The translations under genes were made by a program, and so were the position numbers. The notes beneath the pieces were generated by a model. The model searched no databases, was not told the DNA's origin, and saw only the letters and a list, made by a program, of their open reading frames with translations. From Candidatus Peribacteria bacterium (lineage in GTDB: Bacteria > Patescibacteriota > Gracilibacteria > Peribacterales > Peribacteraceae): 64,000 nt of DNA. Positions 1 to 64,000 of the stretch are shown here, piece by piece (the first letter of the stretch is position 1; every line of letters begins with the position of its first letter). The DNA lies in NCBI GenBank assembly GCA_023038255.1, contig CP082927.1:82436-146435 (forward strand), in the 5' to 3' direction.

Positions 1-690
1 GTCATGCAGGACAGAGGCAATCGCCACCGCATCCGCTCCGCCGTGTACGGCATTCTGGAGAGAGTGTGCATCTGCAATGCCACCGGAAAGAATAACCGGA
101 ACAGTCGCAATTTCCTGCACTTGCTGCAGAAGATCCACATCGCATCCGGTACGCGTTCCATCGCGGTCGATGGCAGTCAGCAGGATTTCCCCGATTCCCA
201 GCGTCTGCGCTTCGCGGATCCAGTCGAGTACGTTGCGGCCCGACTGTTCGCGGCCGGCATCGGTATAGGCGTCGTACGATCCTGCAGATCGCCTCTTCGC
301 TTCCACTGAGAGGACGATGCACTGGCTCCCGAATTGGTCCGATGCCTCGCGCAGGAAAGAAGGATGGCGGATTGCGTAGGTATTGATCGCCACTTTGTCC
401 GCACCCGCGTGGAGCAATGTTTCAATATGCGCCAAAGACGCAATACCACCTGCAACAGTCAGAGGAATTGTTATATCTTTTGCAATCGCCCGTACCAATG
501 CATAGTCCGGATCGCGCTGGTACAGACTCGCCACCATATCGACCATCAGAATTTCGTCCGCTCCTTGTTTGTCGTATGTCTGTGCAAGCACGGAGGGGTC
601 TCCTTGTATTCTGAATCCTTCCATGCGGATGCCTTTCACCGTGTGCGGGCTTTTGATATCCAGCCGGGCGATGAGGCGGGTTTTCTGCAT
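1..690 (-). CDS. hisF: HisF2-like cyclase of the nonulosonic-acid amidination type (3' end cut by window edge)
   Basis: Cyclase-type (beta/alpha)8 barrel related to the HisF subunit of imidazole glycerol phosphate synthase. The 230 visible residues begin MQKTRLIARLDIK and contain GFRIQGDP, VAGGIAS, YTDAGRE, ILLTAIDRDGT and LSGGIADAH. The GFRIQGDP and YTDAGRE segments resemble the HisF2/AglZ branch that works with HisH and a PseA/WbpG amidotransferase to make acetamidino sugars, rather than histidine-pathway HisF. The frame is open without interruption from the ATG at 690 to base 1. It diverges from neuB, and its presumed glutaminase partner hisH lies at 5737. An amidotransferase gene might follow beyond the left edge (inference). 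A histidine-pathway role cannot be excluded, but no other his gene is visible. Confidence 0.85.
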   Translation of the reverse strand, partial: MQKTRLIARLDIKSPHTVKGIRMEGFRIQGDPSVLAQTYDKQGADEILMVDMVASLYQRDPDYALVRAIAKDITIPLTVAGGIASLAHIETLLHAGADKVAINTYAIRHPSFLREASDQFGSQCIVLSVEAKRRSAGSYDAYTDAGREQSGRNVLDWIREAQTLGIGEILLTAIDRDGTRTGCDVDLLQQVQEIATVPVILSGGIADAHSLQNAVHGGADAVAIASVLHD

Positions 691-734
691 AGATGGGAAT
701 TCCTATGATACCATGACACGCTACACTTCTTCTT

Positions 735-1754
735 ATGGTGTTCCCTCTGCATCCACATCGTGCGTTTATCATTGCGGAAGCGGGAGTGAACCATGATGGA
801 AACACGGAGCAGGCGCTCGCATTGATTGATGCTGCGGCAGAAGCCGGAGCAGACGCGGTCAAATTTCAGATGTTTGATGCGGACGAATTGGTAGCGGCCG
901 GTGCACCGCTTGCTGCGTATCAGGAGCGGAGCGGAGAAAAAAATCAGCGCGACATGCTTGAGCGTCTGGCGCTCCCGCGTGAGGAGTATCGAATGCTGCA
1001 GACACATGCAGCGCAGAAAAAGATCGCTTTTATTGTCACACCGTTCGATGCGGACTCTGCACAATTTCTAGCAGGCATCGGTGTGGAAATGCTGAAAATC
1101 GGCTCCGGAGAAATCACGAATCTTCCGTTTCTGCGCGCGGTTGCCGCTCTGCACATTCCCACCATTCTTTCGACCGGTATGTCCTCCATGGAGGAGATCG
1201 CGGCAGCAGTGGAGCCCTTCCTGCAGACGAAAACACCGTATGCGCTCCTGCATTGTGTGAGCGCGTATCCTGCACCTGTAGAGCAGATTCACTTGCGCGC
1301 GATGCAGTCTATCCGTCAGCAATTTTCTGTTCCCGTGGGATACTCGGATCACACACTGGGCACGGAAGTGGCGCTGGCCGCAGTGGCACATGGCGCGGAG
1401 ATTCTGGAAAAACATCTGACACTGGATGCAACTCTTCCGGGTCCGGACCATGCTGCCTCTCTGGAGCCCTCCGCATTTGCCTCCATGGTCCGTGGCATCC
1501 GGATGATTGAAGCGGCAGAAGGCTCCACAGAAAAAATCTGTCAGCCCTGCGAAGAGCCGACGCGCGCAGTCGTGCGTCGCAGTATTGTACTTGCCGTCGA
1601 TGTGTCTGCGGGAGTGAAGCTCACAGAAGACATGCTCACGCTCAAACGTCCGGGCACCGGCATGGCACCACAGATGATGTCGCAGATTGTGGGAGCCCGT
1701 CTCGTACGCCCTGTGTCCGCGGGCACGCTTCTGACTCCCGATATGCTGCTCTGA
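735..1754 (+). CDS. neuB: N-acetylneuraminate/legionaminate synthase (NeuB family)
   Basis: Condenses phosphoenolpyruvate with an N-acetylated hexosamine to give a nonulosonic acid in the cytoplasm. The 339 residues follow the family order: an N-terminal TIM barrel opening with FIIAEAGVNHDG and VKFQMF, then KIGSGE, LSTGMSSMEEI, LHCVSAYPAP and GYSDHTLG, and a C-terminal SAF (antifreeze-like) domain from about residue 280. The ATG is chosen because a TACACT hexamer lies at 722-727, seven bases upstream. There is no Shine-Dalgarno. It leads a six-gene operon with spacings of 2 nt to neuC, 21 to the fusion gene and 3 to the dehydratase. The neighbours favour a legionaminic-type product (LegI) over sialic acid, but the exact sugar cannot be read from sequence. 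Confidence 0.93.
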   Translation: MVFPLHPHRAFIIAEAGVNHDGNTEQALALIDAAAEAGADAVKFQMFDADELVAAGAPLAAYQERSGEKNQRDMLERLALPREEYRMLQTHAAQKKIAFIVTPFDADSAQFLAGIGVEMLKIGSGEITNLPFLRAVAALHIPTILSTGMSSMEEIAAAVEPFLQTKTPYALLHCVSAYPAPVEQIHLRAMQSIRQQFSVPVGYSDHTLGTEVALAAVAHGAEILEKHLTLDATLPGPDHAASLEPSAFASMVRGIRMIEAAEGSTEKICQPCEEPTRAVVRRSIVLAVDVSAGVKLTEDMLTLKRPGTGMAPQMMSQIVGARLVRPVSAGTLLTPDMLL

Positions 1755-1756
1755 CC

Positions 1757-2878
1757 ATGCGCCGTCTTTTTGTTCTGACCGGCACCCGTGCGGACTACGG
1801 TATCTATCGTCCGGTTCTCCGCCGGCTTCTGGCGTCAGACACCTGCTCCCCTGCGCTCATCGTGACAGGCATGCATCTGCATCCGGCGTTTGGACACACG
1901 GTGGATCGTATTCATGAGGATCACTTTCCTGTCATCGCCGACATCAACTCCCTCACAGACGACGACTCACCTGTTGGACAATCTGCATTCATCAGCCGGA
2001 CGCTCTCCGAGTGTGCCGCACTCTTTCAGAAAGATCGTCCGGATATGCTGCTGGTGCTTGGCGATCGCGGAGAGCAACTGGCGGCTGCTATTGCGGCAGT
2101 GGAAGCGGGTATTCCCGTAGCCCATTTGCACGGAGGCGAGCAGAGCGGAGGGATCGATAATGCGGTGCGGCATGCCATCACGCAGCTTGCATCGTTGCAT
2201 CTTGCGTCTACAGAAGAGCATGCCGCGCATATCCGGCGCATGATCGGGAGTGACCGGCATGTGCATGTGGTCGGCGCTCCGGCGCTGGATGTTATTGCTG
2301 CACTGGAGCCCGTCTCTAAAGAAGCGCTTTTTACGCAGATGGGTTTCGATCCTGCGCGTCCGCTTGCTCTCTTTGTGCAGCATCCCGATACGCTGAGTCC
2401 GCTTTCTCCGCAGGAACAACTGGAGCCCGGTCTGGAGGCGCTCGCACTGTTTCCGGGAAATAGTCTGGTGCTTGGTGCCAATGCAGATACGGGAGGCAGT
2501 GTTTTCAATGACATGCTCCGCTTGTTTGCAACACAGGCGCCTTACCGTCAGTTCCGGATGAATCTTCCGCACGAAACCTACCTGCAGTGGTTGCGGTATA
2601 CGGACGTGCTGGTGGGGAATAGTAGTAGCGGGATTATTGAAGCCGCGTCGTTCCATGTGTCGGTTGTGAATATCGGCAGCCGGCAACAGGGGCGTACACG
2701 ATCCGGCAATGTGCTCGATGTTCCTTACAATGCCTCATCCATTGTATCAGCTATAAACACCGCTTTGTACGACGACGCATTCCGTGCGCGTGTGCGGACG
2801 ACTCAGAATGTCTATGGTGACGGTCAGAGTGCGCTTCGGATTGTCCGGATTCTTTCGGAGTTTCCTCTTGGTGCGTAG
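1757..2878 (+). CDS. neuC: UDP-N-acetylglucosamine 2-epimerase, hydrolysing (NeuC/LegG family)
   Basis: Hydrolyses and epimerises a UDP-HexNAc derivative to a free ManNAc-type sugar, the substrate of the synthase encoded just upstream. The 373-residue protein has the GT-B-like epimerase fold: N-terminal LFVLTGTRADYGIYRP, the central segment LGDRGEQLAAAIAAVEAGIP followed by HLHGGEQSGG, and the UDP-binding region LVGNSSSGIIEAASF. Starting at 1757 leaves only 2 nt after the neuB stop, so translational coupling is likely. Together with the dehydratase and aminotransferase downstream it fits the LegG step (UDP-diNAc-bacillosamine to 2,4-diacetamido-2,4,6-trideoxymannose). Confidence 0.92.
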   Translation: MRRLFVLTGTRADYGIYRPVLRRLLASDTCSPALIVTGMHLHPAFGHTVDRIHEDHFPVIADINSLTDDDSPVGQSAFISRTLSECAALFQKDRPDMLLVLGDRGEQLAAAIAAVEAGIPVAHLHGGEQSGGIDNAVRHAITQLASLHLASTEEHAAHIRRMIGSDRHVHVVGAPALDVIAALEPVSKEALFTQMGFDPARPLALFVQHPDTLSPLSPQEQLEPGLEALALFPGNSLVLGANADTGGSVFNDMLRLFATQAPYRQFRMNLPHETYLQWLRYTDVLVGNSSSGIIEAASFHVSVVNIGSRQQGRTRSGNVLDVPYNASSIVSAINTALYDDAFRARVRTTQNVYGDGQSALRIVRILSEFPLGA

Positions 2879-2899
2879 AGCGGGTATTCTTGCTCTTCC

Positions 2900-4660
2900 A
2901 TGCAATCCATTGTTCTCTACGGCGCAGGCGGTCACGGCAAAGTTATTGCGGATATGATCGAAAAAAGCGGGCAGTATGCCATCGCGGGATTTCTGGATGA
3001 CACACAGACAGGAAGCGTAGCCGGGTACCCGATTCTGGGAGGATTTGATGTTGTGTCCGGACTGATGGCACAGGGCATTCATGCTGTGGTGGTGAGTATC
3101 GGGAAGAATGCGGCGCGCGTACATCTCCAGGACCGGTTGATTGCCGCAGGGATGCAGCCGATGACCATTGTGCATCCGTCGGCGCAGATAGCCAGAGGGG
3201 CGGAGATCGGTGCGGGAACCGTTATTATGCCTGGCGCAGTGATCGGGCCGGATGTCCGGATCGGCAGTGCATGCATCATCAATACCAGTGCATCAGCAGA
3301 TCATGACTGTGTCCTGGAAGATGGTATGCATCTTTCACCGGGTGTGCATCTTGCCGGAGGAGTCACGATCGATCGGGCAGCGCATATTGGAATCGGGAGT
3401 GTTGTGAAAGAAGGAGTGCACATCGGTCGTAATGTAATGGTCGGTGCGGGATCTGTCGTGCTTGCATCGCTCCCGGACGGGTGCACTGCGTATGGTGTTC
3501 CTGCAAAACCACGACTGGAAAAGCCTGTGCCGGAGGGCATTCCCCTGTCCCGCCCGGATATTTCTGAAGAAGATATTGCCGCAGTCGTGGAGGTGTTACG
3601 CGGGCCGCAGCTGTCACTGGGGCCACGCCTGCCTGCCTTTGAACAGAGTGTGGCAGCACAGGTGGGGGTGGCGCATGCGGTCGGGGTGAATAGCGGTACA
3701 TCGGCGTTGCACTTGTGTATGCGCGCGCTCGATATTCAGGATGGAGATGAAGTGATCACCACGCCTTTCAGTTTTGTTGCATCTGCAAACTGCATGTTGT
3801 TTGAGCGGGCGGTGCCGCGGTTTGTAGATGTACTCCCGGATACTCTCTGCATCAATCCCACACTGGTCGAAGCGGCCATCACTCCCCGCACAAAAGCCAT
3901 TCTTGCCGTCGATATTTTCGGGTATCTGTGTGACTGGAGTGCGCTGCGCGCTATTGCCGACCGTCACGGACTCGCACTCATTGAAGACAGCTGCGAAGCC
4001 ATCGGGTCATCCAAAGAAGGCAGGCAGGCAGGATCGTTTGCCGACTGCGCCGTCTTTGGTTTTTACCCAAACAAGCAGATCACCACAGGAGAGGGCGGGA
4101 TGCTCGTGACCAATAACGAACGTATTGCACACGTCGCCCGTTCGCTCGCAAACCAGGGCAGGGCGCCGGGCGATACAGCTCTCCTCCACGAAACCCTCGG
4201 GTACAATTACCGCCTCAGCGATATTCAGTGCGCACTCGGCATCAGCCAGCTTGCGCGCCTGCCGGAATTTATGCATCGCCGTGCAGAGGTGGCCGCATGG
4301 TATGAAGAATGCCTGTCGCCGCTCCGGCACCATCTGCATGTGCCGCCTGTGCAGGAGGGGGTAGACATCAGTCGCTTTGTGTATGTCGTGCGACTGGCAG
4401 ATACGTACTCCTCTGCGGATCGCGACAGACTCCTCAGTCTTCTGCGGGAGCAGCACATCGGGTGCAGCAATTACTTCCCGTGTATTCATCTTCAGCCGCT
4501 CTACCGCGAACGTTTTGGGTATAGCGAGGGCATGTTCCCGGTGGCCGAAGCGGCCTCTGCCCGGACGCTGGCACTGCCGTTTTTTCCTGGTCTTTCAAAG
4601 GAGGACGTCGCTACAGTGTGCACAGCACTGGATGCAGCTATTCGCTCTCTGCACGCATAA
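2900..4660 (+). CDS. Fusion: sugar N-acetyltransferase (NeuD/PglD/LegH) + DegT/DnrJ/EryC1 aminotransferase (LegC)
   Basis: Two consecutive pathway enzymes in one 586-residue chain. Residues 1-210 are a NeuD/PglD-type acetyltransferase: an N-terminal Rossmann-like part (IVLYGAGGHGKVIADMI), then left-handed beta-helix hexapeptide repeats (GAEIGAGTVIMPGAVIGPDV) ending in the family tail YGVPAK. Residues 220-586 are a PLP-dependent DegT-family aminotransferase with SGTSALHL, EDSCEAIG and the Schiff-base lysine K392 in YPNKQITTGEGG. The aminotransferase would act on the 4-keto sugar made by the next gene's product, and the acetyltransferase would then cap the new amine. No stop or frameshift separates the halves. 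The two enzymes are usually separate genes in characterised Leg/bacillosamine clusters. Confidence 0.9.
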   Translation: MQSIVLYGAGGHGKVIADMIEKSGQYAIAGFLDDTQTGSVAGYPILGGFDVVSGLMAQGIHAVVVSIGKNAARVHLQDRLIAAGMQPMTIVHPSAQIARGAEIGAGTVIMPGAVIGPDVRIGSACIINTSASADHDCVLEDGMHLSPGVHLAGGVTIDRAAHIGIGSVVKEGVHIGRNVMVGAGSVVLASLPDGCTAYGVPAKPRLEKPVPEGIPLSRPDISEEDIAAVVEVLRGPQLSLGPRLPAFEQSVAAQVGVAHAVGVNSGTSALHLCMRALDIQDGDEVITTPFSFVASANCMLFERAVPRFVDVLPDTLCINPTLVEAAITPRTKAILAVDIFGYLCDWSALRAIADRHGLALIEDSCEAIGSSKEGRQAGSFADCAVFGFYPNKQITTGEGGMLVTNNERIAHVARSLANQGRAPGDTALLHETLGYNYRLSDIQCALGISQLARLPEFMHRRAEVAAWYEECLSPLRHHLHVPPVQEGVDISRFVYVVRLADTYSSADRDRLLSLLREQHIGCSNYFPCIHLQPLYRERFGYSEGMFPVAEAASARTLALPFFPGLSKEDVATVCTALDAAIRSLHA

Positions 4661-4663
4661 CCT

Positions 4664-5740
4664 ATGGATTCGTACTTCTCCCAAAAAACCGTCCTCATTA
4701 CGGGCGCGACCGGCTCCATTGGTTCTGAGATTCTCCGGAGTCTCCTGCCGCACCATCCGCGTTCTATCCGCGTTTTTTCGCGCGATGAACATAAGCAGCT
4801 GCTTCTGAAACAGGAGATGGCAGGAAGGGCGGAGGTGGAATATGTCCTTGGGGATGTGCGCAATCTGGACAGTCTGCAGCGTGCCATGGAAGGCGTGGAC
4901 ATTGTGTTCCACTGTGCCGCATACAAGCATATTTCTTTTTGTGAGGCCAATGTGCTCGAGGCGGTGCAGGCCAATATTCTGGGCACGCAGAATGTGATTG
5001 ATGCCGCTGTCAGGGCGGGAGTCCAAAAAGTACTGTTCATCAGCACCGACAAAGCGGCAGCGCCGCAGAGTGCAATGGGCGCGACCAAGTTTTTGGCTGA
5101 ACGTCTGATAGGCAGCGCGGGCTATAGCCCGCTCCACAGAACCCTCTGTGCCTCTGTCCGCTTTGGCAATATGTTCCAGTCGCGCGGCTCCGTGGTCCCG
5201 CTCCTTTCAGATCAGATGGCGCGCGGCGTTCCGCTCACCATTTCTGATCCGGCCATGACGCGCTTCACGCTTCCTATTCCCGATGCCGTCGAACGCGTGC
5301 TGCAGGCAGTGAAGGAAATGCAGGGTGGTGAAGTCTTTATTTTAAAAATGCCCGTCATGCTCCTCGGAGATCTGGTCGATGTCCTTATTGAAGAACGTGC
5401 GCCCCTCCTTGGCAAACGACCAGCAGACATCCAGCGCGTCATCACCGGTCCGACGTGGGGTGAGAGACTCCACGAGACACTCATGACGGAAGATGAAGCA
5501 CGTTTTGCATCGGAAACCGACACGATGTTTATAGTGCGTACGCCCTCGGTCCGCACACTGCCGTCGTCATTCGGTATTCCTCTCAGGCCGGATGCCATTC
5601 GTCAATATTCGTCCGCTGAGGGGCCTTTCCTGTCGCGCGAGGAGATTCGCTCACTCCTTCGCAATACACCTGTCTCACGCCCTTCCTACGCTATGTCAGA
5701 GGGTCAGGGCATCGCCTCGCGTCGCACGCTACCGGTATGA
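4664..5740 (+). CDS. UDP-GlcNAc 4,6-dehydratase (short-chain dehydrogenase, PseB/FlaA1/LegB-like)
   Basis: A soluble NAD(P)-dependent dehydratase that would make UDP-2-acetamido-2,6-dideoxy-4-ketohexose, the entry step of the pathway. The Rossmann nucleotide site is LITGATGSIGSE (residues 11-22). HCAAYKHISFCE follows, and the catalytic segment is STDKAAAPQSAMGATK. The usual Tyr of YxxxK is Met138 (M138xxxK142), as in the PseB/FlaA1/CapD branch. At 358 residues it lacks the N-terminal membrane domain of the long CapD/PglF type. It lies 3 nt after the fusion gene, and its stop overlaps the hisH start by four bases (ATGA). Confidence 0.88.
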   Translation: MDSYFSQKTVLITGATGSIGSEILRSLLPHHPRSIRVFSRDEHKQLLLKQEMAGRAEVEYVLGDVRNLDSLQRAMEGVDIVFHCAAYKHISFCEANVLEAVQANILGTQNVIDAAVRAGVQKVLFISTDKAAAPQSAMGATKFLAERLIGSAGYSPLHRTLCASVRFGNMFQSRGSVVPLLSDQMARGVPLTISDPAMTRFTLPIPDAVERVLQAVKEMQGGEVFILKMPVMLLGDLVDVLIEERAPLLGKRPADIQRVITGPTWGERLHETLMTEDEARFASETDTMFIVRTPSVRTLPSSFGIPLRPDAIRQYSSAEGPFLSREEIRSLLRNTPVSRPSYAMSEGQGIASRRTLPV

Positions 5741-6357
5741 TGCTCGTTCTGGATTATGGCATGGGCAATATCGGTTCGGTGGGAAATGCTTTGCAGCGCA
5801 TCGGAATTCCCTTCGTTTTTTCTGCAGACCCTGCTGCTATTGCAGAGGCCGATCATCTTATTCTGGCAGGTGTGGGAGCATTTGATCACGGGATGACGCA
5901 ATTACAGTCCCGCGGCCTTATTCCGCTGCTGGAACAGAAGGTACGGGCTCAGGGCACGCCGCTTCTGGGGCTGTGCCTGGGTGCGCAGTTACTGACGCGC
6001 GGGAGTGAGGAAGGAACGTTGCCCGGGCTCGGGTGGATTCCTGCAGATACCATTCGTTTTGCACCGGATGTATGCGTGGAGGGGAAGATCAGAAAAATTC
6101 CGCATATGGGGTGGAACACCCTGAAGCACACGCAGGCACATCCGCTTCTGGAAGGAATCAGCCAGGACGATCCCTTCTATTTCATGCATTCGTATCACCT
6201 CTCCTCCGTACCCGCGGAGCTGGTGCTGGCGACAACGGAGTACGGAGAAGCATTCCCATCCGTGGTTGCATCGAACACTATCGCGGGCATTCAGTGTCAT
6301 CCGGAAAAAAGCCGGGAAGCCGGTCTGCGGTTTCTCAGGAATTTTGCAGCGTGGTGA
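5737..6357 (+). CDS. hisH: HisH-type glutamine amidotransferase subunit
   Basis: Class I glutaminase that releases ammonia for its HisF partner, encoded by the divergent gene at 1-690. The 206-residue protein shows the catalytic triad: nucleophile Cys80 in LLGLCLGAQLL, and His188 and Glu190 in IQCHPEKS. The N-terminus LVLDYGMGNIGSVGNAL is typical. The start overlaps the preceding stop (ATGA at 5737-5740). Being last in a nonulosonic-acid operon, away from any histidine genes, argues for sugar amidination (HisH2). Its last 23 bases overlap the 3' end of the convergent acetyltransferase gene. Confidence 0.9.
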   Translation: MMLVLDYGMGNIGSVGNALQRIGIPFVFSADPAAIAEADHLILAGVGAFDHGMTQLQSRGLIPLLEQKVRAQGTPLLGLCLGAQLLTRGSEEGTLPGLGWIPADTIRFAPDVCVEGKIRKIPHMGWNTLKHTQAHPLLEGISQDDPFYFMHSYHLSSVPAELVLATTEYGEAFPSVVASNTIAGIQCHPEKSREAGLRFLRNFAAW

Positions 6358-6919
6358 TGCGCTCAAGCTCTGCTTCCGATGCGACTGCATCGATGTACCC
6401 GTCTTTCGTGCCGATCACCTGTGCCGGTACGCCCCCGACCACCGTGTCCGGAGGCACATCTTTGGTCACGACACTGTTGGCGCCAATAATACTGTTGGAA
6501 CCGATGCGTATACCCGGGCCGATATACACATGATTCCCAATCCACACAAAATCCCCGATCACAATATCTTTCGATTCCGGAGGGAGATCTCTGGCCTTCT
6601 CAAAGTGCGGAACGCGCGGGAAGGTGGTAGTCCGGATATGCACGTTGTGCCCGATAGCACACCCTTTTCCGACCGTGATGCTCGCTGTTGCCGGGTGAGA
6701 AGATACAAAACAGTCTTTGCCCAGGTACGTGTTTTCTCCGATATGAATAGCGCCATCTCCATAAAACCACGTTTGATCATTCCAGCGGACACTGTCGTGA
6801 ATGTCGTACTGCCCCAGAAAAGAGTCGCGCTGCACGTCTGCATGCGCGCGCTGAAGATACGCATAGATTTGAGCGGCGGTTTTCTGCAGCAAGCCGGTGA
6901 ATCCTGACCTTTTTTGCAT
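6335..6919 (-). CDS. Left-handed beta-helix acyltransferase (WbbJ/maltose O-acetyltransferase-like)
   Basis: Probable sugar O-acetyltransferase. Hexapeptide repeats run through the middle (AIHIGENTYLGKDCFVSSHP, VWIGNHVYIGPGIRIG) and end with the typical segment GANSVVTKDVPPDTVVGGVP, which carries the coenzyme A site. The ATG at 6919 is preferred over the one at 6931 because TATGGT (6932-6927) ends 7 nt before it. The reading frame gives 194 residues from 6919. It may add an acetyl group to the surface sugar made by the neighbouring operon (inference from position). It converges on hisH with a 23-nt overlap. Confidence 0.85.
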   Translation of the reverse strand: MQKRSGFTGLLQKTAAQIYAYLQRAHADVQRDSFLGQYDIHDSVRWNDQTWFYGDGAIHIGENTYLGKDCFVSSHPATASITVGKGCAIGHNVHIRTTTFPRVPHFEKARDLPPESKDIVIGDFVWIGNHVYIGPGIRIGSNSIIGANSVVTKDVPPDTVVGGVPAQVIGTKDGYIDAVASEAELERITTLQNS

Positions 6920-7004
6920 GGTAAGGACCATACAAGAGAGCTGCGAAAGGAGACAAGCAGAGGAAAAAGTCCGTGATTTTCCGGAAAAAATGTAACAAAA
7001 AACG

Positions 7005-7031
7005 TTGCAAAGCCGTTAAAGGGGTTATAAT
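7005..7031 (+). promoter_or_regulatory. Candidate sigma-70-type promoter for the 44-residue membrane peptide gene
   Basis: TTGCAA at 7005-7010 and a perfect TATAAT at 7026-7031 are separated by 15 bp. Transcription would start near 7038, about 30 nt before the GTG at 7068. The spacer is shorter than the usual 17 bp. Confidence 0.5.
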
Positions 7032-7067
7032 GAGAAACCTTTTCTATTCTTTCTTCCGTCAGGACAC

Positions 7068-7202
7068 GTGAAAACCTCCGCCTCCGCCATCGGCACGCCC
7101 GTCTTGATCGCCCTGCTGATCGTCAGTCTGGTGAGTCTTGGTGCGCGGCTGTACAGGGATCAGGGAGTGTCGGCATCGGTCCAGGCTGAAGCGACGAAAT
7201 AG
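7068..7202 (+). CDS. Small single-pass membrane peptide, unknown function
   Basis: A 44-residue open frame starting at GTG. It begins MKTSASAIGTPV, has one hydrophobic segment (LIALLIVSLVSLGARLY) and a short polar tail ending EATK. The start is supported by a promoter-like sequence (TATAAT at 7026) and a weak AGGA 4 nt upstream. An earlier ATG at 7030 runs only 13 codons before a stop. It stands alone between the sugar cluster and the amidase gene. I do not recognise the family; it could be a small membrane regulator or a chance frame. Confidence 0.45.
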   Translation: MKTSASAIGTPVLIALLIVSLVSLGARLYRDQGVSASVQAEATK

Positions 7203-7283
7203 GTAATTGGTTATGGGTTATTGGTAATTGGGATATGAATCAAAAAAGCCACCCCAATAACCAATTACCAATTCACCAATAAC
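7202..7283. repeat. Inverted repeat built from GGTAATTGG/TTATTGG words
   Basis: GGTAATTGGTTAT at 7202-7214 is perfectly complementary to ATAACCAATTACC at 7257-7269, and further TTATTGG/CCAATAA words lie between. The same words occur at 18987-19020 after another gene. It starts at the stop codon of the small gene and runs to the end of the amidase gene, so it may serve as a convergent transcription end or be a mobile or slippage-generated element. Confidence 0.6.
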
Positions 7284-9336
7284 TCACAGTCGTCCCCGGA
7301 TAATAATACTGCAAAATCTCTTCTCCCGTCTTTCCCTCTTTTGCCTGCCCCTTGGCGCCGCATCCTGACATGCCGACGCCGTGGCCGGCGAGCGGGAGGC
7401 CTTTGCACCATGGATCCTCTTTTGCACTGAAAATCTCCGCAAAGGGGAAGTTCTTCCAGCCGGCTTCCGCGGGCGTGCGCGTTATGCCCGTATCGGAACT
7501 GAAGTAGGGTGGCTTGATAATCTTGCCATCTTTTTTCAGGATGCCTGTTGCGGTGGACACCACAGACTGGACCCAGCGCGGATTTTTGGCTTCAAAGGTT
7601 TTGCCCACGTATTTCTGGAAATTTGCCGGACTATCGGACCCGTCATACGGAGCGCCGGGGAATTTTCTGTTTTCCGGCAGCGTGTACCAGCTCGCGTACG
7701 TGCGGGCGGCAATCGCGAATGCGCGCTGTTTTTCGTACGGCTCGGTATCCGGTTCTTCCGCCAGTCCCATCATGTAGTCCTCCAGTCCTACTGTATTAAT
7801 CAGCACGGCTTTGCCGTTATATGTCGTACATGTCACCGTTCCGCGGTACAGATCACTGAGTGTTGCAAGTGGGGCATTGTCACAGGATGACAGGTCTTTA
7901 TCGCGGGATTCGAGGCGGATCTTTATTTGTTGCTGGTTGCTGGTTGCTGGTTCTTGGTTGGCACGTCGTTGCGTCATTGATGATGATCGTGACGATGATG
8001 CCGAAGAGCGAGCAGGGGTTGGTCTGCCGGGAAGCACTTTGGTTGTTTGCACAGGGCTTGTAGTGCGGCGCGCCTGTGCGAGCTGTGTGGCGCGTCCTCC
8101 GACTCTGGTGGAGAGGCGCGCAGCGGTGCGGATTTTCCGCTGCAATCTGGCGACACGACTCGGGGTCTGACCAAGTGCATCTTCCGATGTTTCTTCCGGT
8201 GGTGTGCCCGGATCTGTTACAACAGGAACAACGGGCAGCGGATTTTTGAGTGGCAGCAATGTGACAGAGCCATCAATATTCCCGGACCGCACGTTTTCCC
8301 GGATCTGATCAAGAACGCCGTACACGTAATAGCCCGGACAATCCGTCTGCAGGAGATCGCGGTGGCCGACGATCGGCTCCATTTTCTTGCCGTGGTAGGT
8401 TACGGTTTTACTGACATCAATATCGTAGGTGGATGCAAGATCCTGCAGCAGCCACTGGAGGCTTTTGATTTGCGCCTGCTCCGGTTGTTCCACTTCAAAG
8501 TTTCCAAGCAGTGCAATACCGATGGTGCCGACGTTGTTGCAGTATGCGTGTCCCGCGACGACGAGCGGGCCGCCGGATTTACCTTCAAAAATATTGCCGT
8601 CTTCATCAACAATATAGTGATACCCGATATCGCCCCAGCCACGATTCTGGCTGTGGTACTCGTACAGCGCACGCATGCGTTCCACGCCGCTGCGCTTGTC
8701 GCCTGTGACCTGAATAGCAGTGTGGTGTACGGTCAGGAGTTTTATTTTTTTGCTGTAGCTTCGTGTCCATCGCAGTGTCTTGCCGTTTTCTTTGGTGACA
8801 GGATTTGTGGTCTTGAATTCGTCCGGCCAGTTTGTCTGGGCTTCTTTGCAGTCCGTTTCGCGCTGTGACGGCGTGCCGCCGGTGACAGGGGCGTCCTGTG
8901 CAACGTCATTTGTTCCTGCAAATAAACCGTCTGTGTAGAGCAGGGTGTTATCTGCACCCCAGTCGCTGCGGCTGAGGATGTGCGGAGCCCTGACTGCTGC
9001 GGTGGAGGCTACTTTGTAACTGAGAGGTGCATCTGAAATGCGGATAGGATGGACAGCGGGAGCCGGCACGTCGCCGCGGAATTCAATGTCGGATACGGGC
9101 TCATCAAAAAGCACCAAATCACTTTCCCGAAGGGATGGGTCTTGCTCATTGTTTATTGTCAGCGTCTGCCAGTCTGTCCATTTCCCATTCTGCAATCCAC
9201 GCACATACGCAGGATTCTCACTCTGCATTTCTATACTTACCGCATCAATCGGTTGCTGGAAATGCACTGGTTGCGATGCCGGGGTGGCACCACTGAAAAA
9301 CGGGACGAGAGAAACAGCAAGACAGGTGAGGCACAT
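7273..9336 (-). CDS. Secreted N-acetylmuramoyl-L-alanine amidase (PGRP-type) fused to a SpoIID domain
   Basis: A 687-residue exported peptidoglycan enzyme. A signal peptide (MCLTCLAVSLVPFF) precedes about 170 residues of unclear fold. The amidase_2/PGRP domain at about residues 195-330 contains LLTVHHTAI, GWGDIGYHYIVDEDGNIFEG and GHAYCNNVGTIGIALLGNF, with GHRD later; these supply the usual zinc ligands. A Ser/Thr/Arg-rich linker follows. The SpoIID/LytB domain (about 515-687) has EDYMMGLAEEPD, AFAIAARTYASWY and GHGVGMSGCGAKG. The first domain would strip stem peptides, and SpoIID lytic transglycosylases cut such denuded glycan. The ATG at 9336 is 6 nt downstream of TACCCT, suggesting a leaderless mRNA. 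Confidence 0.9.
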   Translation of the reverse strand: MCLTCLAVSLVPFFSGATPASQPVHFQQPIDAVSIEMQSENPAYVRGLQNGKWTDWQTLTINNEQDPSLRESDLVLFDEPVSDIEFRGDVPAPAVHPIRISDAPLSYKVASTAAVRAPHILSRSDWGADNTLLYTDGLFAGTNDVAQDAPVTGGTPSQRETDCKEAQTNWPDEFKTTNPVTKENGKTLRWTRSYSKKIKLLTVHHTAIQVTGDKRSGVERMRALYEYHSQNRGWGDIGYHYIVDEDGNIFEGKSGGPLVVAGHAYCNNVGTIGIALLGNFEVEQPEQAQIKSLQWLLQDLASTYDIDVSKTVTYHGKKMEPIVGHRDLLQTDCPGYYVYGVLDQIRENVRSGNIDGSVTLLPLKNPLPVVPVVTDPGTPPEETSEDALGQTPSRVARLQRKIRTAARLSTRVGGRATQLAQARRTTSPVQTTKVLPGRPTPARSSASSSRSSSMTQRRANQEPATSNQQQIKIRLESRDKDLSSCDNAPLATLSDLYRGTVTCTTYNGKAVLINTVGLEDYMMGLAEEPDTEPYEKQRAFAIAARTYASWYTLPENRKFPGAPYDGSDSPANFQKYVGKTFEAKNPRWVQSVVSTATGILKKDGKIIKPPYFSSDTGITRTPAEAGWKNFPFAEIFSAKEDPWCKGLPLAGHGVGMSGCGAKGQAKEGKTGEEILQYYYPGTTVSYW

Positions 9337-9412
9337 GGACTGAGGGTAACATGAACGTTCGATGATGACACAGAAAAAGTTGGGTAATATTGTATGGTGA
9401 TGATTCTGAATA

Positions 9413-9490
9413 AAAATTCGAAATACTAAACTCTCGTAAAAGATGACTGTTTATTTTCTCCCGGATTTCGAGTTTAGAATTTAGAATTTC
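9413..9490. repeat. Intergenic element of ATTCGAAAT / CTAAACTC words in both orientations
   Basis: The stretch contains AATTCGAAATACTAAACTC near 9416 and, inverted, GATTTCGAGTTTAGAATTT near 9465. Related words recur at 23680-23718 and 53322-53351, again between genes. No coding potential is seen. Confidence 0.5.
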
Positions 9491-10600
9491 CTATGAAAGC
9501 GCGCTTTCATAGGCATCAATCATGCGCTTCAGAGAAAACTCGCGCTCCGCTGTTTTCTGCCCCGCTGCCCCGATTGCATCTCTCAACGTCTGCTTCTGCA
9601 TCTGTTCAATGGCTTCTCTCAGGGCTGATCCTGAATCTGCCGGGATGACAATCGCGTCTGTCCCATTTGTCAGATAGCTCGCGATACCACACTGATCGGT
9701 CACAATCACCGGAATGCCCAGCATCATTGCTTCTGCAGCGGCAAGGCCGAATGGATCGTGATCGCGCGACGGAAGGACGAGGACATCTATGCGCCGGTAG
9801 ACATCGGTGACCTGTTCTACAAACGGCGTAAACGTAACCATATCCGCGGTATTCGACATGCGAGTGAGCATTTTTAACTTCTCCGCCTCGCGGCCCTCCC
9901 CCACAATCTCCAGATGTACACCTGCCAGACTGGCAACTGCTTCAACGAGAAGGTCGACGCCCTTCTCTGGCGACAGGCGTGCAACACATCCGATCCGCAG
10001 ATCACCGTTAACCGGCTTTTCTTTGGATAGGGCGCCGGCAAGGCGCGTGACATCAACGCCGTTCGGAATGACAAGGAGATCATCTTCATGCCAGCCGAGC
10101 TTCCGGTAGATTCTGTGACTGAGTTCCGAGACAACAATGGTTGTTGCCTTCCGGCTCTGACGGATGAGAGTCGGGAGCCAGGGGTTTTTTCGGAGCCAGT
10201 TTCCCACTCTGTCGTGTTCAATCCATATAGCCCGTGCTCCGAGGTCCGTGACAATATCGGTGAGCAGTAACTTTCCAGTCAGGCTGAGCATCACCACCAC
10301 GTCAAAACCCGCGCTGTCTGTAAAAAATGCTCCCATCAACTTTTTAAGTGACTGGCGCATATGCCGCTTTCTCCAGAAAAAACTGATGGCATGCCATTTC
10401 GTGACCGGAGGCGGCCCGATGTACCACTCGACGGTCGGAATGCCCATCTCTCTGCAAAGACTGAGGAGAGCCGGACAGCTGCCCGTAAAAGCCACCTCGT
10501 GTCCACGCTCGATCAGTCCTTTCATCAAACTGACAGTCTGCAATTCCGCGCCGCCTTTGATGGCGCTCTCCAATGGGAAACGGGTGAACAGAATTTTCAT
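9491..10600 (-). CDS. Glycosyltransferase family 4 (GT-B)
   Basis: Cytoplasmic sugar transferase of the GT-B fold, probably making a surface glycan. The N-terminal domain opens MKILFTRFPLESAIKGGAEL with the glycine-rich acceptor loop. The C-terminal nucleotide-sugar domain has RIGCVARLSPEKGVDLLVEA, LEIVGEGRE and VLPSRDHDPFGLAAAEAMM. In the last motif the first acid of the usual EX7E pair is Asp. The ATG at 10600 is preferred; an upstream start at 10639 would add 13 residues absent from the family. It lies downstream of the P-loop/receiver-like pair on the same strand with an 84-nt gap. Donor and acceptor cannot be predicted. Confidence 0.87.
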   Translation of the reverse strand: MKILFTRFPLESAIKGGAELQTVSLMKGLIERGHEVAFTGSCPALLSLCREMGIPTVEWYIGPPPVTKWHAISFFWRKRHMRQSLKKLMGAFFTDSAGFDVVVMLSLTGKLLLTDIVTDLGARAIWIEHDRVGNWLRKNPWLPTLIRQSRKATTIVVSELSHRIYRKLGWHEDDLLVIPNGVDVTRLAGALSKEKPVNGDLRIGCVARLSPEKGVDLLVEAVASLAGVHLEIVGEGREAEKLKMLTRMSNTADMVTFTPFVEQVTDVYRRIDVLVLPSRDHDPFGLAAAEAMMLGIPVIVTDQCGIASYLTNGTDAIVIPADSGSALREAIEQMQKQTLRDAIGAAGQKTAEREFSLKRMIDAYESALS

Positions 10601-10684
10601 GAGTTCTGATGAACGAAGAATGGGCAGGGAGAATACCACTTTCTATCCAATGCAGTCTTTCGATCCTGCATTTTTAAAGACATT

Positions 10685-11068
10685 TTAGTACAGCTGCCAT
10701 TCCTCCAGTAATTCCAGAATCGTTTTCTCCACAGTGTCCGATGCATAGGTGGTGCAGATGCACGTGTCCGCGCCCGCGGCGATGGCTTCATCAAAGTTTT
10801 TCTTCGCATCACTCGAACTCACCAGTGCAATGCGCGCCGCCGGATTCATTTCTTTCAGACGATGAATAATAGCCGGGCCGTTTTTGCTTGGAATGTAGTA
10901 GTCAATCAGTCCGAATCCAATGTCCGGATGTTCGTCCATCAGTTCCATCGCCTCTTCGCCTGTCTCTGCAACAAGAAGCGGCCCGTTCCAGTGCACCTTG
11001 TTCAAAAGATGCTGCAGCAGGACAATCTTTCCCGGACTGTCGTCGGCAATGAGAAGCGGTTTAGTCAT
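10685..11068 (-). CDS. Atypical single-domain response-regulator receiver (conserved lysine missing)
   Basis: A CheY-sized protein of 127 residues without an output domain. It has the acidic pair (IADDS), the phosphoacceptor Asp in LIDYYIPSKNG and the switch Ser/Thr in LVSSSD. The invariant Lys before the last helix is absent: the segment reads TCICTTYAS. This suggests altered phosphorylation or a pseudo-receiver acting by protein contact. The ATG at 11068 lies inside the last codons of the upstream gene (AATGACTAA), an 8-nt overlap implying coupled translation. No histidine kinase is nearby. Its likely partner is the P-loop protein encoded upstream (inference). Confidence 0.75.
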   Translation of the reverse strand: MTKPLLIADDSPGKIVLLQHLLNKVHWNGPLLVAETGEEAMELMDEHPDIGFGLIDYYIPSKNGPAIIHRLKEMNPAARIALVSSSDAKKNFDEAIAAGADTCICTTYASDTVEKTILELLEEWQLY

Positions 11069-11465
11069 TGCTTTCTGCGGCAAGGCGATCGATCAGCTTT
11101 TCTAAAAACGTCACAATGTCTTTGACCGAACTGACGGAGGAATCGAATGTGAAGTCGTAGCCTTCTTCGTCGCCTTCTCCAATATGAATGGCAATGCAGC
11201 TGCGGCCGAGGCTCTCGCGCAGAAGAGCAAAATGTTCCGGCGATTCGGGCATGGATAAAATAAGATGCATGCCGTCCTTCTCCAGTTCTTCCGCACACCG
11301 ATGCACGATTTCCGCGTGCTGCGCATGATAGTCCGGGCTGTCGCCGGGCGAACCGCTCTGAATGACTTCCAGGGACAGATGTTTCCACGCCGGCATCATG
11401 TCCGTAATCTGTTCTGCAATAGTCGTCCGTCCCATCGCCGATGTTCCGTCCAGCAAAATAACCAT
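11061..11465 (-). CDS. Small P-loop-like protein with degenerate Walker A, unknown function
   Basis: 134 residues starting MVILLDGTSAMGRTTIAEQI, a Walker-A-like loop after a first beta strand, as in small nucleotide or APS kinases. The invariant Lys is Arg (GTSAMGRTT). Later parts (GMHLILSMPESPEHF, IAIHIGEG) look like strands of the same fold, and the C-terminus is acidic. It may bind a nucleotide weakly or have lost catalysis. It is translationally coupled to the receiver-like gene downstream by an 8-nt overlap. I do not recognise a specific family. Confidence 0.6.
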   Translation of the reverse strand: MVILLDGTSAMGRTTIAEQITDMMPAWKHLSLEVIQSGSPGDSPDYHAQHAEIVHRCAEELEKDGMHLILSMPESPEHFALLRESLGRSCIAIHIGEGDEEGYDFTFDSSVSSVKDIVTFLEKLIDRLAAESND

Positions 11466-11519
11466 TAAGGGTTACTCTACTCTATTGGACGGCCGGCACA
11501 AAGAGGTTCTGATATCCGA

Positions 11520-11816
11520 TCAATCCGCATCGGCCGCAACATCGTCATCTTCCCCCACAAATGTCTGCATGCTGATCTGTCCGGTTTCATGATCAATCGT
11601 CACGCCTTCAATTGTTTTTGGTTTCAACACATTCTGCAGCTCGACACGAACAACCTCTTCGTTCAATTGAACAGTCTTTTCTGCAGCAGCCTGTAAGACA
11701 CCGCCTTCCTGTGGTACAGGATTCTGCCGATGCCAGTCGGGGCTGAATGTGTCTTCCCCCGGGCCATATTGGCTATTGAATTCCCAAACCTTTCGTATGG
11801 AACTGCGACTGAGCAT
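11520..11816 (-). CDS. Hypothetical acidic protein
   Basis: A 98-residue frame beginning MLSRSSIRKVWEFNSQYGPG and ending in an acidic tail (GEDDDVAADAD). There is no signal peptide, membrane segment or recognised motif. It lies between a P-loop-like gene and a short frame behind serS, all on the minus strand, so it may be the distal part of a serS transcript. Coding status rests on an open frame in a consistent strand context. Confidence 0.45.
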   Translation of the reverse strand: MLSRSSIRKVWEFNSQYGPGEDTFSPDWHRQNPVPQEGGVLQAAAEKTVQLNEEVVRVELQNVLKPKTIEGVTIDHETGQISMQTFVGEDDDVAADAD

Positions 11817-11847
11817 AGTGCTGGGGGAAAGAGATAGAGATGACTAT

Positions 11848-12030
11848 TTAAAACTCCCGCCGATCACTGCATCCACCCCGTGTATCGTGGCGAGGAGCAA
11901 AAATATCAATGCCAAAAAGATTCATCATAGCAACCTGTGAATTGATCATCCTCGATACTTCTGACTGAGGCTTGGGCGCAACAGGAATAACATCTTCTGC
12001 CGGCTGATCTTCAGGAGTGTCTGGCAACAT
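11848..12030 (-). CDS. Hypothetical 60-residue protein coupled to serS
   Basis: The ATG shares its first base with the serS stop codon (TAATG at 12032-12028), which suggests coupled translation. The peptide starts MLPDTPEDQPAEDVIPVAPK and continues with a more hydrophobic stretch, MMNLFGIDIFA. No family is recognised, and the short length leaves real doubt that it is expressed. Confidence 0.4.
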   Translation of the reverse strand: MLPDTPEDQPAEDVIPVAPKPQSEVSRMINSQVAMMNLFGIDIFAPRHDTRGGCSDRREF

Positions 12031-13331
12031 TATTGCGGCTTGGAAATGACCTCTTTTCCACCCATATACGGTCGCAGCACTTCCGGAATCGTCACGCTTC
12101 CATCTGCATTCTGATACATCTCGAGAATCGGGATGAGAATACGGGGCGAAGCAATGCAGGTGTTATTCAGCGTGTGCACAAATTTCTTCGTGCCGTCGCT
12201 GTCTTCGTATTTGATATTCAGTCTGCGGGACTGGAATTCGTGGAAGGTGGAACAGCTGTGTGTTTCGCCGTAGCTGTTGCGGCTTGGCATCCAGGTTTCA
12301 ATATCGTTTTTGTAGATCTGTCCGCGGCCCATGTCGCCTGTACACACGTCGACGACTCTGTACGGCAACTTCAGAGCCTGCAGAATGTCTTCTGCGTTCT
12401 GCAGAATTTCTTTGTGCATCTTCTCGCTTTCTGCGGGATCATTCTTACACAGAATCACCTGCTCGACTTTCTGGAACTGGTGGATGCGGTACAGACCGTG
12501 CGTGTCTTTGCCGTAGGTTCCTGCCTCGCGACGGAAGCAGTTACTGATACCGCAGTAGCGCTTCGGCAGATCTGTCTCTTTGAGCGTCTCGCCGCTGTGG
12601 TAGCTGGTCACAGCCACTTCCGATGTTCCAATCAGCCACACATCATCACTTTCAATGGCAGCATCCGGTGTCTTCACGCCGATGGCATACGCCTGTTCTT
12701 CGCCACCCGGGAAATAGCTGGTTCCCATCATCGCTTCATAGTTCACCATCAAGGGCGGGAGGAATGCGGTGTAGCCTTTCTTGGCAAGGCTATCGAGCGT
12801 GAACATCAGGATTGCGAGTTCGAGACGTGCACCGTCCCCTTTCAAAAAGTAGCTGCGGCTGCCGGCCATTTTCACGGCGCGGGGAATATCGAGGATATCC
12901 AGGTCTGTCGCGAGCGTGACGTGGTCCTTCATCGGGAAATCAAACGTCGGGATGGTTCCGTGCGTGCGGACTTCCACGTTCTCCGTGTCATCTTTTCCGA
13001 CCGGTACCTGCGGCAATGGAATGCCCGGCATCAGGAGCAGAGTGTGATTCCATTCTTTTTCGATCACCGCCAGTTTTTCTTCAGCAGTTTTGAGCTTCTC
13101 ACCTACCTCTTTCATGTCGGCGATCGCCTTTGCCTTCTCGTCGCCCTGCATCTGCGGAATATCCTTGCTGACGGCGTTTTTGTTCGCGCGCATTTCATCG
13201 GCGTGCTGGATGAGCGTGCGGCGTTCCTCGTCGAGTTTCAGGAATGCGAGCACATCAACTTTGATGCGCTTTTTGGTGGCAGCATCCTGGTAGAGTTCGG
13301 GGTTATCCCGGAGGTGCTGGAGGTCGATCAT
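12030..13331 (-). CDS. serS: Seryl-tRNA synthetase
   Basis: Charges tRNA-Ser with serine in the cytoplasm. The 433 residues match the usual length. The N-terminal antiparallel coiled-coil arm that grips the tRNA (residues 1-110) begins MIDLQHLRDNPELYQDAATK. The class II catalytic core follows, with motif 2 in CFRREAGTYGKDTHGLYRIHQF and motif 3 near NNTCIASPRILIPILEMYQ. The ATG at 13331 follows a pyrimidine-rich stretch without a Shine-Dalgarno. It lies 13 nt behind the acidic hypothetical gene at 13345 and is probably co-transcribed with it. Confidence 0.97.
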   Translation of the reverse strand: MIDLQHLRDNPELYQDAATKKRIKVDVLAFLKLDEERRTLIQHADEMRANKNAVSKDIPQMQGDEKAKAIADMKEVGEKLKTAEEKLAVIEKEWNHTLLLMPGIPLPQVPVGKDDTENVEVRTHGTIPTFDFPMKDHVTLATDLDILDIPRAVKMAGSRSYFLKGDGARLELAILMFTLDSLAKKGYTAFLPPLMVNYEAMMGTSYFPGGEEQAYAIGVKTPDAAIESDDVWLIGTSEVAVTSYHSGETLKETDLPKRYCGISNCFRREAGTYGKDTHGLYRIHQFQKVEQVILCKNDPAESEKMHKEILQNAEDILQALKLPYRVVDVCTGDMGRGQIYKNDIETWMPSRNSYGETHSCSTFHEFQSRRLNIKYEDSDGTKKFVHTLNNTCIASPRILIPILEMYQNADGSVTIPEVLRPYMGGKEVISKPQ

Positions 13332-13344
13332 AGGAAGGAGGGAA

Positions 13345-14133
13345 TCAGCTGTTTTTGAGCTTCTCGTAGAGAGAGGATAGCAGGGAACGGAATCGTTTGT
13401 TGAGCAAGTGGAGAGAGGATATCAGACTTTCGTTCCAGCTTCTATCCAGCTGATCTGTTTCATAGAAAAGATCAATGTCCGGAATATGCCCAAATGATCC
13501 ATTGGTCACAGCTTTGCGCAGATCCATCAGTGCGCGCACTTCTGCTATCGTTTTCTGCGCGTCTTTCTCCTCTTCCTCATCATCTGCGTAGGCAATATCG
13601 CCGTCTTCTGTTTCACAATCATCGTCATCCATGTCCTCCAGAAACTCATCGAGCCCGCAATCTTCCGCATATGTTGCCACTAAAAAATCAACGAGCGTCT
13701 GTCGCATTTCCTGTTGCATGGATGCAATGACCTCGCCGATAAGATCCAGCCCCATAAAGATATTATTGGTTAGTCTCCACTGATCGGTTTGTACATTCAT
13801 GTTTGGATTTTTATACCATGCATCCACGCCGAACACCGGTGCGTCCGGATGATTGTCCGGTTTGTATGTTCCGGTGCTCTGTCGAGAGGCTAGCGTAGAG
13901 GGGAGATCATCCTCATCGCTGCTTTTGAGTTGTAACCGCAGATCCTTCGCACTCAGTGATTCGAGGATGGCTTTTTGCTCAGGCTTACTGGCACTCTCAC
14001 TCATCCGTCTGATAAACAATTCATGCAGAGTAAGCATCATTGATTCAATTGCATCGTCATCAGGAAAAGGCGGAAGAAACAGTGTGTCCTCCGGAAGATT
14101 CTCGTCGTCAGGCAAATCGCGTACGTCCGACAT
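13345..14133 (-). CDS. Hypothetical acidic protein upstream of serS
   Basis: 262 residues, strongly acidic, with a run of Asp/Glu (EDMDDDDCETEDGDIAYADD) around residue 180. The N-terminus MSDVRDLPDDENLPEDTLFL carries no signal peptide, and no membrane segment is seen. The C-terminal 60 residues look helical (SLISSLHLLNKRFRSLLSSL). It leads the serS transcription unit with a 13-nt gap. No family is recognised. Confidence 0.7.
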   Translation of the reverse strand: MSDVRDLPDDENLPEDTLFLPPFPDDDAIESMMLTLHELFIRRMSESASKPEQKAILESLSAKDLRLQLKSSDEDDLPSTLASRQSTGTYKPDNHPDAPVFGVDAWYKNPNMNVQTDQWRLTNNIFMGLDLIGEVIASMQQEMRQTLVDFLVATYAEDCGLDEFLEDMDDDDCETEDGDIAYADDEEEEKDAQKTIAEVRALMDLRKAVTNGSFGHIPDIDLFYETDQLDRSWNESLISSLHLLNKRFRSLLSSLYEKLKNS

Positions 14134-14307
14134 AGCGCACGCATTTTCCTCGTTTTTGTAATAGTATCAAGACAGAATCCGTGAAATAGAGCAAATTCAA
14201 ACAATTTCCTTATAAAAACGGTCAAATAATTACCTATTTTGGCTGCCTCCCATTGGATCAGGCCTCTTTTTCCTGTACGCTGTTCCGACAATCTTTTCTC
14301 CTGTTAC

Positions 14308-16287
14308 ATGTCCAAAAACAAGCCTTTCAGACTCGTATCCTCCTTTGAGCCCAAGGGTGACCAGCCGGCAGCTATTGAGAAACTGCTCAAGGGTCTTGAG
14401 AAAGGTGAGAAACACCAGACGCTTCTCGGGGCAACGGGCACAGGAAAGACTTTTACTATGGCGAATATTGTGCAGGCAACGCAGCGTCCGACGCTCGTGC
14501 TCGCACATAACAAAACCCTTGCGGCGCAGCTGTGTTCGGAGTTCCAGATGTTCTTTCCGGACAACGCGGTGTCGTATTTCGTCTCCTACTACGACTACTA
14601 CCAGCCCGAAGCGTACGTGCCGCACACGGATACGTATATTGAGAAAGATGCGTCCATCAACGAAGAAATCGACAAGTACCGTCATGCTGCAACGTACAAT
14701 CTTCTCACGCGTCGCGACGTGCTGATTGTTGCATCTGTTTCCTGTATCTACGGTCTTGGAAACGTGACTGACTACGAAGCACTCGCCATCAAACTCGAAC
14801 GCGGACAGACCATCCAGCGTGACAAACTCCTCCGCAAGCTGACAGACATTCAGTATCGCCGTTCGAACATGGAGTTCAAGCAGCGGATGTTCCATGCAAT
14901 GGGAGACACGGTCGAAATTTTCCCGCCGAATGCAGACACGGTCATCCGCATCGAAATGCCGTTTGATGAAATTGATGTCATTCAGGAGGTGGATAGCTTT
15001 ACCGGAGAAGTCATTCAGGAACTGCAGGATGTGACCATTTTCCCGGCAGCACACAACGTGACCTCGAAAGAAAAAATTGATCGTGCGATTGAAGGAATCC
15101 TCGCGGAGATGAAAGAGCAGGAAGCGTATTTCCTGAAGCGCGGCGAACTCGTAAAAGCAGAACGCATCCGCATGCGCACGGAGTACGACGTCGAAATGCT
15201 GCGTGAAACCGGCTACTGCACAGGTATTGAAAACTATGTGCGCTACCTGGAAGGAACACCGCCCGGCGTTCCGCCGTCCACTCTCCTCGACTACTTCCCG
15301 GATGATTACCTCGTGATTGCCGATGAGTCGCACATCACCATCCCGCAGATCGGCGGTATGTACGAAGGAAACAACTCCCGCAAATCCACGCTCGTCGAAT
15401 ACGGCTTCCGCCTGCCATCCAGCCACGACAACCGCCCGCTCAAAATGAATGAATGGGAAGAGCGCGTGCATCAGCGTATTTATGTGTCTGCAACGCCGAG
15501 CAAATATGAATTTGCAAACACGCCGAAAGATAATTTCGCGGAGCAGATTATCCGCCCGACAGGACTCATCGATCCGGTGGTGACTGTAAAGCCCACAAAG
15601 AACCAGATCGACGACATCACCAGAGAGGTGCAGGAAACTCTCAAGCGGAACGAGCGCGTGCTTATTACAACGCTCACCAAGCGCAGCGCTGAAGACCTCA
15701 CCAAGTACCTGAAAGACGGTGGCTACAACGTGCAGTACATCCACTCAGACGTGGAGACGCTCGACCGTATCGAAATCCTCCGCCAGCTGCGTACCGGTGA
15801 CATCGACATCCTCGTCGGTATCAACCTGCTGCGCGAAGGACTCGACCTTCCGGAAGTGAGCTTCATTGCAATTCTCGATGCCGACAAGCAGGGCTTCCTC
15901 CGTTCCCGCGACGCTCTCATTCAGACCATCGGCCGTGCTGCCCGTAACGTCAACGGACACGTAACGCTCTACGCCGACAAAGAGACCGATGCCATGCGCG
16001 GAGCCATGGGCGAAACCACCCGCCGCCGCGCGATCCAGCAGGCCTACAACGAGAAGCACGGCATCACGCCGCAGACCATCATCAAAGCCATCCACGACAT
16101 TGCGGAAGAAGGCAAAAAGCTGGAACTCCGTCGTCCGAAGCATGATCATCAGAAGATTCCGAAGGACGAACGCAACCGCCTGATTGAAGAGCTCGAAGCG
16201 CAGATGGAACTCGCGTCCCAGAATCTGCAGTTTGAGCAGGCTGCGGATCTGCGTGATGAGATTGAGTTATTGCGGCGGCAGAAATGA
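14308..16287 (+). CDS. uvrB: Excinuclease ABC subunit B
   Basis: Damage-verifying helicase-like subunit of nucleotide excision repair, working with UvrA and UvrC. Seen in order: the N-terminal motif SSFEPKGDQPAAIEKLLKGL, Walker A LLGATGTGKTF, the beta-hairpin region VSYYDYYQPEAYVP, DESH in LVIADESH, the helicase C-terminal domain with LREGLDLPEVSFI and QTIGRAARN, and the C-terminal UVR motif (ELEAQMELASQNLQFEQAA). The ATG at 14308 gives 659 residues, the family length. A TTG at 14239 would add 23 residues not seen in the family. It diverges from the serS unit. Confidence 0.97.
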   Translation: MSKNKPFRLVSSFEPKGDQPAAIEKLLKGLEKGEKHQTLLGATGTGKTFTMANIVQATQRPTLVLAHNKTLAAQLCSEFQMFFPDNAVSYFVSYYDYYQPEAYVPHTDTYIEKDASINEEIDKYRHAATYNLLTRRDVLIVASVSCIYGLGNVTDYEALAIKLERGQTIQRDKLLRKLTDIQYRRSNMEFKQRMFHAMGDTVEIFPPNADTVIRIEMPFDEIDVIQEVDSFTGEVIQELQDVTIFPAAHNVTSKEKIDRAIEGILAEMKEQEAYFLKRGELVKAERIRMRTEYDVEMLRETGYCTGIENYVRYLEGTPPGVPPSTLLDYFPDDYLVIADESHITIPQIGGMYEGNNSRKSTLVEYGFRLPSSHDNRPLKMNEWEERVHQRIYVSATPSKYEFANTPKDNFAEQIIRPTGLIDPVVTVKPTKNQIDDITREVQETLKRNERVLITTLTKRSAEDLTKYLKDGGYNVQYIHSDVETLDRIEILRQLRTGDIDILVGINLLREGLDLPEVSFIAILDADKQGFLRSRDALIQTIGRAARNVNGHVTLYADKETDAMRGAMGETTRRRAIQQAYNEKHGITPQTIIKAIHDIAEEGKKLELRRPKHDHQKIPKDERNRLIEELEAQMELASQNLQFEQAADLRDEIELLRRQK

Positions 16288-16299
16288 GCATAGAAAAAT

Positions 16300-16323
16300 G
16301 AGCTTCAGGAAGACCTGAAGCTC
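16300..16323 (-). terminator. Rho-independent terminator of the DUF475 gene
   Basis: A perfect 10-bp stem, GAGCTTCAGG/CCTGAAGCTC, with a 4-nt loop is followed on the minus strand by ATTTTTC. It sits between the convergent uvrB and DUF475 genes. The plus-strand side lacks a comparable T-run (GGGGTTT). Confidence 0.8.
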
Positions 16324-16349
16324 GGGGTTTGTGATACCTCACATGCAGA

Positions 16350-17366
16350 TTAGACGTTTAAACATTCTTCAGCTGGCTCGTTTGCCTTCACTTCTTTCGT
16401 CTCTGAGACAACCGGTCGCCAGAAACACATCCCCAGGAAAAACCCGATGATGCTGATCGTTGCTACTGGTGTGAACCAGATAGGAACGTGAATGTGGAAG
16501 CTGTCCAGAATCATGACGGCTGCCAGTGTGCCGATTGCATACATAGCCCCGTTTTTCAAATAGGGCAGATTCTGAAAAGCTTTATCGGACGCCCCATTCT
16601 GTTTCTGCTTCTCCAGTTGCCGTTTGACGAGTGCAACGGTGACCTGGCGCACAACAACTGCACCGATCCCGTTTCCAACCAGGATGAGGGGAACGCTCAT
16701 GGTAAATGCGAATGCACCCACGACGCCATCGATCGAGAAGCATAAGTCGATAATTTCCAGATAGAGAATTTTGGAGAGATCCGATCGGTTGCTCTTGCTT
16801 GTCCTCAGCTCCTCCTCCACCTTTTCTGCGTGCTCTTTGAAACCGTGAGACAGGAAGAACGCAGTCGACCCCACCATTGCGCTGAACGCCAGCATAGGAT
16901 TGTGGTGCACTGCGTGCCACGTGATAACCGTCAGTGCGACTGATGCAATGAGGTAAAACCATGTTGCTTGCCGGAGCAGGAATGCCTCACCCCACACGCC
17001 ATAGGCCTTTTCTTCACGGAACAGCCAATCCAGGAACAGGAGGAGAAGAAATACACCCCCGCCACAGAGGAGAAGTGGAGCCGCTTCTTTCACTGCATGA
17101 GCTGCGGCAGCATCCCCCTGAAATGTTGCCTTGATCGCTTCCACTGGGCCAAGTCCGGGCGTTGCCATCCACACAATGACTGTCGGCAACAGGCCCCGGA
17201 CAACGAAGACCGCGAAAATGATTCCCCAAAATAAGAACCACTTGCGCCCCTTGTCACTCATTGTTACCAGGATGTCGGCATTCACTACTGCATTGTCCAA
17301 GCTTGAGACAATCTCAAACAGACAAAGTCCCACAACAATCAGAGCCATCATTTCCCAACCCATCAT
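16350..17366 (-). CDS. DUF475/TerC-like polytopic membrane protein
   Basis: 338 residues with about eight or nine hydrophobic segments. Two related halves carry the acidic signatures SSLDNAVVNA (first segment) and DLCFSIDGVVGAFAF (later), typical of the TerC/DUF475 group and thought to line a metal-ion path. Family members are linked to manganese or tellurite handling, but the substrate here is unknown. The ATG at 17366 has a good Shine-Dalgarno (AGGGAG, 7 nt away); an upstream frame to 17423 would cross the hairpin leader. A TTGACA promoter at 17498 and a structured leader of about 97 nt precede it, and it ends at a strong terminator. It appears monocistronic. Confidence 0.85.
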   Translation of the reverse strand: MMGWEMMALIVVGLCLFEIVSSLDNAVVNADILVTMSDKGRKWFLFWGIIFAVFVVRGLLPTVIVWMATPGLGPVEAIKATFQGDAAAAHAVKEAAPLLLCGGGVFLLLLFLDWLFREEKAYGVWGEAFLLRQATWFYLIASVALTVITWHAVHHNPMLAFSAMVGSTAFFLSHGFKEHAEKVEEELRTSKSNRSDLSKILYLEIIDLCFSIDGVVGAFAFTMSVPLILVGNGIGAVVVRQVTVALVKRQLEKQKQNGASDKAFQNLPYLKNGAMYAIGTLAAVMILDSFHIHVPIWFTPVATISIIGFFLGMCFWRPVVSETKEVKANEPAEECLNV

Positions 17367-17463
17367 CGCATTTCTCCCTTCAGTATCTGGTATGAAACCG
17401 CCACCATGGCGGTTTTTCTGCATGTGATGTCAAAGATCACACGTCTCTCCACCAAGGAAAGAC
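17367..17463 (-). promoter_or_regulatory. Structured 5' leader with three stacked hairpins upstream of the DUF475 gene
   Basis: On the minus-strand RNA, hairpin 1 spans 17464-17442 (9-bp stem with one U-G pair, loop UUGGU). Hairpin 2 spans 17441-17423 (6-bp perfect stem, 7-nt loop) and directly abuts hairpin 1. Hairpin 3 spans 17415-17395 (8-bp perfect stem, loop AUGGU). The ribosome site AGGGAG lies about 15 nt beyond hairpin 3. The U-G pair is intact only in the minus-strand RNA. The sequence does not match the yybP-ykoY manganese riboswitch core as I know it. Confidence 0.55.
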
Positions 17464-17469
17464 GGGCAT

Positions 17470-17498
17470 CAAATAGAATATTTTAAGAAAAATGTCAA
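17470..17498 (-). promoter_or_regulatory. Promoter of the DUF475 gene
   Basis: A perfect TTGACA (-35) at 17498-17493 and TATTTG (-10) at 17475-17470 are separated by 17 bp. The predicted start near 17463 coincides with the first base of leader hairpin 1. Confidence 0.6.
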
Positions 17499-17541
17499 TG
17501 GTCTAAGAGGCAGTTTTTAAAATCACAAACAACACTAAAAT

Positions 17542-17569
17542 GCAGCCTCCAGTGGAGTATGGAAGCTGC
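17542..17569 (-). terminator. Rho-independent terminator of the 40-residue basic peptide gene
   Basis: On the minus strand GCAGCTTCC (17569-17561) pairs with GGAGGCTGC (17550-17542) through nine base pairs including one G-U. The 10-nt loop and the tail ATTTTAG complete the signal. It lies 7 nt behind the stop codon of the small gene. Confidence 0.65.
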
Positions 17570-17575
17570 GGTGTC

Positions 17576-17698
17576 TCATCGACGGATTGCCACGTGGCAC
17601 ACTCTGCCGATTGTGAAGATCCGGACGCCTGCCGCTTTTTCCAGTGCACGTTTTTCGCGGGCGGTGAGCGTCGGACCCAGACGTTTCGATCGTCCCAT
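17576..17698 (-). CDS. Very small basic protein (40 residues)
   Basis: A 41-codon frame with a strong Shine-Dalgarno (AGGAG, 6-nt spacing) and a terminator immediately behind the stop. It begins MGRSKRLGPTLTAREKRALE and contains KAAGVRIFTIGRV; it carries about eleven Arg/Lys residues against three Glu. Such charge suggests RNA or DNA binding, but no family is recognised. It follows galU on the same strand, separated by 88 nt that contain an inverted repeat. The combination of ribosome site, frame and terminator is what supports it. Confidence 0.6.
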   Translation of the reverse strand: MGRSKRLGPTLTAREKRALEKAAGVRIFTIGRVCHVAIRR

Positions 17699-17726
17699 GT
17701 GAATCTCCTGAATGAAGGCTGATCGA

Positions 17727-17749
17727 TGACGCAACGATGTGCTGCGTCA
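17727..17749. promoter_or_regulatory. Inverted repeat TGACGCA-N9-TGCGTCA upstream of the small basic gene
   Basis: A perfect 7-bp dyad with a 9-bp centre, about 28 bp upstream of the small gene's start codon and 37 bp behind the galU stop. It could be an operator or a hairpin in the galU-downstream transcript. There is no T-run on either side. Confidence 0.45.
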
Positions 17750-17786
17750 AAAGAGAGTAGCGCATATTTGTGTGATGGCTACTGCA

Positions 17787-18614
17787 TTAATTCCCTCCCA
17801 AAAGCATCACGGCCTCCCTATACCCCTCCGGCGTCCCCGTATCAATCCGCTTCCCTTCCACTTCATAGCCGTACACATCCATCTCCGTGAGCTTTGCGAT
17901 CAGTGCATCAATCAGTCTGATTTCTCCTCCGTGCGATGCGCCGACGGTGGGCAGTACATCGAAAATCGAACGCGGGATCAGATACTTTCCGACAATACCG
18001 AGTGTGGATGGTGCATCATCCGGTTGTGGCTTTTCGACAAGAGCCCTCACTTTATTCAGTCGCCCCTCTGACTGGGACATATCGACATCCACAATGCCGT
18101 ACTTGCTCACGCGTTCGCGCGCGACATTCTCCAGACACAGCATCGCCACCTCGCGCGTATGAGGAGCGGCATCGAATGCCTTCGTCAGTTGCTGCAGTCC
18201 GTTCTCTGTGCCGGCAATCAGATCATCGCCAAACAGAATTGCGACCGTGTCGCTCTTTACCCAATCTGCAGCCTGCAAAATCGCGTGGCCGTCGCCGAGC
18301 TGCTGTTCCTGGTAGACCACATGAAAATTCACCTCGTCGTATTTCTGGAGTTCTGTGAGGGCATCCAGCTTGCCCCGTGCTTTCAGTTCCGCTTCGAGGG
18401 ACGGGTTTGAGTAAAAATACTGCGGAATCTGCTCTTTTCCGTGACTGATGATAAAGCAGATATCGCGGATACCCACACTCAGACATTCGTCCACAAGCAG
18501 CGCAATCACGGGCTGATTGCCGATTGGGAGGAGTTCTTTGGGGACGACTTTTGTCCAGGGCAGGAAACGCGTTCCAAGGCCCGCAACCGGTAGAATGGCT
18601 TGAGAAATCTGCAT
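17787..18614 (-). CDS. galU: UTP-glucose-1-phosphate uridylyltransferase
   Basis: Makes UDP-glucose from UTP and glucose-1-phosphate, supplying surface glycan synthesis. The 275 residues contain the nucleotide-binding signature AGLGTRFLPWTKVVPKELLP, the product site YQEQQLGDGHAI, FGDDLIAG, VEKPQ and EVEGKRIDTGTPEGY. Length and motifs are ordinary for bacterial GalU. The ATG at 18614 sits 7 nt behind TACTCT, suggesting a leaderless message. It diverges from the 93-residue gene at 18704. Confidence 0.95.
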   Translation of the reverse strand: MQISQAILPVAGLGTRFLPWTKVVPKELLPIGNQPVIALLVDECLSVGIRDICFIISHGKEQIPQYFYSNPSLEAELKARGKLDALTELQKYDEVNFHVVYQEQQLGDGHAILQAADWVKSDTVAILFGDDLIAGTENGLQQLTKAFDAAPHTREVAMLCLENVARERVSKYGIVDVDMSQSEGRLNKVRALVEKPQPDDAPSTLGIVGKYLIPRSIFDVLPTVGASHGGEIRLIDALIAKLTEMDVYGYEVEGKRIDTGTPEGYREAVMLLGGN

Positions 18615-18644
18615 CTGCCATAGAGTACCCTAAACAGGTCTGTT

Positions 18645-18673
18645 TTGACAAAATATTCGATTTCCCCTACAAT
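18645..18673 (+). promoter_or_regulatory. Near-consensus sigma-70-type promoter for the coiled-coil protein gene
   Basis: TTGACA (18645-18650) and TACAAT (18668-18673) are separated by exactly 17 bp. The predicted start near 18680 gives a leader of about 24 nt to the ATG at 18704. This is the closest match to consensus in the window. Confidence 0.8.
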
Positions 18674-18703
18674 GGGGTACGAACACACATTCCCACCCTC
18701 ATT

Positions 18704-18985
18704 ATGAGATCAGCTGTTACGGACGACGTCGCTATTAAAATGACGGCCAAAGATTGGAAGACACTTGAAGAAGTGTTGAAGCTCGAACAGGCTCTGCTCA
18801 AAATGCGCGGACAGAAATTGGAAAAAGAACAGAAGCGTAAAGCGAAGGAAGACGCGACGCTTTTCAAGCGCCTCCTCAACGATCCGAAAGCTGCCAAAAC
18901 AATCGAACACTGTTTCGGTGATGCAGCGGTGTTGAAGAGCATGCGCGCATTCCATGCTGAGGTGATGAAGAAGCTGGTTGCGTGA
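18704..18985 (+). CDS. Hypothetical small helical protein
   Basis: 93 residues starting MRSAVTDDVAIKMTAKDWKT and continuing into a charged, probably coiled-coil segment (KLEQALLKMRGQKLEKEQKR) and a C-terminal helix. It is basic overall, with no signal or membrane segment. The ATG at 18704 is chosen because a near-consensus promoter (TTGACA-17-TACAAT) ends 30 nt upstream; an earlier in-frame start at 18524 would lie inside divergent galU. Such a strong promoter suggests high expression. No family is recognised. Confidence 0.7.
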   Translation: MRSAVTDDVAIKMTAKDWKTLEEVLKLEQALLKMRGQKLEKEQKRKAKEDATLFKRLLNDPKAAKTIEHCFGDAAVLKSMRAFHAEVMKKLVA

Positions 18986-18986
18986 T

Positions 18987-19020
18987 GGGTTATTGGGGTA
19001 TTGGTAATTGGTTATTGGGA
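18987..19020. repeat. TTATTGG/GGTAATTGG word repeat behind the 93-residue gene
   Basis: It consists of GGGTTATTGGGG, TATTGGTAATTGG and TTATTGGG in direct orientation, the same words as in the inverted element at 7202-7283. It begins 2 nt after the stop codon. Confidence 0.55.
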
Positions 19021-19061
19021 CGATTGTTTTGTGTGTGATTTGTCGGGTGTTTTTGCATATC

Positions 19062-19092
19062 AAAAAAATGCCTACCCTTATTCAGGATAGGC
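19062..19092 (-). terminator. Rho-independent terminator of the gene at 19124
   Basis: On the minus strand GCCTATCCT (19092-19084) pairs with AGGGTAGGC (19078-19070) around a 5-nt loop, followed by ATTTTTTTG. There is a single G-U pair in the 9-bp stem. Confidence 0.8.
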
Positions 19093-19123
19093 GGACACGT
19101 TATGCAACTGCACAACAGGTGTG

Positions 19124-19375
19124 TTACGTGCCGGCATTTTTGCCGGCCTCGAACATACTGACAAACAGCTCACCGATCTCATCCTCAGGCATGCAGCCAT
19201 TCAGATGGGCCAGCCCTGTCAGCATTTGTGACAGTACGCCATCGAGCTCGAGAGGGACGACCTGCACAGGCGTGCCGCGCTTATCCTCTTTATCCAGATC
19301 CGGATAGAAGTAGGTTAATCGCATGGAGTGCGGGTCGTCTGGTACTGTCAGAAAAACTTTAAATCCGGGCTTCAT
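19124..19375 (-). CDS. Hypothetical protein, 83 residues
   Basis: Starts MKPGFKVFLTVPDDPHSMRL and ends with an acidic helical part (EIGELFVSMFEAGKNAGT). No membrane segment or known motif is visible. The ATG at 19375 is favoured over a TTG at 19390 because GAAGGA lies 7 nt upstream of it. A strong terminator follows 32 nt after the stop, so this is a self-contained unit. Confidence 0.65.
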   Translation of the reverse strand: MKPGFKVFLTVPDDPHSMRLTYFYPDLDKEDKRGTPVQVVPLELDGVLSQMLTGLAHLNGCMPEDEIGELFVSMFEAGKNAGT

Positions 19376-19461
19376 GAAAGGGTCCTTCAAAGAACGGGTG
19401 ACGGATACGTAACACGGTTACGATAACACGATATTGCAAAATGTAAAGTAAACACAACGCT

Positions 19462-20229
19462 TTAGCGACTTGTCACCTGCGGGAACAAAATCGCCTCACC
19501 GTTTGTGATGGTGACGGTTTCCAGTGCTGCCTGCAATTCTGTTTGCAGAGCCGCGGCGTCAGACGCTGTGAATTCTTCAATCGATCCTTCCGGATAATTT
19601 GAGAACTGTGACTGCCCGATGCGTGTGCGGAATTCGTAGCATGCATTGCTGAGTGCAAGGCGGTAGACGCGGTCCTGTGCCACGTGACCCATCGCAGCAT
19701 CGCCAAGTGAGGCAAAGACGCTGGTGGTGTATCCCTCGCTGTCACGCACCACAGGCGTGAGATTGCTGTAGCCGCTCGGCTGTGTGTTCAGACAGGCGGT
19801 ACCGGTTGTCAGGTCAGTCCGTTTTACAATCCCGATACCCGCACTTGCAAAATTGGTGCCTGCATAGTCAGCAGCGTTGTAGTACAGACAGTAGTCGTAT
19901 CCTTCCTCGCACGGTGGAATATAGGACGTGATAACCAGTTGTTCGGGCTTCACCGCAATACCGAACTCAGACGGGACAGAGAATGTAATGGTGCCGTCAG
20001 ATACAGTCTGGATGAGTGTGGAGCCGGATAAAGATGTCTGACCCGGGCACGGGGCGAATTCACAACGAGGACCTTGTCTGCCGACGTACGATCCGTCCGG
20101 ACAGAGTTTCGCTTCCATTGCGCAGGCAATGTCATCACCGGAACCTGTGTCATTGTTTGCAGGCGGCATGGCTGTACAGCCGGCAAGGAAAACAGCGCCA
20201 AGCAAAAGAGGGAGTCGGAGGGTGTGCAT
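19462..20229 (-). CDS. Predicted lipoprotein of unknown function
   Basis: 255 residues. The N-terminus MHTLRLPLLLGAVFLAGCTA is a lipoprotein signal peptide with lipobox LAGC, so the mature protein would be anchored to the membrane from Cys18. A short cysteine-rich segment follows (CPDGSYVGRQGPRCEFAPCP). The rest (VSDGTITFSVPSEFGIAVKP onward) looks like an extracellular beta-rich domain. The second ATG (20229) is preferred because TAGTCT ends 7 nt upstream and it gives a normal signal peptide. Confidence 0.75.
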   Translation of the reverse strand: MHTLRLPLLLGAVFLAGCTAMPPANNDTGSGDDIACAMEAKLCPDGSYVGRQGPRCEFAPCPGQTSLSGSTLIQTVSDGTITFSVPSEFGIAVKPEQLVITSYIPPCEEGYDYCLYYNAADYAGTNFASAGIGIVKRTDLTTGTACLNTQPSGYSNLTPVVRDSEGYTTSVFASLGDAAMGHVAQDRVYRLALSNACYEFRTRIGQSQFSNYPEGSIEEFTASDAAALQTELQAALETVTITNGEAILFPQVTSR

Positions 20230-20273
20230 ACACATAAGACTACCGATGGGGTGTTGCTCTTACAAAGAAATGG

Positions 20274-20741
20274 TCAGACCTCATTGATTCTCACAATCTT
20301 TACACGCTCCTCTTTCGGAATGAGAATCTTCAGAATGCATTCTTTGTTGAAGGTCGCTTTTATTTTCTTCGGATCAATCGTAAACGGCAGCGTGACGCTG
20401 CGGCTGAATTCGCCCCAGAAACATTCCTGCAGGTAATACTGATCCGTCGGAATGCTGTCCCCCTGCTGGCGGTTGCCACGGATGGTGATAACGTTATCCG
20501 TCACTTCAATATCAATGTCTGAGAGCTTTACACCGGCAATCGGTGCCTTGATGATGTAGTAGTTATCAAACTCGTAAATATCGACCGCCACATGCCCCGC
20601 TGAGCGACCTGTCGGCTTTGTCTGGCCAAAAGCAGGAAGAGGTGCCGGCGTCTCTGCAAAAATATTTTCCTCCGGGGTCGGCGTCTCCTGCTCCTGTCCG
20701 AGCGATGAAAAGATGCCGTGAAATGGGAACTGAGAAGACAT
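20274..20741 (-). CDS. Small heat-shock protein (Hsp20/alpha-crystallin family)
   Basis: ATP-independent holdase chaperone of 155 residues. The alpha-crystallin domain runs from about residue 45 (VAVDIYEFDNYYIIKAPIAG) through ITIRGNRQ and GEFSRSVTLPFTIDPKKIKA to the closing ILKILIPK. The C-terminal IXI-like anchor appears as VKIVRI. Expression from the ATG at 20741 probably uses TAGAAT at 20757-20752, 10 nt upstream, and AGGGTG lies in the gap. An XRE-type regulator is encoded divergently 240 bp away and might control it (inference). Confidence 0.93.
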   Translation of the reverse strand: MSSQFPFHGIFSSLGQEQETPTPEENIFAETPAPLPAFGQTKPTGRSAGHVAVDIYEFDNYYIIKAPIAGVKLSDIDIEVTDNVITIRGNRQQGDSIPTDQYYLQECFWGEFSRSVTLPFTIDPKKIKATFNKECILKILIPKEERVKIVRINEV

Positions 20742-20904
20742 TATTCACCCTATTCTATCGCGGACTTCATTCAAACGGCAAAAAGCTGATGTGGCGAACA
20801 TGGAAAACTGTGAGCTGATGCATTCGCGAACACATTTTTTGTTTCATCGTACGGGCATACATGAAGAACGTATTGTGCCTCTGCAAAAATCGCGGGAAAT
20901 AGTC

Positions 20905-20932
20905 TTGCACCGCTCACGATGGTCAGTAGAAT
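20905..20932 (+). promoter_or_regulatory. Candidate promoter of the XRE regulator
   Basis: TTGCAC (20905-20910) and TAGAAT (20927-20932) are separated by 16 bp. The predicted start is near 20939, about 43 nt before the ATG at 20982. Confidence 0.45.
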
Positions 20933-20981
20933 TGCGCTCTCAATTTGCTAAGTGTACTATTCATCGCTCCCCCAACCTTCC

Positions 20982-21206
20982 ATGTCTACTGTCCAACTCC
21001 TCAACTACATCCGGAAGCTCCGCTTCGAACACGGTATGACGCAGGAAGAGCTGGCACTCCGCACCGGAGTCAGCCGTCAGACCATCATGTCCATCGAGCG
21101 CGGACAGACAAATCCGTCCGTTCTCCTTGCGTACAAAATCGCCGCAGCATTCAGTGTGCCCATCACGAGCGTGTTTGATATGGAGGGACGCCTGGCACCG
21201 GTATAA
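20982..21206 (+). CDS. XRE-family helix-turn-helix regulator
   Basis: A 74-residue single-domain DNA-binding protein. The Cro/C1-type HTH covers nearly all of it: LNYIRKLRFEHGMTQEELAL, then GVSRQTIMSIERGQTNPSVL with the recognition helix, then AYKIAAAFSVPITSVF. This is the compact type related to YozG/SinR-like repressors. The ATG at 20982 gives the usual N-terminus. It is transcribed away from hsp20, has its own candidate promoter and ends at a clear terminator. Confidence 0.92.
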   Translation: MSTVQLLNYIRKLRFEHGMTQEELALRTGVSRQTIMSIERGQTNPSVLLAYKIAAAFSVPITSVFDMEGRLAPV

Positions 21207-21230
21207 ATCACTGCCTCATCGCGAATAACA

Positions 21231-21266
21231 AAAGAACGATAACCGCAGGGTCATCGTTCTTTTTTT
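21231..21266 (+). terminator. Rho-independent terminator of the XRE gene
   Basis: AAAGAACGAT (21231-21240) pairs perfectly with ATCGTTCTTT (21253-21262) across a 12-nt loop, and the T-run extends to 21266. Confidence 0.88.
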
Positions 21267-21299
21267 GCCGTGGACTGGAAGAGGGTCAGTGCGAGTATG

Positions 21300-21782
21300 T
21301 TACTTCTCGTACTTGATCCAGAGATTGCCAGACTTGCTTTCCTGCCACAGCAGGATCAGTCCGCCGCTATTCCACACAAACCCGTTTTCCATATCGCCTT
21401 CATGCAATCCTTTGGGCAAAAGCAAACAGAGATGTGCGCTGGTCAGCGGGAGCCAGCGGTAGTCCCGGAAAGCGGGAATGCAATCGTAGCCCTGGGGCTC
21501 GCTGCGGGTTTTCCAATTGTGGCCGGTTTGCACGATGACGTCTGGTGCGAGGTTGAATGTGATCTTATCCATGCCATCGGTCAGCAGGTCATCGACGGAG
21601 GTCACTTCAAAAGGGTGTCTGCCTTTCTGTACCTCGAAGAAAAATGTCTTCGTGAATGCGATATCTGCAATGCGGATACCGTGGCCAGGTGGGGGGTTCC
21701 TGTAGAAACTCTTCTTCGGTGACCTGAGTTCGTGCTTGAGAGTAATGGTTTGCAAGAGTGCGGGTGCAGCAGTTTGGGTCAT
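21300..21782 (-). CDS. Hypothetical protein with strong ribosome-binding site
   Basis: 160 residues starting MTQTAAPALLQTITLKHELR. The body has many aromatic residues (AFTKTFFFEVQKGRHPFEV, GGLILLWQ) and looks like a compact beta-rich cytoplasmic domain; no signal peptide is present. The ATG at 21782 is selected over upstream starts (21803, 21824) because GGAGG lies 10 nt before it. I do not recognise the family. Confidence 0.7.
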   Translation of the reverse strand: MTQTAAPALLQTITLKHELRSPKKSFYRNPPPGHGIRIADIAFTKTFFFEVQKGRHPFEVTSVDDLLTDGMDKITFNLAPDVIVQTGHNWKTRSEPQGYDCIPAFRDYRWLPLTSAHLCLLLPKGLHEGDMENGFVWNSGGLILLWQESKSGNLWIKYEK

Positions 21783-21924
21783 GATAATAGTCCTCCACGG
21801 CATGCACGCTTTCCCCTGAGACATGGTGTCCAGAGTATGAAAAAGCGCGCGTGGATGGAGGAATGGGTGATGTAAAGGGGCGGTGGCGGATTATAGGATA
21901 TTTTCCTGTGATGTATAGATGGGA

Positions 21925-22010
21925 GGTTGCCGAGGTGTCCGACGTGGGAAAAGGGACCGATGTAGGCTAAATAACCTCGGTCCCTTCGGTCCCTTTTGTC
22001 ACCTTGGCTA
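21925..22010. repeat. Intergenic repeat of GGTCCCTT / AAGGGACCGA words
   Basis: AAAGGGACCGA (about 21954-21964) faces two tandem copies of CGGTCCCTT (about 21980-21997), so alternative stems can form. Related GGTGTCC and CCGAGGTG words lie upstream. It occupies the space upstream of the 160-residue gene and behind recJ. Confidence 0.5.
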
Positions 22011-23615
22011 CCTTATCCTCGCGTCAACCAAAAACAGCTGCGGGGTCATTTTGCCATTCCACGTATCCATCCCGATACGACAGACAATATCGAGGGGCTG
22101 GAACACGTCTCCAATCAGATCCCCCATTCCAAAGCCGATCAGTTTACAGTGCCCGACTGTGGCGGAGAGATGTTTGCCGTCGCTTCCGACACGTCGTGCA
22201 TTCTGGAGCTGGACTGCGGGGAGCAGGAAGAGCGGCTCCTGATTGCCCTGACCGTACGGTTCGAGTTGCTGGAGTGAAAGGACGAGGCGCGTGTTGATGG
22301 ACATCACATCAATCACGGCATCGATGTGCAGACCCGGGAGTAAATCATCCGGATTGGTGTGCGCACGGACATCTGCATTCAATGCTGCTGCAATCGCATC
22401 GAAATTCCTGAGGGCAAACGAACAACCCGCCGCCTGTGCGTGTCCGCCGAAATCCATCAGGAGATGGGCAATGCGTTCCAGTCCTTCGACAATGTTATAC
22501 GACGGACAACTGCGCAGACTTGCGACGCATGTATCTCCTGTCACTGCCGCCGCCATCGATGGTCTTCCAAAACGCTCAGACAGTTTTCCGGAAATCAGTC
22601 CGACAATACCCGGCGTGTACGACGCATCGGCGACAGCCAAAAACGCGGGCGTGTTTTCATCTAACGTCTCCCCGATAGTGTGCAGTGCATGCTCAATACA
22701 GCGCGCAGTTTCATCCTGTCGATTGCTGTTGAGTGTTTCCAGATGCGACAGTGCATTGCCACCATCCAAGAGTGCCGTGAGTGCGAGCGTCGGATCATCC
22801 ATGCGACCGGCGGCATTGATGCGTGGCGCAATGCGGAATGCAATGTCAGTGGAGGCAAGCGGCTTTCCGTTCCCGATGGTATTGACCAGATGCTTGAGCG
22901 GCCCTTCCGGCAGACGCTGCAGTGCGCGCAGTCCTTCCTGCACCAGCTTCCGGTTTTTTCCGCCGAGCGGCACAAGATCCGCAACGGTACCGAAAAGCGC
23001 CAGGCTCAGATCGATATCCCGCTCCACCCACGGTGCTCCTTCATATGCAGAGATGAAGAGAAAAACAACGCCGGCTGCAGACGGGTGCGGTGCGGGGAAA
23101 TTCGTTGCAAGATCCGGATGCAGCACCGCGTACGCATCGGGGGGTTGCTGCATGTGATGGTGATCCAGAATGATTACATCGATATTTTTTTCTGTCGCAT
23201 TCTTCAGTGCATCGTGTGCGGTGACACCTGTGTCCACTGTCAGAATGAGTGACACTTTCTGCTCGGCAAATTCTGCAATATGTTTCTCGCGCATGCCGTA
23301 TCCGTCGTGCACGCGGTGCGGCAGACGCACAATCGGCTCTATTCCATGTCGCCGGAAAAAACGTACCATCTGCGCTGTGGCTGTCACGCCGTCACAATCA
23401 TAATCTCCGAAAATTGCCACGGTTTCCCGTGCATCAATCGCTGCGTGCACGCGGGCAATTGCTTTCGCTGTATCCGGAAAGACACCGGCATCGTCCCAGT
23501 GCAGTGTCTCCACATCATTGAGTGCTGTGAGACGTTCGAGAATGAACGTCTCTATGTCACGCTTTGAGTCTGTAACGTGCCATTGTTTTCCCTGCAAAGA
23601 AACCTCAGTCTGCAT
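22008..23615 (-). CDS. recJ: Single-stranded-DNA-specific exonuclease RecJ
   Basis: A 5'-3' single-strand exonuclease of recombination and mismatch repair. The DHH phosphoesterase motifs are present: IFGDYDCDGVTATAQ, LTVDTGVTAHDAL, ILDHHHMQQ and FGTVADLVPL. They are followed by RINAAGRMDDP, the DHHA1 signature GGHAQAAGCSF and a C-terminal OB-like domain. At 535 residues it is near the short end of the family. The ATG at 23615 follows TAGCGT by 6 nt, a candidate leaderless start. Confidence 0.94.
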   Translation of the reverse strand: MQTEVSLQGKQWHVTDSKRDIETFILERLTALNDVETLHWDDAGVFPDTAKAIARVHAAIDARETVAIFGDYDCDGVTATAQMVRFFRRHGIEPIVRLPHRVHDGYGMREKHIAEFAEQKVSLILTVDTGVTAHDALKNATEKNIDVIILDHHHMQQPPDAYAVLHPDLATNFPAPHPSAAGVVFLFISAYEGAPWVERDIDLSLALFGTVADLVPLGGKNRKLVQEGLRALQRLPEGPLKHLVNTIGNGKPLASTDIAFRIAPRINAAGRMDDPTLALTALLDGGNALSHLETLNSNRQDETARCIEHALHTIGETLDENTPAFLAVADASYTPGIVGLISGKLSERFGRPSMAAAVTGDTCVASLRSCPSYNIVEGLERIAHLLMDFGGHAQAAGCSFALRNFDAIAAALNADVRAHTNPDDLLPGLHIDAVIDVMSINTRLVLSLQQLEPYGQGNQEPLFLLPAVQLQNARRVGSDGKHLSATVGHCKLIGFGMGDLIGDVFQPLDIVCRIGMDTWNGKMTPQLFLVDARIR

Positions 23616-23679
23616 GGAGCCACGCTACCAGAAGACGCGGCAGCATGCGAAAAAAAGCGCACGGTCATACACCCTGACG

Positions 23680-23718
23680 GGAAATTCGAAATCCGAAACT
23701 CGCAATCCGGTTTCGGGC
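23680..23718. repeat. ATTCGAAATCCGAAACTCG-type intergenic element
   Basis: Short overlapping words of the form ATTCGAAATCC, CCGAAACTCG and GCAATCCGG lie directly behind the stop of the gene at 23719. They resemble the element at 9413-9490 and the stretch at 53322-53351. Confidence 0.4.
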
Positions 23719-24240
23719 TTACTGTTTGGCTTCCAGTCGTTTAGCCTTCCAGACGGTCCAGAGTCCGGCTCCTGCAAGCACAAAGCCGGCAAGGATGGTT
23801 CCAGGACCTGTATCGCTGAGAGGAGCACCGCTGTGCAGTCCCTGCTGGGAAATGAGCACGCGGACGCGCTCTTCAATGTCTGCATCCATCTGCTGGCCAC
23901 GGACACGTTCCAGAATGCGCTGCTCTTCAAGTGTGAGAGAGGATTCCGGTTCGGTCGTTGTGCCTGCAGGAGCAGAGCTCAAAGCTGCCGCAATACTTGC
24001 TGCAGAGGAAGACGATGACTTTCCAAAGAGAGCTTCCTGTTCACGCTGACGGCGTGCGGCTGCGCTTGCCTGCTGTGCTTCCTGAATCGCCTCGGTATCG
24101 CGTGAGCGTGGGGGCGGCGTGAAGTACTGCAGATTGTCCTCGTTGCTCAGGGCTTCCTCCGGCGTTGTATAGGCGATTGCCATGGACGGCACCAGGAGTG
24201 TCGTGAGAAGGAGGCTGCGGAGGATGTGTGTGGAAGTCAT
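23719..24240 (-). CDS. Exported or membrane-anchored hypothetical protein
   Basis: 173 residues. A signal peptide (MTSTHILRSLLLTTLLVPSM, cleavage near AIAY) is followed by a Gln/Ala/Glu-rich, probably helical region, a serine run (GKSSSSSAAS) and a C-terminal membrane segment, GTILAGFVLAGAGLWTVWKA, with a short basic tail. This is a cell-surface anchored layout. The second of two adjacent ATGs (24240) is chosen because TATAAT ends exactly 6 nt before it. It follows the calcium-repeat gene by 37 nt. Confidence 0.7.
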   Translation of the reverse strand: MTSTHILRSLLLTTLLVPSMAIAYTTPEEALSNEDNLQYFTPPPRSRDTEAIQEAQQASAAARRQREQEALFGKSSSSSAASIAAALSSAPAGTTTEPESSLTLEEQRILERVRGQQMDADIEERVRVLISQQGLHSGAPLSDTGPGTILAGFVLAGAGLWTVWKAKRLEAKQ

Positions 24241-24246
24241 CATAGT

Positions 24247-24275
24247 ATTATACATTAAAGAGACAAATTGAGCAA
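24247..24275 (-). promoter_or_regulatory. Promoter with -10 element abutting the start codons (leaderless)
   Basis: TTGCTC (24275-24270) and a perfect TATAAT (24252-24247) are separated by 17 bp on the minus strand. The -10 ends 3 nt before the first ATG and 6 nt before the second, so the message should start at or within the start codon. Confidence 0.7.
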
Positions 24276-24277
24276 TA

Positions 24278-25276
24278 TCAGCACTCGGATTTTCCGTCAA
24301 AGATACACTTGAGGAAACGCTGATAGTCGCCGTATCCGTCGTTTTTGGAATCGACTTTCAGCGGATCGGTTTCGTCACTATCAACTTCTCCGTCCAGGTT
24401 TTTGTCTTCTCCCGCGTAGAGCTGCTGGCCGTTGCTCAGACGTATGCGGCACATTCCGTCACAGAGTCCGTCGCGGTCTGTGTCTTTTATACGCGGATCG
24501 GTTTCATCCATTTCCGGGCGTCCATTCCAGTTTGTGTCCTCAATACCGTCAATAATACCGTCGCCATCCGTATCGCGGAGCGTCGGGCTGGTGGCACTGG
24601 TGAACTCGGTTCCATCGACCACACCGTCTCCGTCTGAATCAGGATTATTTTTATCGGTGCCGATCTCGATTTCAATTTTGTCATTCACGCCATCCTGGTC
24701 CGGATCAAGGCCAATGGCCATAGGCGTATCAGCCATGATGTAGCACATGGTACCCGGCTGGAATGTTTCAATCTGGTGCCGGATACTCCCGACTACGCGA
24801 TCGTTCATTGTCTCTGCCTCTGTCTTTGTCGGCAGATTCTGCAGGGAGTATTGTGGCTTATTTCTGGCTTCCGTCTCACGGCGGACCGCGCGTTCTTTTT
24901 CAGATAAAAACATCAGTCCCGGGAAACCGACACGCTTGCTGGTAATAGTCGGATCATAGTTCTGCGGGAAGCAGTAGCCCCAGTAGCGTGCGGTTGTCCC
25001 CTTCAGACCAAGAAGAACCTGGCGATTGATGGATGTGAAATCAAAGGGAAGATGAAACACAACATTGGTGTCCGGCGGGATCGTGGCGCCCAAAAGAATG
25101 TCGTCTTCTTCCAGCACTAACCAGGCTGGTGCTACAGGCTTGCGGATAATGCGGGCGAGGATTTCATCGTTCTGAACGAGAATGTTCAATGTGACGAGCC
25201 CAGAAAGCACCACGCACAACCCAATGACCCTGTGCAGGAAGCGGAATCGCTTGGTGGTGGACTGTATGTCAGACAT
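24278..25276 (-). CDS. Membrane-anchored protein with thrombospondin type 3-like calcium repeats
   Basis: 332 residues. A single N-terminal membrane anchor (FLHRVIGLCVVLSGLVTLNI, near residue 20) places the rest outside the cell. After about 150 residues without a known motif come tandem Asp-rich repeats, such as DQDGVNDKIEIEIGTDKNNP, DSDGDGVVDGTEF, DTDGDGIIDGIED and DTDRDGLCDG, of the TSP3/EF-hand-like type that bind calcium. It ends DGKSEC. The ATG at 25276 lies 6 nt behind TATACT. It diverges from dnaJ, and both promoters fit in 125 bp. Confidence 0.85.
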   Translation of the reverse strand: MSDIQSTTKRFRFLHRVIGLCVVLSGLVTLNILVQNDEILARIIRKPVAPAWLVLEEDDILLGATIPPDTNVVFHLPFDFTSINRQVLLGLKGTTARYWGYCFPQNYDPTITSKRVGFPGLMFLSEKERAVRRETEARNKPQYSLQNLPTKTEAETMNDRVVGSIRHQIETFQPGTMCYIMADTPMAIGLDPDQDGVNDKIEIEIGTDKNNPDSDGDGVVDGTEFTSATSPTLRDTDGDGIIDGIEDTNWNGRPEMDETDPRIKDTDRDGLCDGMCRIRLSNGQQLYAGEDKNLDGEVDSDETDPLKVDSKNDGYGDYQRFLKCIFDGKSEC

Positions 25277-25401
25277 CAAAATAGTATAGCAGAAATGAGG
25301 CGAAATGGCCAGAGGATGCCTAAGGCAAACAGGATGGTTTTCCGCCGAAAATTGCCAATTCTCTCTAGCGACGCCCCTGCCCCAAGCCCTATACTTTCCC
25401 C

Positions 25402-26493
25402 ATGGCCAAAGATCTCTATGGCATTTTGGGTGTTTCGAAGGGCGCAAGTCCGGACGAGATTAAGGCTGCGTACAGAAAAATGAGCAAAGAATGGCATCCC
25501 GACAAGCATAAAGGGGACAAAGGCGCTGAGGATAAATTTAAGGAAATCAACGAAGCATACGAAGTGCTCGGCGATGCAGATAAGAAGCAGCGCTACGACC
25601 AATTCGGCACAACGGGTAACGGACCCGGGGGTGGAGGGGCGGGATTTGGTGGTTTCGATTTTTCCGGATTCGGAAACGGCGGAGCCCAGAACGTCGACTT
25701 CGGTGATCTTTTCGGCAGTTTTTTCGGAGGAGGCGGAGGACAGCGCCGCGCGGCAGATATGAACCAGGGAGAGAACCGGGAGATCGAATTAACTATCACA
25801 CTGAAAGATGTGGTGACCGGCGTGCAGCACCCGGTAGAAATCCGCAGGCTTACTGTGTGTGATGTCTGCAAAGGTGATGGTGCTGAACCCGGTGCAAAAA
25901 TTACAAAGTGTGAGACATGTGGCGGAACGGGAGAAGTGGTGCGGACCGCACAGTCATTTTTTGGCCAGATACAGCAGCGCGCTGTCTGTTCAACTTGTAG
26001 CGGATCCGGGTCTGTTCCTGAGAAAAAATGTCACCACTGTCATGGCGAAGGACGTTTGCCGGATAAAGTGAATGTCGTCATCGACGTTCCTGCCGGTATT
26101 GATAATGGTCAAACACTGCGCATTCGTAATCAGGGTGACAGCGGGCGCAGAGGTGCTGCCAGTGGCGATCTTTTCGTGCACATTCGCGTCCGGAGTGATG
26201 CGCGTTTTACGCGAGAAGGAACAGACATCCGTTCTGAAGTAGCTATTCCCGTTATCGATGCCATCCTTGGTGGCACTGTGGAAGTGGATACCGTGCACGG
26301 CGTCTCAACGCTCACTATTCCCGACGGCACACAGCCCGGACAGATTTTCCGCATGAAAGGAAAAGGTCTCCCTGAACTCGGACGCACGGCGCATGTGGGG
26401 GATCATTATGTGATTGTGAATGTGGAGGTGCCGAAAAAACTGAATAAAGCGGAGAAGAAGATTTTGGAGGAGTGGAGGGAGGCAAAGAAGTAA
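25402..26493 (+). CDS. dnaJ: Chaperone DnaJ (Hsp40)
   Basis: Co-chaperone that stimulates DnaK ATPase. The J domain (residues 1-70) has the HPD motif in KEWHPDKHKGD. A Gly/Phe-rich linker spans about 72-115. The zinc region has four CXXCXGXG-type motifs (CDVCKGDG, CETCGGTG, CSTCSGSG, CHHCHGEG), followed by two C-terminal substrate domains. The length, 363 residues, is normal. TATACT at 25390-25395 ends 6 nt before the ATG and there is no ribosome site, so the message is probably leaderless. No dnaK or grpE is adjacent. Confidence 0.97.
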   Translation: MAKDLYGILGVSKGASPDEIKAAYRKMSKEWHPDKHKGDKGAEDKFKEINEAYEVLGDADKKQRYDQFGTTGNGPGGGGAGFGGFDFSGFGNGGAQNVDFGDLFGSFFGGGGGQRRAADMNQGENREIELTITLKDVVTGVQHPVEIRRLTVCDVCKGDGAEPGAKITKCETCGGTGEVVRTAQSFFGQIQQRAVCSTCSGSGSVPEKKCHHCHGEGRLPDKVNVVIDVPAGIDNGQTLRIRNQGDSGRRGAASGDLFVHIRVRSDARFTREGTDIRSEVAIPVIDAILGGTVEVDTVHGVSTLTIPDGTQPGQIFRMKGKGLPELGRTAHVGDHYVIVNVEVPKKLNKAEKKILEEWREAKK

Positions 26494-26505
26494 GAAGCAA
26501 TTTGA

Positions 26506-26531
26506 GAATATCGGGTTTAGCGGTATTCTTT
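26506..26531 (+). terminator. Possible terminator behind dnaJ
   Basis: GAATATCG (26506-26513) pairs with CGGTATTC (26521-26528), with one U-G pair and a 7-nt loop. Only three T residues follow, so it may be a weak terminator. Confidence 0.45.
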
Positions 26532-26647
26532 CACCTTTGCTCTTTGTACAGCATCCCGCGCAGCGAGTGATCTGATTCTTCAAAATATGCAGAGCGGAAT
26601 CAGTTTTCCTCTTGGTGCATGTTTTCTCATTCAAAAGGTGGTGCTTT

Positions 26648-27055
26648 ATGGAGACCGAAATACATTTGTGGGAGATGATTCGCAGCCCGGAACAGTGGAA
26701 CAGACTGGTGATTGTCGACGCAGACGCTGAGTCGGTCACTGTAGAGTTACGGATACAAAAACCGAATACTGCTCTCTGGGCGAAACAAGCGAGTGTCCCT
26801 GCAACAATTGAAATCCTGCAACAGGCATTCGAACATGTGGGACATACGTGGTCACAGATCTTCAAAGAGGAAGCCGGGCCTGTCTTCGATGCGACAAGAG
26901 TGGTCACAGTGTTGACCCCCGAGAAGGTGATAATTCTGCGCTGGGATGTTCATCATATCCAGGGGGTCCCCTATCAGATTAATGACGATCTTGAAGTGTG
27001 CTGCATCGCCTTTGTCAGGTTCGATGCGCAGCTGATTATCGAGCATCCCTATTAA
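26648..27055 (+). CDS. Hypothetical protein, 135 residues
   Basis: Starts METEIHLWEMIRSPEQWNRL and continues as an apparently soluble alpha/beta protein (VVTVLTPEKVIILRWDVHHI) ending QLIIEHPY. The ATG at 26648 is preferred over the one at 26612 because AGGTGG lies about 7 nt upstream of it. It stands alone between dnaJ and the convergent jag gene. No motif or family is recognised. Confidence 0.6.
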   Translation: METEIHLWEMIRSPEQWNRLVIVDADAESVTVELRIQKPNTALWAKQASVPATIEILQQAFEHVGHTWSQIFKEEAGPVFDATRVVTVLTPEKVIILRWDVHHIQGVPYQINDDLEVCCIAFVRFDAQLIIEHPY

Positions 27056-27133
27056 TCACAATGAGGAGGCATGTCGAAAGGAACGGGTGACGTAGCAATA
27101 CGCCGCCCATTTCAAAATCCCTAAAAACTAGAA

Positions 27134-27685
27134 TCAAATATCCAGATTCTCCAGTCCATCATCCGCAGCAATCACCGGAGACAGTTCTTCTCCACCCTGC
27201 ACCTGTGAGGTGTTCTTTTTCTCTTCTTTGAGCCGTAAAACAATCTGGCGGTAGTCTCCTTCTCCGACGCTTTCTGTTGTGAGATCTGAGAGACTCGGCG
27301 TGTTTGCAATGTGGAGGTGCACGATGCGACGGAAGTACGGGGACATCGGGCTGAGTGCAATGCGGCTTCCGGTGCGGCGGACGAAGTCTGCTTTCTGCTC
27401 TGCAATTTTGATGACTTTCTCTTCCTGCATTTTGCGATACCCATCCACATCCACAATCACGAGCGGGGTGCGCTCGAGTTTTTCTTCGGTGCGGATCATC
27501 GATTTCAAAACGTGCTGCACCGAGTTCAGTGTCTCGCCGTGCCAGCCGATGATTCTGCTCGCTTCGGTGGAGTCGATATCGACGCGTGTCATGTCGCCGT
27601 CCTGTGTCACACGGATATCGCCGTGCTGAAGATTGAGCAGGTCGAGGAGCTGTGCGAGGGCCGACTGGATGTAGGTAGCATTCAT
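27134..27685 (-). CDS. khpB: KH-R3H RNA-binding protein Jag/KhpB
   Basis: RNA-binding protein linked in other bacteria to cell-wall growth and division. At 183 residues it lacks the long N-terminal Jag domain. The KH-like part is VDIDSTEASRIIGWHGETLN. The R3H domain follows, with VDGYRKMQEEKVIKIAEQKA, the core SPMSPYFRRIVHLHIA and the R3H end GEGDYRQIVLRL. The ATG at 27685 is 11 nt behind TATAGT. Jag is normally next to yidC/rnpA; here those genes are not nearby, and hup lies 125 bp upstream on the same strand. Confidence 0.9.
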   Translation of the reverse strand: MNATYIQSALAQLLDLLNLQHGDIRVTQDGDMTRVDIDSTEASRIIGWHGETLNSVQHVLKSMIRTEEKLERTPLVIVDVDGYRKMQEEKVIKIAEQKADFVRRTGSRIALSPMSPYFRRIVHLHIANTPSLSDLTTESVGEGDYRQIVLRLKEEKKNTSQVQGGEELSPVIAADDGLENLDI

Positions 27686-27765
27686 GGGTGGACCGCACTA
27701 TAGCACGAAGAATTCGCAATAGGCCAGATATCTGTTTCGAAAGAAGCTCCAGCCAAAATGTAAAG

Positions 27766-27790
27766 AAAAAGCCCCCTTACGGAGGCTCTT
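27766..27790 (-). terminator. Rho-independent terminator of hup
   Basis: On the minus strand AGCCTCC (27787-27781) pairs with GGGGGCT (27776-27770) around the loop GTAA, followed by TTTTT and more pyrimidines. It lies 21 nt behind the hup stop. Confidence 0.85.
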
Positions 27791-27810
27791 TCTCGTTTCT
27801 AAAACGACGT

Positions 27811-28086
27811 TTAGCGGACAGCGTCCTTGAGCGTCTTTCCTGCCTTGAAGGACGGAACCTTCATAGCCGGGATAGAAATTTTCTGTGCCGGGTTGCGCGG
27901 GTTGACGCCCGTGCGAGCTGCACGCTTGGACACACGGAATGTGCCGAAGCCCGTGATGGTCACGGAGTTGCCCTTCTTCAATTCTTTCGTGATCATGGTC
28001 GTGATTGCCTCGAGGGCGCTACCTGCAGCACGCTTTGTGATGCCAGCTGCGTTGGCAATGTTGGTGATGAGGTCCTGCTTGGACAT
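27811..28086 (-). CDS. hup: HU-family DNA-binding protein
   Basis: Nucleoid protein of 91 residues that would dimerise and bend DNA. The N-terminal helices begin MSKQDLITNIANAAGITKRA. The beta-arm core has GNSVTITGFGTFRVSKRAAR, the DNA-contacting arm carries GVNPRNPAQKISIPAMKVP, and the protein closes with SFKAGKTLKDAVR. A candidate -10 (TAGAAT) lies about 40 nt upstream, and two identical-arm palindromes lie at 28173-28218. A strong terminator follows, so hup is monocistronic. Confidence 0.96.
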   Translation of the reverse strand: MSKQDLITNIANAAGITKRAAGSALEAITTMITKELKKGNSVTITGFGTFRVSKRAARTGVNPRNPAQKISIPAMKVPSFKAGKTLKDAVR

Positions 28087-28172
28087 AGGAGTGTGGAGAA
28101 GAAGATAAGAAGGTGAATAGCTGTCATTCTAGGACCTCTATGGGGCAAAGCAAGAATCTTAGAGTCCATAAA

Positions 28173-28218
28173 TGGCTTCTCTAAGCCAAAAATAATTTAC
28201 AATGGCTTATATAAGCCA
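28173..28218. promoter_or_regulatory. Two TGGCTT-N4-AAGCCA palindromes 30 bp apart upstream of hup
   Basis: TGGCTTCTCTAAGCCA (28173-28188) and TGGCTTATATAAGCCA (28203-28218) have identical 6-bp arms and 4-bp centres, exactly 30 bp apart, close to three helical turns. They lie 90-130 bp upstream of the hup start in an A+T-rich stretch. The layout is typical of paired operators for a dimeric regulator; hairpins are the alternative. Confidence 0.55.
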
Positions 28219-28635
28219 AAAAATCTGAATACAAACGATGATCAGAAAATGGGAATTTTGCAATAAAAAGAGGGGTTTGATGGAGTGTATGTGCCCCTCC
28301 GCTGGCCGCTGCCGCGGGGGCATTCTTTTTGCCCGTGCAGCAAAAAGAATCAAAAAGTGCGGTCCGGCCAGAGCCACTGACCGCTGACCCCCCCCCGTGG
28401 CCGGACACCTCGCAACGAGACTTCATTTTCACTTCGTGAAAATGTTTCTGGTGGAACTCTTTGTTTTATTGGAACCAAGAAAACTCCCTCTCCCGGAACG
28501 GGAGAGGGGCGGGGAGAGGGCTCAATCTCCTTTCTTCATTCGCTCTCATAAACCGCATAAACTCCCGACCTGTTTGACAACCTCCCTCCTGTCTCCGTAG
28601 TCTCCACCAACAATACATCTTCCTCTATTAAAGCC
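28219..28635. repeat. Gene-free stretch with four strong inverted repeats
   Basis: No convincing gene lies between hup and topA. Four dyads are seen: an 11-bp arm (ATTCTTTTTGC) at 28322-28332/28340-28350; 9-bp GTCCGGCCA at 28362-28370/28398-28406; 9-bp CATTTTCAC at 28424-28432/28436-28444; and 10-bp CCCTCTCCCG at 28486-28495/28499-28508. The last belongs to the CCCTCTCCC...GGGAGAGGG type scattered in many bacterial genomes. Short frames here have poor composition and were not called. Confidence 0.65.
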
Positions 28636-30996
28636 GTGCCGACACATTTAGTTATAGTAGAGTCACCCGCTAAAGCCAAAACCATCAAGCGTTTTTTGGG
28701 GAAGGATTACATCGTGGAAGCGAGTATGGGTCATGTGCGTGATCTGCCGAAGAGCGGACTGGGAATTGACGTGGAGAAGAATTTTGAACCGACGTACGAA
28801 ATTTCTGATGGTAAAGAAACCGTCATCAAAAAACTGCGCGCAGCCATGAAAGAAGCGGATGATGTATGGATCGCGACTGATGAAGACCGCGAAGGAGAGG
28901 CAATCGGCTGGCACCTGACGCAAGCGCTCAAAGTGAAAGATGCGGAGAATGTGAAGCGTATTGTGTTTCATGAAATTACGGAAAGCGCCATCAAGGCTGC
29001 TATCGCGAACCCGCGCACGCTCGATATGCGTCTGGTTGATTCGCAGGCTGCGCGCCGCATTCTCGATCGCCTGGTTGGATACACGCTCTCCCCGTTCCTC
29101 TGGAAAAAAGTGTACTCGGGACTGTCCGCAGGACGTGTGCAGTCTGTTGCTGTGCGCATTATTGTCGACCGCGAGCGGCTCATTCAGAAATTTATCGCCG
29201 AAGAATATTGGTCTGTAGAGGCACAGCTTGAGAACGGAAAGAAGCAGACATTCTCTGCATTCCTCGACAAGAAAAACGGCGAGAAGATCGCACTTGGAAA
29301 TAAAGAGCAGACGGACGCCGTGCTCAGCGATATTAAAGACAAGCCGTTTACTGTGACCAACGTCGAAGAGAAAGAAGTATCCCGCAATCCCGCTCCTCCA
29401 TTCACGACATCCACGCTGCAGCAGGAAGCGGCACGCAAGCTCGGTTTTTCTGTGAAGCAGACAATGGTCGTGGCGCAGCAGCTCTACGAAGGTGTGAGTC
29501 TTGGAAAAGGCGAAGGATCTGTCGGTCTTATTACCTACATGCGTACCGACTCCGTGAACCTCAGCCAGAAAGCATTGGACGATGCAAAAATGACGATCGA
29601 ACATCAGTTCGGACGTGAGTATGTGCTCGCGTCTCCGCGCTTGTTTAAGACAAAAGCGAAGGGTGCACAGGAAGCACACGAAGCCATCCGCCCGACGGAA
29701 ATGGAGCGCACACCTGCTTCACTTGCATCGGTCCTCGATCATCAGCAGCTCAAGCTCTACACGCTCATCTGGAACCGCACGATGGCGACACAGATGCCGC
29801 CCGCAGAATTCAAGCGCATTGCCGCAGACATCAAGGTCGATGCCTACAGTTTCCGTGCGACCGGACAGAGTGTGATTTTCGATGGATTCTTGCGCGCGTA
29901 CTCCGCCGGAAAAGATGATGAACCGGATGAGGATAAAAAAGAGGATGGTGAGGAGGAAGGAGAAAAATTCCTGCCACCATTGAGCGTCGGTGAATCCCTC
30001 GATTGTCATGACATCAAGCCCGAACAGCACTTCACGAAACCGCCTGCACGCTACACGGAAGCGAGTCTTGTGAAGAAACTCGAAGAGGAAGGCATCGGTC
30101 GTCCGTCCACGTATGCACCGACTATCTCGACCATCCAGCAGCGCGGGTACATCCGCAAAGAAGGCCGCAATCTGCTGCCGGAAGATATCGCTTTTACCGT
30201 CACGGATCTCCTGTCCGAGCACTTCCCCGACATCGTCGATCTCAAATTCACTGCCGGCATGGAGCAGTCATTGGATGATATTGCGGAAGGCGCAAACGAG
30301 AGCACGAAGTTCCTGAAAAATTTCTACAATCCGTTTAAGGCACTTGTCGACAGCAAGACGAAGGAGATCAAAAAAGAGGATGTGCTCAAGGAACGCATTC
30401 TCGGCATCGATCCGGAAACCAAGCTCGAAGTGATTGTCCGCACCGGACGCTTCGGTGCCTACGTGCAGCTTGGACGGTTGGATCCGCCGGAGAAAGGAAA
30501 GAAGAAAGTGAAGGGTGAAGGTCCCAAAACTGCATCGCTTCCAAAGCACATCAGCATCGATGCCGCGACCATGGAACAGGCCATGAGCCTGCTCGCATTC
30601 CCACGAAATCTTGGAAAGCATGACGGCAACGATATGTTCGTGGTGCTCGGGCGCTTTGGTCCCTACATGAAGTGCGGTGACGTCACCTCTGCATTGCCCT
30701 CCGATGTCGATCCAGGGCTCGTACAACTGAAAGAGGCGGTGGAACTCCTTACGAGTGCTGCAGAGCGAAAGAAGAAGGCTGCAGAGCCACTCAAAACATT
30801 GGGTGCCGATCCGGAAACAGGTGCCACCATTCATGTGAAAGACGGCCGCTTCGGTCCATACGTGACAGACGGAAAAACGAACGCGTCCCTCACGAAAAAA
30901 TTCACTGTCGAAACCATTACACTTGCGGATGCTGCAGAACTTCTCGTGAAGAAGCGCAGTGCGCCGAAGAAAGTGTGGAGGGGAAAGAAAAAATAA
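28636..30996 (+). CDS. topA: DNA topoisomerase I
   Basis: Type IA topoisomerase that relaxes negative supercoils. The 786 residues start at a GTG giving MPTHLVIVESPAKAKTIKRF, the Toprim opening. The Toprim acidic cluster follows in ATDEDREGEAIGWHL. The catalytic Tyr is in GLITYMRTDSVNLS, and EEGIGRPSTYAPTISTI is the typical gate motif. Instead of C-terminal zinc fingers there are three short repeats (GRFGAYVQLG, GRFGPYMKCG, GRFGPYVTDG). TATTAA lies 4 nt before the GTG and no ribosome site is seen. An acidic insertion (DEPDEDKKEDGEEEGEKF) lies near residue 430. Confidence 0.96.
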   Translation: MPTHLVIVESPAKAKTIKRFLGKDYIVEASMGHVRDLPKSGLGIDVEKNFEPTYEISDGKETVIKKLRAAMKEADDVWIATDEDREGEAIGWHLTQALKVKDAENVKRIVFHEITESAIKAAIANPRTLDMRLVDSQAARRILDRLVGYTLSPFLWKKVYSGLSAGRVQSVAVRIIVDRERLIQKFIAEEYWSVEAQLENGKKQTFSAFLDKKNGEKIALGNKEQTDAVLSDIKDKPFTVTNVEEKEVSRNPAPPFTTSTLQQEAARKLGFSVKQTMVVAQQLYEGVSLGKGEGSVGLITYMRTDSVNLSQKALDDAKMTIEHQFGREYVLASPRLFKTKAKGAQEAHEAIRPTEMERTPASLASVLDHQQLKLYTLIWNRTMATQMPPAEFKRIAADIKVDAYSFRATGQSVIFDGFLRAYSAGKDDEPDEDKKEDGEEEGEKFLPPLSVGESLDCHDIKPEQHFTKPPARYTEASLVKKLEEEGIGRPSTYAPTISTIQQRGYIRKEGRNLLPEDIAFTVTDLLSEHFPDIVDLKFTAGMEQSLDDIAEGANESTKFLKNFYNPFKALVDSKTKEIKKEDVLKERILGIDPETKLEVIVRTGRFGAYVQLGRLDPPEKGKKKVKGEGPKTASLPKHISIDAATMEQAMSLLAFPRNLGKHDGNDMFVVLGRFGPYMKCGDVTSALPSDVDPGLVQLKEAVELLTSAAERKKKAAEPLKTLGADPETGATIHVKDGRFGPYVTDGKTNASLTKKFTVETITLADAAELLVKKRSAPKKVWRGKKK

Positions 30997-31002
30997 AACA
31001 CG

Positions 31003-31040
31003 AAAAAGCCGGCCTTCCTCTGAAATCAGAGAAGGCCGGG
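31003..31040 (-). terminator. Rho-independent terminator of the gene at 31072
   Basis: A long stem with arms CCGGCCTTC and GAAGGCCGG, plus an inner CTCTGA/TCAGAG, spans about 31009-31039. On the minus strand it is followed by CTTTTTCG. On the plus strand it lies just behind topA but no T-run follows, so it mainly serves the minus-strand gene. Confidence 0.75.
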
Positions 31041-31071
31041 TGACACTAACTGTGGAGAATCGAAATCGGCT

Positions 31072-31410
31072 TTATGTGATAGTCATCTTGCCGATTGTGG
31101 TACCGGATGCGAGATCGAAGTAGATGGCCTCCAATCCGCGCTCAAAGGTCAGACGCACATCAGTGCCGCCTTTGCTTTGATGCACAATGCTCAGATTGCC
31201 ATCTTTGTCAGTGATGATCTGTATGCTGGGCGGGAAGGTCGTACCCAGGCAGTGCGCCTTTGCGCACTGCAGCTTTGTGAACTGTATCGTTCCCTTTTCT
31301 CCGAGGTTAATGGTGAGGTTAAAGTCGCGTCTCATGCTTTGACTGTCGAGCATGAGGTTACCCTCGGCATCAACCACGATTTGTAGTACGTCCACGTTAT
31401 TATTCTCCAC
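31072..31410 (-). CDS. Hypothetical protein, 112 residues
   Basis: Starts at a GTG giving MENNNVDVLQIVVDAEGNLM. The regular alternation of short strands and turns (LTINLGEKGTIQFTKLQC, SIQIITDKDGNLSIVH) suggests an all-beta protein without a signal peptide. It has its own promoter (31480-31453) and terminator and is therefore a one-gene unit. No family is recognised. Confidence 0.65.
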   Translation of the reverse strand: MENNNVDVLQIVVDAEGNLMLDSQSMRRDFNLTINLGEKGTIQFTKLQCAKAHCLGTTFPPSIQIITDKDGNLSIVHQSKGGTDVRLTFERGLEAIYFDLASGTTIGKMTIT

Positions 31411-31452
31411 TAGTGATGTAAGCTTCCAGTCACCCGAATAGTGACATTATAT

Positions 31453-31480
31453 ATTATAAAACAATATGTAAAATTAGCAA
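31453..31480 (-). promoter_or_regulatory. Promoter of the 112-residue gene
   Basis: TTGCTA (31480-31475) and a perfect TATAAT (31458-31453) are separated by 16 bp on the minus strand. A second TATAAT lies at 31451-31446. The leader would be about 35 nt. Confidence 0.6.
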
Positions 31481-31517
31481 GTATTTACACTGCACTCATT
31501 GATTCAAATAAGCGCTT

Positions 31518-32531
31518 TTACTGCAAATTCTTACGTGCCTCATCCGCCATGCTCTTGGCAATCACCTGCATCTGGGAGGCGAGAGAATCGAGGTTCGGAC
31601 TGAATTCACGGGCTTTGTTTGCAAGGTTCCATGCGGCTCCGGCAAGGTCAACTGCTTGCTGGTACTGGTTGGTTGAACCGGCAATGAATGCACTCACGAG
31701 GGAACGGAATCCTTCTGCGGTTTTCATGGCGCCCTTCACAATCGGTTCATCGGGGCGGCTGGCTAGTGCACCACGTGCAGCGAGGAGTGCGCGGGTGGAG
31801 GCGAGATCGGCCTGCAGAATATCTTTGGTTTCCAGTAGCTGGAGCACATTCACAATCTCCCCTTCTACTTCGGACAAAAGAGCCTGCGTGCGGCGGCCTT
31901 CTTTGTACATCATGTAGCGGTACATCAGTGTCGCGACATCGCCGCGGTTGAGTGTCTTTCCGGGAAGCAGCGTGCCATCCGCATTCACAATCACCATAGA
32001 AGATGTGATCGCGTAGCGCATGGGAGCGTAGTACCAGTCAGAGCTATTTGCGACATCCACAGAGAGAGGCGAGGTGATTTCGCTGTAGGCGGTTGCAGGA
32101 TTGATGCCGTTTGCCGTTTCCATAATTTTCAGGAATTCGGCGAGCGTCACATTGTTTGCACCCTTGAAGCCGGGCTTTGCGGGCGGTCCATCAATAGCTT
32201 TCAGCTTGAGTGCAGCCTGCGTGAAGGGCAGATACCAGGTGCCAGCGGGAATGTCGTTGAACGGAGTGGTGGTATAACCTGCAAGTTCGACAGCAGAGAC
32301 AAGTGGAGCCACAATAATTTTTACTGCTTCCGCACGGGTGACCGCCTGGTTCGGACGGAATGTGCCATCGCTGTACCCAGAGAGAATTCCCTGTGCCTTC
32401 AGATATTCCACTGCAGCGAATGCAGGATGATCTGTTTTGAGATCCGTAAAAGAAGGGGTGCTCTGCGCAAAGAGCGATGTCGGAATCAGAAGCGAAGCGA
32501 GAAGGAGACCGGAGCGAAGAGAAGGCATCAT
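31518..32531 (-). CDS. S-layer homology (SLH) domain protein
   Basis: 337 residues, exported. A signal peptide (MMPSLRSGLLLASLLIPTSL, cleaved near FAQ) is followed by three SLH domains. The first is canonical: FTDLKTDHPAFAAVEYLKAQ with GILSGYSDGTFRPNQAVTRA. The second starts FNDIPAGTWYLPF and the third DVANSSDWYYAPMRYA, ending GKTLNRGDVATLMYRYM. The last 120 residues look helical and Ala-rich. SLH triplets bind secondary cell-wall polymers, so this protein could anchor a surface layer. It heads the surface locus and has a promoter at 32582-32555. Confidence 0.88.
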   Translation of the reverse strand: MMPSLRSGLLLASLLIPTSLFAQSTPSFTDLKTDHPAFAAVEYLKAQGILSGYSDGTFRPNQAVTRAEAVKIIVAPLVSAVELAGYTTTPFNDIPAGTWYLPFTQAALKLKAIDGPPAKPGFKGANNVTLAEFLKIMETANGINPATAYSEITSPLSVDVANSSDWYYAPMRYAITSSMVIVNADGTLLPGKTLNRGDVATLMYRYMMYKEGRRTQALLSEVEGEIVNVLQLLETKDILQADLASTRALLAARGALASRPDEPIVKGAMKTAEGFRSLVSAFIAGSTNQYQQAVDLAGAAWNLANKAREFSPNLDSLASQMQVIAKSMADEARKNLQ

Positions 32532-32554
32532 GGAAAAAGCAGGGAAACATCGAG

Positions 32555-32582
32555 ATTCTAACAGTGGTATGAGAAAAGCCAA
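32555..32582 (-). promoter_or_regulatory. Promoter of the SLH protein gene
   Basis: TTGGCT (32582-32577) and TAGAAT (32560-32555) are separated by 16 bp on the minus strand. The leader would be roughly 20 nt. Confidence 0.5.
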
Positions 32583-32679
32583 CTGGCCCTTTTGACAAAA
32601 CGGCGTGTTGTAGTGCATCAGATGGACTATAGACTTATACTAATAAAAATGTTATAATGGTATGAAAATCAAATAAAAA

Positions 32680-35001
32680 ATGAATACGTCAAAAAACACT
32701 ACCGGCATGATCCTTGCGGCATTCCTCGCCGTTCTTGGTTGTGCCTTCAGTAGCGGTTCAGCCTTTGCAGCGGAGAGCGCGTCTTACAACATCGACGCAG
32801 ACGCACCCACATACGACGAACATGCTGCAGGAACATCGCCGAGTTTTCAGATGACGGGTGGTATGACATGGCGCCAGACTGCACCGCTCGCGAGTAACAG
32901 TTTCCAGATTGTGCAAAATCCGCAGGCACAGACATCATCTGCTGCACAGGCATCAACAGCCACGTCCACTACACCCTCTCCATCCGCACCGATTGGTGGC
33001 CATCGCGGCAGCAACAGCTCTGTAGGTGTAGTCTCATCGCTCCATCCTGCAGCATCATCCGTACGTTCAGTCCCCCGTTCCCGTGCATCGGTTCCGGTAA
33101 CAACATCGCGTTCATCCTCAGCATCGTCCATTGGTACATCTCTGGATGCATCATCTGTGTCATCAGCGGCTGGAGTTGTGATAGTCGATACGCTCCACCC
33201 TGCCGCAGAATGTCCTGTAACGCATACCTCTGCTGAGCAGCTTTGCCGCATCCTGCTGACGAATGTCATCGGTGGAACCGCGCTTGGATTCTTTGATCTC
33301 TGGACGCTCTTCATTCTTGGTTTCTTGCTCGGACTTCTGACCGGCATTCTTGGCTACCGTCTGCTGCTTGCAAAAAAGAAGGCAGCGCCTGCACGGAAAA
33401 AGATCCTCACTGCACTGCAGAAGAAAAAGAAAAGCAGACTGACTGCACATGTCATCATGCTGCTTGCACTTGCGTCTATGTCTGGCGGCATTGCGGTCAC
33501 GTACGGTGTGAATGCTGAAACGACTGTTCCCCAGCGCTACGTCTATAACGGTCACCTGTTGAACAGCAGCGGTCAGGCCATCACCAGCGCGCACAGCATC
33601 CGCTTCAGCTTCTGGAAGAGTGCGGATCTCGATGGATCGGACATCAGTGCCGGATCACTTAATACAGGTGCAGCGACTTATGCAGGCTGGCAGGAAGTCG
33701 CCACCGTGACGCCTGACAGTAACGGATACTTCTCCGTGCAACTCGGTGCCATCAATGCGCTTCCTGACCTGACCGGTTACTCTCATGCAGATCTGCAGAG
33801 CTTGTTCCTGCAGGTGGAAGTGAAGGCGCAGGCAGCGCCGGATACATCGTATGAAGTGCTCGATGTGGATGCTGCCAATACTGCAGTCGACCGCTCGCCT
33901 ATCCTGTCTGTGCCGTTTGCACAGAACGCAGACAAAATCGACCAGCGTGAAATCGGCACAGGAAGCGGATCTATTCCTCTTCTTGGCCCGGGTGGCAAAT
34001 TGCCGTCTGCCGCTATTCCGTCGTCGCTGGAAGGCGTCAGTCTGATTCTCGATGGTACGAACAGCGCCACAGGATCGATTGTGCTCCAGTTCGGACAGGC
34101 ACTCGCAAAGACGCTCAGCTACGACACTATCAATAACCGTTTCAACTTCAATGACTCTGTGCGCATTCAGGGAAACCTGACGGTGCTTGGTCTTATTAAC
34201 GGTGTGGATATCACAGCTCTTGCCGGTGGCACGGCTGATGCACTCAAGGTCTCATCGGGCGCAGGCCTGAACATCACTGTGACCGGCGGTAACTACCGCC
34301 TGGCTGGTTCAACAGTGAATTTCGCAGGGGCAACCTCAGCAGTTGCGGCGAATGCAACGAACTATGTGTTCTTCGGTTCCGGCGGCCTCACGATCCGCAC
34401 CATGACCTTCCCGACCGACGAAAGTTACATTCCGCTTGCCGAAGTCGTCACAAATGCCGGCGCTGTCGACTATATTGTTGACCGCCGCACCCCGCTTACG
34501 GACGACCGTGAGGAGCTGGTGGAAAAGACACTGCATCCGGAATATCCGGATTCATCCTATACTGCAGATGGAACAGACAACGTCGGACAGCTCTCTGTCA
34601 TCAACGATGCTGTGACGCTCAAAAACGCATACATGTGGACATCCACCCGTTCTACATTGCAGGATTATGACATTGTATTGCCCATCACTCTGCCGTCACA
34701 GTTTGTCGGCTGGAAGACATCGCCACTGACCTTCACCTACAAGTCGAGCTCCGCAGATGCGTCCGTCAGCAAAATGGATGTGCAGGTCTTCGACACAGCT
34801 GGAAATGCAGTGACTCTCAGCGGTACATCGACAAATCTTGCAAATACGTCGTGGACATCGCAGGTACTCGACTTCACCGGCGCTCCGACCTGGACACCTG
34901 GAGGGACTGCCGTTGTGCGTTTCCGTGTTTCGACAAAGGATAATGCCCAGATGATGCTTGGGGACCTGGGAATCGCGTACAAGAAACTCACCGGCAACTA
35001 A
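32680..35001 (+). CDS. Large surface protein with two internal membrane segments and a shared beta module
   Basis: 773 residues. After a signal peptide (MILAAFLAVLGCAFSSGSAF) comes a Ser/Thr/Ala-rich stalk to about residue 160. A membrane segment at about 202-230 (LWTLFILGFLLGLLTGILGY) is followed by a very basic stretch (KKKAAPARKK, LQKKKK) and a second hydrophobic segment at about 255-278. The rest looks extracellular, including LQFGQALAKTLSYDTINNRF, a module shared with the proteins at 35113 and 53410. The last 150 residues, from LHPEYPDSSY, are related to the end of the 35113 product. It reads like two exported proteins joined in frame. TATAAT lies at 32653-32658, 21 nt before the ATG. 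Confidence 0.75.
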   Translation: MNTSKNTTGMILAAFLAVLGCAFSSGSAFAAESASYNIDADAPTYDEHAAGTSPSFQMTGGMTWRQTAPLASNSFQIVQNPQAQTSSAAQASTATSTTPSPSAPIGGHRGSNSSVGVVSSLHPAASSVRSVPRSRASVPVTTSRSSSASSIGTSLDASSVSSAAGVVIVDTLHPAAECPVTHTSAEQLCRILLTNVIGGTALGFFDLWTLFILGFLLGLLTGILGYRLLLAKKKAAPARKKILTALQKKKKSRLTAHVIMLLALASMSGGIAVTYGVNAETTVPQRYVYNGHLLNSSGQAITSAHSIRFSFWKSADLDGSDISAGSLNTGAATYAGWQEVATVTPDSNGYFSVQLGAINALPDLTGYSHADLQSLFLQVEVKAQAAPDTSYEVLDVDAANTAVDRSPILSVPFAQNADKIDQREIGTGSGSIPLLGPGGKLPSAAIPSSLEGVSLILDGTNSATGSIVLQFGQALAKTLSYDTINNRFNFNDSVRIQGNLTVLGLINGVDITALAGGTADALKVSSGAGLNITVTGGNYRLAGSTVNFAGATSAVAANATNYVFFGSGGLTIRTMTFPTDESYIPLAEVVTNAGAVDYIVDRRTPLTDDREELVEKTLHPEYPDSSYTADGTDNVGQLSVINDAVTLKNAYMWTSTRSTLQDYDIVLPITLPSQFVGWKTSPLTFTYKSSSADASVSKMDVQVFDTAGNAVTLSGTSTNLANTSWTSQVLDFTGAPTWTPGGTAVVRFRVSTKDNAQMMLGDLGIAYKKLTGN

Positions 35002-35112
35002 TCGGAGCAAATTATTATTGCATCCTAATTATAGAAAGAGTCAATAAGACATATGAGCATAAAAATGGTTTTTGTGTTATAGTATCTGGAAATCCATACA
35101 CACAAACCTTCT

Positions 35113-36429
35113 ATGCGTAGCTTTGTCTCACTTCCGTGGAAACGCGCACTCGCCGCGGCATCAGCCGTTGCAGTTGTTGCGAGTCAGACAGCCATGGCAG
35201 CCTCCTCATGGGCGCCGACACTGCTTGTGAACACAGAATCATTCCAGACTATTGATGAAGGTGATGGATCAACAAACATTGTCATCCGCTTCGGACAGAC
35301 TCTCCTTGAAACCATTACATACGACCGCACCCTGAACCGGTTCCAGTTCTCCAAAGGAATCAGCGTCCTTGGTACCATGTCCGGTTCCGCTTTGCGCGTC
35401 GATCGTAATGCAGACATCTGGGGAAATCTCAGTGCATCCGGCTCCGTGAAAGCGGAAGGTGGATTCACAGGTACGACACTCCGCTTGAGCGGTCCTGCAG
35501 ATATTCAGGGAGGAACAAATGGAACACTGACTGCATCCGGTGCTATCCGTACAGGTGGAGACATTACCATTAACTCCAAGAACACATCGAATGATGCGGT
35601 CTTGAACTTCGGTAATGCGACACAGGCACAGACATTGAAGTTCTTAAACGGTGCACAGAAGTTTGAATTCAGCAAAGGATTGAATGTAAAAGGCACACTC
35701 TCCGGTGCTGCGCTCACGGTGAACGGCAACGCCAATATCGGCGGTGCACTGACCGCGACCGGTTCTATTCGTACCAAGGGTAACCTCTCCGGTTCTACGT
35801 TGACCGTGGATGGAAACCTGACACTGCACGGCGTGACATACAATGCCCCATCCACACAGGGTGGTGCCAACACCTTCCTGAAAAATGACGGTGCGGGCAA
35901 CCTGACATGGGCCAATGCCGCTGTCGGAAACGGAAGCGGAAACATTATGTCCCTGCATCCGGAATATCCGAATGCCGTGTACTTCTCCTCCGGCTCCACC
36001 TACATCGGTCAGCTGACTGCATCCGGCGGAACAAGCTCTTTGGAGAACGCCTACGTCTGGACCTCCAGCAAGGTTGCTGCCAATGATTACTGGATCTCCA
36101 CCCGCGTCAGACTGCCGGATAACTTCTCTACCTGGGATGCTGTAAAGCCGATTGAATTCCGCTATAAGACGGGTGTTGCCTCTGCAGCAAACAACTACCT
36201 GACTGTGAAAATGCGCGATACAGCCGGTGCGGTTGTGAACCTCACAAACGGTGGCAACCTCGCCAACACATCCTGGACGACTGCCAGTATTACCGGTCCG
36301 CAGGCAGGCGGCACCTGGACTCCGAAGGGATATTTCACGATTTACATCAAGCTCGCAGCCAACAATACGGCCGGTGCCAATGCTGCTGCCGGATTCCTGA
36401 ATCTGAATATCGAAACGACGACGCCGTAA
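35113..36429 (+). CDS. Secreted surface protein, paralogue of the 32680 and 53410 products
   Basis: 438 residues. The signal peptide (ALAAASAVAVVASQTAMAAS) is followed by the shared module LVNTESFQTIDEGDGSTNIV, RFGQTLLETITYDRTLNRFQ. Then come tandem beta repeats of the form LSGSTLTVDGNLTLHG and GALTATGSIRTKGN, reminiscent of tail-fibre or adhesin shafts. The C-terminal 160 residues, from LHPEYPNAVYF, are related to the 32680 product. The protein ends NIETTTP with no anchor. A TATAGT hexamer (35078-35083) lies 29 nt upstream and a strong terminator follows the stop. Confidence 0.75.
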   Translation: MRSFVSLPWKRALAAASAVAVVASQTAMAASSWAPTLLVNTESFQTIDEGDGSTNIVIRFGQTLLETITYDRTLNRFQFSKGISVLGTMSGSALRVDRNADIWGNLSASGSVKAEGGFTGTTLRLSGPADIQGGTNGTLTASGAIRTGGDITINSKNTSNDAVLNFGNATQAQTLKFLNGAQKFEFSKGLNVKGTLSGAALTVNGNANIGGALTATGSIRTKGNLSGSTLTVDGNLTLHGVTYNAPSTQGGANTFLKNDGAGNLTWANAAVGNGSGNIMSLHPEYPNAVYFSSGSTYIGQLTASGGTSSLENAYVWTSSKVAANDYWISTRVRLPDNFSTWDAVKPIEFRYKTGVASAANNYLTVKMRDTAGAVVNLTNGGNLANTSWTTASITGPQAGGTWTPKGYFTIYIKLAANNTAGANAAAGFLNLNIETTTP

Positions 36430-36459
36430 GCAGTACTCACAGTGTCAGAAGTAATGCAG

Positions 36460-36488
36460 GTGCCATCCAAAGGGGGTGGCACTTTTTT
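36460..36488 (+). terminator. Rho-independent terminator of the 35113 gene
   Basis: GTGCCATCC (36460-36468) pairs with GGGTGGCAC (36474-36482), with one U-G pair and a 5-nt loop, and is followed by six T residues. It separates this gene from the GT-C/TPR gene 60 bp downstream. Confidence 0.88.
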
Positions 36489-36549
36489 GTCAGTAGAATC
36501 TTGCTTCCTTCTGGTGTCAGAGACAGGGTTCCGTGTACACTTTGGCGCG

Positions 36550-38946
36550 ATGATGACGCGTGCAGCAAGTATCCGTTCATTTCTTTTTTCCGTCAGCACA
36601 CTGCGTGTTGGTGCGTTGTTTGTAGGTGTGCTTGCTATTGGCTGGATCTGCACCTTTAAAATCATGGATCGCGATTTCTGGTGGCATATCAAAGCGGGAG
36701 AAATTTTCCTGCAGACAGGCCGCATGATTGTGACCGATCCGTTTGCCTATGCACGCGAAGGCATGGCATACCTGGCAACGCATGAATGGCTGGCACAGAT
36801 CATGCTCTATTTAGTCTACGCATCCGGCGGATTCACGGGGATTATTCTGTTCCGCGCCGTCATTGCCACTGTGTCGGTCGGGTTGCTTCTGTTGCTCGCA
36901 AAAAAGCCGCGCATTGTGTATACGGTTCTTGCCGTTTGGGCGATTGTTATTACCAAAGGGAGTTTTCTGGAGCGGCCGCAGCTGTTTACCTTCGTGTTGT
37001 TTGCTGCATTTATTCTGCTTGCATTCCGCTTTCTGGATGCCGGGTCTGAGCGTATCCGTCGCTCTATTTGCGCGGGATTCATTGCGCTGGAAATTCTGTG
37101 GGTCAATATGCATGGAGGAGCAGCATTACTCGGATGTGCCATTGTCACATTCTTATTGTTACAAACCACCACGGATATCTTCCTGCTGCGTCAGCGGGAG
37201 TCTTTGCGCACTGCACTTCTGCTGATCGGGACATTGGTGCTGATGGCCATTGCACTTGTTCTGCCGCCAAACGGATTCGGGACTATTCACTATATTATTC
37301 AGCTGATGAGTGACCAGACCATCGCGTTTATTGCCGAATGGCAGCCGCGCAACTGGGGGCTCTACCTGAGTGAACTCTGGCTGTTTTTTGTACTGGGTGT
37401 TCTTGCGCTCTGTATGGGGCGAAGGCATTGGGTCTTTAATACATTGCTTCTGCTGGCAACCGCGTACCTGTCCCGACAGGCATTCCGTCACGAAATTCTC
37501 TTCATCTTTGCATCGATCGCTACCTGTTTCTATCAGCTTGAGAGAAGTGAGCGTATGGAGCGTGTATGGGAATGGATTGCCGCAAGACGGACGAGTGTCA
37601 GAATTATTGCAGCTATCGTTCTGCTCCTGCTTGCCCGCCATGCGTACACACGCTCCTTCGGCTTTGAACGCCAGGATAATCTCTTCGGGTTCGGTCAGTT
37701 CGATCTCGCCCGCGGTGCGTACGATTTCATCGAGCGCGAAAAAATCACGGGCAACATGTTCAACACCTATGGCATCGGCGGATACCTGATCTACCGGGGC
37801 TACCCCGATCGCAAAGTCTTCATCGACGGACGCAACGTCGACTATGGTTTTGACTACATGGCGCGTGCGTATGCAGCAGGTGTGAATCCGGAGCGATGGA
37901 AGGAGCTGACAGATACCTACAACATCACGTATGCCATCGTCGATTACGATGCCATCAAACAGGCGGATCGTTTGCCATACAGTTTCCACCTCGATACCAA
38001 TCCCGAGTGGGTACCGGTGTATGTGGATGACTGGACAGCGGTCTACCTGAAGAGGACACCCGACAATCAACCGCTCATCGACCGCCTGCACTACACGTAC
38101 GTGGACCCGACGAACCTGCAATTTCACGATGATTTCCCGGAGGCAACGGGCATCGCTCGAGAGCAGCTTGTGACCGAACTGCGTCGTGTCCAGACCGATA
38201 ATCCACAAGGCATAAAAGCCACAATGGCTCTGGCGAAAATGGCCCTCACCGATGGTCAGTTGGATGAGGCAAAAACACTGGTGGAGAGAGCACGGAAGAT
38301 GCAGCCGTATAATCCCGAACCCCTTGCGATCCTTGCAGTTATTTATACCAGACAGGAGCAATGGCAACAGGCTGCCGATACCTACTCTGAGGTTCTGCGC
38401 TTGGCCGGTGACAACTATCCGAACATCAACTACACCTATATCGCCTCTATTTTCCAGAAAGCAGGTCGTCCGTGGACGGCATGGTATTACCGGTTGGGAT
38501 CTGCGAAGGAAGCTCCTGTTGTTCCGGCCCAGATGTCGGGAAGCAGCATTCCCGCTGCAGACAGTAAAGGACTCTCCGTCAATCCTGCAGCAGACGCACT
38601 CGAACTGGCGGATTTGGGCGTGGCACAGGCGGGTTCCGGACAGCTGATAGAAGCGGAACAATCCTTCCGCACATCGCTGATGATCAATCCGGGAAATCCG
38701 GCAACATGGAATAATCTCTGTGCATTGCTCATCAGCCTGAAGCGTTACCCGGAAGCAGCGGATGCCTGTAAGCGTGCGGTGGAGATCGACGAAAAATTCG
38801 GCGATGCGCACTACAATCTCGCACTCGCGTATTATTGGAGCGGATCAAAAAAAGATGCAGAGGCCGAGGCATTGCTCGCAAAGAAGCACGGACGAAAAGA
38901 AGAAAGTGACGCATTGCTTGTGCTTATCCGGAAAATGAAACCCTAA
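36550..38946 (+). CDS. Polytopic membrane protein with C-terminal TPR repeats (GT-C-like)
   Basis: 798 residues from the first of two ATGs, 8 nt behind TACACT. About ten membrane segments occupy the first half. An acidic, aromatic loop after the first segment (MDRDFWWHIKAGE) and a WLAQI motif recall GT-C glycosyltransferases that use lipid-linked sugars. A luminal-type domain follows, with GNMFNTYGIGGYLIYRGYPD and RKVFIDGRNVDYG. The final 250 residues carry TPR-like repeats (ATWNNLCALLISLKRYPEAA, AHYNLALAYYW). It lies 5 nt upstream of the first giant propeller gene, so the two are co-transcribed, suggesting a role in modifying or exporting it (inference). Confidence 0.75.
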   Translation: MMTRAASIRSFLFSVSTLRVGALFVGVLAIGWICTFKIMDRDFWWHIKAGEIFLQTGRMIVTDPFAYAREGMAYLATHEWLAQIMLYLVYASGGFTGIILFRAVIATVSVGLLLLLAKKPRIVYTVLAVWAIVITKGSFLERPQLFTFVLFAAFILLAFRFLDAGSERIRRSICAGFIALEILWVNMHGGAALLGCAIVTFLLLQTTTDIFLLRQRESLRTALLLIGTLVLMAIALVLPPNGFGTIHYIIQLMSDQTIAFIAEWQPRNWGLYLSELWLFFVLGVLALCMGRRHWVFNTLLLLATAYLSRQAFRHEILFIFASIATCFYQLERSERMERVWEWIAARRTSVRIIAAIVLLLLARHAYTRSFGFERQDNLFGFGQFDLARGAYDFIEREKITGNMFNTYGIGGYLIYRGYPDRKVFIDGRNVDYGFDYMARAYAAGVNPERWKELTDTYNITYAIVDYDAIKQADRLPYSFHLDTNPEWVPVYVDDWTAVYLKRTPDNQPLIDRLHYTYVDPTNLQFHDDFPEATGIAREQLVTELRRVQTDNPQGIKATMALAKMALTDGQLDEAKTLVERARKMQPYNPEPLAILAVIYTRQEQWQQAADTYSEVLRLAGDNYPNINYTYIASIFQKAGRPWTAWYYRLGSAKEAPVVPAQMSGSSIPAADSKGLSVNPAADALELADLGVAQAGSGQLIEAEQSFRTSLMINPGNPATWNNLCALLISLKRYPEAADACKRAVEIDEKFGDAHYNLALAYYWSGSKKDAEAEALLAKKHGRKEESDALLVLIRKMKP

Positions 38947-38951
38947 TTTTC

Positions 38952-41900
38952 ATGTCTTCTGCAACCCCTGCATCCAAAGCGGCACACTACAGACTCTGCC
39001 TCTCCGTGTGCATGGTGGTGTCTCTGGGTATTACATCTGTTCCGCATGCGTATGCCATCGAAAGTTTCCTGCCTGCAGCGTACGTTCTTGGCCAGGATGA
39101 CGGGACGGTGAGCGCTCCGGAGCCGATTTATACAAAGGGAACGGCAAACAACGCTGCACATAAACTGGGACTCAATGCTCCCGCCGGAGGTATTGTAATG
39201 GATACAACGGATCATAGACTCTTTGTGTCCGACACCTCGAATCATCGCGTGCTTGTCTATGGTCTCGACGTTAGTAACAATCTTATCGACCGTATTCCCG
39301 ATAATGTATTGGGACAGGAGAATTTTTGGGGCAATACTGCTGCCGCCACACAGTCCGGTATGAGTACGCCGAACGGCATTGATTTTGATGATGATAATAA
39401 CCGTCTGTTTGTCACACAGGGGGTTAGTACCACAAGTGCTCGTGTCACGGTTTATGATGTCACGGCAATTACGGACGGAGAAAATGCAGTCAATGTGTTG
39501 GGCCAGGTAAGCTTTACGGCAAACGCCGCCGCCAGTACGCAGGAAGGTCTGCGTTTGCCTACGGGTGTAGCGTACGACAGCGTGAATAATCGTCTCTTTG
39601 TTGCACAAAATACAGGGAACCGCGTGACTGTTTTCGATACCACAGTCATCAGCGATGGTGAACCTGCCATCAACGTTCTGGGGCAAACGGATTTTACGAC
39701 TATTACCGCTGCGACCACTCAGGCCGGCATGAACGTGCCGTTTGATGTTGCTCTGAGCGGCAGCACTACTTTGTTCGTGTCTCAGGGAACAGGAAACCGC
39801 GTCACTGCGTATAACGTCGGCGACGGTATCACGGATGGCGAAAACGCCATTAAGGTTCTTGGACAGGCGAACTTCACCGCCACCGCACTTGGCAATACGC
39901 AGGTCGGCATGAACGCCCCCCGCGGCATTGCGTATGATTCGGTCGCAAAAAAATTGTACGTCTCACAGACAACCGGGAACCGCGTGACGGTGTATAATCT
40001 GGCTGACGGTATTACCGATGGTGAAAACGCCATCAATGTACTCGGGCAAACGCTTTTTACCACCATAACTGCAGGAGTGACACAGGCTGGTCTGAGCGGT
40101 CCGATGGGTGTCTATATTGATAAGGCAAACAGCAAACTCTATGTGCCACAATCAGGAGCGAGCCGTGTGTCGGTGTTCGATGTTGCCGCTATCACCAACG
40201 GAGAAAATGCTGCAGATGTTTTGGGGCAAAGTGATGACAGTCTTACGGCCCCCCTGCCTATCTATACAAAAGGGACCGCGAATAACGCGTCACTCAGGAC
40301 AGGTATGAACGCACCTTGGGGCGTTGCCGTAGATGGCATCAATCATCGCCTGTTCGTCACCGACGGTACCAATAACAGAGTGCTGGTGTATAACCTTACT
40401 ACAGACAATATTTTGATTGACCGGACGCCGGACAATGTCCTTGGCCAGGCGAATTATTACAGCAATGCTACTGCCACGACACAGGCAGGCATGACCTTCC
40501 CTATTGCGCTCAGTTTTGATGAAGTAGGGAACCGGCTTTTTGTTGCGGACAACACCAACAACCGTGTGCTTGTCTTCGATACAGCGAGCATTACCGACGG
40601 GGAAAATGCAACGGGGGTGATAGGGCAGGCCAACTTCACATTAGCCACTGTCGCTATTACACAGGATAGTACCCGCCTCCCGAGAGCGCTTGCATACGAC
40701 AGCACGTCCGGTCACTTATATGTGGCGGATTTTTTCAGTAATAGAATTGTTGTGTTCGATGCCACGACCGTGGTGAACGGGGAGCTTGCCATTAATGTGA
40801 TTGGTCAGGACGAAGGAACGGTCGGTTCCCCGCAGCCTATTTATTCAAAATCGACAGCCAATAATGCTGCACATAAACTCGGGCTGGATACGCCGACCAT
40901 TGGAGTGGTTATGGACACGGTGGATCACCGGCTGTTTGTCTCGGATACCACCAACAACCGTGTGCTTGTCTATAATCTGGATGCGAATAATGAGCTTCTG
41001 GACCGGACACCGGATAATGTGCTCGGACAATTGAATTTCTATGCCAACGCTCTTGGAAACACGCGCATAGGATTAAGAACCCCAAACGGACTGGCCTATG
41101 ATCACACGGGAAAACGGCTGTTTGTGGCGGAAGCATCCAGTAACCGCGTCAAGATTTTTGATGTCGCAAGTATTACTGATGGAGAGGAGGCTCTGAATGT
41201 ACTCGGTCAGACCTTATGGACAGGCAGTAACCAGGGAACCACGCAGTCCACCATGAACGTCCCCACAGGAGTCAGCTATGATGATGCAACAGACCGTCTC
41301 TATGTTGCGGAGAACACCAATAACCGCGTACTTGTATTCGATCTGGCAGCTGGGTATACGGATTATCCCAACGCAGAAAATTTACTCGGCCAGTACGACG
41401 AAACCAGTCTGACTGCGCCGGTTCCGATGTACACAAAAACGGTGGCAAATAACGGACCAAACAGATTGGGATATAGCAGCCCGACCTATGGCCTGACCAT
41501 GGATACTGTTGACCACCGCTTGTTTGTGAGCGATATGAGCAATCATCGGGTCCTTGTCTACAATCTGGATACCAATAATCTGCTGCTGGACCGCATTCCG
41601 GATAACGTTCTTGGACAGGTGAATTTCTATGCCGGCACGCTTGGTTCGACACAGAACGGTATGAACGCCCCCATGGGTCTGGCGTATGACAGTAACGGGA
41701 AGCGTTTATTTGTGGCACAGGAAACGGGCAACCGTGTGACGGTGTATGATGTCACGTCCATTACGGACGGAGAAAATGCTGTCAATGTTCTGGGGCAGAC
41801 GAACTTTACAACCGTTACGGCAGCTCAGACGCAGGCAGGTATGAATAACCCCGATGATCTTGTCTATGACAGTGCAAATAACAGGCTGTTTGTTTCTCAG

Positions 41901-44792
41901 GTGACCGGAGCACGCGTGACCGTGTACGACGTTGCTACTATTTCAAACGGAGAAAATGCCATCAATGTTCTGGGGCAGGTGGACTTTACCACTGGTGGAG
42001 TTGCAGTGACTCAATCCCGTATGTGGGCACCTGCGGGCCTTGCGTTCGATCCGGCGCGGCAGTTTCTTTTTGTATCCCAATCCACTCCCAACCGCGTGAC
42101 TGTCTACGATGTGACGTCTATTACCGACGGTGAAAACGCCATCAATGTTCTGGGTCAGACAACCTTTGTGGCCAATGCTGCAGGCACCACACAAGGCGGT
42201 ATGAATTCCCCCCGCGGCGTGTCGTACCATAGCGGCAGTCAGATTCTTTTCGTGGCACAAACCGGTGCAAATCGTGTAACAGCGTATGATCTTGCGTCCA
42301 TCACGGATGGCGAAAATGCCATCAATGTGCTTGGTCAGGGGACTTTCACTGTGGGCACGGCAGCAACAACACAGGCCGGCATGAATCTTCCGTATGCCGT
42401 CTATACCGATGTCGCCAATAACCTGCTGTACGTCCAGCAATCAACCGCCAACCGCGTTTCCATCTTCGATATTGCCTCCATCACCGATGGAGAAAACGCT
42501 GTTGATCTTCTGGGGCAGACGGACGACAACCTTGCGGCACCCGGTCCTGTGTATACCAAGGGTGCTATTCACAATGGTCCCAATATCCTCGGGCTCAGTA
42601 ACCCCTACCTCGGTCTGGCACTGGACTCTACTGATCACCGGTTGTTTGTGTCGGACAACACCAATAACCGCGTCCTTGTCTATAATCTGGATACTGACGA
42701 TGCTCTTCTTGACCGCGTTCCGGATGCCATACTGGGGCAGAGTAATTTTTATACCGGTACTCAGGTACAGTCACAGGCAGGGCTCAACTCCCCCATGGGT
42801 CTTGCGTATGACGATGCAAATAACCGCCTCTTTGTGTCGCAGGGTTCGGGCAATCGTGTGACCGTATTTGATGCGGCAACAATCACCAATGGCGAAAATG
42901 CCGTCAATGTCCTGGGTCAAACAACATTTACTGGTTTTACACAGGCCACTACGCAGGCAGGGCTGAATACTCCTCAGGACCTTGTCTATGACGATGCAAA
43001 TAGCCGCTTGTTTGTAGCTCAGAGTAACGGTAATCGTGTGTCCGTGTATGACACGGCAAGTATTACGGATGGCGAAAATGCCATCAATGTCCTGGGCCAG
43101 ACAACCTTTACTGCAACAACCGCTGCGACCACGCAGGCTGGTATGAATGTGCCTAGAGGCCTCGCTCTCAGTGGCAGCACCACTCTGTTTGTCTCGGAGG
43201 GGTCAGGCAACCGCGTGACAGTATATGATGTTACTGCCATTACGGATGGGGAAAATGCGATCAACGTCCTTGGTCAGGCGAACTTTACCGCAACCACGGC
43301 AGCTACCACGCAGGTCGGCATGAACGCCCCCGTTGGTGCTTCCTATGACGAAACAAATAAAATACTGTATGTCGTTCAGAATACCGGAAGGAGTGTACTC
43401 TCCTACAATCTTGCCGATGGGATTACAAACGGGGAAAACGCCGTGAACGTCATCGGGCAGCCGAACTTTACAACCGCCACCTCCAGTGCCGACCAGAATA
43501 ATCTCTCTCTTCCCAATGGCGTTCTAGTCGATAGCGCTCATAACCGGCTCTACGTTATAGATGGTTCTACTGCAAACCGTGTTTTGGTCTTTCATCTCCG
43601 GCCGGGCATTGGTAACGGAGAAAATGCCGTGAGTGTGCTGGGGCAGGCGAATTTCACCACTGCCACCGCAGCCACCACACAGGCGGGCATGAACGTCCCG
43701 TACGACACGGCCCTCAGCGGCAGTACCACTCTGTTTGTTTCTCAGGGAACGGGGAATCGTGTTACTGCGTATAATATCGGAGATGGTATCACGGACGGAG
43801 AAAACGCCATTAAAGTTCTCGGACAGGCAACATTCACCGCTACCGCACTCGGCAATACGCAGGTCGGTATGAACGCCCCCCGCGGCATTGCCTATAACCC
43901 TGTCACCAAGACACTTTTTGTATCCCAAACAACAGGCAACCGTATTACCACCTACAATCTTGGTGACGGTATTACCGATGGAGAAAATGCTGTGAATGTT
44001 CTTGGTCAGGCCGGATTCACCACCATTGCCGCTGCCGTGACGCAGGGGGGTCTCAGCGGTCCCACCGGTGTCTATATTGATTCTGCCAATAGCAAACTCT
44101 ACGCCCCGCAGTCGGCTGCCAACCGTGTCTCTGTCTTTGATATTGCCACTATTACAAACGGGGAACCGGCGGTGAATCTTCTTGGACAGACAGACAATGA
44201 TCTCAACCCACCCGGGCCTGTCTATACAAAAGGAACTGCCAACAATGCAGCGTACAAAATGGGGTTGAGTGCGCCGCAGGGGCTCGCTGTTGATGCAGTG
44301 AATCACCGGCTCTTTGTCTCGGATACCACCAACAACCGCGTGCTTGTGTATAACCTGTCTGTCGGGAATGTGCTCATTGATACACAGCCGGATAATGTCC
44401 TGGGGCAGGCGAATTTCTACGATAATGCCATCGCCACTACGCAAGCAGGCCTCAGCGGTCCTATCGGACTTGTTTTTGATTCCACTAATAATTTGTTGTA
44501 TGTCGCAGATGGAACAAACAACCGTGTGGTGACGTATGACACTGCCAGTATTACCGATGGGGAGAACGCAGTCGCTGTGCAGGGGCAGGCGAGCTATATA
44601 GTTGCTACCGCCGGAACAACCCAATTCGGATTGTCCGCCCCCAAACAACTTGCCTACGACAGTACATCCGGCCAGTTATTTGTGGGGGATAGTGGAAATA
44701 ACCGCGTTATTATTTACACAGTGAATCCGCCTACAGAGGTAGTAGAACCAGCTGCAGGTGGAGGGGATATTTTCCATTTCTTCGGATGGTGA
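38952..44792 (+). CDS. Giant secreted NHL-type beta-propeller protein (30 blades)
   Basis: 1946 residues. A signal peptide (LCLSVCMVVSLGITSVPHAY) precedes thirty blades of about 62 residues, each of the form GVAYDSxNNRLFVSQxTGNRVTVYD, ITDGENAINVLGQ. Six larger blocks each open with LGQxDD...PxPIYTK, starting near 39088, 40217, 40798, 41386, 42508 and 44184. They contain 6, 3, 3, 6, 9 and 3 blades. NHL propellers usually close with six blades, so the chain could form five propellers. It ends AAGGGDIFHFFGW with no classic anchor. It is translated 5 nt after the GT-C/TPR gene and is a full-length paralogue of the next gene. Binding partner unknown. Confidence 0.9.
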   Translation: MSSATPASKAAHYRLCLSVCMVVSLGITSVPHAYAIESFLPAAYVLGQDDGTVSAPEPIYTKGTANNAAHKLGLNAPAGGIVMDTTDHRLFVSDTSNHRVLVYGLDVSNNLIDRIPDNVLGQENFWGNTAAATQSGMSTPNGIDFDDDNNRLFVTQGVSTTSARVTVYDVTAITDGENAVNVLGQVSFTANAAASTQEGLRLPTGVAYDSVNNRLFVAQNTGNRVTVFDTTVISDGEPAINVLGQTDFTTITAATTQAGMNVPFDVALSGSTTLFVSQGTGNRVTAYNVGDGITDGENAIKVLGQANFTATALGNTQVGMNAPRGIAYDSVAKKLYVSQTTGNRVTVYNLADGITDGENAINVLGQTLFTTITAGVTQAGLSGPMGVYIDKANSKLYVPQSGASRVSVFDVAAITNGENAADVLGQSDDSLTAPLPIYTKGTANNASLRTGMNAPWGVAVDGINHRLFVTDGTNNRVLVYNLTTDNILIDRTPDNVLGQANYYSNATATTQAGMTFPIALSFDEVGNRLFVADNTNNRVLVFDTASITDGENATGVIGQANFTLATVAITQDSTRLPRALAYDSTSGHLYVADFFSNRIVVFDATTVVNGELAINVIGQDEGTVGSPQPIYSKSTANNAAHKLGLDTPTIGVVMDTVDHRLFVSDTTNNRVLVYNLDANNELLDRTPDNVLGQLNFYANALGNTRIGLRTPNGLAYDHTGKRLFVAEASSNRVKIFDVASITDGEEALNVLGQTLWTGSNQGTTQSTMNVPTGVSYDDATDRLYVAENTNNRVLVFDLAAGYTDYPNAENLLGQYDETSLTAPVPMYTKTVANNGPNRLGYSSPTYGLTMDTVDHRLFVSDMSNHRVLVYNLDTNNLLLDRIPDNVLGQVNFYAGTLGSTQNGMNAPMGLAYDSNGKRLFVAQETGNRVTVYDVTSITDGENAVNVLGQTNFTTVTAAQTQAGMNNPDDLVYDSANNRLFVSQVTGARVTVYDVATISNGENAINVLGQVDFTTGGVAVTQSRMWAPAGLAFDPARQFLFVSQSTPNRVTVYDVTSITDGENAINVLGQTTFVANAAGTTQGGMNSPRGVSYHSGSQILFVAQTGANRVTAYDLASITDGENAINVLGQGTFTVGTAATTQAGMNLPYAVYTDVANNLLYVQQSTANRVSIFDIASITDGENAVDLLGQTDDNLAAPGPVYTKGAIHNGPNILGLSNPYLGLALDSTDHRLFVSDNTNNRVLVYNLDTDDALLDRVPDAILGQSNFYTGTQVQSQAGLNSPMGLAYDDANNRLFVSQGSGNRVTVFDAATITNGENAVNVLGQTTFTGFTQATTQAGLNTPQDLVYDDANSRLFVAQSNGNRVSVYDTASITDGENAINVLGQTTFTATTAATTQAGMNVPRGLALSGSTTLFVSEGSGNRVTVYDVTAITDGENAINVLGQANFTATTAATTQVGMNAPVGASYDETNKILYVVQNTGRSVLSYNLADGITNGENAVNVIGQPNFTTATSSADQNNLSLPNGVLVDSAHNRLYVIDGSTANRVLVFHLRPGIGNGENAVSVLGQANFTTATAATTQAGMNVPYDTALSGSTTLFVSQGTGNRVTAYNIGDGITDGENAIKVLGQATFTATALGNTQVGMNAPRGIAYNPVTKTLFVSQTTGNRITTYNLGDGITDGENAVNVLGQAGFTTIAAAVTQGGLSGPTGVYIDSANSKLYAPQSAANRVSVFDIATITNGEPAVNLLGQTDNDLNPPGPVYTKGTANNAAYKMGLSAPQGLAVDAVNHRLFVSDTTNNRVLVYNLSVGNVLIDTQPDNVLGQANFYDNAIATTQAGLSGPIGLVFDSTNNLLYVADGTNNRVVTYDTASITDGENAVAVQGQASYIVATAGTTQFGLSAPKQLAYDSTSGQLFVGDSGNNRVIIYTVNPPTEVVEPAAGGGDIFHFFGW
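39718..40048 (+). repeat. Two-blade cassette, copy 1
   Basis: About 330 bp coding for LSGSTTLFVSQGTGNRVTAY, ATALGNTQVGMNAPRG and the following blade. Very similar cassettes occur near 43681-44011, 45651-45981 and 49615-49945. They mark blades 4-5 of the first block and blades 7-8 of the fifth block in each giant gene. Boundaries are approximate. Confidence 0.7.
43681..44011 (+). repeat. Two-blade cassette, copy 2
   Basis: Fifth-block copy in the first giant gene. At DNA level it is nearly identical to the cassette at 49615-49945 in the second gene (for example GGTATGAACGCCCCCCGCGG and the following roughly 100 bases). This implies recent duplication or gene conversion. Confidence 0.75.
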
Positions 44793-44923
44793 TGGTGATT
44801 GATGTATGTGGTAAGTGATCTGCTGAATGTTGTATAGGATATGAAGAGATATTCCCCTCATTTCATACTTCGATATTCAGCCTTCCATAGTACAATACTC
44901 ATATTCACAAGCCCTCCTTCCCA

Positions 44924-47900
44924 TTGGCTCTTCGCCGTACGACTGCTGTTATTTTGACAGTGTTGCTTTGTACGACAGGTATCCCGGATGCCTTTGCCCT
45001 TGCTGCAAGCTATGTCATCGGGCAGGACGATGGGACGGTGAGTGCGCCGCTTCCGATCTATACAAAAGGAACAGCGCAGAATGCTGCGCATAAATTGGGA
45101 CTGAGCTTGGCATCCTTGACTGCGGGCGGGATTGTGATGGACACAACCGATCACCGGTTGTTTGTGACAGACACAGGCAATCACCGTGTCCTGGTGTATG
45201 GCCTTGATGCAGGGAATGCTCTGGTGGATCGCATTCCGGATAATGTCATCGGTCAGTTGAATTTTTATGCCAACAGCACGGGGCAGACGCAATCCACGCT
45301 CAGCCTGCCGTTGGGTCTTGAATATGACGATACAAATAACCGTTTGTTTGTTGTGGGAAGCGCAGCCAACCGCGTGACGGTATACGATGTTACATCTATC
45401 ACTGATGGTGAAAACGCAATCAACGTCCTTGGTCAGCCGTCCTTTACCACCAGTTCAGCTGCCACCACGCAGGAGGGTTTGAATGCTCCGGTAAGTCTGG
45501 CGTATGACAGTACCAATAACCGTTTGTTTGTGGCACAAACCACCGGTAACCGCGTGTCTGTTTTCGACATAACGGCGATTTATGACGGGGAGCCCGCTGT
45601 AAGCGTTCTTGGCCAGGCGAATTTCACCACTGCAACCGCCGCCACCACACAGGCGGGCATGAACGTTCCGTACGATGTAGCGCTGAGTGGCAGCACCACG
45701 CTCTTCGTGTCGCAGGGAACGGGACACCGCGTCACTGCCTATAACATCGGCGACGGTATTACCGACGGCGAAAATGCCATCAAAGTCCTTGGCCAGGCGA
45801 ACTTCACCGCCACTGCACTCGGCAATACGCAGGTTGGTATGAATGCTCCCCGCGGTCTTGCATACAACTCCGTCAATAAAATGCTCTACGTCTCCCAGAC
45901 AACAGGAAACCGCGTGACTGTCTATAACCTCGGAGACGGTATTACCGATGGAGAAAATGCGGTGAGCGTCCTTGGGCAATCGGTGTTCACGGTCATTACT
46001 GCTGCTACTACTCAGGCAGGATTAAGCTCTCCTGCCGGTCTGTATGTGGATAGGGCCAACAGCAAACTCTATGTACTGCAAGCGGGATCAAACCGCCTGT
46101 CTATTTTTGATGTTGCCTCCATCACAAATGGTGAAAATGCCGTCGACCTTCTGGGTCAGACTGACGACAGTCTTACCGCTCCGTCGCCTATCTATACCAA
46201 AAGCACTGCGAATAACGCGTCCTATAAAATGGGGCTGAGCGCTCCCTTTGGTCTGACGGTGGATAGTACGTATCACCGGTTATTCGTGGTGGATTCCAGC
46301 AACAACCGTGTGCTTGTGTACAACCTGACTGCAGACAATATTCTGGAGGATACCGTGCCCGACAATGTATTGGGGCAGGCATTTTTCTATACCAATGCAA
46401 CAGGGGTCACGCAGTCAACGCTCAGCGCTCCTAATGCAGCAGGTTTTGATCCGGCTGGGAACAGATTATTCGTGTCGGATGGTACCAATAACCGAATTCT
46501 GGTATTCGATACCGCCAGCATTACCGACGGAGAAAACGCTGTAGGCGTATTGGGACAGGCGAACTACACCACTGCCACCAGCGGTTCGTCACAAGCCAAT
46601 CTGTCGGCGCCGCGACAGCCTGTCTACGATACTACATCGGGTCAGCTGTTTGTTGCGGATCAGAGCAATAACCGCGTGGTTATCTACGATGCCACCACGA
46701 TTACAGATGGAGAACATGCCATGAATATTATCGGACAGGATGATGGAACTGTCAGTGCACCCGAACCGATCTATACCAAGGGAACTATCAATAACGGTCC
46801 TCACAAATTGGGTCTTAGCTCGCCCACGGCTGTGTCGATGGTCGTGGACACAGTGGACCACAGACTGTTTGTAGCGGACACAGGCAATAGTCGCGTGCTT
46901 GTGTATAACATGGACAGCAACAATGTCCTTTTGGACCGGACGCCGGATAGTGTGATCGGGCAGCCGAATTTTTACTCGAATGCCACCACCAACACGCGCG
47001 CAATCACGCGATCGCCAGCGGGGCTGGCGTACGATTTTACAGGGAAGCGTCTTTTTGTAGCAGAAATAAGTAACCGCGTGACGGTCTACGACGTGGCAAC
47101 CATCGTGAACGGTGAAGAAGCTGTGAATGTGCTGGGGCAGACAAGTTTTACAGTGCAAAATCCTCTGACAACCCAGGCAGGCATGAACGTGCCAAACGGC
47201 ATTGCGTACGACGATGCGACGGACAAGCTCTATGTCTCGCAAACCACCGGAAACCGTGTGACTGTCTACGATCTGTCCGCCGGATACGCCGACTACATGA
47301 ATGCAGAGAATCTGCTTGGGCAATATGATGATTCACTGAGTGCTCCCGGCCCCATCTACACAAAATCCACTGCGCATAACGGGCCGAACAAGCTTGGCAT
47401 GAGCGCCCCTTCTCTGGGCATTGCAATGGATACCACCGATCACCGCTTATTTATTTCTGATACATCGAATAACCGCGTACTTGTTTACAATCTTGATTCC
47501 GGTAACACGCTTATTGACCGGATTCCCGACAATGTGCTGGGCCAGTTAAATTTTTACACCGGTACAGTTGCTATTACACAGGCGGGATTCCAGGGGCCTA
47601 TGGGTCTTGCCTACGATGATGCGCAGAACAGGCTCTTTGTTGCGGATCAAAGCAATGCCCGCGTAATGGTCTTTGATGCAACATCCATTACTAACGGCGA
47701 AAATGCCATCAATCTTCTTGGTCAGGCGACATTTACGACCAACGCCGCCGCCACCACGCAGGTGGGATTGAACCAGCCGGTTGATGTTGCATACGACAGT
47801 GCCAACAGCAGGCTCTTCGTCTCGCAAGCGACCGGCGCCAACAGAGTAACCGTTTATAACTTTGCCGATGGCATTTCGAATGGTGAGAGTGCAACAGGAG

Positions 47901-50716
47901 TGTTGGGTCAGTCGACATTTACAGCCACAACAGCAGCCACCACGCAGGCGGGTATGAACCTTCCGTACGGCATCGCGCTCAGTGGCAGTACTTTGTTTGT
48001 GACGCAGACGTCGGGCAATCGTGTGACCGCCTACAATCTTGCCGATGGCATTACGAATGGAGAAAACGCCGTGAATGTACTAGGTCAGGCAAACTTTACG
48101 GGTACCGCGGTGGCTGATACCCAGTCCGGTATGAGAGCGCCGCGCGGCGTCTCCTATGATTCTGCTACCAAAACGCTTTACGTCGCCCAATTCTCGGGGA
48201 ACCGCGTTACAACCTATGACCTGGGCAATGGCATAACCGACGGAGAAAATGCGGTGAATGTGCTGGGTCAATCGCTGTTCACCACTCTTACTGCAGCAAG
48301 CACGCAGCCCGGCCTGAACGTGCCGTATGGAATTCTGATTGATAGCGCAAACAGCAGACTCTATGTGTCCCAATCAACAGGAAACCGGGTCTCCATCTTC
48401 GATGTTGCGTCCATTACCAATGGTGAAAATGCCGTGGACCTCCTTGGTCAGTATGACGATGATCTGGTGACACCCGGCCCCATCTACACAAAATCCGTTG
48501 CGCATAATGGACCCAATATCCATGGCCTCAGTCTTTCCATCGCCTCTTATGGAGCAGTGGAACTGGATTCCACAAATCATCGGTTGTTTCTAAGTGATAC
48601 CGGCAATAACCGTGTTCTTATGTATAACCTAGATAGTGACGACCAGCTTCTCGACAATCTCCCGGATGGCGTGCTGGGGCAGGCGAACTTCTATACGAAC
48701 ACTGCAGCAACCACCCAATCCGGATTAAGTCTGCCACACGGACTCGCGTTCGATAGTGCGAATAACCGATTGTTTGTGGGAGAAAGAAACGGAAATCACC
48801 GCGTTGTTGCTTATGACGTTACGTCCATCACAAACGGCGAAAATGCCATCAATGTGCTCGGGCAGGCGAATTTCACATCGGCCACTGCAGCCACAACACA
48901 GGCGGGCATGAACCTTCCACTTGGTATTGAGTACAACAGTGCAACCAGTCAGTTGTTCGTGGCTCAGGATTTTGCCAACCGAGTCACTGTGTATGACGTT
49001 GCATCTATTACCGATGGAGAAAATGCCGTTGCAGTTCTGGGGCAGACAACTTTCACAGGAACATCAGCAGGAACAACGCAGGCTGCCATGTCAGGCCCCT
49101 ACGATGTTGCACTCAGCGGAAGCACGCTTTTCGTTGCAATAACCGGATCCAATCGCGTCAATTTGTATGACATTGCGAGTATTACCAATGGAGAAAATGC
49201 GATCAATACATTGGGACAGGCGAATTTTACTGCAACCACTGCGGCATCGACGCAAGCCGGTATGAACGTTCCCCGTAATGTCGCGTACGATGGTATCAAT
49301 AAAAGGCTCTATGTAGCCCAAGATACAGCACGCGTGACTGTCTATGATGTTGCAACCGTTACAGACGGTGAAAATGCGGTGAATGTCATAGGACAGCCTT
49401 CCTTCACCACTATAACACCGCTTGCAGATCAGCACGGACTCACAAGCCCGTCCGGTATCGAAATTGATGGCGCTCACAACAGATTGTATGTCGTAGATGC
49501 CACAATTAACCGTGTCCTTTCTTACAACACACAAGTCGGCATTGGTAACGGCGAAAATGCCGTGAGTGTGCTGGGGCAGTCAGACTTTACGACAACGACT
49601 GCTGCCACCACACAGGCGGGTATGAACATTCCGTACGATGTCACCCTCAGCGGCAGTACCACTCTGTTTGTTTCTCAGGGAACGGGAAATCGTGTGACTG
49701 CCTACAACATTGGTGACGGTATTACAAACGGAGAAAACGCCATCAAAGTTCTCGGACAGGCAACCTTCACCGCCACCGCACTCGGCAATACGCAGGTCGG
49801 TATGAACGCCCCCCGCGGCATTGCCTATAACCCTGTCACCAAGACACTTTTTGTGTCCCAAACAACAGGAAACCGTATTACCACCTACAATCTTGGTGAC
49901 GGCATTACCGATGGAGAAAATGCTGTGAATGTTCTTGGTCAGCCCAGCTTCATAGTTATTTCTGCATTAGTCACCCAGCCGGGTCTCAGTGCTCCCAACG
50001 GTCTCTCTATCGACACCACCAATAACAAGCTGTATGTCCTGCAGTCCGGTGCCCACCGCGTCTCTGTCTTTGATATCGCCACTATTACAAACGGGGAAGC
50101 AGCGGTTGATGTCCTCGGGCAAAGTGACAATGACCTTAATCCTCCGGGGCCTATCTACACAAAAGGAACTGCCAACAATGCCGCGTACAAAATGGGGTTG
50201 AGTGCGCCGCAGGGCGTTGCTCTGGATAGAACCAATCACCGATTGTTTGTAGCAGATACCAACAATAACCGTGTCCTTCTGTACAATCTGACGGCTGGCA
50301 ATGTTCTCATCGATACACAGCCGGATGCTGTCCTGGGGCAGCCTGCTTTCTGGAGCAATGCTGCAGGTGTCACACAAACCGGATTGAGTGCTCCCGTGTC
50401 ACTTGCTTTCGATCCTGTGCATAACGAATTGTACGTAGCGGACTTCTCGGGTAATCGTATTATTGTCTACGACACCGCCAGTGTTGTCGACGGGGAAAAT
50501 GCCGTTGATCTCATCGGGCAGTCCAGTTTTATAGTATCCACTGCCACAACGACACAGACTGGTCTCTCCGGTCCTAGGCAGATTGATTACGACACTGTCT
50601 CCGGGCAACTGTTTGTGTCCGAGTCCGGCAATCACCGTGTTGTTATCTACACCATCAATCCACCCAGTGATGCACCATCGGGCGGCGGGGATGAGTTCCA
50701 TTTCTTCGGTTTCTAA
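44924..50716 (+). CDS. Second giant secreted NHL-type beta-propeller protein (30 blades)
   Basis: 1930 residues from a TTG start (MALRRTTAVILTVLLCTTGI, a signal peptide); no ATG or GTG suits. A TACAAT hexamer lies at 44891-44896, 27 nt upstream. Six blocks begin near 45018, 46150, 46729, 47308, 48440 and 50113. They hold 6, 3, 3, 6, 9 and 3 blades, the same order as in the first giant protein. Blades carry the same core (NRLFVSQTTGNRVTVYD, GENAINVLGQ). The C-terminus PSGGGDEFHFFGF matches that of the neighbour. It overlaps the end of the convergent methyltransferase gene by four bases. The likely function is a long surface-exposed binding or adhesion fibre (inference). Confidence 0.9.
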   Translation: MALRRTTAVILTVLLCTTGIPDAFALAASYVIGQDDGTVSAPLPIYTKGTAQNAAHKLGLSLASLTAGGIVMDTTDHRLFVTDTGNHRVLVYGLDAGNALVDRIPDNVIGQLNFYANSTGQTQSTLSLPLGLEYDDTNNRLFVVGSAANRVTVYDVTSITDGENAINVLGQPSFTTSSAATTQEGLNAPVSLAYDSTNNRLFVAQTTGNRVSVFDITAIYDGEPAVSVLGQANFTTATAATTQAGMNVPYDVALSGSTTLFVSQGTGHRVTAYNIGDGITDGENAIKVLGQANFTATALGNTQVGMNAPRGLAYNSVNKMLYVSQTTGNRVTVYNLGDGITDGENAVSVLGQSVFTVITAATTQAGLSSPAGLYVDRANSKLYVLQAGSNRLSIFDVASITNGENAVDLLGQTDDSLTAPSPIYTKSTANNASYKMGLSAPFGLTVDSTYHRLFVVDSSNNRVLVYNLTADNILEDTVPDNVLGQAFFYTNATGVTQSTLSAPNAAGFDPAGNRLFVSDGTNNRILVFDTASITDGENAVGVLGQANYTTATSGSSQANLSAPRQPVYDTTSGQLFVADQSNNRVVIYDATTITDGEHAMNIIGQDDGTVSAPEPIYTKGTINNGPHKLGLSSPTAVSMVVDTVDHRLFVADTGNSRVLVYNMDSNNVLLDRTPDSVIGQPNFYSNATTNTRAITRSPAGLAYDFTGKRLFVAEISNRVTVYDVATIVNGEEAVNVLGQTSFTVQNPLTTQAGMNVPNGIAYDDATDKLYVSQTTGNRVTVYDLSAGYADYMNAENLLGQYDDSLSAPGPIYTKSTAHNGPNKLGMSAPSLGIAMDTTDHRLFISDTSNNRVLVYNLDSGNTLIDRIPDNVLGQLNFYTGTVAITQAGFQGPMGLAYDDAQNRLFVADQSNARVMVFDATSITNGENAINLLGQATFTTNAAATTQVGLNQPVDVAYDSANSRLFVSQATGANRVTVYNFADGISNGESATGVLGQSTFTATTAATTQAGMNLPYGIALSGSTLFVTQTSGNRVTAYNLADGITNGENAVNVLGQANFTGTAVADTQSGMRAPRGVSYDSATKTLYVAQFSGNRVTTYDLGNGITDGENAVNVLGQSLFTTLTAASTQPGLNVPYGILIDSANSRLYVSQSTGNRVSIFDVASITNGENAVDLLGQYDDDLVTPGPIYTKSVAHNGPNIHGLSLSIASYGAVELDSTNHRLFLSDTGNNRVLMYNLDSDDQLLDNLPDGVLGQANFYTNTAATTQSGLSLPHGLAFDSANNRLFVGERNGNHRVVAYDVTSITNGENAINVLGQANFTSATAATTQAGMNLPLGIEYNSATSQLFVAQDFANRVTVYDVASITDGENAVAVLGQTTFTGTSAGTTQAAMSGPYDVALSGSTLFVAITGSNRVNLYDIASITNGENAINTLGQANFTATTAASTQAGMNVPRNVAYDGINKRLYVAQDTARVTVYDVATVTDGENAVNVIGQPSFTTITPLADQHGLTSPSGIEIDGAHNRLYVVDATINRVLSYNTQVGIGNGENAVSVLGQSDFTTTTAATTQAGMNIPYDVTLSGSTTLFVSQGTGNRVTAYNIGDGITNGENAIKVLGQATFTATALGNTQVGMNAPRGIAYNPVTKTLFVSQTTGNRITTYNLGDGITDGENAVNVLGQPSFIVISALVTQPGLSAPNGLSIDTTNNKLYVLQSGAHRVSVFDIATITNGEAAVDVLGQSDNDLNPPGPIYTKGTANNAAYKMGLSAPQGVALDRTNHRLFVADTNNNRVLLYNLTAGNVLIDTQPDAVLGQPAFWSNAAGVTQTGLSAPVSLAFDPVHNELYVADFSGNRIIVYDTASVVDGENAVDLIGQSSFIVSTATTTQTGLSGPRQIDYDTVSGQLFVSESGNHRVVIYTINPPSDAPSGGGDEFHFFGF
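45651..45981 (+). repeat. Two-blade cassette, copy 3
   Basis: First-block copy in the second giant gene, equivalent in position to the cassette at 39718-40048. It shares the coding motif LSGSTTLFVSQGTGHRVTAY and ALGNTQVGMNAPRG. Boundaries are approximate. Confidence 0.7.
49615..49945 (+). repeat. Two-blade cassette, copy 4
   Basis: Fifth-block copy in the second giant gene, nearly identical in DNA to copy 2, including the unusual segment AYNPVTKTLFVSQTTGNRIT. Boundaries are approximate. Confidence 0.75.
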
Positions 50717-51366
50717 GCCGCAGTTTTCTTTTTCAGCACAAAGAAAAACATTGACCGGCAGAATCCTTTTTTCAGAAGCACAATGTCAAAGTCTAAAAAA
50801 AGTTCCCGTAGTTCTTTCTCCGTAAATTCATTGTGAAACGGTTCATTGTGGAAGTGTGTCGAGCTTAAGAACCGGAAACGCCAGAAGAGAGAGCGTCTTG
50901 GGGTAGAACCAATCAGGACGCCGTCAGATGTGAGATGCTGTTGCATAGACAGAAGGGCCTGCCGTGGATGCACCAGATGCTCTATGACTTCGGTGCAGAC
51001 AATCAGGCGGAATAGTGCGAGACTGGCGGGAAGATGCTCTGCATCCGCCTCTAAAACCCGAGCCTGCGGTGCGTAGATGGCCGCCCGCGCAAGGTGACGG
51101 GGATTCACATCCACTCCGACAGACCCTGTGGGCAGATGCCGCAGAATGAGCCCGGTGCCACAGCCGACATCAAGCCCTGGACTGTCGGGAGCAAAACGTT
51201 TGAGCAGGGAAATCATCCTGTGCTCCCGGTACCGGTGAAGAATCGCCTCGGGGCCGCGCATGTTGTCCGTCACATCGTTCCAGTCATAATCCTCAATTGT
51301 CTTATAAAAATCTTTCACATACGCGGTGTAGTCAGCATCGGTGCGGGGCGGGCGGCGGGGAGGCAT
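50713..51366 (-). CDS. SAM-dependent class I methyltransferase
   Basis: 217 residues. The SAM-binding motif I is GLDVGCGTGLILRHLPTG. Motif II/III equivalents are ARVLEADAEHLPASL and LIVCTEVIEHLVHPRQAL, the UbiG/methyltransf_11 layout. The C-terminus is basic and aromatic (FCRSMFFFVLKKKTAA). The ATG at 51366 gives MPPRRPPRTDADYTAYVKDF and lies 4 nt behind the stop of the GT-C/TPR paralogue, so the two are co-transcribed. The substrate is unknown; a surface glycan or its lipid carrier would fit the context. Confidence 0.87.
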   Translation of the reverse strand: MPPRRPPRTDADYTAYVKDFYKTIEDYDWNDVTDNMRGPEAILHRYREHRMISLLKRFAPDSPGLDVGCGTGLILRHLPTGSVGVDVNPRHLARAAIYAPQARVLEADAEHLPASLALFRLIVCTEVIEHLVHPRQALLSMQQHLTSDGVLIGSTPRRSLFWRFRFLSSTHFHNEPFHNEFTEKELRELFLDFDIVLLKKGFCRSMFFFVLKKKTAA

Positions 51367-51370
51367 GGTA

Positions 51371-53269
51371 TCAATGAGTATAGGGAGCGGCTTTCCACGG
51401 AACGCCTGCCATTGTATAGAATTCCGCAATTGCCTGTCTGTTGATGCGTGGAGGGACCCGTTCCAGTTGTGAAAGCGACAAGACATGTTCGAGCGTCTGA
51501 GCTGCATACATCCACTCTTCACTGTTAGCATAGGCTTCCGCGAGTAATTCCTGCACCTGGATTCTATAGGGATCACGCATGCTCGCCTGCTTCAGAATCT
51601 CAACCGCTTCCGCAGGCCTTCTTTGTGAAAGCAGCAGTTGTGCCAGGAGAATATGGCCGGTCACGCCTGTCGATTTCTCAATCTGCCTGCGAAGCTCTGC
51701 TTCCAGTGCAGGAATGTCTGTGGTTGCAGTGGTATCCAGCACCGATCCGTACGCAAATCCGTCGACTGTCAGCAGCGTGTAGGCCTTACGCGCAATGAGA
51801 TCCTTATTGTCTGGAATGTCCCGTACATAGACCGCAGCCCGATCATCAATGTACACCAGCTTCCATGCGGGATCAGCCGCCAGGTGAGAGATGTATGGGA
51901 ACGGCAGTTGTAACGGGGATGCGCGGAAGTCGATAACGGCATAGGTGATGTCGTATTCGTCCGTTATTTTTTTCCAGAGTGCGGGATCCTTCCCTGCTTT
52001 GATAGTCTGTTCCATAAACGGCAGACCATAATCCACATACCGTCCGTCGACAAATACCTTTCGGTCCGGATACCCGCGATAGAGCAGATACGCGCCAATG
52101 TTGTATGAGTTAAACATGTTGCCGCTCACCTTCTCGCGTTCCAGAAAATCTGCAGCACCCTTTGCAGCAGCAGACACTCCGTACCCCAGCACATTTTCCC
52201 GGCGCAGCTCTGCGTTGAACCCTCTATGAAGCGCTATCCCGAGTCCGCCGAAACAGAGCAGAAGCATCACTGTGAGCATGCTTGCAGACAGCCTTTTTTC
52301 GAGCCATCGATCTATCTGTTCCCACCCGGAAAGTTGATCGGCAATGACTGCAAGTGCTGCAATACAAAACAGGAAACCATGTCGGAAGCCAAAAAATGTC
52401 AGTCCGCCAAACCCAAGAAGCAGAAGTGCGCTGAAAAGAACATGTCGTCGTCGAAGGAGTAACACTGCAGCGGATGCAAGCCAGAGCGGACCAAGATCCT
52501 GGATATGTGATGCTGGTGAGCGCGGCTGCCACTCGCGAATAAATTCCGTCGGCTTCTGTCCCAGAAAATCCACCAGCAGTGTGATATTTTCAAAGCCGTT
52601 TGGTGAGAGGAGCGAGACAAGAACCATTCCCGCCAGACATCCAAGGATTGGTAGCCATGCACGCCCGGAAAACCACTGATACGTCAAAAGAGCACCGACA
52701 ATCGCGAGTCCGAAAATACTCACTGCTCCATGCATATTCACCCATAAAAACTGCAGCACGAGAAAGAGCCCCAGGCACCACAGCTGCATTGTTGTGATCC
52801 CCCATCGCACCTGTGGCGCGTTTTCATCATCGGAGCGCAGGTAAAAAAGGCAGCTTACAAGGAGTGCCGCCATGATCACAAACGTGAAGAGCTGTGGACG
52901 TATCATCAGGAGCGATCGATTGCTGAGGATGACCCATGCAGCAAGCGGTAGTGCTACAAATGTGCGTGATGGACGAATGAGAAACGGCAGACTGACTGCG
53001 AGAATTGCAAGGACTGTTCGTAGAAGAATCAGCCCTGTTGCGCCGCCTGTATTGTGAACAAGGGAGAAAAGAATCTGCGCCAGCCACTCATGCCGTGCGA
53101 TGTAGGGCAGCCCCTCACGCGTGTAGGCAAAGGGGTCAATCGCAATAATCTGCCTGGTACTCCACATCATCTCCCCCGCCTTCAGATGCCACCAGATGTC
53201 CAGATCCATCACCTTGAACGCACAGGCTATTGTCCCAAAAATTAGCAGCAACCCGAAGGTCACTAACAT
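51371..53269 (-). CDS. Polytopic GT-C-like membrane protein, C-terminally shorter paralogue of the 36550 product
   Basis: 632 residues clearly homologous to the 36550 product: MDLDIWWHLKAGEMM after the first membrane segment, RHEWLAQILFSLVH, and GNMFNSYNIGAYLLYRGYPD with RKVFVDGRYVDYG in the soluble part. It ends at AGVPWKAAPYTH, a point that aligns with AGRPWTAWYYRLG in the longer paralogue, so roughly the last 165 residues with the distal TPRs are missing. A TAGAAT hexamer at 53317-53312 lies 42 nt upstream. It is operonic with the methyltransferase. Predicted to transfer sugars across the membrane, but no activity can be assigned. Confidence 0.75.
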   Translation of the reverse strand: MLVTFGLLLIFGTIACAFKVMDLDIWWHLKAGEMMWSTRQIIAIDPFAYTREGLPYIARHEWLAQILFSLVHNTGGATGLILLRTVLAILAVSLPFLIRPSRTFVALPLAAWVILSNRSLLMIRPQLFTFVIMAALLVSCLFYLRSDDENAPQVRWGITTMQLWCLGLFLVLQFLWVNMHGAVSIFGLAIVGALLTYQWFSGRAWLPILGCLAGMVLVSLLSPNGFENITLLVDFLGQKPTEFIREWQPRSPASHIQDLGPLWLASAAVLLLRRRHVLFSALLLLGFGGLTFFGFRHGFLFCIAALAVIADQLSGWEQIDRWLEKRLSASMLTVMLLLCFGGLGIALHRGFNAELRRENVLGYGVSAAAKGAADFLEREKVSGNMFNSYNIGAYLLYRGYPDRKVFVDGRYVDYGLPFMEQTIKAGKDPALWKKITDEYDITYAVIDFRASPLQLPFPYISHLAADPAWKLVYIDDRAAVYVRDIPDNKDLIARKAYTLLTVDGFAYGSVLDTTATTDIPALEAELRRQIEKSTGVTGHILLAQLLLSQRRPAEAVEILKQASMRDPYRIQVQELLAEAYANSEEWMYAAQTLEHVLSLSQLERVPPRINRQAIAEFYTMAGVPWKAAPYTH

Positions 53270-53409
53270 CAGGACGAAGCCGGCGGAAGAAGTTGATCGG
53301 CTGATCCGCCTATTCTACAGGGGGAAATCCGAATATCGAAGTGTGAATTGCAGCTAGGAGGAATGAATGGAATTCATGAAAAACAAGCGTTCCGATCCCC
53401 TCAGTAACC

Positions 53410-55503
53410 TCAGTATCTTCGTATGCCTTTGAGAATAATCGTCACGCCGCTTCCTGCAAACGTGCTTCCCACTTGATCAATATCAATAGTCAGGACCGAG
53501 TCGGCGGGGAGAACTGTCGTTGAAAAAACAGCATTGGACCCTCCTGTTATCGCCGCCGCATCTATCTGCGGGCGTGTGCTGAAAATGCTGACGCCGTCTT
53601 TGTTGATGTCATAAATCAGTGCAGCCCCTGTCGGTGCCCCTTTTGCCTTCAGGCTGATACCGCTGAGCGTGAGAGCCATCGGCATAGTGATCTGCGGGCC
53701 TTTCATTGTTGTCACTGCCTGGGTACCGTCGAAGTACCAGATCATGCCGCCACCTGGATCTTTCCACTGCGGCGCATTGGTTCCCTGCGCAATCAGCAGT
53801 TGCCCGGACTGGCCCTTTGCATTCTGCATCAGCGTATTGCCGCTTGAGTACACGATGGCACCGGACACCGTCATATTGCTGGCCCGGATGAGTGAACCGG
53901 AAATAGTACCGACCACTTCCAGTCGTGTTTTTGGAGCAGTGGTGTTAATACCAATACGATTATTCAGTGCATCGACGGAGAGTGTATCGGTATCGAACGA
54001 CAGTCCGTTCACGCCACCGCTCAGTGCAAAGTTGGTGTCATTGGCAAACGTCCAGGTGCTTGCATTGACCGTAATGGCATCGCTGATGGCATCGCCGAAG
54101 GTCAGATTGCCGTCGACCTCCAGTGCATCATTGGTTTTCAGAGTATTTGCACCGGAACGGAAGAGATTTGTATCAAATGTGCCTTGGTATCCAAACAGGA
54201 GATGCGGAGCAACGGATGTGCCTGCCGCATCAATGGCAACGGCTGCTTCGCGGTCGGTATCGGAATCAATGAATGCACCTGTGGAGTGCGATCTCTGGAG
54301 AATGGTCAGTGCGCCGCTTGTCGACTGCGCCGTGGTAATGTTGAGAGTCAGTGCGCCCGTCATCGTATCACCCTGTTTTTTAACGTACCGTTCATCGGCT
54401 GCTGTTTGGCTCATTCCTCCTCCCGGCCCTCCTCCAGACTGGTCGGTACCGCAACTGAACCGTCCTGTCGTGGAGTTGTAGAGAAGTTTATCATTGGTGG
54501 TATTGCTACAACTGGAGAGCCCTGCACCCTGGAGCGATGTGCCGAGGTACAAAGACGATCCGGATGCAGCGCCTTCAAACACAAGTGAGCCGCTGGAGCG
54601 CAGACTGTTTTTCCCGTACACGGTGGATCCGCTGATTGTGCCTGCGACCTCCAATTCCACACTGGGATTAAGTGTTCTGATACCGACTTTTCCCAATGGA
54701 GTCCCGCCCGGAGTGATAGCCAGCAGCGTATCTCCATCAACGTAGTCCGTTACTTTTGCTCCACCGTGGATATAGACAGATCCACCATCTCCAAAGAAGC
54801 CATTCGATCCACCGGAGATTTCCACGGTTCCTGCATCAGTCACGATGCCGTCACCCGCACTGATAGTGATATCTCCTCCAGCGGATCCGGCACCGCTGTC
54901 ACCTGCATCAATACTGATGTTTCCACTGTCATCACCGCTGCCCCCAATCGTAATTTTTGAGCGGTTATCTGCATTTGCACCTCCCTGGAGAATCAGTTCT
55001 CCACCAATTGTTGCAGCATCACCGGCACTCACCGTGAGATTTTTACCGGTGGCTGCGGTTGTTTCCTGTACTTTCAGAACATGCGAAAGAGTATTGCCAA
55101 AGCGCAGATCTCCTCCAATGTACGCACCGGATTCCACTGCTACCGATCCGGAAGACGTAAGGAGTTTTTGCGCACGCACGTAGGCTCCGGACAATGTTCC
55201 GCTCGCACCGATATCCCCCGTCGCATACAGAGCATCATTGAATTCAAAGCGTGTGAGGATGCGGTTGTACGTGAGGGTTTTGGAAAGCGTCTCACCGAAC
55301 TTCAGCACAATATTTGCAGTGCTGTCTGTATCATCAATCGACTGGAACGCTTCAGTGTTCACCAAAGCAGTTGGATTCCAGGTGGATGCAGCATCAACGG
55401 GTCCTGCAAAAATAATCACAATCAACACAGCACTCACAACAACCTCCACATGGCGTCTCAGAGCCCTAAATGTGCCGTGTATGTTTGTGAATTTTTGTGT
55501 CAT
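53410..55503 (-). CDS. Secreted surface/fibre-like protein sharing the 35113 module
   Basis: 697 residues. The N-terminal signal segment (VVVSAVLIVIIFAGPVDAAS) is followed by the shared module LVNTEAFQSIDDTDSTANIV, KFGETLSKTLTYNRILTRFE. Then come Gly/Ser-rich beta repeats (ISIDAGDSGAGSAGGDITIS), a segment resembling phage tail-fibre shafts (ADERYVKKQGDTMTGALTLN), and a C-terminal head from about residue 590 ending ILKGIRRY. The ATG at 55503 is 12 nt behind a perfect TATAAT (55521-55516). With the 32680 and 35113 products it forms a three-member local family. Confidence 0.75.
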   Translation of the reverse strand: MTQKFTNIHGTFRALRRHVEVVVSAVLIVIIFAGPVDAASTWNPTALVNTEAFQSIDDTDSTANIVLKFGETLSKTLTYNRILTRFEFNDALYATGDIGASGTLSGAYVRAQKLLTSSGSVAVESGAYIGGDLRFGNTLSHVLKVQETTAATGKNLTVSAGDAATIGGELILQGGANADNRSKITIGGSGDDSGNISIDAGDSGAGSAGGDITISAGDGIVTDAGTVEISGGSNGFFGDGGSVYIHGGAKVTDYVDGDTLLAITPGGTPLGKVGIRTLNPSVELEVAGTISGSTVYGKNSLRSSGSLVFEGAASGSSLYLGTSLQGAGLSSCSNTTNDKLLYNSTTGRFSCGTDQSGGGPGGGMSQTAADERYVKKQGDTMTGALTLNITTAQSTSGALTILQRSHSTGAFIDSDTDREAAVAIDAAGTSVAPHLLFGYQGTFDTNLFRSGANTLKTNDALEVDGNLTFGDAISDAITVNASTWTFANDTNFALSGGVNGLSFDTDTLSVDALNNRIGINTTAPKTRLEVVGTISGSLIRASNMTVSGAIVYSSGNTLMQNAKGQSGQLLIAQGTNAPQWKDPGGGMIWYFDGTQAVTTMKGPQITMPMALTLSGISLKAKGAPTGAALIYDINKDGVSIFSTRPQIDAAAITGGSNAVFSTTVLPADSVLTIDIDQVGSTFAGSGVTIILKGIRRY

Positions 55504-55677
55504 GTGAATCTTCTGATTATAGCATGAAAACACTTTTTGCGCCGCTTGGGAGGACTTGCGAAATGTATAAAATAGTATGTAAGAATCATTTTTACTCTGA
55601 AAAGCATTAAAACAGACTTCTACGCCCAAAGAGAAGGTTCCCTACACCACAAAGAATCAGTACACTGCTGTCACTCT

Positions 55678-55711
55678 AGGCGTGTAGCTCAGTTGCACTG
55701 CCGAAGGCAGT
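55678..55711 (+). pseudogene. Truncated 5' half-copy of the tRNA-Trp gene
   Basis: AGGCGTGTAGCTCAGTTG at 55678-55695 is identical to the first 18 bases of the tRNA-Trp gene at 55767. It is followed by an unrelated hairpin, ACTGCC-GAA-GGCAGT (55697-55711). TACACT at 55661-55666 precedes it with nearly the same spacing (11 nt) as TATACT precedes the intact gene (10 nt). It looks like a tandem duplication of promoter plus 5' half, or an integration or deletion scar. Confidence 0.65.
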
Positions 55712-55766
55712 AAGAAAACAAAAAGCTCGGTTTGAAATCGTTCTTTCCATTATACTTCCGAAACAT

Positions 55767-55842
55767 AGGCGTGTAGCTCAGTTGGTAGAGCACAGGTCTC
55801 CAAAACCTGGGGTCGCAGGTTCGATCCCTGCCGCGCCTGCCA
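55767..55842 (+). tRNA. tRNA-Trp (anticodon CCA), CCA end encoded
   Basis: A full cloverleaf can be drawn. The acceptor arm is AGGCGTG/CGCGCCT with one G-U pair. The D arm contains AGCTCAGTTGGTAGAGC, the anticodon stem-loop is CAGGTCTCCAAAACCTG with anticodon CCA, and the T arm is GCAGGTTCGATCCCTGC. The 3' CCA is encoded at 55840-55842. TATACT at 55751-55756 is a plausible -10 element. Confidence 0.95.
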
Positions 55843-55918
55843 CTCCATTCATGGACAAACAACGATCAGTATTCAGAACCGGATGGCATCGGTGATGTAT
55901 TTCTGATACAATAATCTG

Positions 55919-56788
55919 ATGCCTCAAATCGATATCCAGATCGACCGTCCCTACATGACACTCGCTCTCGTCGGTGTGATTGTTGCGGGTACCATCTATG
56001 GAAACAGTGGAACACAGGCCGAATCGCCTATGGGTGGAGACATGGACGCGGAGCAGATGAGTAACCCGGTCGTCATTGCCACGACTGCCGAAGCAGATAT
56101 GGCAAAGGTTCGTGATGAGCAGTTGGTTCTTTCCAAGCGCGAAGAAATTCTCCGTGAGCAGCTCGCAGCACTCGATGATGCGATGGCAAACGGTGCGTTT
56201 GTGGATATTGATGTCTACATTGAAACACGTGATGAACTGGTGAATCTTCTCAAAGACAAAGTTGCAGCTGAACAGAAACTCGTCGAGGCTCTGCATGAAT
56301 TCTGGGCGGCGGACGGGTACGCATTCGATGCATCACGCTATCAGTCTGATGATGGTTCTGCGGTTCGCTTCCTGTGGCCGGTCGAACCGGAACTCGGCAT
56401 TTCCGCACGCTTTGAGGACAGCGGATATGAGAAGCGCTTTGGTATGCCGCACCATGCACTCGATATTCCCACCGCACAGGGCACTGTGATTACTGCAGCT
56501 GCAGACGGTATTGTCACCAAAGTCTCAGACCAGGGCATGGGCTTCAGCTCTATTGTCATCAGCCACAAAAACGGCATGGCAACCATGTACGGACATGTGA
56601 GCGGCTTCCTGGTTGCAGAAGGCGACACCGTCGAAGCGGGTGATCCGATTGCTCTCAGCGGAGGCACGCCGGGAACAAAAGGAGCTGGACTCCTGACAAC
56701 CGGTGCGCATCTCCACGTCGCATTTTACAAAGACGGTGCTGCAGTTGATCCACTCGACTGGTTGCCGACAGACGGCGTCGATCTCTGA
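55919..56788 (+). CDS. M23-family (LytM-type) peptidase, membrane-anchored
   Basis: 289 residues. An N-terminal hydrophobic segment (YMTLALVGVIVAGTIYG) anchors or exports the protein. A charged helical region of about 90 residues, probably coiled coil (SKREEILREQLAALDDAM), precedes the peptidase domain from about residue 150. Zinc and catalytic motifs are visible: HHALDIPTAQGT (HxxxD) and the closing HLHVAFYKDG, with GNGM-type turns between. It would cut peptide bridges in peptidoglycan or activate amidases. TACAAT (55907-55912) ends 6 nt before the ATG. Its 3' end overlaps the convergent voltage-sensor gene by 64 bases. Confidence 0.92.
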   Translation: MPQIDIQIDRPYMTLALVGVIVAGTIYGNSGTQAESPMGGDMDAEQMSNPVVIATTAEADMAKVRDEQLVLSKREEILREQLAALDDAMANGAFVDIDVYIETRDELVNLLKDKVAAEQKLVEALHEFWAADGYAFDASRYQSDDGSAVRFLWPVEPELGISARFEDSGYEKRFGMPHHALDIPTAQGTVITAAADGIVTKVSDQGMGFSSIVISHKNGMATMYGHVSGFLVAEGDTVEAGDPIALSGGTPGTKGAGLLTTGAHLHVAFYKDGAAVDPLDWLPTDGVDL

Positions 56789-57693
56789 CCGTTCTGCATT
56801 TCAAAGGACTTGTGCATGATGATGTGCGCAGCTTTCTCGTGCTTGCGGACCATTGTGATGTGAATCTGTCCCGGTGTGTCAGCGGCGGTGTCGATATCCA
56901 GTGTCCCGTACCGGAAGAGAAAGCTGAACATGCTGCTGAACGACGGCTTCACGTTTGTAATGGAAAAATAATTCACCTGATTGATGCTCCGCCCGAACAA
57001 ATGCTGGTTATGGAAAATGAGTCGGAAGTTCGTGAGATAAATCACGTCGTAGTTAAAATCCAGCCAGCCTTTCAGGAGGAAGAGAAGGGCAAAAAGGACG
57101 AGCGTGAAGCCAATCCCGAGCCCGATGGGATTACCGTCTGCAAGAAGGAAAATAGCAAGACTGAAGCTGATGGCAACTGCCGGCGGAATACAGTGCAGGA
57201 ATAAAAACAATGGATGCTTGCTGACGACAAACTCCACAGATTCCCCTTCCACCAGTCCTACATTTTTCTCTGTCACCTCGTCGCGGTCAGCAGCTGCACC
57301 GGCCTGCATTTCCCCCAGTTTGAAGAACCGGATGAAGCGCAGAATGCGAATGTATTCGGTCTGGAATATTCCGGTGTAGAACGGTGCAATCGAGAGCGCA
57401 TCCACAATGCCGTAGAACGAAAAAAGATAGCGGATACGATTGGGTGCTGCATAAATGCGCAGAAAATATTCCACAGTGAACACGGCAACAATAAATGCTT
57501 CCATGCCATCAATGACCGTGTTGAATGTTGCGTACCCCGGAAGAAATTTAATCGGCAGAATCGCGACGGATACCAGAATCAATACGACCATCACAAAATG
57601 TAGAATCTGTCCGCTGCGGCCTCTGCCATCGTGCAGTACTGCCCAGAGATCTCTGCGGTTTTTTGCCCGGCGCTCGGAACGAGGCATGTCCAT
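56725..57693 (-). CDS. Voltage-sensor-like S1-S4 domain fused to a bacterial PH (bPH2, YdbS-like) domain
   Basis: 322 residues. S1 is at about 31-50. S2 at about 60-81 has Glu75 and Arg79 (FTVEYFLRIY). S3 at about 88-105 has Asp98 (GIVDALSIAPFY). S4 at about 113-126 has Arg116, Arg119, Arg122 and Lys125 at three-residue intervals (RILRFIRFFK). This is the voltage-sensor pattern of ion channels. No S5-pore-S6 with a selectivity filter follows. Instead there are two more membrane segments (about 164-207) and a PH-like domain (YDVIYLTNFRLIFHNQHLFG, FSFLFRYGTLDID). The ATG at 57693 is 7 nt behind TATACT. Function unknown; a voltage-responsive membrane sensor is an inference. Confidence 0.75.
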   Translation of the reverse strand: MDMPRSERRAKNRRDLWAVLHDGRGRSGQILHFVMVVLILVSVAILPIKFLPGYATFNTVIDGMEAFIVAVFTVEYFLRIYAAPNRIRYLFSFYGIVDALSIAPFYTGIFQTEYIRILRFIRFFKLGEMQAGAAADRDEVTEKNVGLVEGESVEFVVSKHPLFLFLHCIPPAVAISFSLAIFLLADGNPIGLGIGFTLVLFALLFLLKGWLDFNYDVIYLTNFRLIFHNQHLFGRSINQVNYFSITNVKPSFSSMFSFLFRYGTLDIDTAADTPGQIHITMVRKHEKAAHIIMHKSFEMQNGQRSTPSVGNQSSGSTAAPSL

Positions 57694-57744
57694 AGAAACC
57701 AGTATAGACCAACCTTCCCGCGGAGAATAAGGAAAAGAAGGGCT

Positions 57745-58776
57745 TTAAATGGTTTCCATCATCCCTTTTGCATAGGTATCACTCATACCGGCTACATAAT
57801 CCTTCACTGCCTCAACAAGGCCGGAACCCGTGCGTTCCTGCAAATCCGTGATTTTCTGTGTGGGATGTTCATAGAGCTTGCGGCACAGTGCATCCACCAC
57901 TGTCTGTCCGATAGTTGTCTGCGCAACAACCTGCGGATGTGTGTACATATGGTCCCACAGAAACTGACGAAGCTCTGTAATGCCGTGACGCATGGCGGAA
58001 GAAAATGCGATCGGGTGGGTATCCAAAGGGTTCAGTGTGGAGTGCTCCAGGAGGTCATGCACCATCATGTGCTGGAGGGCTCCGCGAATATACGTGCCGC
58101 GTTCGCGTGTCCGTTCATACGCTTCTGCTGCCAGGGGCACGCTAAGCAATTCCGTGCGAGAAAAGAGTCCGGCGTTCAATCCGTCATCACAGTCGTGCGC
58201 GTGGTAGGCAATTTCATCGGCGATATTCACAAGTTTTGCCTCGAGTGAATGCGCAATAGTCATGGAGTGCTTCTGGAGTCCTTCGAGCACTTCACGATTC
58301 AGGTTCAGCCCTGTGTACTGCGACGAATGCTTCTCGATGAGCGTAACAATTCTGTAGCTCTGTTCATTGTGTTCAAACCGCGCTCCGTGCTCTTTCATCC
58401 ATGCATCAATCGCCTCTTCCCCTGCATGTCCGAACGGCGGATGCCCGATATCATGTGCGAGTGCGATGCATTCTGCGAGGTCTTCATTCAGCTGCAGCAT
58501 GCGTGCCAGATCTCTGCTGATCTGCGCGACGACCATGGTATGCGTGAGGCGCGTGCGGACATGATCTCCCATTTCACCAACAGCAAACACCTGTGTCTTT
58601 GCCTGGAGTCTCAGGAAGGCGTAACTGTGAATAATGCGGTCACGGTCACGCTGGAACGGGAAGCGGGTGTCGTCTTCCTGCTCCGGAAACACGCGTCCGA
58701 GTCTGCCCTCGTGCCGCACAGCGTGCGGGGAAAGAAGTTTGTTTGCCTCGTTGATGCGCTCTGTAAGGGAAAACAT
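57745..58776 (-). CDS. dgt: dGTPase-like HD-domain phosphohydrolase
   Basis: 343 residues of the deoxyguanosinetriphosphate triphosphohydrolase-like family, which cuts dNTPs to nucleoside and triphosphate. The HD metal site is seen as RTRLTHTMVVAQISRDLARM followed by ALAHDIGHPPFGHAGEEAID. SLEAKLVNIADEIAYHAHDCDDGL supplies the later His/Asp ligands. The N-terminus contains DTRFPFQRDRDRIIHSYAFLRLQAKTQV split over the usual Arg-rich segment. The length suits the short type-2 branch. TATCGT ends 6 nt before the ATG at 58776. A candidate small RNA is encoded just upstream on the same strand. Confidence 0.92.
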   Translation of the reverse strand: MFSLTERINEANKLLSPHAVRHEGRLGRVFPEQEDDTRFPFQRDRDRIIHSYAFLRLQAKTQVFAVGEMGDHVRTRLTHTMVVAQISRDLARMLQLNEDLAECIALAHDIGHPPFGHAGEEAIDAWMKEHGARFEHNEQSYRIVTLIEKHSSQYTGLNLNREVLEGLQKHSMTIAHSLEAKLVNIADEIAYHAHDCDDGLNAGLFSRTELLSVPLAAEAYERTRERGTYIRGALQHMMVHDLLEHSTLNPLDTHPIAFSSAMRHGITELRQFLWDHMYTHPQVVAQTTIGQTVVDALCRKLYEHPTQKITDLQERTGSGLVEAVKDYVAGMSDTYAKGMMETI

Positions 58777-58782
58777 AATTAG

Positions 58783-58818
58783 ACGATAGCTTATAGCTTT
58801 TAGCTGTGAGGAGCACGT
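58783..58818. repeat. TAGCTTATAGCTTTTAGC word repeat
   Basis: Short overlapping AGCTTATAGC and AGCTTTTAGCT words lie between dgt and the candidate RNA. Related words (AAAAAGGCCTAAAA, AAGCTA) recur at 58820-58852 and at 60845-60890. Confidence 0.4.
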
Positions 58819-58946
58819 AAAAAAGGCCTAAAAGCCAAGACCAGAAAGCTAGATAAATCCCAGAAACCGTTGTGTCAGAGACGTCGCATCCCGGAAGCTC
58901 CAGGTGGGTGACCGCATCCCTGGACCACAGCCCAAGGAGATTAAGC
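58819..58946 (-). ncRNA. Candidate structured RNA of about 128 nt
   Basis: A minus-strand transcription unit is suggested by TTGACG (58979-58974) and CATTAT (58958-58953) with 15 bp between them. At the other end is a short terminator: GGTCT (58842-58838), an 8-nt loop, AGGCC (58829-58825), then six T. Between them the RNA can close on itself (58937-58942 with 58856-58861) and form a hairpin with arms TCCAGG/CCTGGA (58924-58919 and 58904-58899). It does not match the SRP, tmRNA or RNase P motifs I know, and no open frame of note is present. Confidence 0.35.
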
Positions 58947-59032
58947 TACCCAATAATGCGATTAGAGAAGAAACGTCAATGCACTGACGCGTGACCGAGA
59001 CTGAGACGCAGTTTATCCTCTATACTCGCATC

Positions 59033-60820
59033 ATGACCAGAGTTTTCCTCACGAAAATATGGGCACCGTGGCTGGCAGGCCTCCTCCTGCTGACATTCTT
59101 CACGTATGCGGCCAGTTTCAATAATGCATTTGTCCGCTTCGACGATAACGTCCTGATTTACCAGAATCCCGCAATCACCCATCTCTCGTTCCAGAATCTG
59201 TGGTTTATTTTCACGCATTTTGATCCTGAGCTGTATATCCCGCTTACATTTCTGACATATCAGATGATTCATACAGTGGCCGGACTGGAGCCCGCTGCGT
59301 ACCACATGGCAAGTTTGTTGTTGCACTGCATCAACGCTTTGCTCGTCGCATCTGTCATCTGGTCGCTCACAAAGAAACGGTCTGTTGCACTGATTGTTGC
59401 CGCACTGTTTGCACTGCATCCGCTGCATTCGGAAGTTGTCCTGTGGGCTGCTGCCATGAAAGACGTGCTCTCCACAGCGCTCGGACTTCTCTCGCTCGCG
59501 CTCTACATACGTTTCCGTGACACGGGTGATCGCCGATTCTGGATCTGGTGCAGTGTCACATTCGCACTTGGCCTGCTTGCAAAAGTATCCATCGTCTTGT
59601 TCCCGCTGCTGTTCGTGCTTGTTGATTACATGCAGGAAAAACCGCTCGATCGCAAAGCCATCATCACCAAATGGCCGCTGTATCTGCTCTCGATTGTCTT
59701 CATCATTATCGCGCTTGCAGGAAAAAGCACAGCGCTCGGAGGAATCAGCGCCATCACGATGCTGCTGCTTTCCTTCAAGGCGTCCGCGTTCTACGTTCTG
59801 AAACTTGTCTGGCCGATGGATCTGTCCATTCTGTATCCGCAGACCACCGCAGTCTCTCTGCAAGACCCACTCATCATCGCATCCATTTTTATCGTGATCG
59901 CTCTACTCATCACCGCCTTTTTTGCACGCAGTCGCGCGCGGATGATCACTGGGGGCATCCTCTGGTATTTCCTCTTACTGCTGCCAAGTTTCAGCACATT
60001 CAATAAAAACGGCTATCTGTATTTCGCCTCTGCGCGTTACGCATATCTCCCATCCATCGGATTATTTCTGATCGTCGCGCTCGCCGCATATGTCCTGTGG
60101 CAGCGCTGGCGGGTCAGCCGTATCCCGCTCGCGATCCTTGGCGTCATCATCACCATCATTTTTGTATTCCTGACTCACCAGCAGGTTGATGTCTGGCAGA
60201 ATTCCAAATCACTCTTTGGCAATGTCATCGCACGTCAGCCCGGCGCTGTGATTGCCTATAACAACTACGCAAATGACATAACCGATCCCGCAGAAGCCAT
60301 CATGTATTTCCGCAAAGCAATCGCCCTCGATCCGGAGTTTCTCCTTGCCTACCGCAACATTGCCGCGCTGCATGCGAAGGTTCATGACACCGTGAAGCAA
60401 CAGGCCATCTATCAGGAAGCACTACCGATCCTGTCTGCAAAAAAGAATCCGTCGGAAGACGATATCGCGCTTTTGTTTGAATACGCAGAATTGTTGGATG
60501 AGCAGGGAAACCGTGCACTGATGTTTGAGCAGCTGCAGAAAGCGATCGCCCTTGATCCGTCTTTTGCAGCAGCGCAGTACAACCTCGGCGTGAAGTTCGA
60601 GAAGTACGGCATGCTCGACCAGGCGGCACCGGCGCTGGAACGCGCGCGCGAACTCGGCGGCGACACGCCGGACACGCTTTATCACCTCGCATCCGTCTAC
60701 GCACAGACCGGAAAGTTGCCGCAGGCAGCAGAACTTCTGGAGCGGCTGGTCCGCATCAATCCGCGGTACGAAAAGGCGGCGGAACATCTGGCGAATATTA
60801 AAAAGCTCTTGGGAGAGTGA
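59033..60820 (+). CDS. TMTC/GT-C-like membrane glycosyltransferase with TPR repeats
   Basis: 595 residues. About ten membrane segments span the first 390 residues. The first loop carries the acidic signature AFVRFDDNVLIYQNPAI, and VVLWAAAMKDVLSTALGLLS follows; both recall the TMTC/O-mannosyltransferase-like GT-C group. The C-terminal 200 residues hold TPRs (AIMYFRKAIALDPEFLLAYR, AAAQYNLGVKFEKYGMLDQA). The ATG at 59033 is preferred to a start at 58991 because TATACT (59021-59026) ends 6 nt before it. It is the third GT-C plus TPR protein here but is not closely similar to the other two. Acceptor unknown. Confidence 0.8.
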   Translation: MTRVFLTKIWAPWLAGLLLLTFFTYAASFNNAFVRFDDNVLIYQNPAITHLSFQNLWFIFTHFDPELYIPLTFLTYQMIHTVAGLEPAAYHMASLLLHCINALLVASVIWSLTKKRSVALIVAALFALHPLHSEVVLWAAAMKDVLSTALGLLSLALYIRFRDTGDRRFWIWCSVTFALGLLAKVSIVLFPLLFVLVDYMQEKPLDRKAIITKWPLYLLSIVFIIIALAGKSTALGGISAITMLLLSFKASAFYVLKLVWPMDLSILYPQTTAVSLQDPLIIASIFIVIALLITAFFARSRARMITGGILWYFLLLLPSFSTFNKNGYLYFASARYAYLPSIGLFLIVALAAYVLWQRWRVSRIPLAILGVIITIIFVFLTHQQVDVWQNSKSLFGNVIARQPGAVIAYNNYANDITDPAEAIMYFRKAIALDPEFLLAYRNIAALHAKVHDTVKQQAIYQEALPILSAKKNPSEDDIALLFEYAELLDEQGNRALMFEQLQKAIALDPSFAAAQYNLGVKFEKYGMLDQAAPALERARELGGDTPDTLYHLASVYAQTGKLPQAAELLERLVRINPRYEKAAEHLANIKKLLGE

Positions 60821-60844
60821 TGTGTAGAATAATTGACATATCCT

Positions 60845-60890
60845 ATAAAAAGGCCTAAAAAGCTACTAAGCCATTTGGCCTTTCACAGCA
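60845..60890. repeat. AAAAAGGCCTAAAA intergenic element
   Basis: It contains AAAAAGGCCTAAAAAGC and a facing GGCCTTT, giving a 7-bp stem. The first 14 bases recur at about 58820-58833. It lies upstream of the Clp N-domain gene. Confidence 0.4.
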
Positions 60891-60927
60891 TTTCAGTTCA
60901 CTGAACCAAGGAGAAGGAGTTCGAAGC

Positions 60928-61518
60928 ATGTATGAACGTTTTACAGAGGGTGCCCGTGCTGTCATGCAGGGTGCGAATCGGGAAGCAATCAGGCTGCAGC
61001 ATGGATTCATCGGGACGGAGCACATTTTGCTCAGCATCCTCACCGATGCACACGTGGTCTCCATCCTCTCGTACTTTGATGTCGAGCCTGATCGGGTGAA
61101 AGGTGAAACGATGAAGATCGTGCTGCCGGGTCCGGATCCAATAGCTGACGAAAAATTGCCTATGACGCCCCGCGCAAAAACAGTCCTGGAAAATGCGATG
61201 CAGGCCTCAAGGGCATTGCACCACAACTACGTGGGCACCGAACATCTGCTTCTCGGCCTTATGCAGGAAAAAGAGGGAGTTGCGGCTCAGATTCTGAGGC
61301 AAATCGGCCTGGTCGAGAATTCCCTGATGAATCGGCTGCAGAGCGGAGACTTTGTGGCAGAGCACCTTGCTCCGGTTCTCTACATTCAGGATGGCGTCAT
61401 CCTGCTGCGGGCGACCGGGGCGGCTACCGACAAAGATGCGTTCATGCGCATCGTCATGACTGAATTGGAAAAGTGTCATCCCACGAGTGTCCTGATCACC
61501 TTTACGAAAAAGGACTGA
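60928..61518 (+). CDS. Stand-alone Clp N-terminal domain protein
   Basis: 196 residues. Two Clp_N (ClpC/ClpA N-domain) repeats are present: MYERFTEGARAVMQGANREA with QHGFIGTEHILLSIL, and MTPRAKTVLENAMQASRALH with HNYVGTEHLLLGLMQE. No AAA+ ATPase domain follows. The last 65 residues, from AEHLAPVLYIQDG, form an unrelated small domain. N-domains bind substrates or adaptors for Clp unfoldases, so this may be an adaptor or decoy (inference). Start choice rests on AAGGAG upstream of the ATG. A long perfect terminator follows. Confidence 0.85.
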   Translation: MYERFTEGARAVMQGANREAIRLQHGFIGTEHILLSILTDAHVVSILSYFDVEPDRVKGETMKIVLPGPDPIADEKLPMTPRAKTVLENAMQASRALHHNYVGTEHLLLGLMQEKEGVAAQILRQIGLVENSLMNRLQSGDFVAEHLAPVLYIQDGVILLRATGAATDKDAFMRIVMTELEKCHPTSVLITFTKKD

Positions 61519-61545
61519 GTCAAAGTTGTGATGTGTATGGCTTAC

Positions 61546-61585
61546 GATCTTGTTCCGGTGCTATTGCCGGAACAAGATCAGTTTT
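61546..61585 (+). terminator. Rho-independent terminator of the Clp N-domain gene
   Basis: A perfect 13-bp stem, GATCTTGTTCCGG (61546-61558) with CCGGAACAAGATC (61567-61579), has an 8-nt loop and is followed by AGTTTTACG. Confidence 0.88.
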
Positions 61586-61592
61586 ACGTATG

Positions 61593-62267
61593 TCAGAGGA
61601 TTCTGCACGCCAGTACGTTCCGGTATCCCTCTCTCACAGCTTCCGGATTCCCTTCGCGGTAACTCCAGTACAGATCAGGCCTGCATTTCGTGCAGTCGGG
61701 AGAGCGCTCGATGTGTTCGCGCAGGACGCCTGCATCTGCAAGTTGCTGATCTGCAATACCGCACAGATCCACATGTCGACCCTCAAAAAACGTTGGATCA
61801 ATCCCTGGTAATTCTTCAATCGGATCTCTGAACTGTGCACAGTTTTTACAGAGTGATGGAGCCGCTCCCACAAAAATATCAGCAGGATCGCTCCCCCATT
61901 CTTTTCTCAGTACTTCAAAAAACGCAGGAATTGCCCCGCAGAGCACGCCGCGCCATCCGGCATGCAGATTCCCCACCACATTCTTTTTCGCGTCGTAGAG
62001 GACCAATGCCTGACAATCTGCGATGCGGATCATCAGCGTGAGATTACTTGTATCAGTAATGAGCCCATCCGCGCCGGCCACGCGTCTCTGTGGTTCACGG
62101 ACAATCGCCGTGTGATTGCTGTGTGTCTGTTCTGCGGATGCAAAAGAATCAACACCAAGTATACGTGCAGCGTCGTCATCACTTTTAATACCGTCTCTGC
62201 GCGTCAGGAAATCAATCTGCAGGCGGTCACTGAAGGGGGCGAAGAGGGGGAACGGCTGATGGATCAC
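61593..62267 (-). CDS. pgeF: Multicopper-oxidase-like/purine nucleoside phosphorylase family protein (PgeF/YfiH, DUF152)
   Basis: 224 residues of the YfiH family, reported to act on purine nucleosides or to edit peptidoglycan precursors. Family motifs are seen in order: SAEQTHSNH, GADGLITD, RIADCQALVLYD, GNLHAGWRG and the C-terminal CTKCRPDLYWSYRE. The His and Cys of these motifs form the metal site. The start is a GTG at 62267, exactly 6 nt behind a perfect TATAAT (62279-62274). It lies 7 nt downstream of nnrD, yet has its own -10 element overlapping the nnrD stop. Confidence 0.92.
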   Translation of the reverse strand: MIHQPFPLFAPFSDRLQIDFLTRRDGIKSDDDAARILGVDSFASAEQTHSNHTAIVREPQRRVAGADGLITDTSNLTLMIRIADCQALVLYDAKKNVVGNLHAGWRGVLCGAIPAFFEVLRKEWGSDPADIFVGAAPSLCKNCAQFRDPIEELPGIDPTFFEGRHVDLCGIADQQLADAGVLREHIERSPDCTKCRPDLYWSYREGNPEAVREGYRNVLACRIL

Positions 62268-62274
62268 ACTTGCA

Positions 62275-63063
62275 TTATAGACTATCCGGACTGAACTCCT
62301 GCAGGAGGAATGGAATCTGTTCGATTACATCCATCGTCGTATAGCGGAAGCCCTGTTCCTCAAACAGTCTGTCGCCCGCGGCTTTCATCACTTTACTCGC
62401 AAGAATCGCGGCATCAGTCGGCTGCATCCGTTGTGCAATGAGCCCTGCAGTCAGTCCTGCAAGTGCGTCGCCTGTTCCGCCGACTGTCAGTCCGGCGTTC
62501 CCGCCTTTACTCTCATGTGTTTCACCATCGGGTCCCGTGATCAGATCGGTGACACCTTTCAGCAGGAAGGTGGAGTTTGCAACTTTTGCACGCTGCACAA
62601 TGTCTTCCGGCAACAGACCCATGCGTTCGAGTTCGCCCAGGTGCGGCGTGAGCACAGAGCCTCTGCCGGCAACCGATGCGAGTGTGGATGTCTGGAGAGC
62701 GGTAGCATCAATCACGAGCGGACACGGCGCGCCGCCTATCACCTGTTCGATGGCGTTCAGTGTATCCGGATGACGCGACAAACCCGGACCGACAACTGCA
62801 CAGTCCATAATCGCCAATATCTGGAGCATTGGTCCCACGTCTTTTTTCAGAAGTTCCTCGCCATCAAACGTGAATACCTGAAAATTCAGGGATGCGTTTT
62901 TGGCGACATTCTCATGGGCAGTGGGCAGCGCGATGTATACAAGATCCACCCCGCTCGCCTCCGCAGCCAGCGCGGAAAAAATCGGTGCACCATGCATCCG
63001 GCGAGATCCGCCGATGACTGCAACTTTGCCGTTTTCGCCTTTGTGGGAGGATGGAGAGCGCAT
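62275..63063 (-). CDS. nnrD: ADP/ATP-dependent NAD(P)H-hydrate dehydratase
   Basis: Repairs hydrated NAD(P)H; ribokinase-like fold. The 262 residues show GENGKVAVIGGSRRMHGAPI, CAVVGPGLSRHP, VIDATALQ, LTPHLGELERM, LLKGVTDLI and the nucleotide-binding end NAGLTVGGTGDALAGLTAGL. The epimerase half (NnrE) found in fused proteins is absent. The ATG at 63063 overlaps the upstream stop by one base (TAATG); an in-frame TTG at 63072 is less likely. It forms an operon with the GT-C gene upstream and pgeF downstream. Confidence 0.93.
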   Translation of the reverse strand: MRSPSSHKGENGKVAVIGGSRRMHGAPIFSALAAEASGVDLVYIALPTAHENVAKNASLNFQVFTFDGEELLKKDVGPMLQILAIMDCAVVGPGLSRHPDTLNAIEQVIGGAPCPLVIDATALQTSTLASVAGRGSVLTPHLGELERMGLLPEDIVQRAKVANSTFLLKGVTDLITGPDGETHESKGGNAGLTVGGTGDALAGLTAGLIAQRMQPTDAAILASKVMKAAGDRLFEEQGFRYTTMDVIEQIPFLLQEFSPDSL

Positions 63064-64000
63064 TATCTGCAATAAATATAGAGATTCGGTCCGAGCATAC
63101 GGGTTTCAAAGACAAAGGCCAGCGGCCACTCGACGGCGTTCCAGAGGAAGGGGCTTTTGTTTTCCGCAAAATAATAGGCGTAGCGTGAAGAGATGAACGA
63201 TGCGCAGAGCGGAATACCCGGAAGATTTTCTTCCTGATTACTGACAATAAACGTTGCATCCGGCAGCTGTGTATCTGACTGGATAAAACGTTCTACAGGC
63301 AGTGTGAGGAAATATCCCGGAATGGTGACCGCAATCATGCCGGTTTTGTCGCGCATGAAATCACTCGCACGATCAAACGTATCGGGCATGAATCCAAGGT
63401 ACGCACACTGTGTGTAGACCAGAATAAAACACACCGTGAGTGCTGGACGCACGTATGTGGGAAGTCTGATAAACGCCATGCTGCCGATGAGCGCCCACAG
63501 CGGAAAAAGCGGAAGAAAGAAACGCGTCGCGGTGATGGGCTGCGCAATGAAGGCCAACAGGAAAACAGCGCTGTAACAGACTGCTGGAAAAAGCGGATGA
63601 CTGCGAAATGCCTGTTGTCTGAAAAGTTGTATGCTTCCCATCACTACAAACACACCGAGCACAAGTTCGGATATAAACAGCGACCAGAGCTTCACAGGAA
63701 TCAGTGCCGGCGTAAAAGCAAATCCGATGTCGTGCCCCAGGCTGGTATCGAGCGCACCGCTCTGTGTGTGCAAAATGCCATGAAGTAAAAACGGATAGCC
63801 GCCGATTGCGCCCACCAGAAAAAAGAATGCCCCTGCACAGAGAATGATTGCACTGTTTTTCTTTGTGAACCCGTGCTGCAGCACCGCCCAAACCGGAAAG
63901 AGAAAGGCAAAAATACCGCTTTGCAGTGTCATGAAAGCACAAGCTGCTGCGGCGAATGAAAAAATAATCCGTGCAACCGACAGTCTGTCACGCAACCGCA
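63063..64000 (-). CDS. GT-C-like membrane glycosyltransferase (5' end cut by window edge)
   Basis: The frame is open from the right edge to a TAA at 63063, so only the C-terminal 312 or so residues are seen. Seven or more hydrophobic segments (LYTQ-rich VCYSAVFLLAFIAQPITATR, FFLPLFPLWALIGSMAF) are followed by a soluble tail ending LGPNLYIYCR. The layout fits ArnT/PMT-like GT-C enzymes, whose catalytic first loop would lie outside the window. The stop overlaps the nnrD start. Confidence 0.7.
   Translation of the reverse strand, partial: RLRDRLSVARIIFSFAAAACAFMTLQSGIFAFLFPVWAVLQHGFTKKNSAIILCAGAFFFLVGAIGGYPFLLHGILHTQSGALDTSLGHDIGFAFTPALIPVKLWSLFISELVLGVFVVMGSIQLFRQQAFRSHPLFPAVCYSAVFLLAFIAQPITATRFFLPLFPLWALIGSMAFIRLPTYVRPALTVCFILVYTQCAYLGFMPDTFDRASDFMRDKTGMIAVTIPGYFLTLPVERFIQSDTQLPDATFIVSNQEENLPGIPLCASFISSRYAYYFAENKSPFLWNAVEWPLAFVFETRMLGPNLYIYCR

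Follow-up and report, generated by a model that had tools for sequence, protein, structure and literature searches.

A K+-channel-type voltage-sensor domain fused to a YdbS-like PH module instead of a pore in a protein family of Patescibacteria

The stretch of DNA analyzed here (64,000 nucleotides, called the window) encodes a protein of 322 amino acids in which a K+-channel-type S1-S4 domain is fused to a complete YdbS-like module. We consider it probable, with some reserve, that this is a pore-less voltage-sensor protein that reports membrane potential. The order of its domains (voltage-sensor domain [VSD], two transmembrane helices [2TM], PH domain), an intact charge-transfer centre, a ladder of basic residues in S4, the lack of a pore and the conservation of this design across a whole class are features of the sequences and of the structure model, while voltage sensing itself is suggested by the conserved residues. 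The wider proposition is that this is the first prokaryotic family whose voltage sensor drives something other than a pore, the membrane potential switching a YdbS-like PHb module (through assembly, partner binding or transport) in an independent bacterial counterpart of the voltage-sensing phosphatases; we hold this to be narrowly favored.

The gene lies on the minus strand (56725..57693), with its ATG at 57693 and its stop at 56725. The preliminary description had placed an open reading frame there without naming a strand, and the reading of the frame together with the 29 full-length family members shows that it is real. A gene for an HD/HD_assoc phosphohydrolase (dGTPase-like; 57745..58776, minus strand) lies 51 nt upstream on the same strand. 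On the other side, a convergent M23 peptidase gene (55919..56788, plus strand) overlaps the VSD-bPH gene by 64 bp, so that the two 3' ends share positions 56725 to 56788. The genome holding the window is complete, in a single contig of 1.24 Mb, and carries one stand-alone PHb paralogue elsewhere (C1:767243). Its sole other Ion_trans match (L156; G000:C1:976204-976458) is a two-helix K+ channel whose filter reads SIGYGD and whose C-terminal part is cytosolic.

The search of genomes for the same domain order, proposed in the preliminary description as a check, covered relatives and the whole class (353 genomes) and returned 29 distinct full-length proteins, the window protein included. Partial pieces of the fusion were also present at contig ends in three genomes (G204, G319, and G184). 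Four families of this class contain the fusions, namely f1 (to which the window belongs), f6, f15, and f2, and the most divergent fusion shares 21% identity with the window protein. All 29 belong to one class of Patescibacteria (Peribacteria/Peregrinibacteria/Gracilibacteria). Among 380 genomes sampled across the phylum, full-length fusions were found only within this class, and stand-alone PHb modules were common. Outside the phylum, genomes were sampled from the phyla of a Pontibacter (296), a Chloroflexi MAG (301), and a Legionella (299), and none gave a match at E ≤ 1e−36; nearly all full-length members of the class pass this threshold, but it could miss distant fusions that carry another PH module. 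A single-sequence scan of genome contigs with the window protein gave no match; among the best 80 matches of an alignment-based scan, there were 15 named full-length loci, with Peribacteria, Peregrinibacteria, and Gracilibacteria as the named organisms.

The count of 29 covers reading frames in which TGA is taken as a stop and not read under code 25. Several in-frame TGA codons occur in the VSD matches of G056, G077, G090, G139, G154, and others (f10 and f14), which is consistent with TGA recoding in those lineages, and further members of the family may be present in these genomes. In a tree of 110 VSDs, built by a quick method on a short alignment, a branch (SH-aLRT of 85) separates all 29 fusions from the pore-bearing channels, suggesting that a single fusion is likely. 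The simplest reading is that a Kv-type sensor was joined once to a YdbS-like module and that the gene was afterwards inherited mostly vertically. A viral origin was discarded, since the matches in viral contigs cover only the VSD region and those included in the tree group with the channels. Two further proteins were observed in these searches. A 138-aa ORF from f8 of the same class (L021:1429-1842, genome G041) is a bare S1-S4 domain (Ion_trans, E = 1e−10, profile positions 3-110) that stops just after a K/R-rich S4, with no pore downstream; it may be either a broken channel or another type of bacterial sensor without a pore. A Kv-like six-helix protein of the same phylum (L148:1189-2034, genome G473) has LLGGVSLY in its filter region in place of TxGYG.

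The neighboring genes agree within families and differ between them. At f1 loci the HD-domain phosphohydrolase is immediately upstream (3 to 6 nt away in several loci other than the window), and wherever the flanks of the other Peribacteria-type loci are intact, it is again the neighbor. At eleven f6 loci (L068 to L073, L075, L076, L045, L050, and L057) the fusion gene is adjoined by a divergent dnaK, and a common stress-type promoter region is possible. In f15, a separate bPH_2 gene directly follows the fusion gene at two loci (L061:864-1475 and L062:2431-3045) and is itself followed by a P-loop ATPase/kinase-like gene. Because conservation stops at the family level, the neighborhood was set aside as a clue to function. 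A role in antiphage defense was likewise dropped, PADLOC having returned no match.

The N-terminal half of the protein is a voltage-sensor domain of the Kv type. Pfam Ion_trans matches residues 29-126 (E = 2e−12) over profile positions 2-105 of 241 only, which corresponds to S1-S4 without the pore, and among proteins of solved structure those closest in sequence are Kv4 and Kv2 channels, over their S1-S4 parts. An AlphaFold2 model made with 29 orthologue sequences reached a mean pLDDT of 90.7 and a pTM of 0.84, and replaced an earlier, mediocre model from 7 sequences (pLDDT of 75). In this predicted fold, S1-S4 forms the four-helix sensor bundle that had been anticipated from the sequence, and it superposes on Kv sensors. 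VIA-align matched residues about 9-161 to Kv1.3/Kv4.2 with Z scores of 12.2 to 12.7 (1.5 to 2.4 Å over 117 to 122 residues), values that helical bundles may reach by chance, although here profile, motif, and fold concur. The helices, delimited on the model and all encoded on the minus strand, are S1 (residues 25-48, 57550..57621), S2 (residues 54-82, 57448..57534), S3 (residues 93-107, 57373..57417), and S4 with its cytosolic extension (residues 113-136, 57286..57357).

The charged residues named in the preliminary description (E75, R79, D98, R116, R119, R122, and K125) are all at the positions it gave. S2 carries an outer acid, E65, and the motif F72-x-x-E75-x-x-x-R79, S3 carries D98 and P104, and S4 carries the four basic residues. 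F72, E75, D98, and P104 are identical in the 29 fusions, in which residue 65 is always E or D and residue 79 always R or K. The spacing of F72, E75, and D98 is that of F233, E236, and D259 in the charge-transfer centre of Kv1.2. The S2 motif corresponds to Fxx[ED]xxx[RK], the published search motif for voltage sensors (PMC4878010). In S4, the longest ladder of basic residues at three-residue spacing counts 4 in the window protein and 2 to 6 across the family, with at least 3 in 28 of the 29 fusions; shuffled S4 segments reach at least 4 in ~0.7% of cases. These counts are safer than residue identities at positions 116 to 125, since the S4 alignment has a gap between families.

Judged by its sequence, the sensor is intact but has fewer charges than those of channels, most clearly in f6. 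The median ladder is 4 in the fusions versus 6 in pore-bearing Kv relatives, most f6 members have no first arginine (R116), and the equivalent of R119, kept in 28/29 fusions, is gone in one protein (L051), suggesting that some members may have low sensitivity. The same shortened ladder and missing arginines speak for the main rival, a degenerate scaffold, in which an S1-S4 domain derived from a K+ channel only anchors or oligomerizes the PHb module and keeps its charges for folding, with no useful sensing. S1-S4 domains without voltage sensing exist, for example in TRP channels. Nevertheless, a retained scaffold seems unlikely to us: the charge-transfer centre is conserved without exception across the 29 divergent sequences, just as in the set of working channels, where its F, E, and D are present in 78/78, and a plain anchor has no need of F72, E75, and D98 together with stacked arginines.

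No pore follows the sensor, as the preliminary description had maintained. After S4, the modeled chain runs through a linker, a short strand, TM5, four residues, TM6, and a PH fold with a C-terminal helix. The four residues that join TM5 (residues 161-184, 57142..57213) to TM6 (residues 189-215, 57049..57129; both on the minus strand) leave no room for a pore helix and a filter. Of the 81 VSD relatives that have no PH module, 78 carry a loosely defined filter motif, [TS]x[GA][YFLW]G, after the VSD (2 of the remaining 3 being short or truncated). By motif search and model, none of the 29 fusions has a channel filter in the pore position, and the only two motif matches among them (SLGLG and STGLG) lie outside any TM5-TM6 loop. 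A hidden pore is thus ruled out, and the protein has no S5-P-S6 pore domain with a selectivity filter such as is found in voltage-gated K+, Na+, and Ca2+ channels.

The C-terminal half, previously described as two membrane segments and a bPH2-type domain, amounts to a whole YdbS-like protein, that is, two transmembrane helices and one PHb2 domain (the layout of YdbS [PMC8657885]), with the PH identity established by fold. Model and module alignment place the linker at residues 137-159 (57217..57285, minus strand), with a short strand at 153-157 and the start of the bPH module at E151. A conserved H160 stands just before TM5, and TM6 ends in the motif WLD-x-x-YD. The PH fold (residues 217-305, 56779..57045, minus strand) consists of strands between 217 and 283 and a C-terminal helix at 285-305, and was matched by VIA-align to the bacterial PH domains 3hsa (Z = 11.8, 112 residues, 3.1 Å) and 3dcx (Z = 11.7, 106 residues, 2.5 Å). 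Pfam gave only bPH_3 for the window protein, at E = 0.0098 and under the curated cutoff; at E ≤ 0.01, bPH_2 was matched in 16/29 members and bPH_3 in 15/29. Comparison with 26 stand-alone PHb modules of the same class and phylum showed that the signature residues of bPH (E151, H160, D212, D216, T221, G263, and I292) are retained in the fusions. Ten positions that vary in the stand-alone modules are fixed or nearly so in the fusions, and residues fixed or nearly so only there include G234, N247, P250, Y219, Q228, and W210. Such a pattern would be expected of a sensor and a module that function together.

Under the preferred reading, a protein that reports membrane potential, a change of potential would move S4 through the constriction formed by F72, E75, and D98. 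The C-terminus of S4 and the linker (137-159) would then exert a pull on TM5 and the first strand of the PHb module, altering the way in which PHb modules assemble among themselves or with a protein partner. A complex in the cytosol or the membrane might in this way be informed of the membrane potential without passage of ions. Judging from how charges are distributed over the loops, the N-terminus, the PH domain, and the end of S4 all face the cytosol, which such a coupling would require. By analogy, protein assembly is the favored output and lipid binding a less likely one, since the solved bacterial PH domains (PF08000, another branch) have been argued to have no lipid site, to oligomerize, and probably to bind proteins (Xu et al. 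2010, PMC2817789).

The module could also serve transport, with oligomers of the 2TM-PHb part making a translocation path gated by the VSD. Membrane PHb proteins of the DUF304 type have been proposed as transporters or pores (Xu et al. 2010, PMC2817789), and deletion of ddE or ddF (proteins DdE and DdF) blocks the export of EntDD14, a leaderless bacteriocin (PMC8657885). The second bPH_2 gene directly after the fusion gene in two f15 genomes, which recalls the ydbS-ydbT pair, points the same way. However, the gene neighborhoods contain no substrate gene, bacteriocin, or ABC transporter beside the fusion gene, and TM5 and TM6 have almost no polar residues, which makes a voltage-gated transporter quite improbable.

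Conduction by the sensor itself, as a proton channel like Hv1 or as a gating-pore leak, would agree with the layout of Hv1, a four-helix sensor without a pore. Such conduction is very improbable given the residues involved. The S1 core has no acid in the window protein or in 27/29 fusions overall, the other two having an Asp at the start of the core; residue 42 (S42 in the window protein), near the place of the S1 aspartate of Hv1, is Ser or Thr in all 29, as in Kv channels, and S2, S3, and S4 are Kv-like. No fusion (0/29) has a Trp in S4, and thus RxWRxxR is absent. Membership among Hv1-like channels was rejected on the same grounds. Finally, although the design was first found in one genome, an assembly artifact or accidental gene fusion is refuted, and given virtually no weight, by 29 distinct full-length members in four families and independent assemblies, with one continuous frame and gene neighborhoods conserved within families.

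According to a 2023 review that drew on database searches (PMC10377628), no prokaryotic voltage-sensing domain was then known without an accompanying K+, Na+, or Ca2+ pore. The VSD-bPH family is an exception to this statement, with which the earlier suggestion that a bacterial sensor joined to a PH-like domain is a new combination is consistent. Pore-less sensors are known in Hv1, the voltage-sensing phosphatases, TMEM266, and SLC9C1, all of them eukaryotic (PMC13095418); the preliminary description had rightly listed the first two, and its list has to be completed with the others. We found no paper that describes a VSD-bPH fusion or a bacterial sensor lacking a pore, an absence that carries little weight because most subscription journals were outside the search. 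What appears to be new is a voltage sensor, recognized as such by its residues, wired in bacteria to a module that is not a channel. The fusion partner is a domain without a channel role and is conserved across a class, and the 29 relatives with the same design suggest that bacteria may use voltage sensors for more than opening channels. If so, the coupling of a sensor to a nonchannel effector, known in animals and other eukaryotes, arose in bacteria too, and some of the smallest free genomes, those of Patescibacteria, would belong to cells reading their own membrane potential. These bacteria are largely devoid of respiratory chains (PMC4736985). The family also gives PHb/YdbS proteins a testable input.

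The fusions combine features of several known systems. They share with the VSDs of Kv channels (Kv4, Kv2, and Kv1; Ion_trans), including bacterial Kv channels of Bacteroidota and others, the S1-S4 fold (1.5 to 2.4 Å), F-x-x-E in S2, a D in S3 26 residues later, and the R/K ladder of S4, but have no S5-pore-S6, carry a 2TM-PHb module, and have a shorter ladder. The whole layout of YdbS/DUF304 proteins (bPH_2; YdbS of B. subtilis and DdE of E. faecalis) is found in residues about 145-305 of the window protein, with GE at 150-151, the H before TM5, two TM helices, and the PH fold with its signature residues, to which an N-terminal voltage-sensor domain is added. Hv1, TMEM266, and SLC9C1 are likewise voltage sensors with no ion pore behind them, in eukaryotic families, but the window protein lacks the S1 Asp and the RxWRxxR of Hv1 and has no exchanger domain. 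There is an analogy in the way of working with the voltage-sensing phosphatases (Ci-VSP and TPTE), in which a pore-less sensor is likewise followed after S4 by a cytosolic effector. Phosphatase identity was rejected, since the motif HCx5R is absent in 29/29 fusions and the C-terminal fold is that of a PH domain. In place of the PTEN-like domain, the fusions carry the PH module, with two extra TM helices between sensor and effector.
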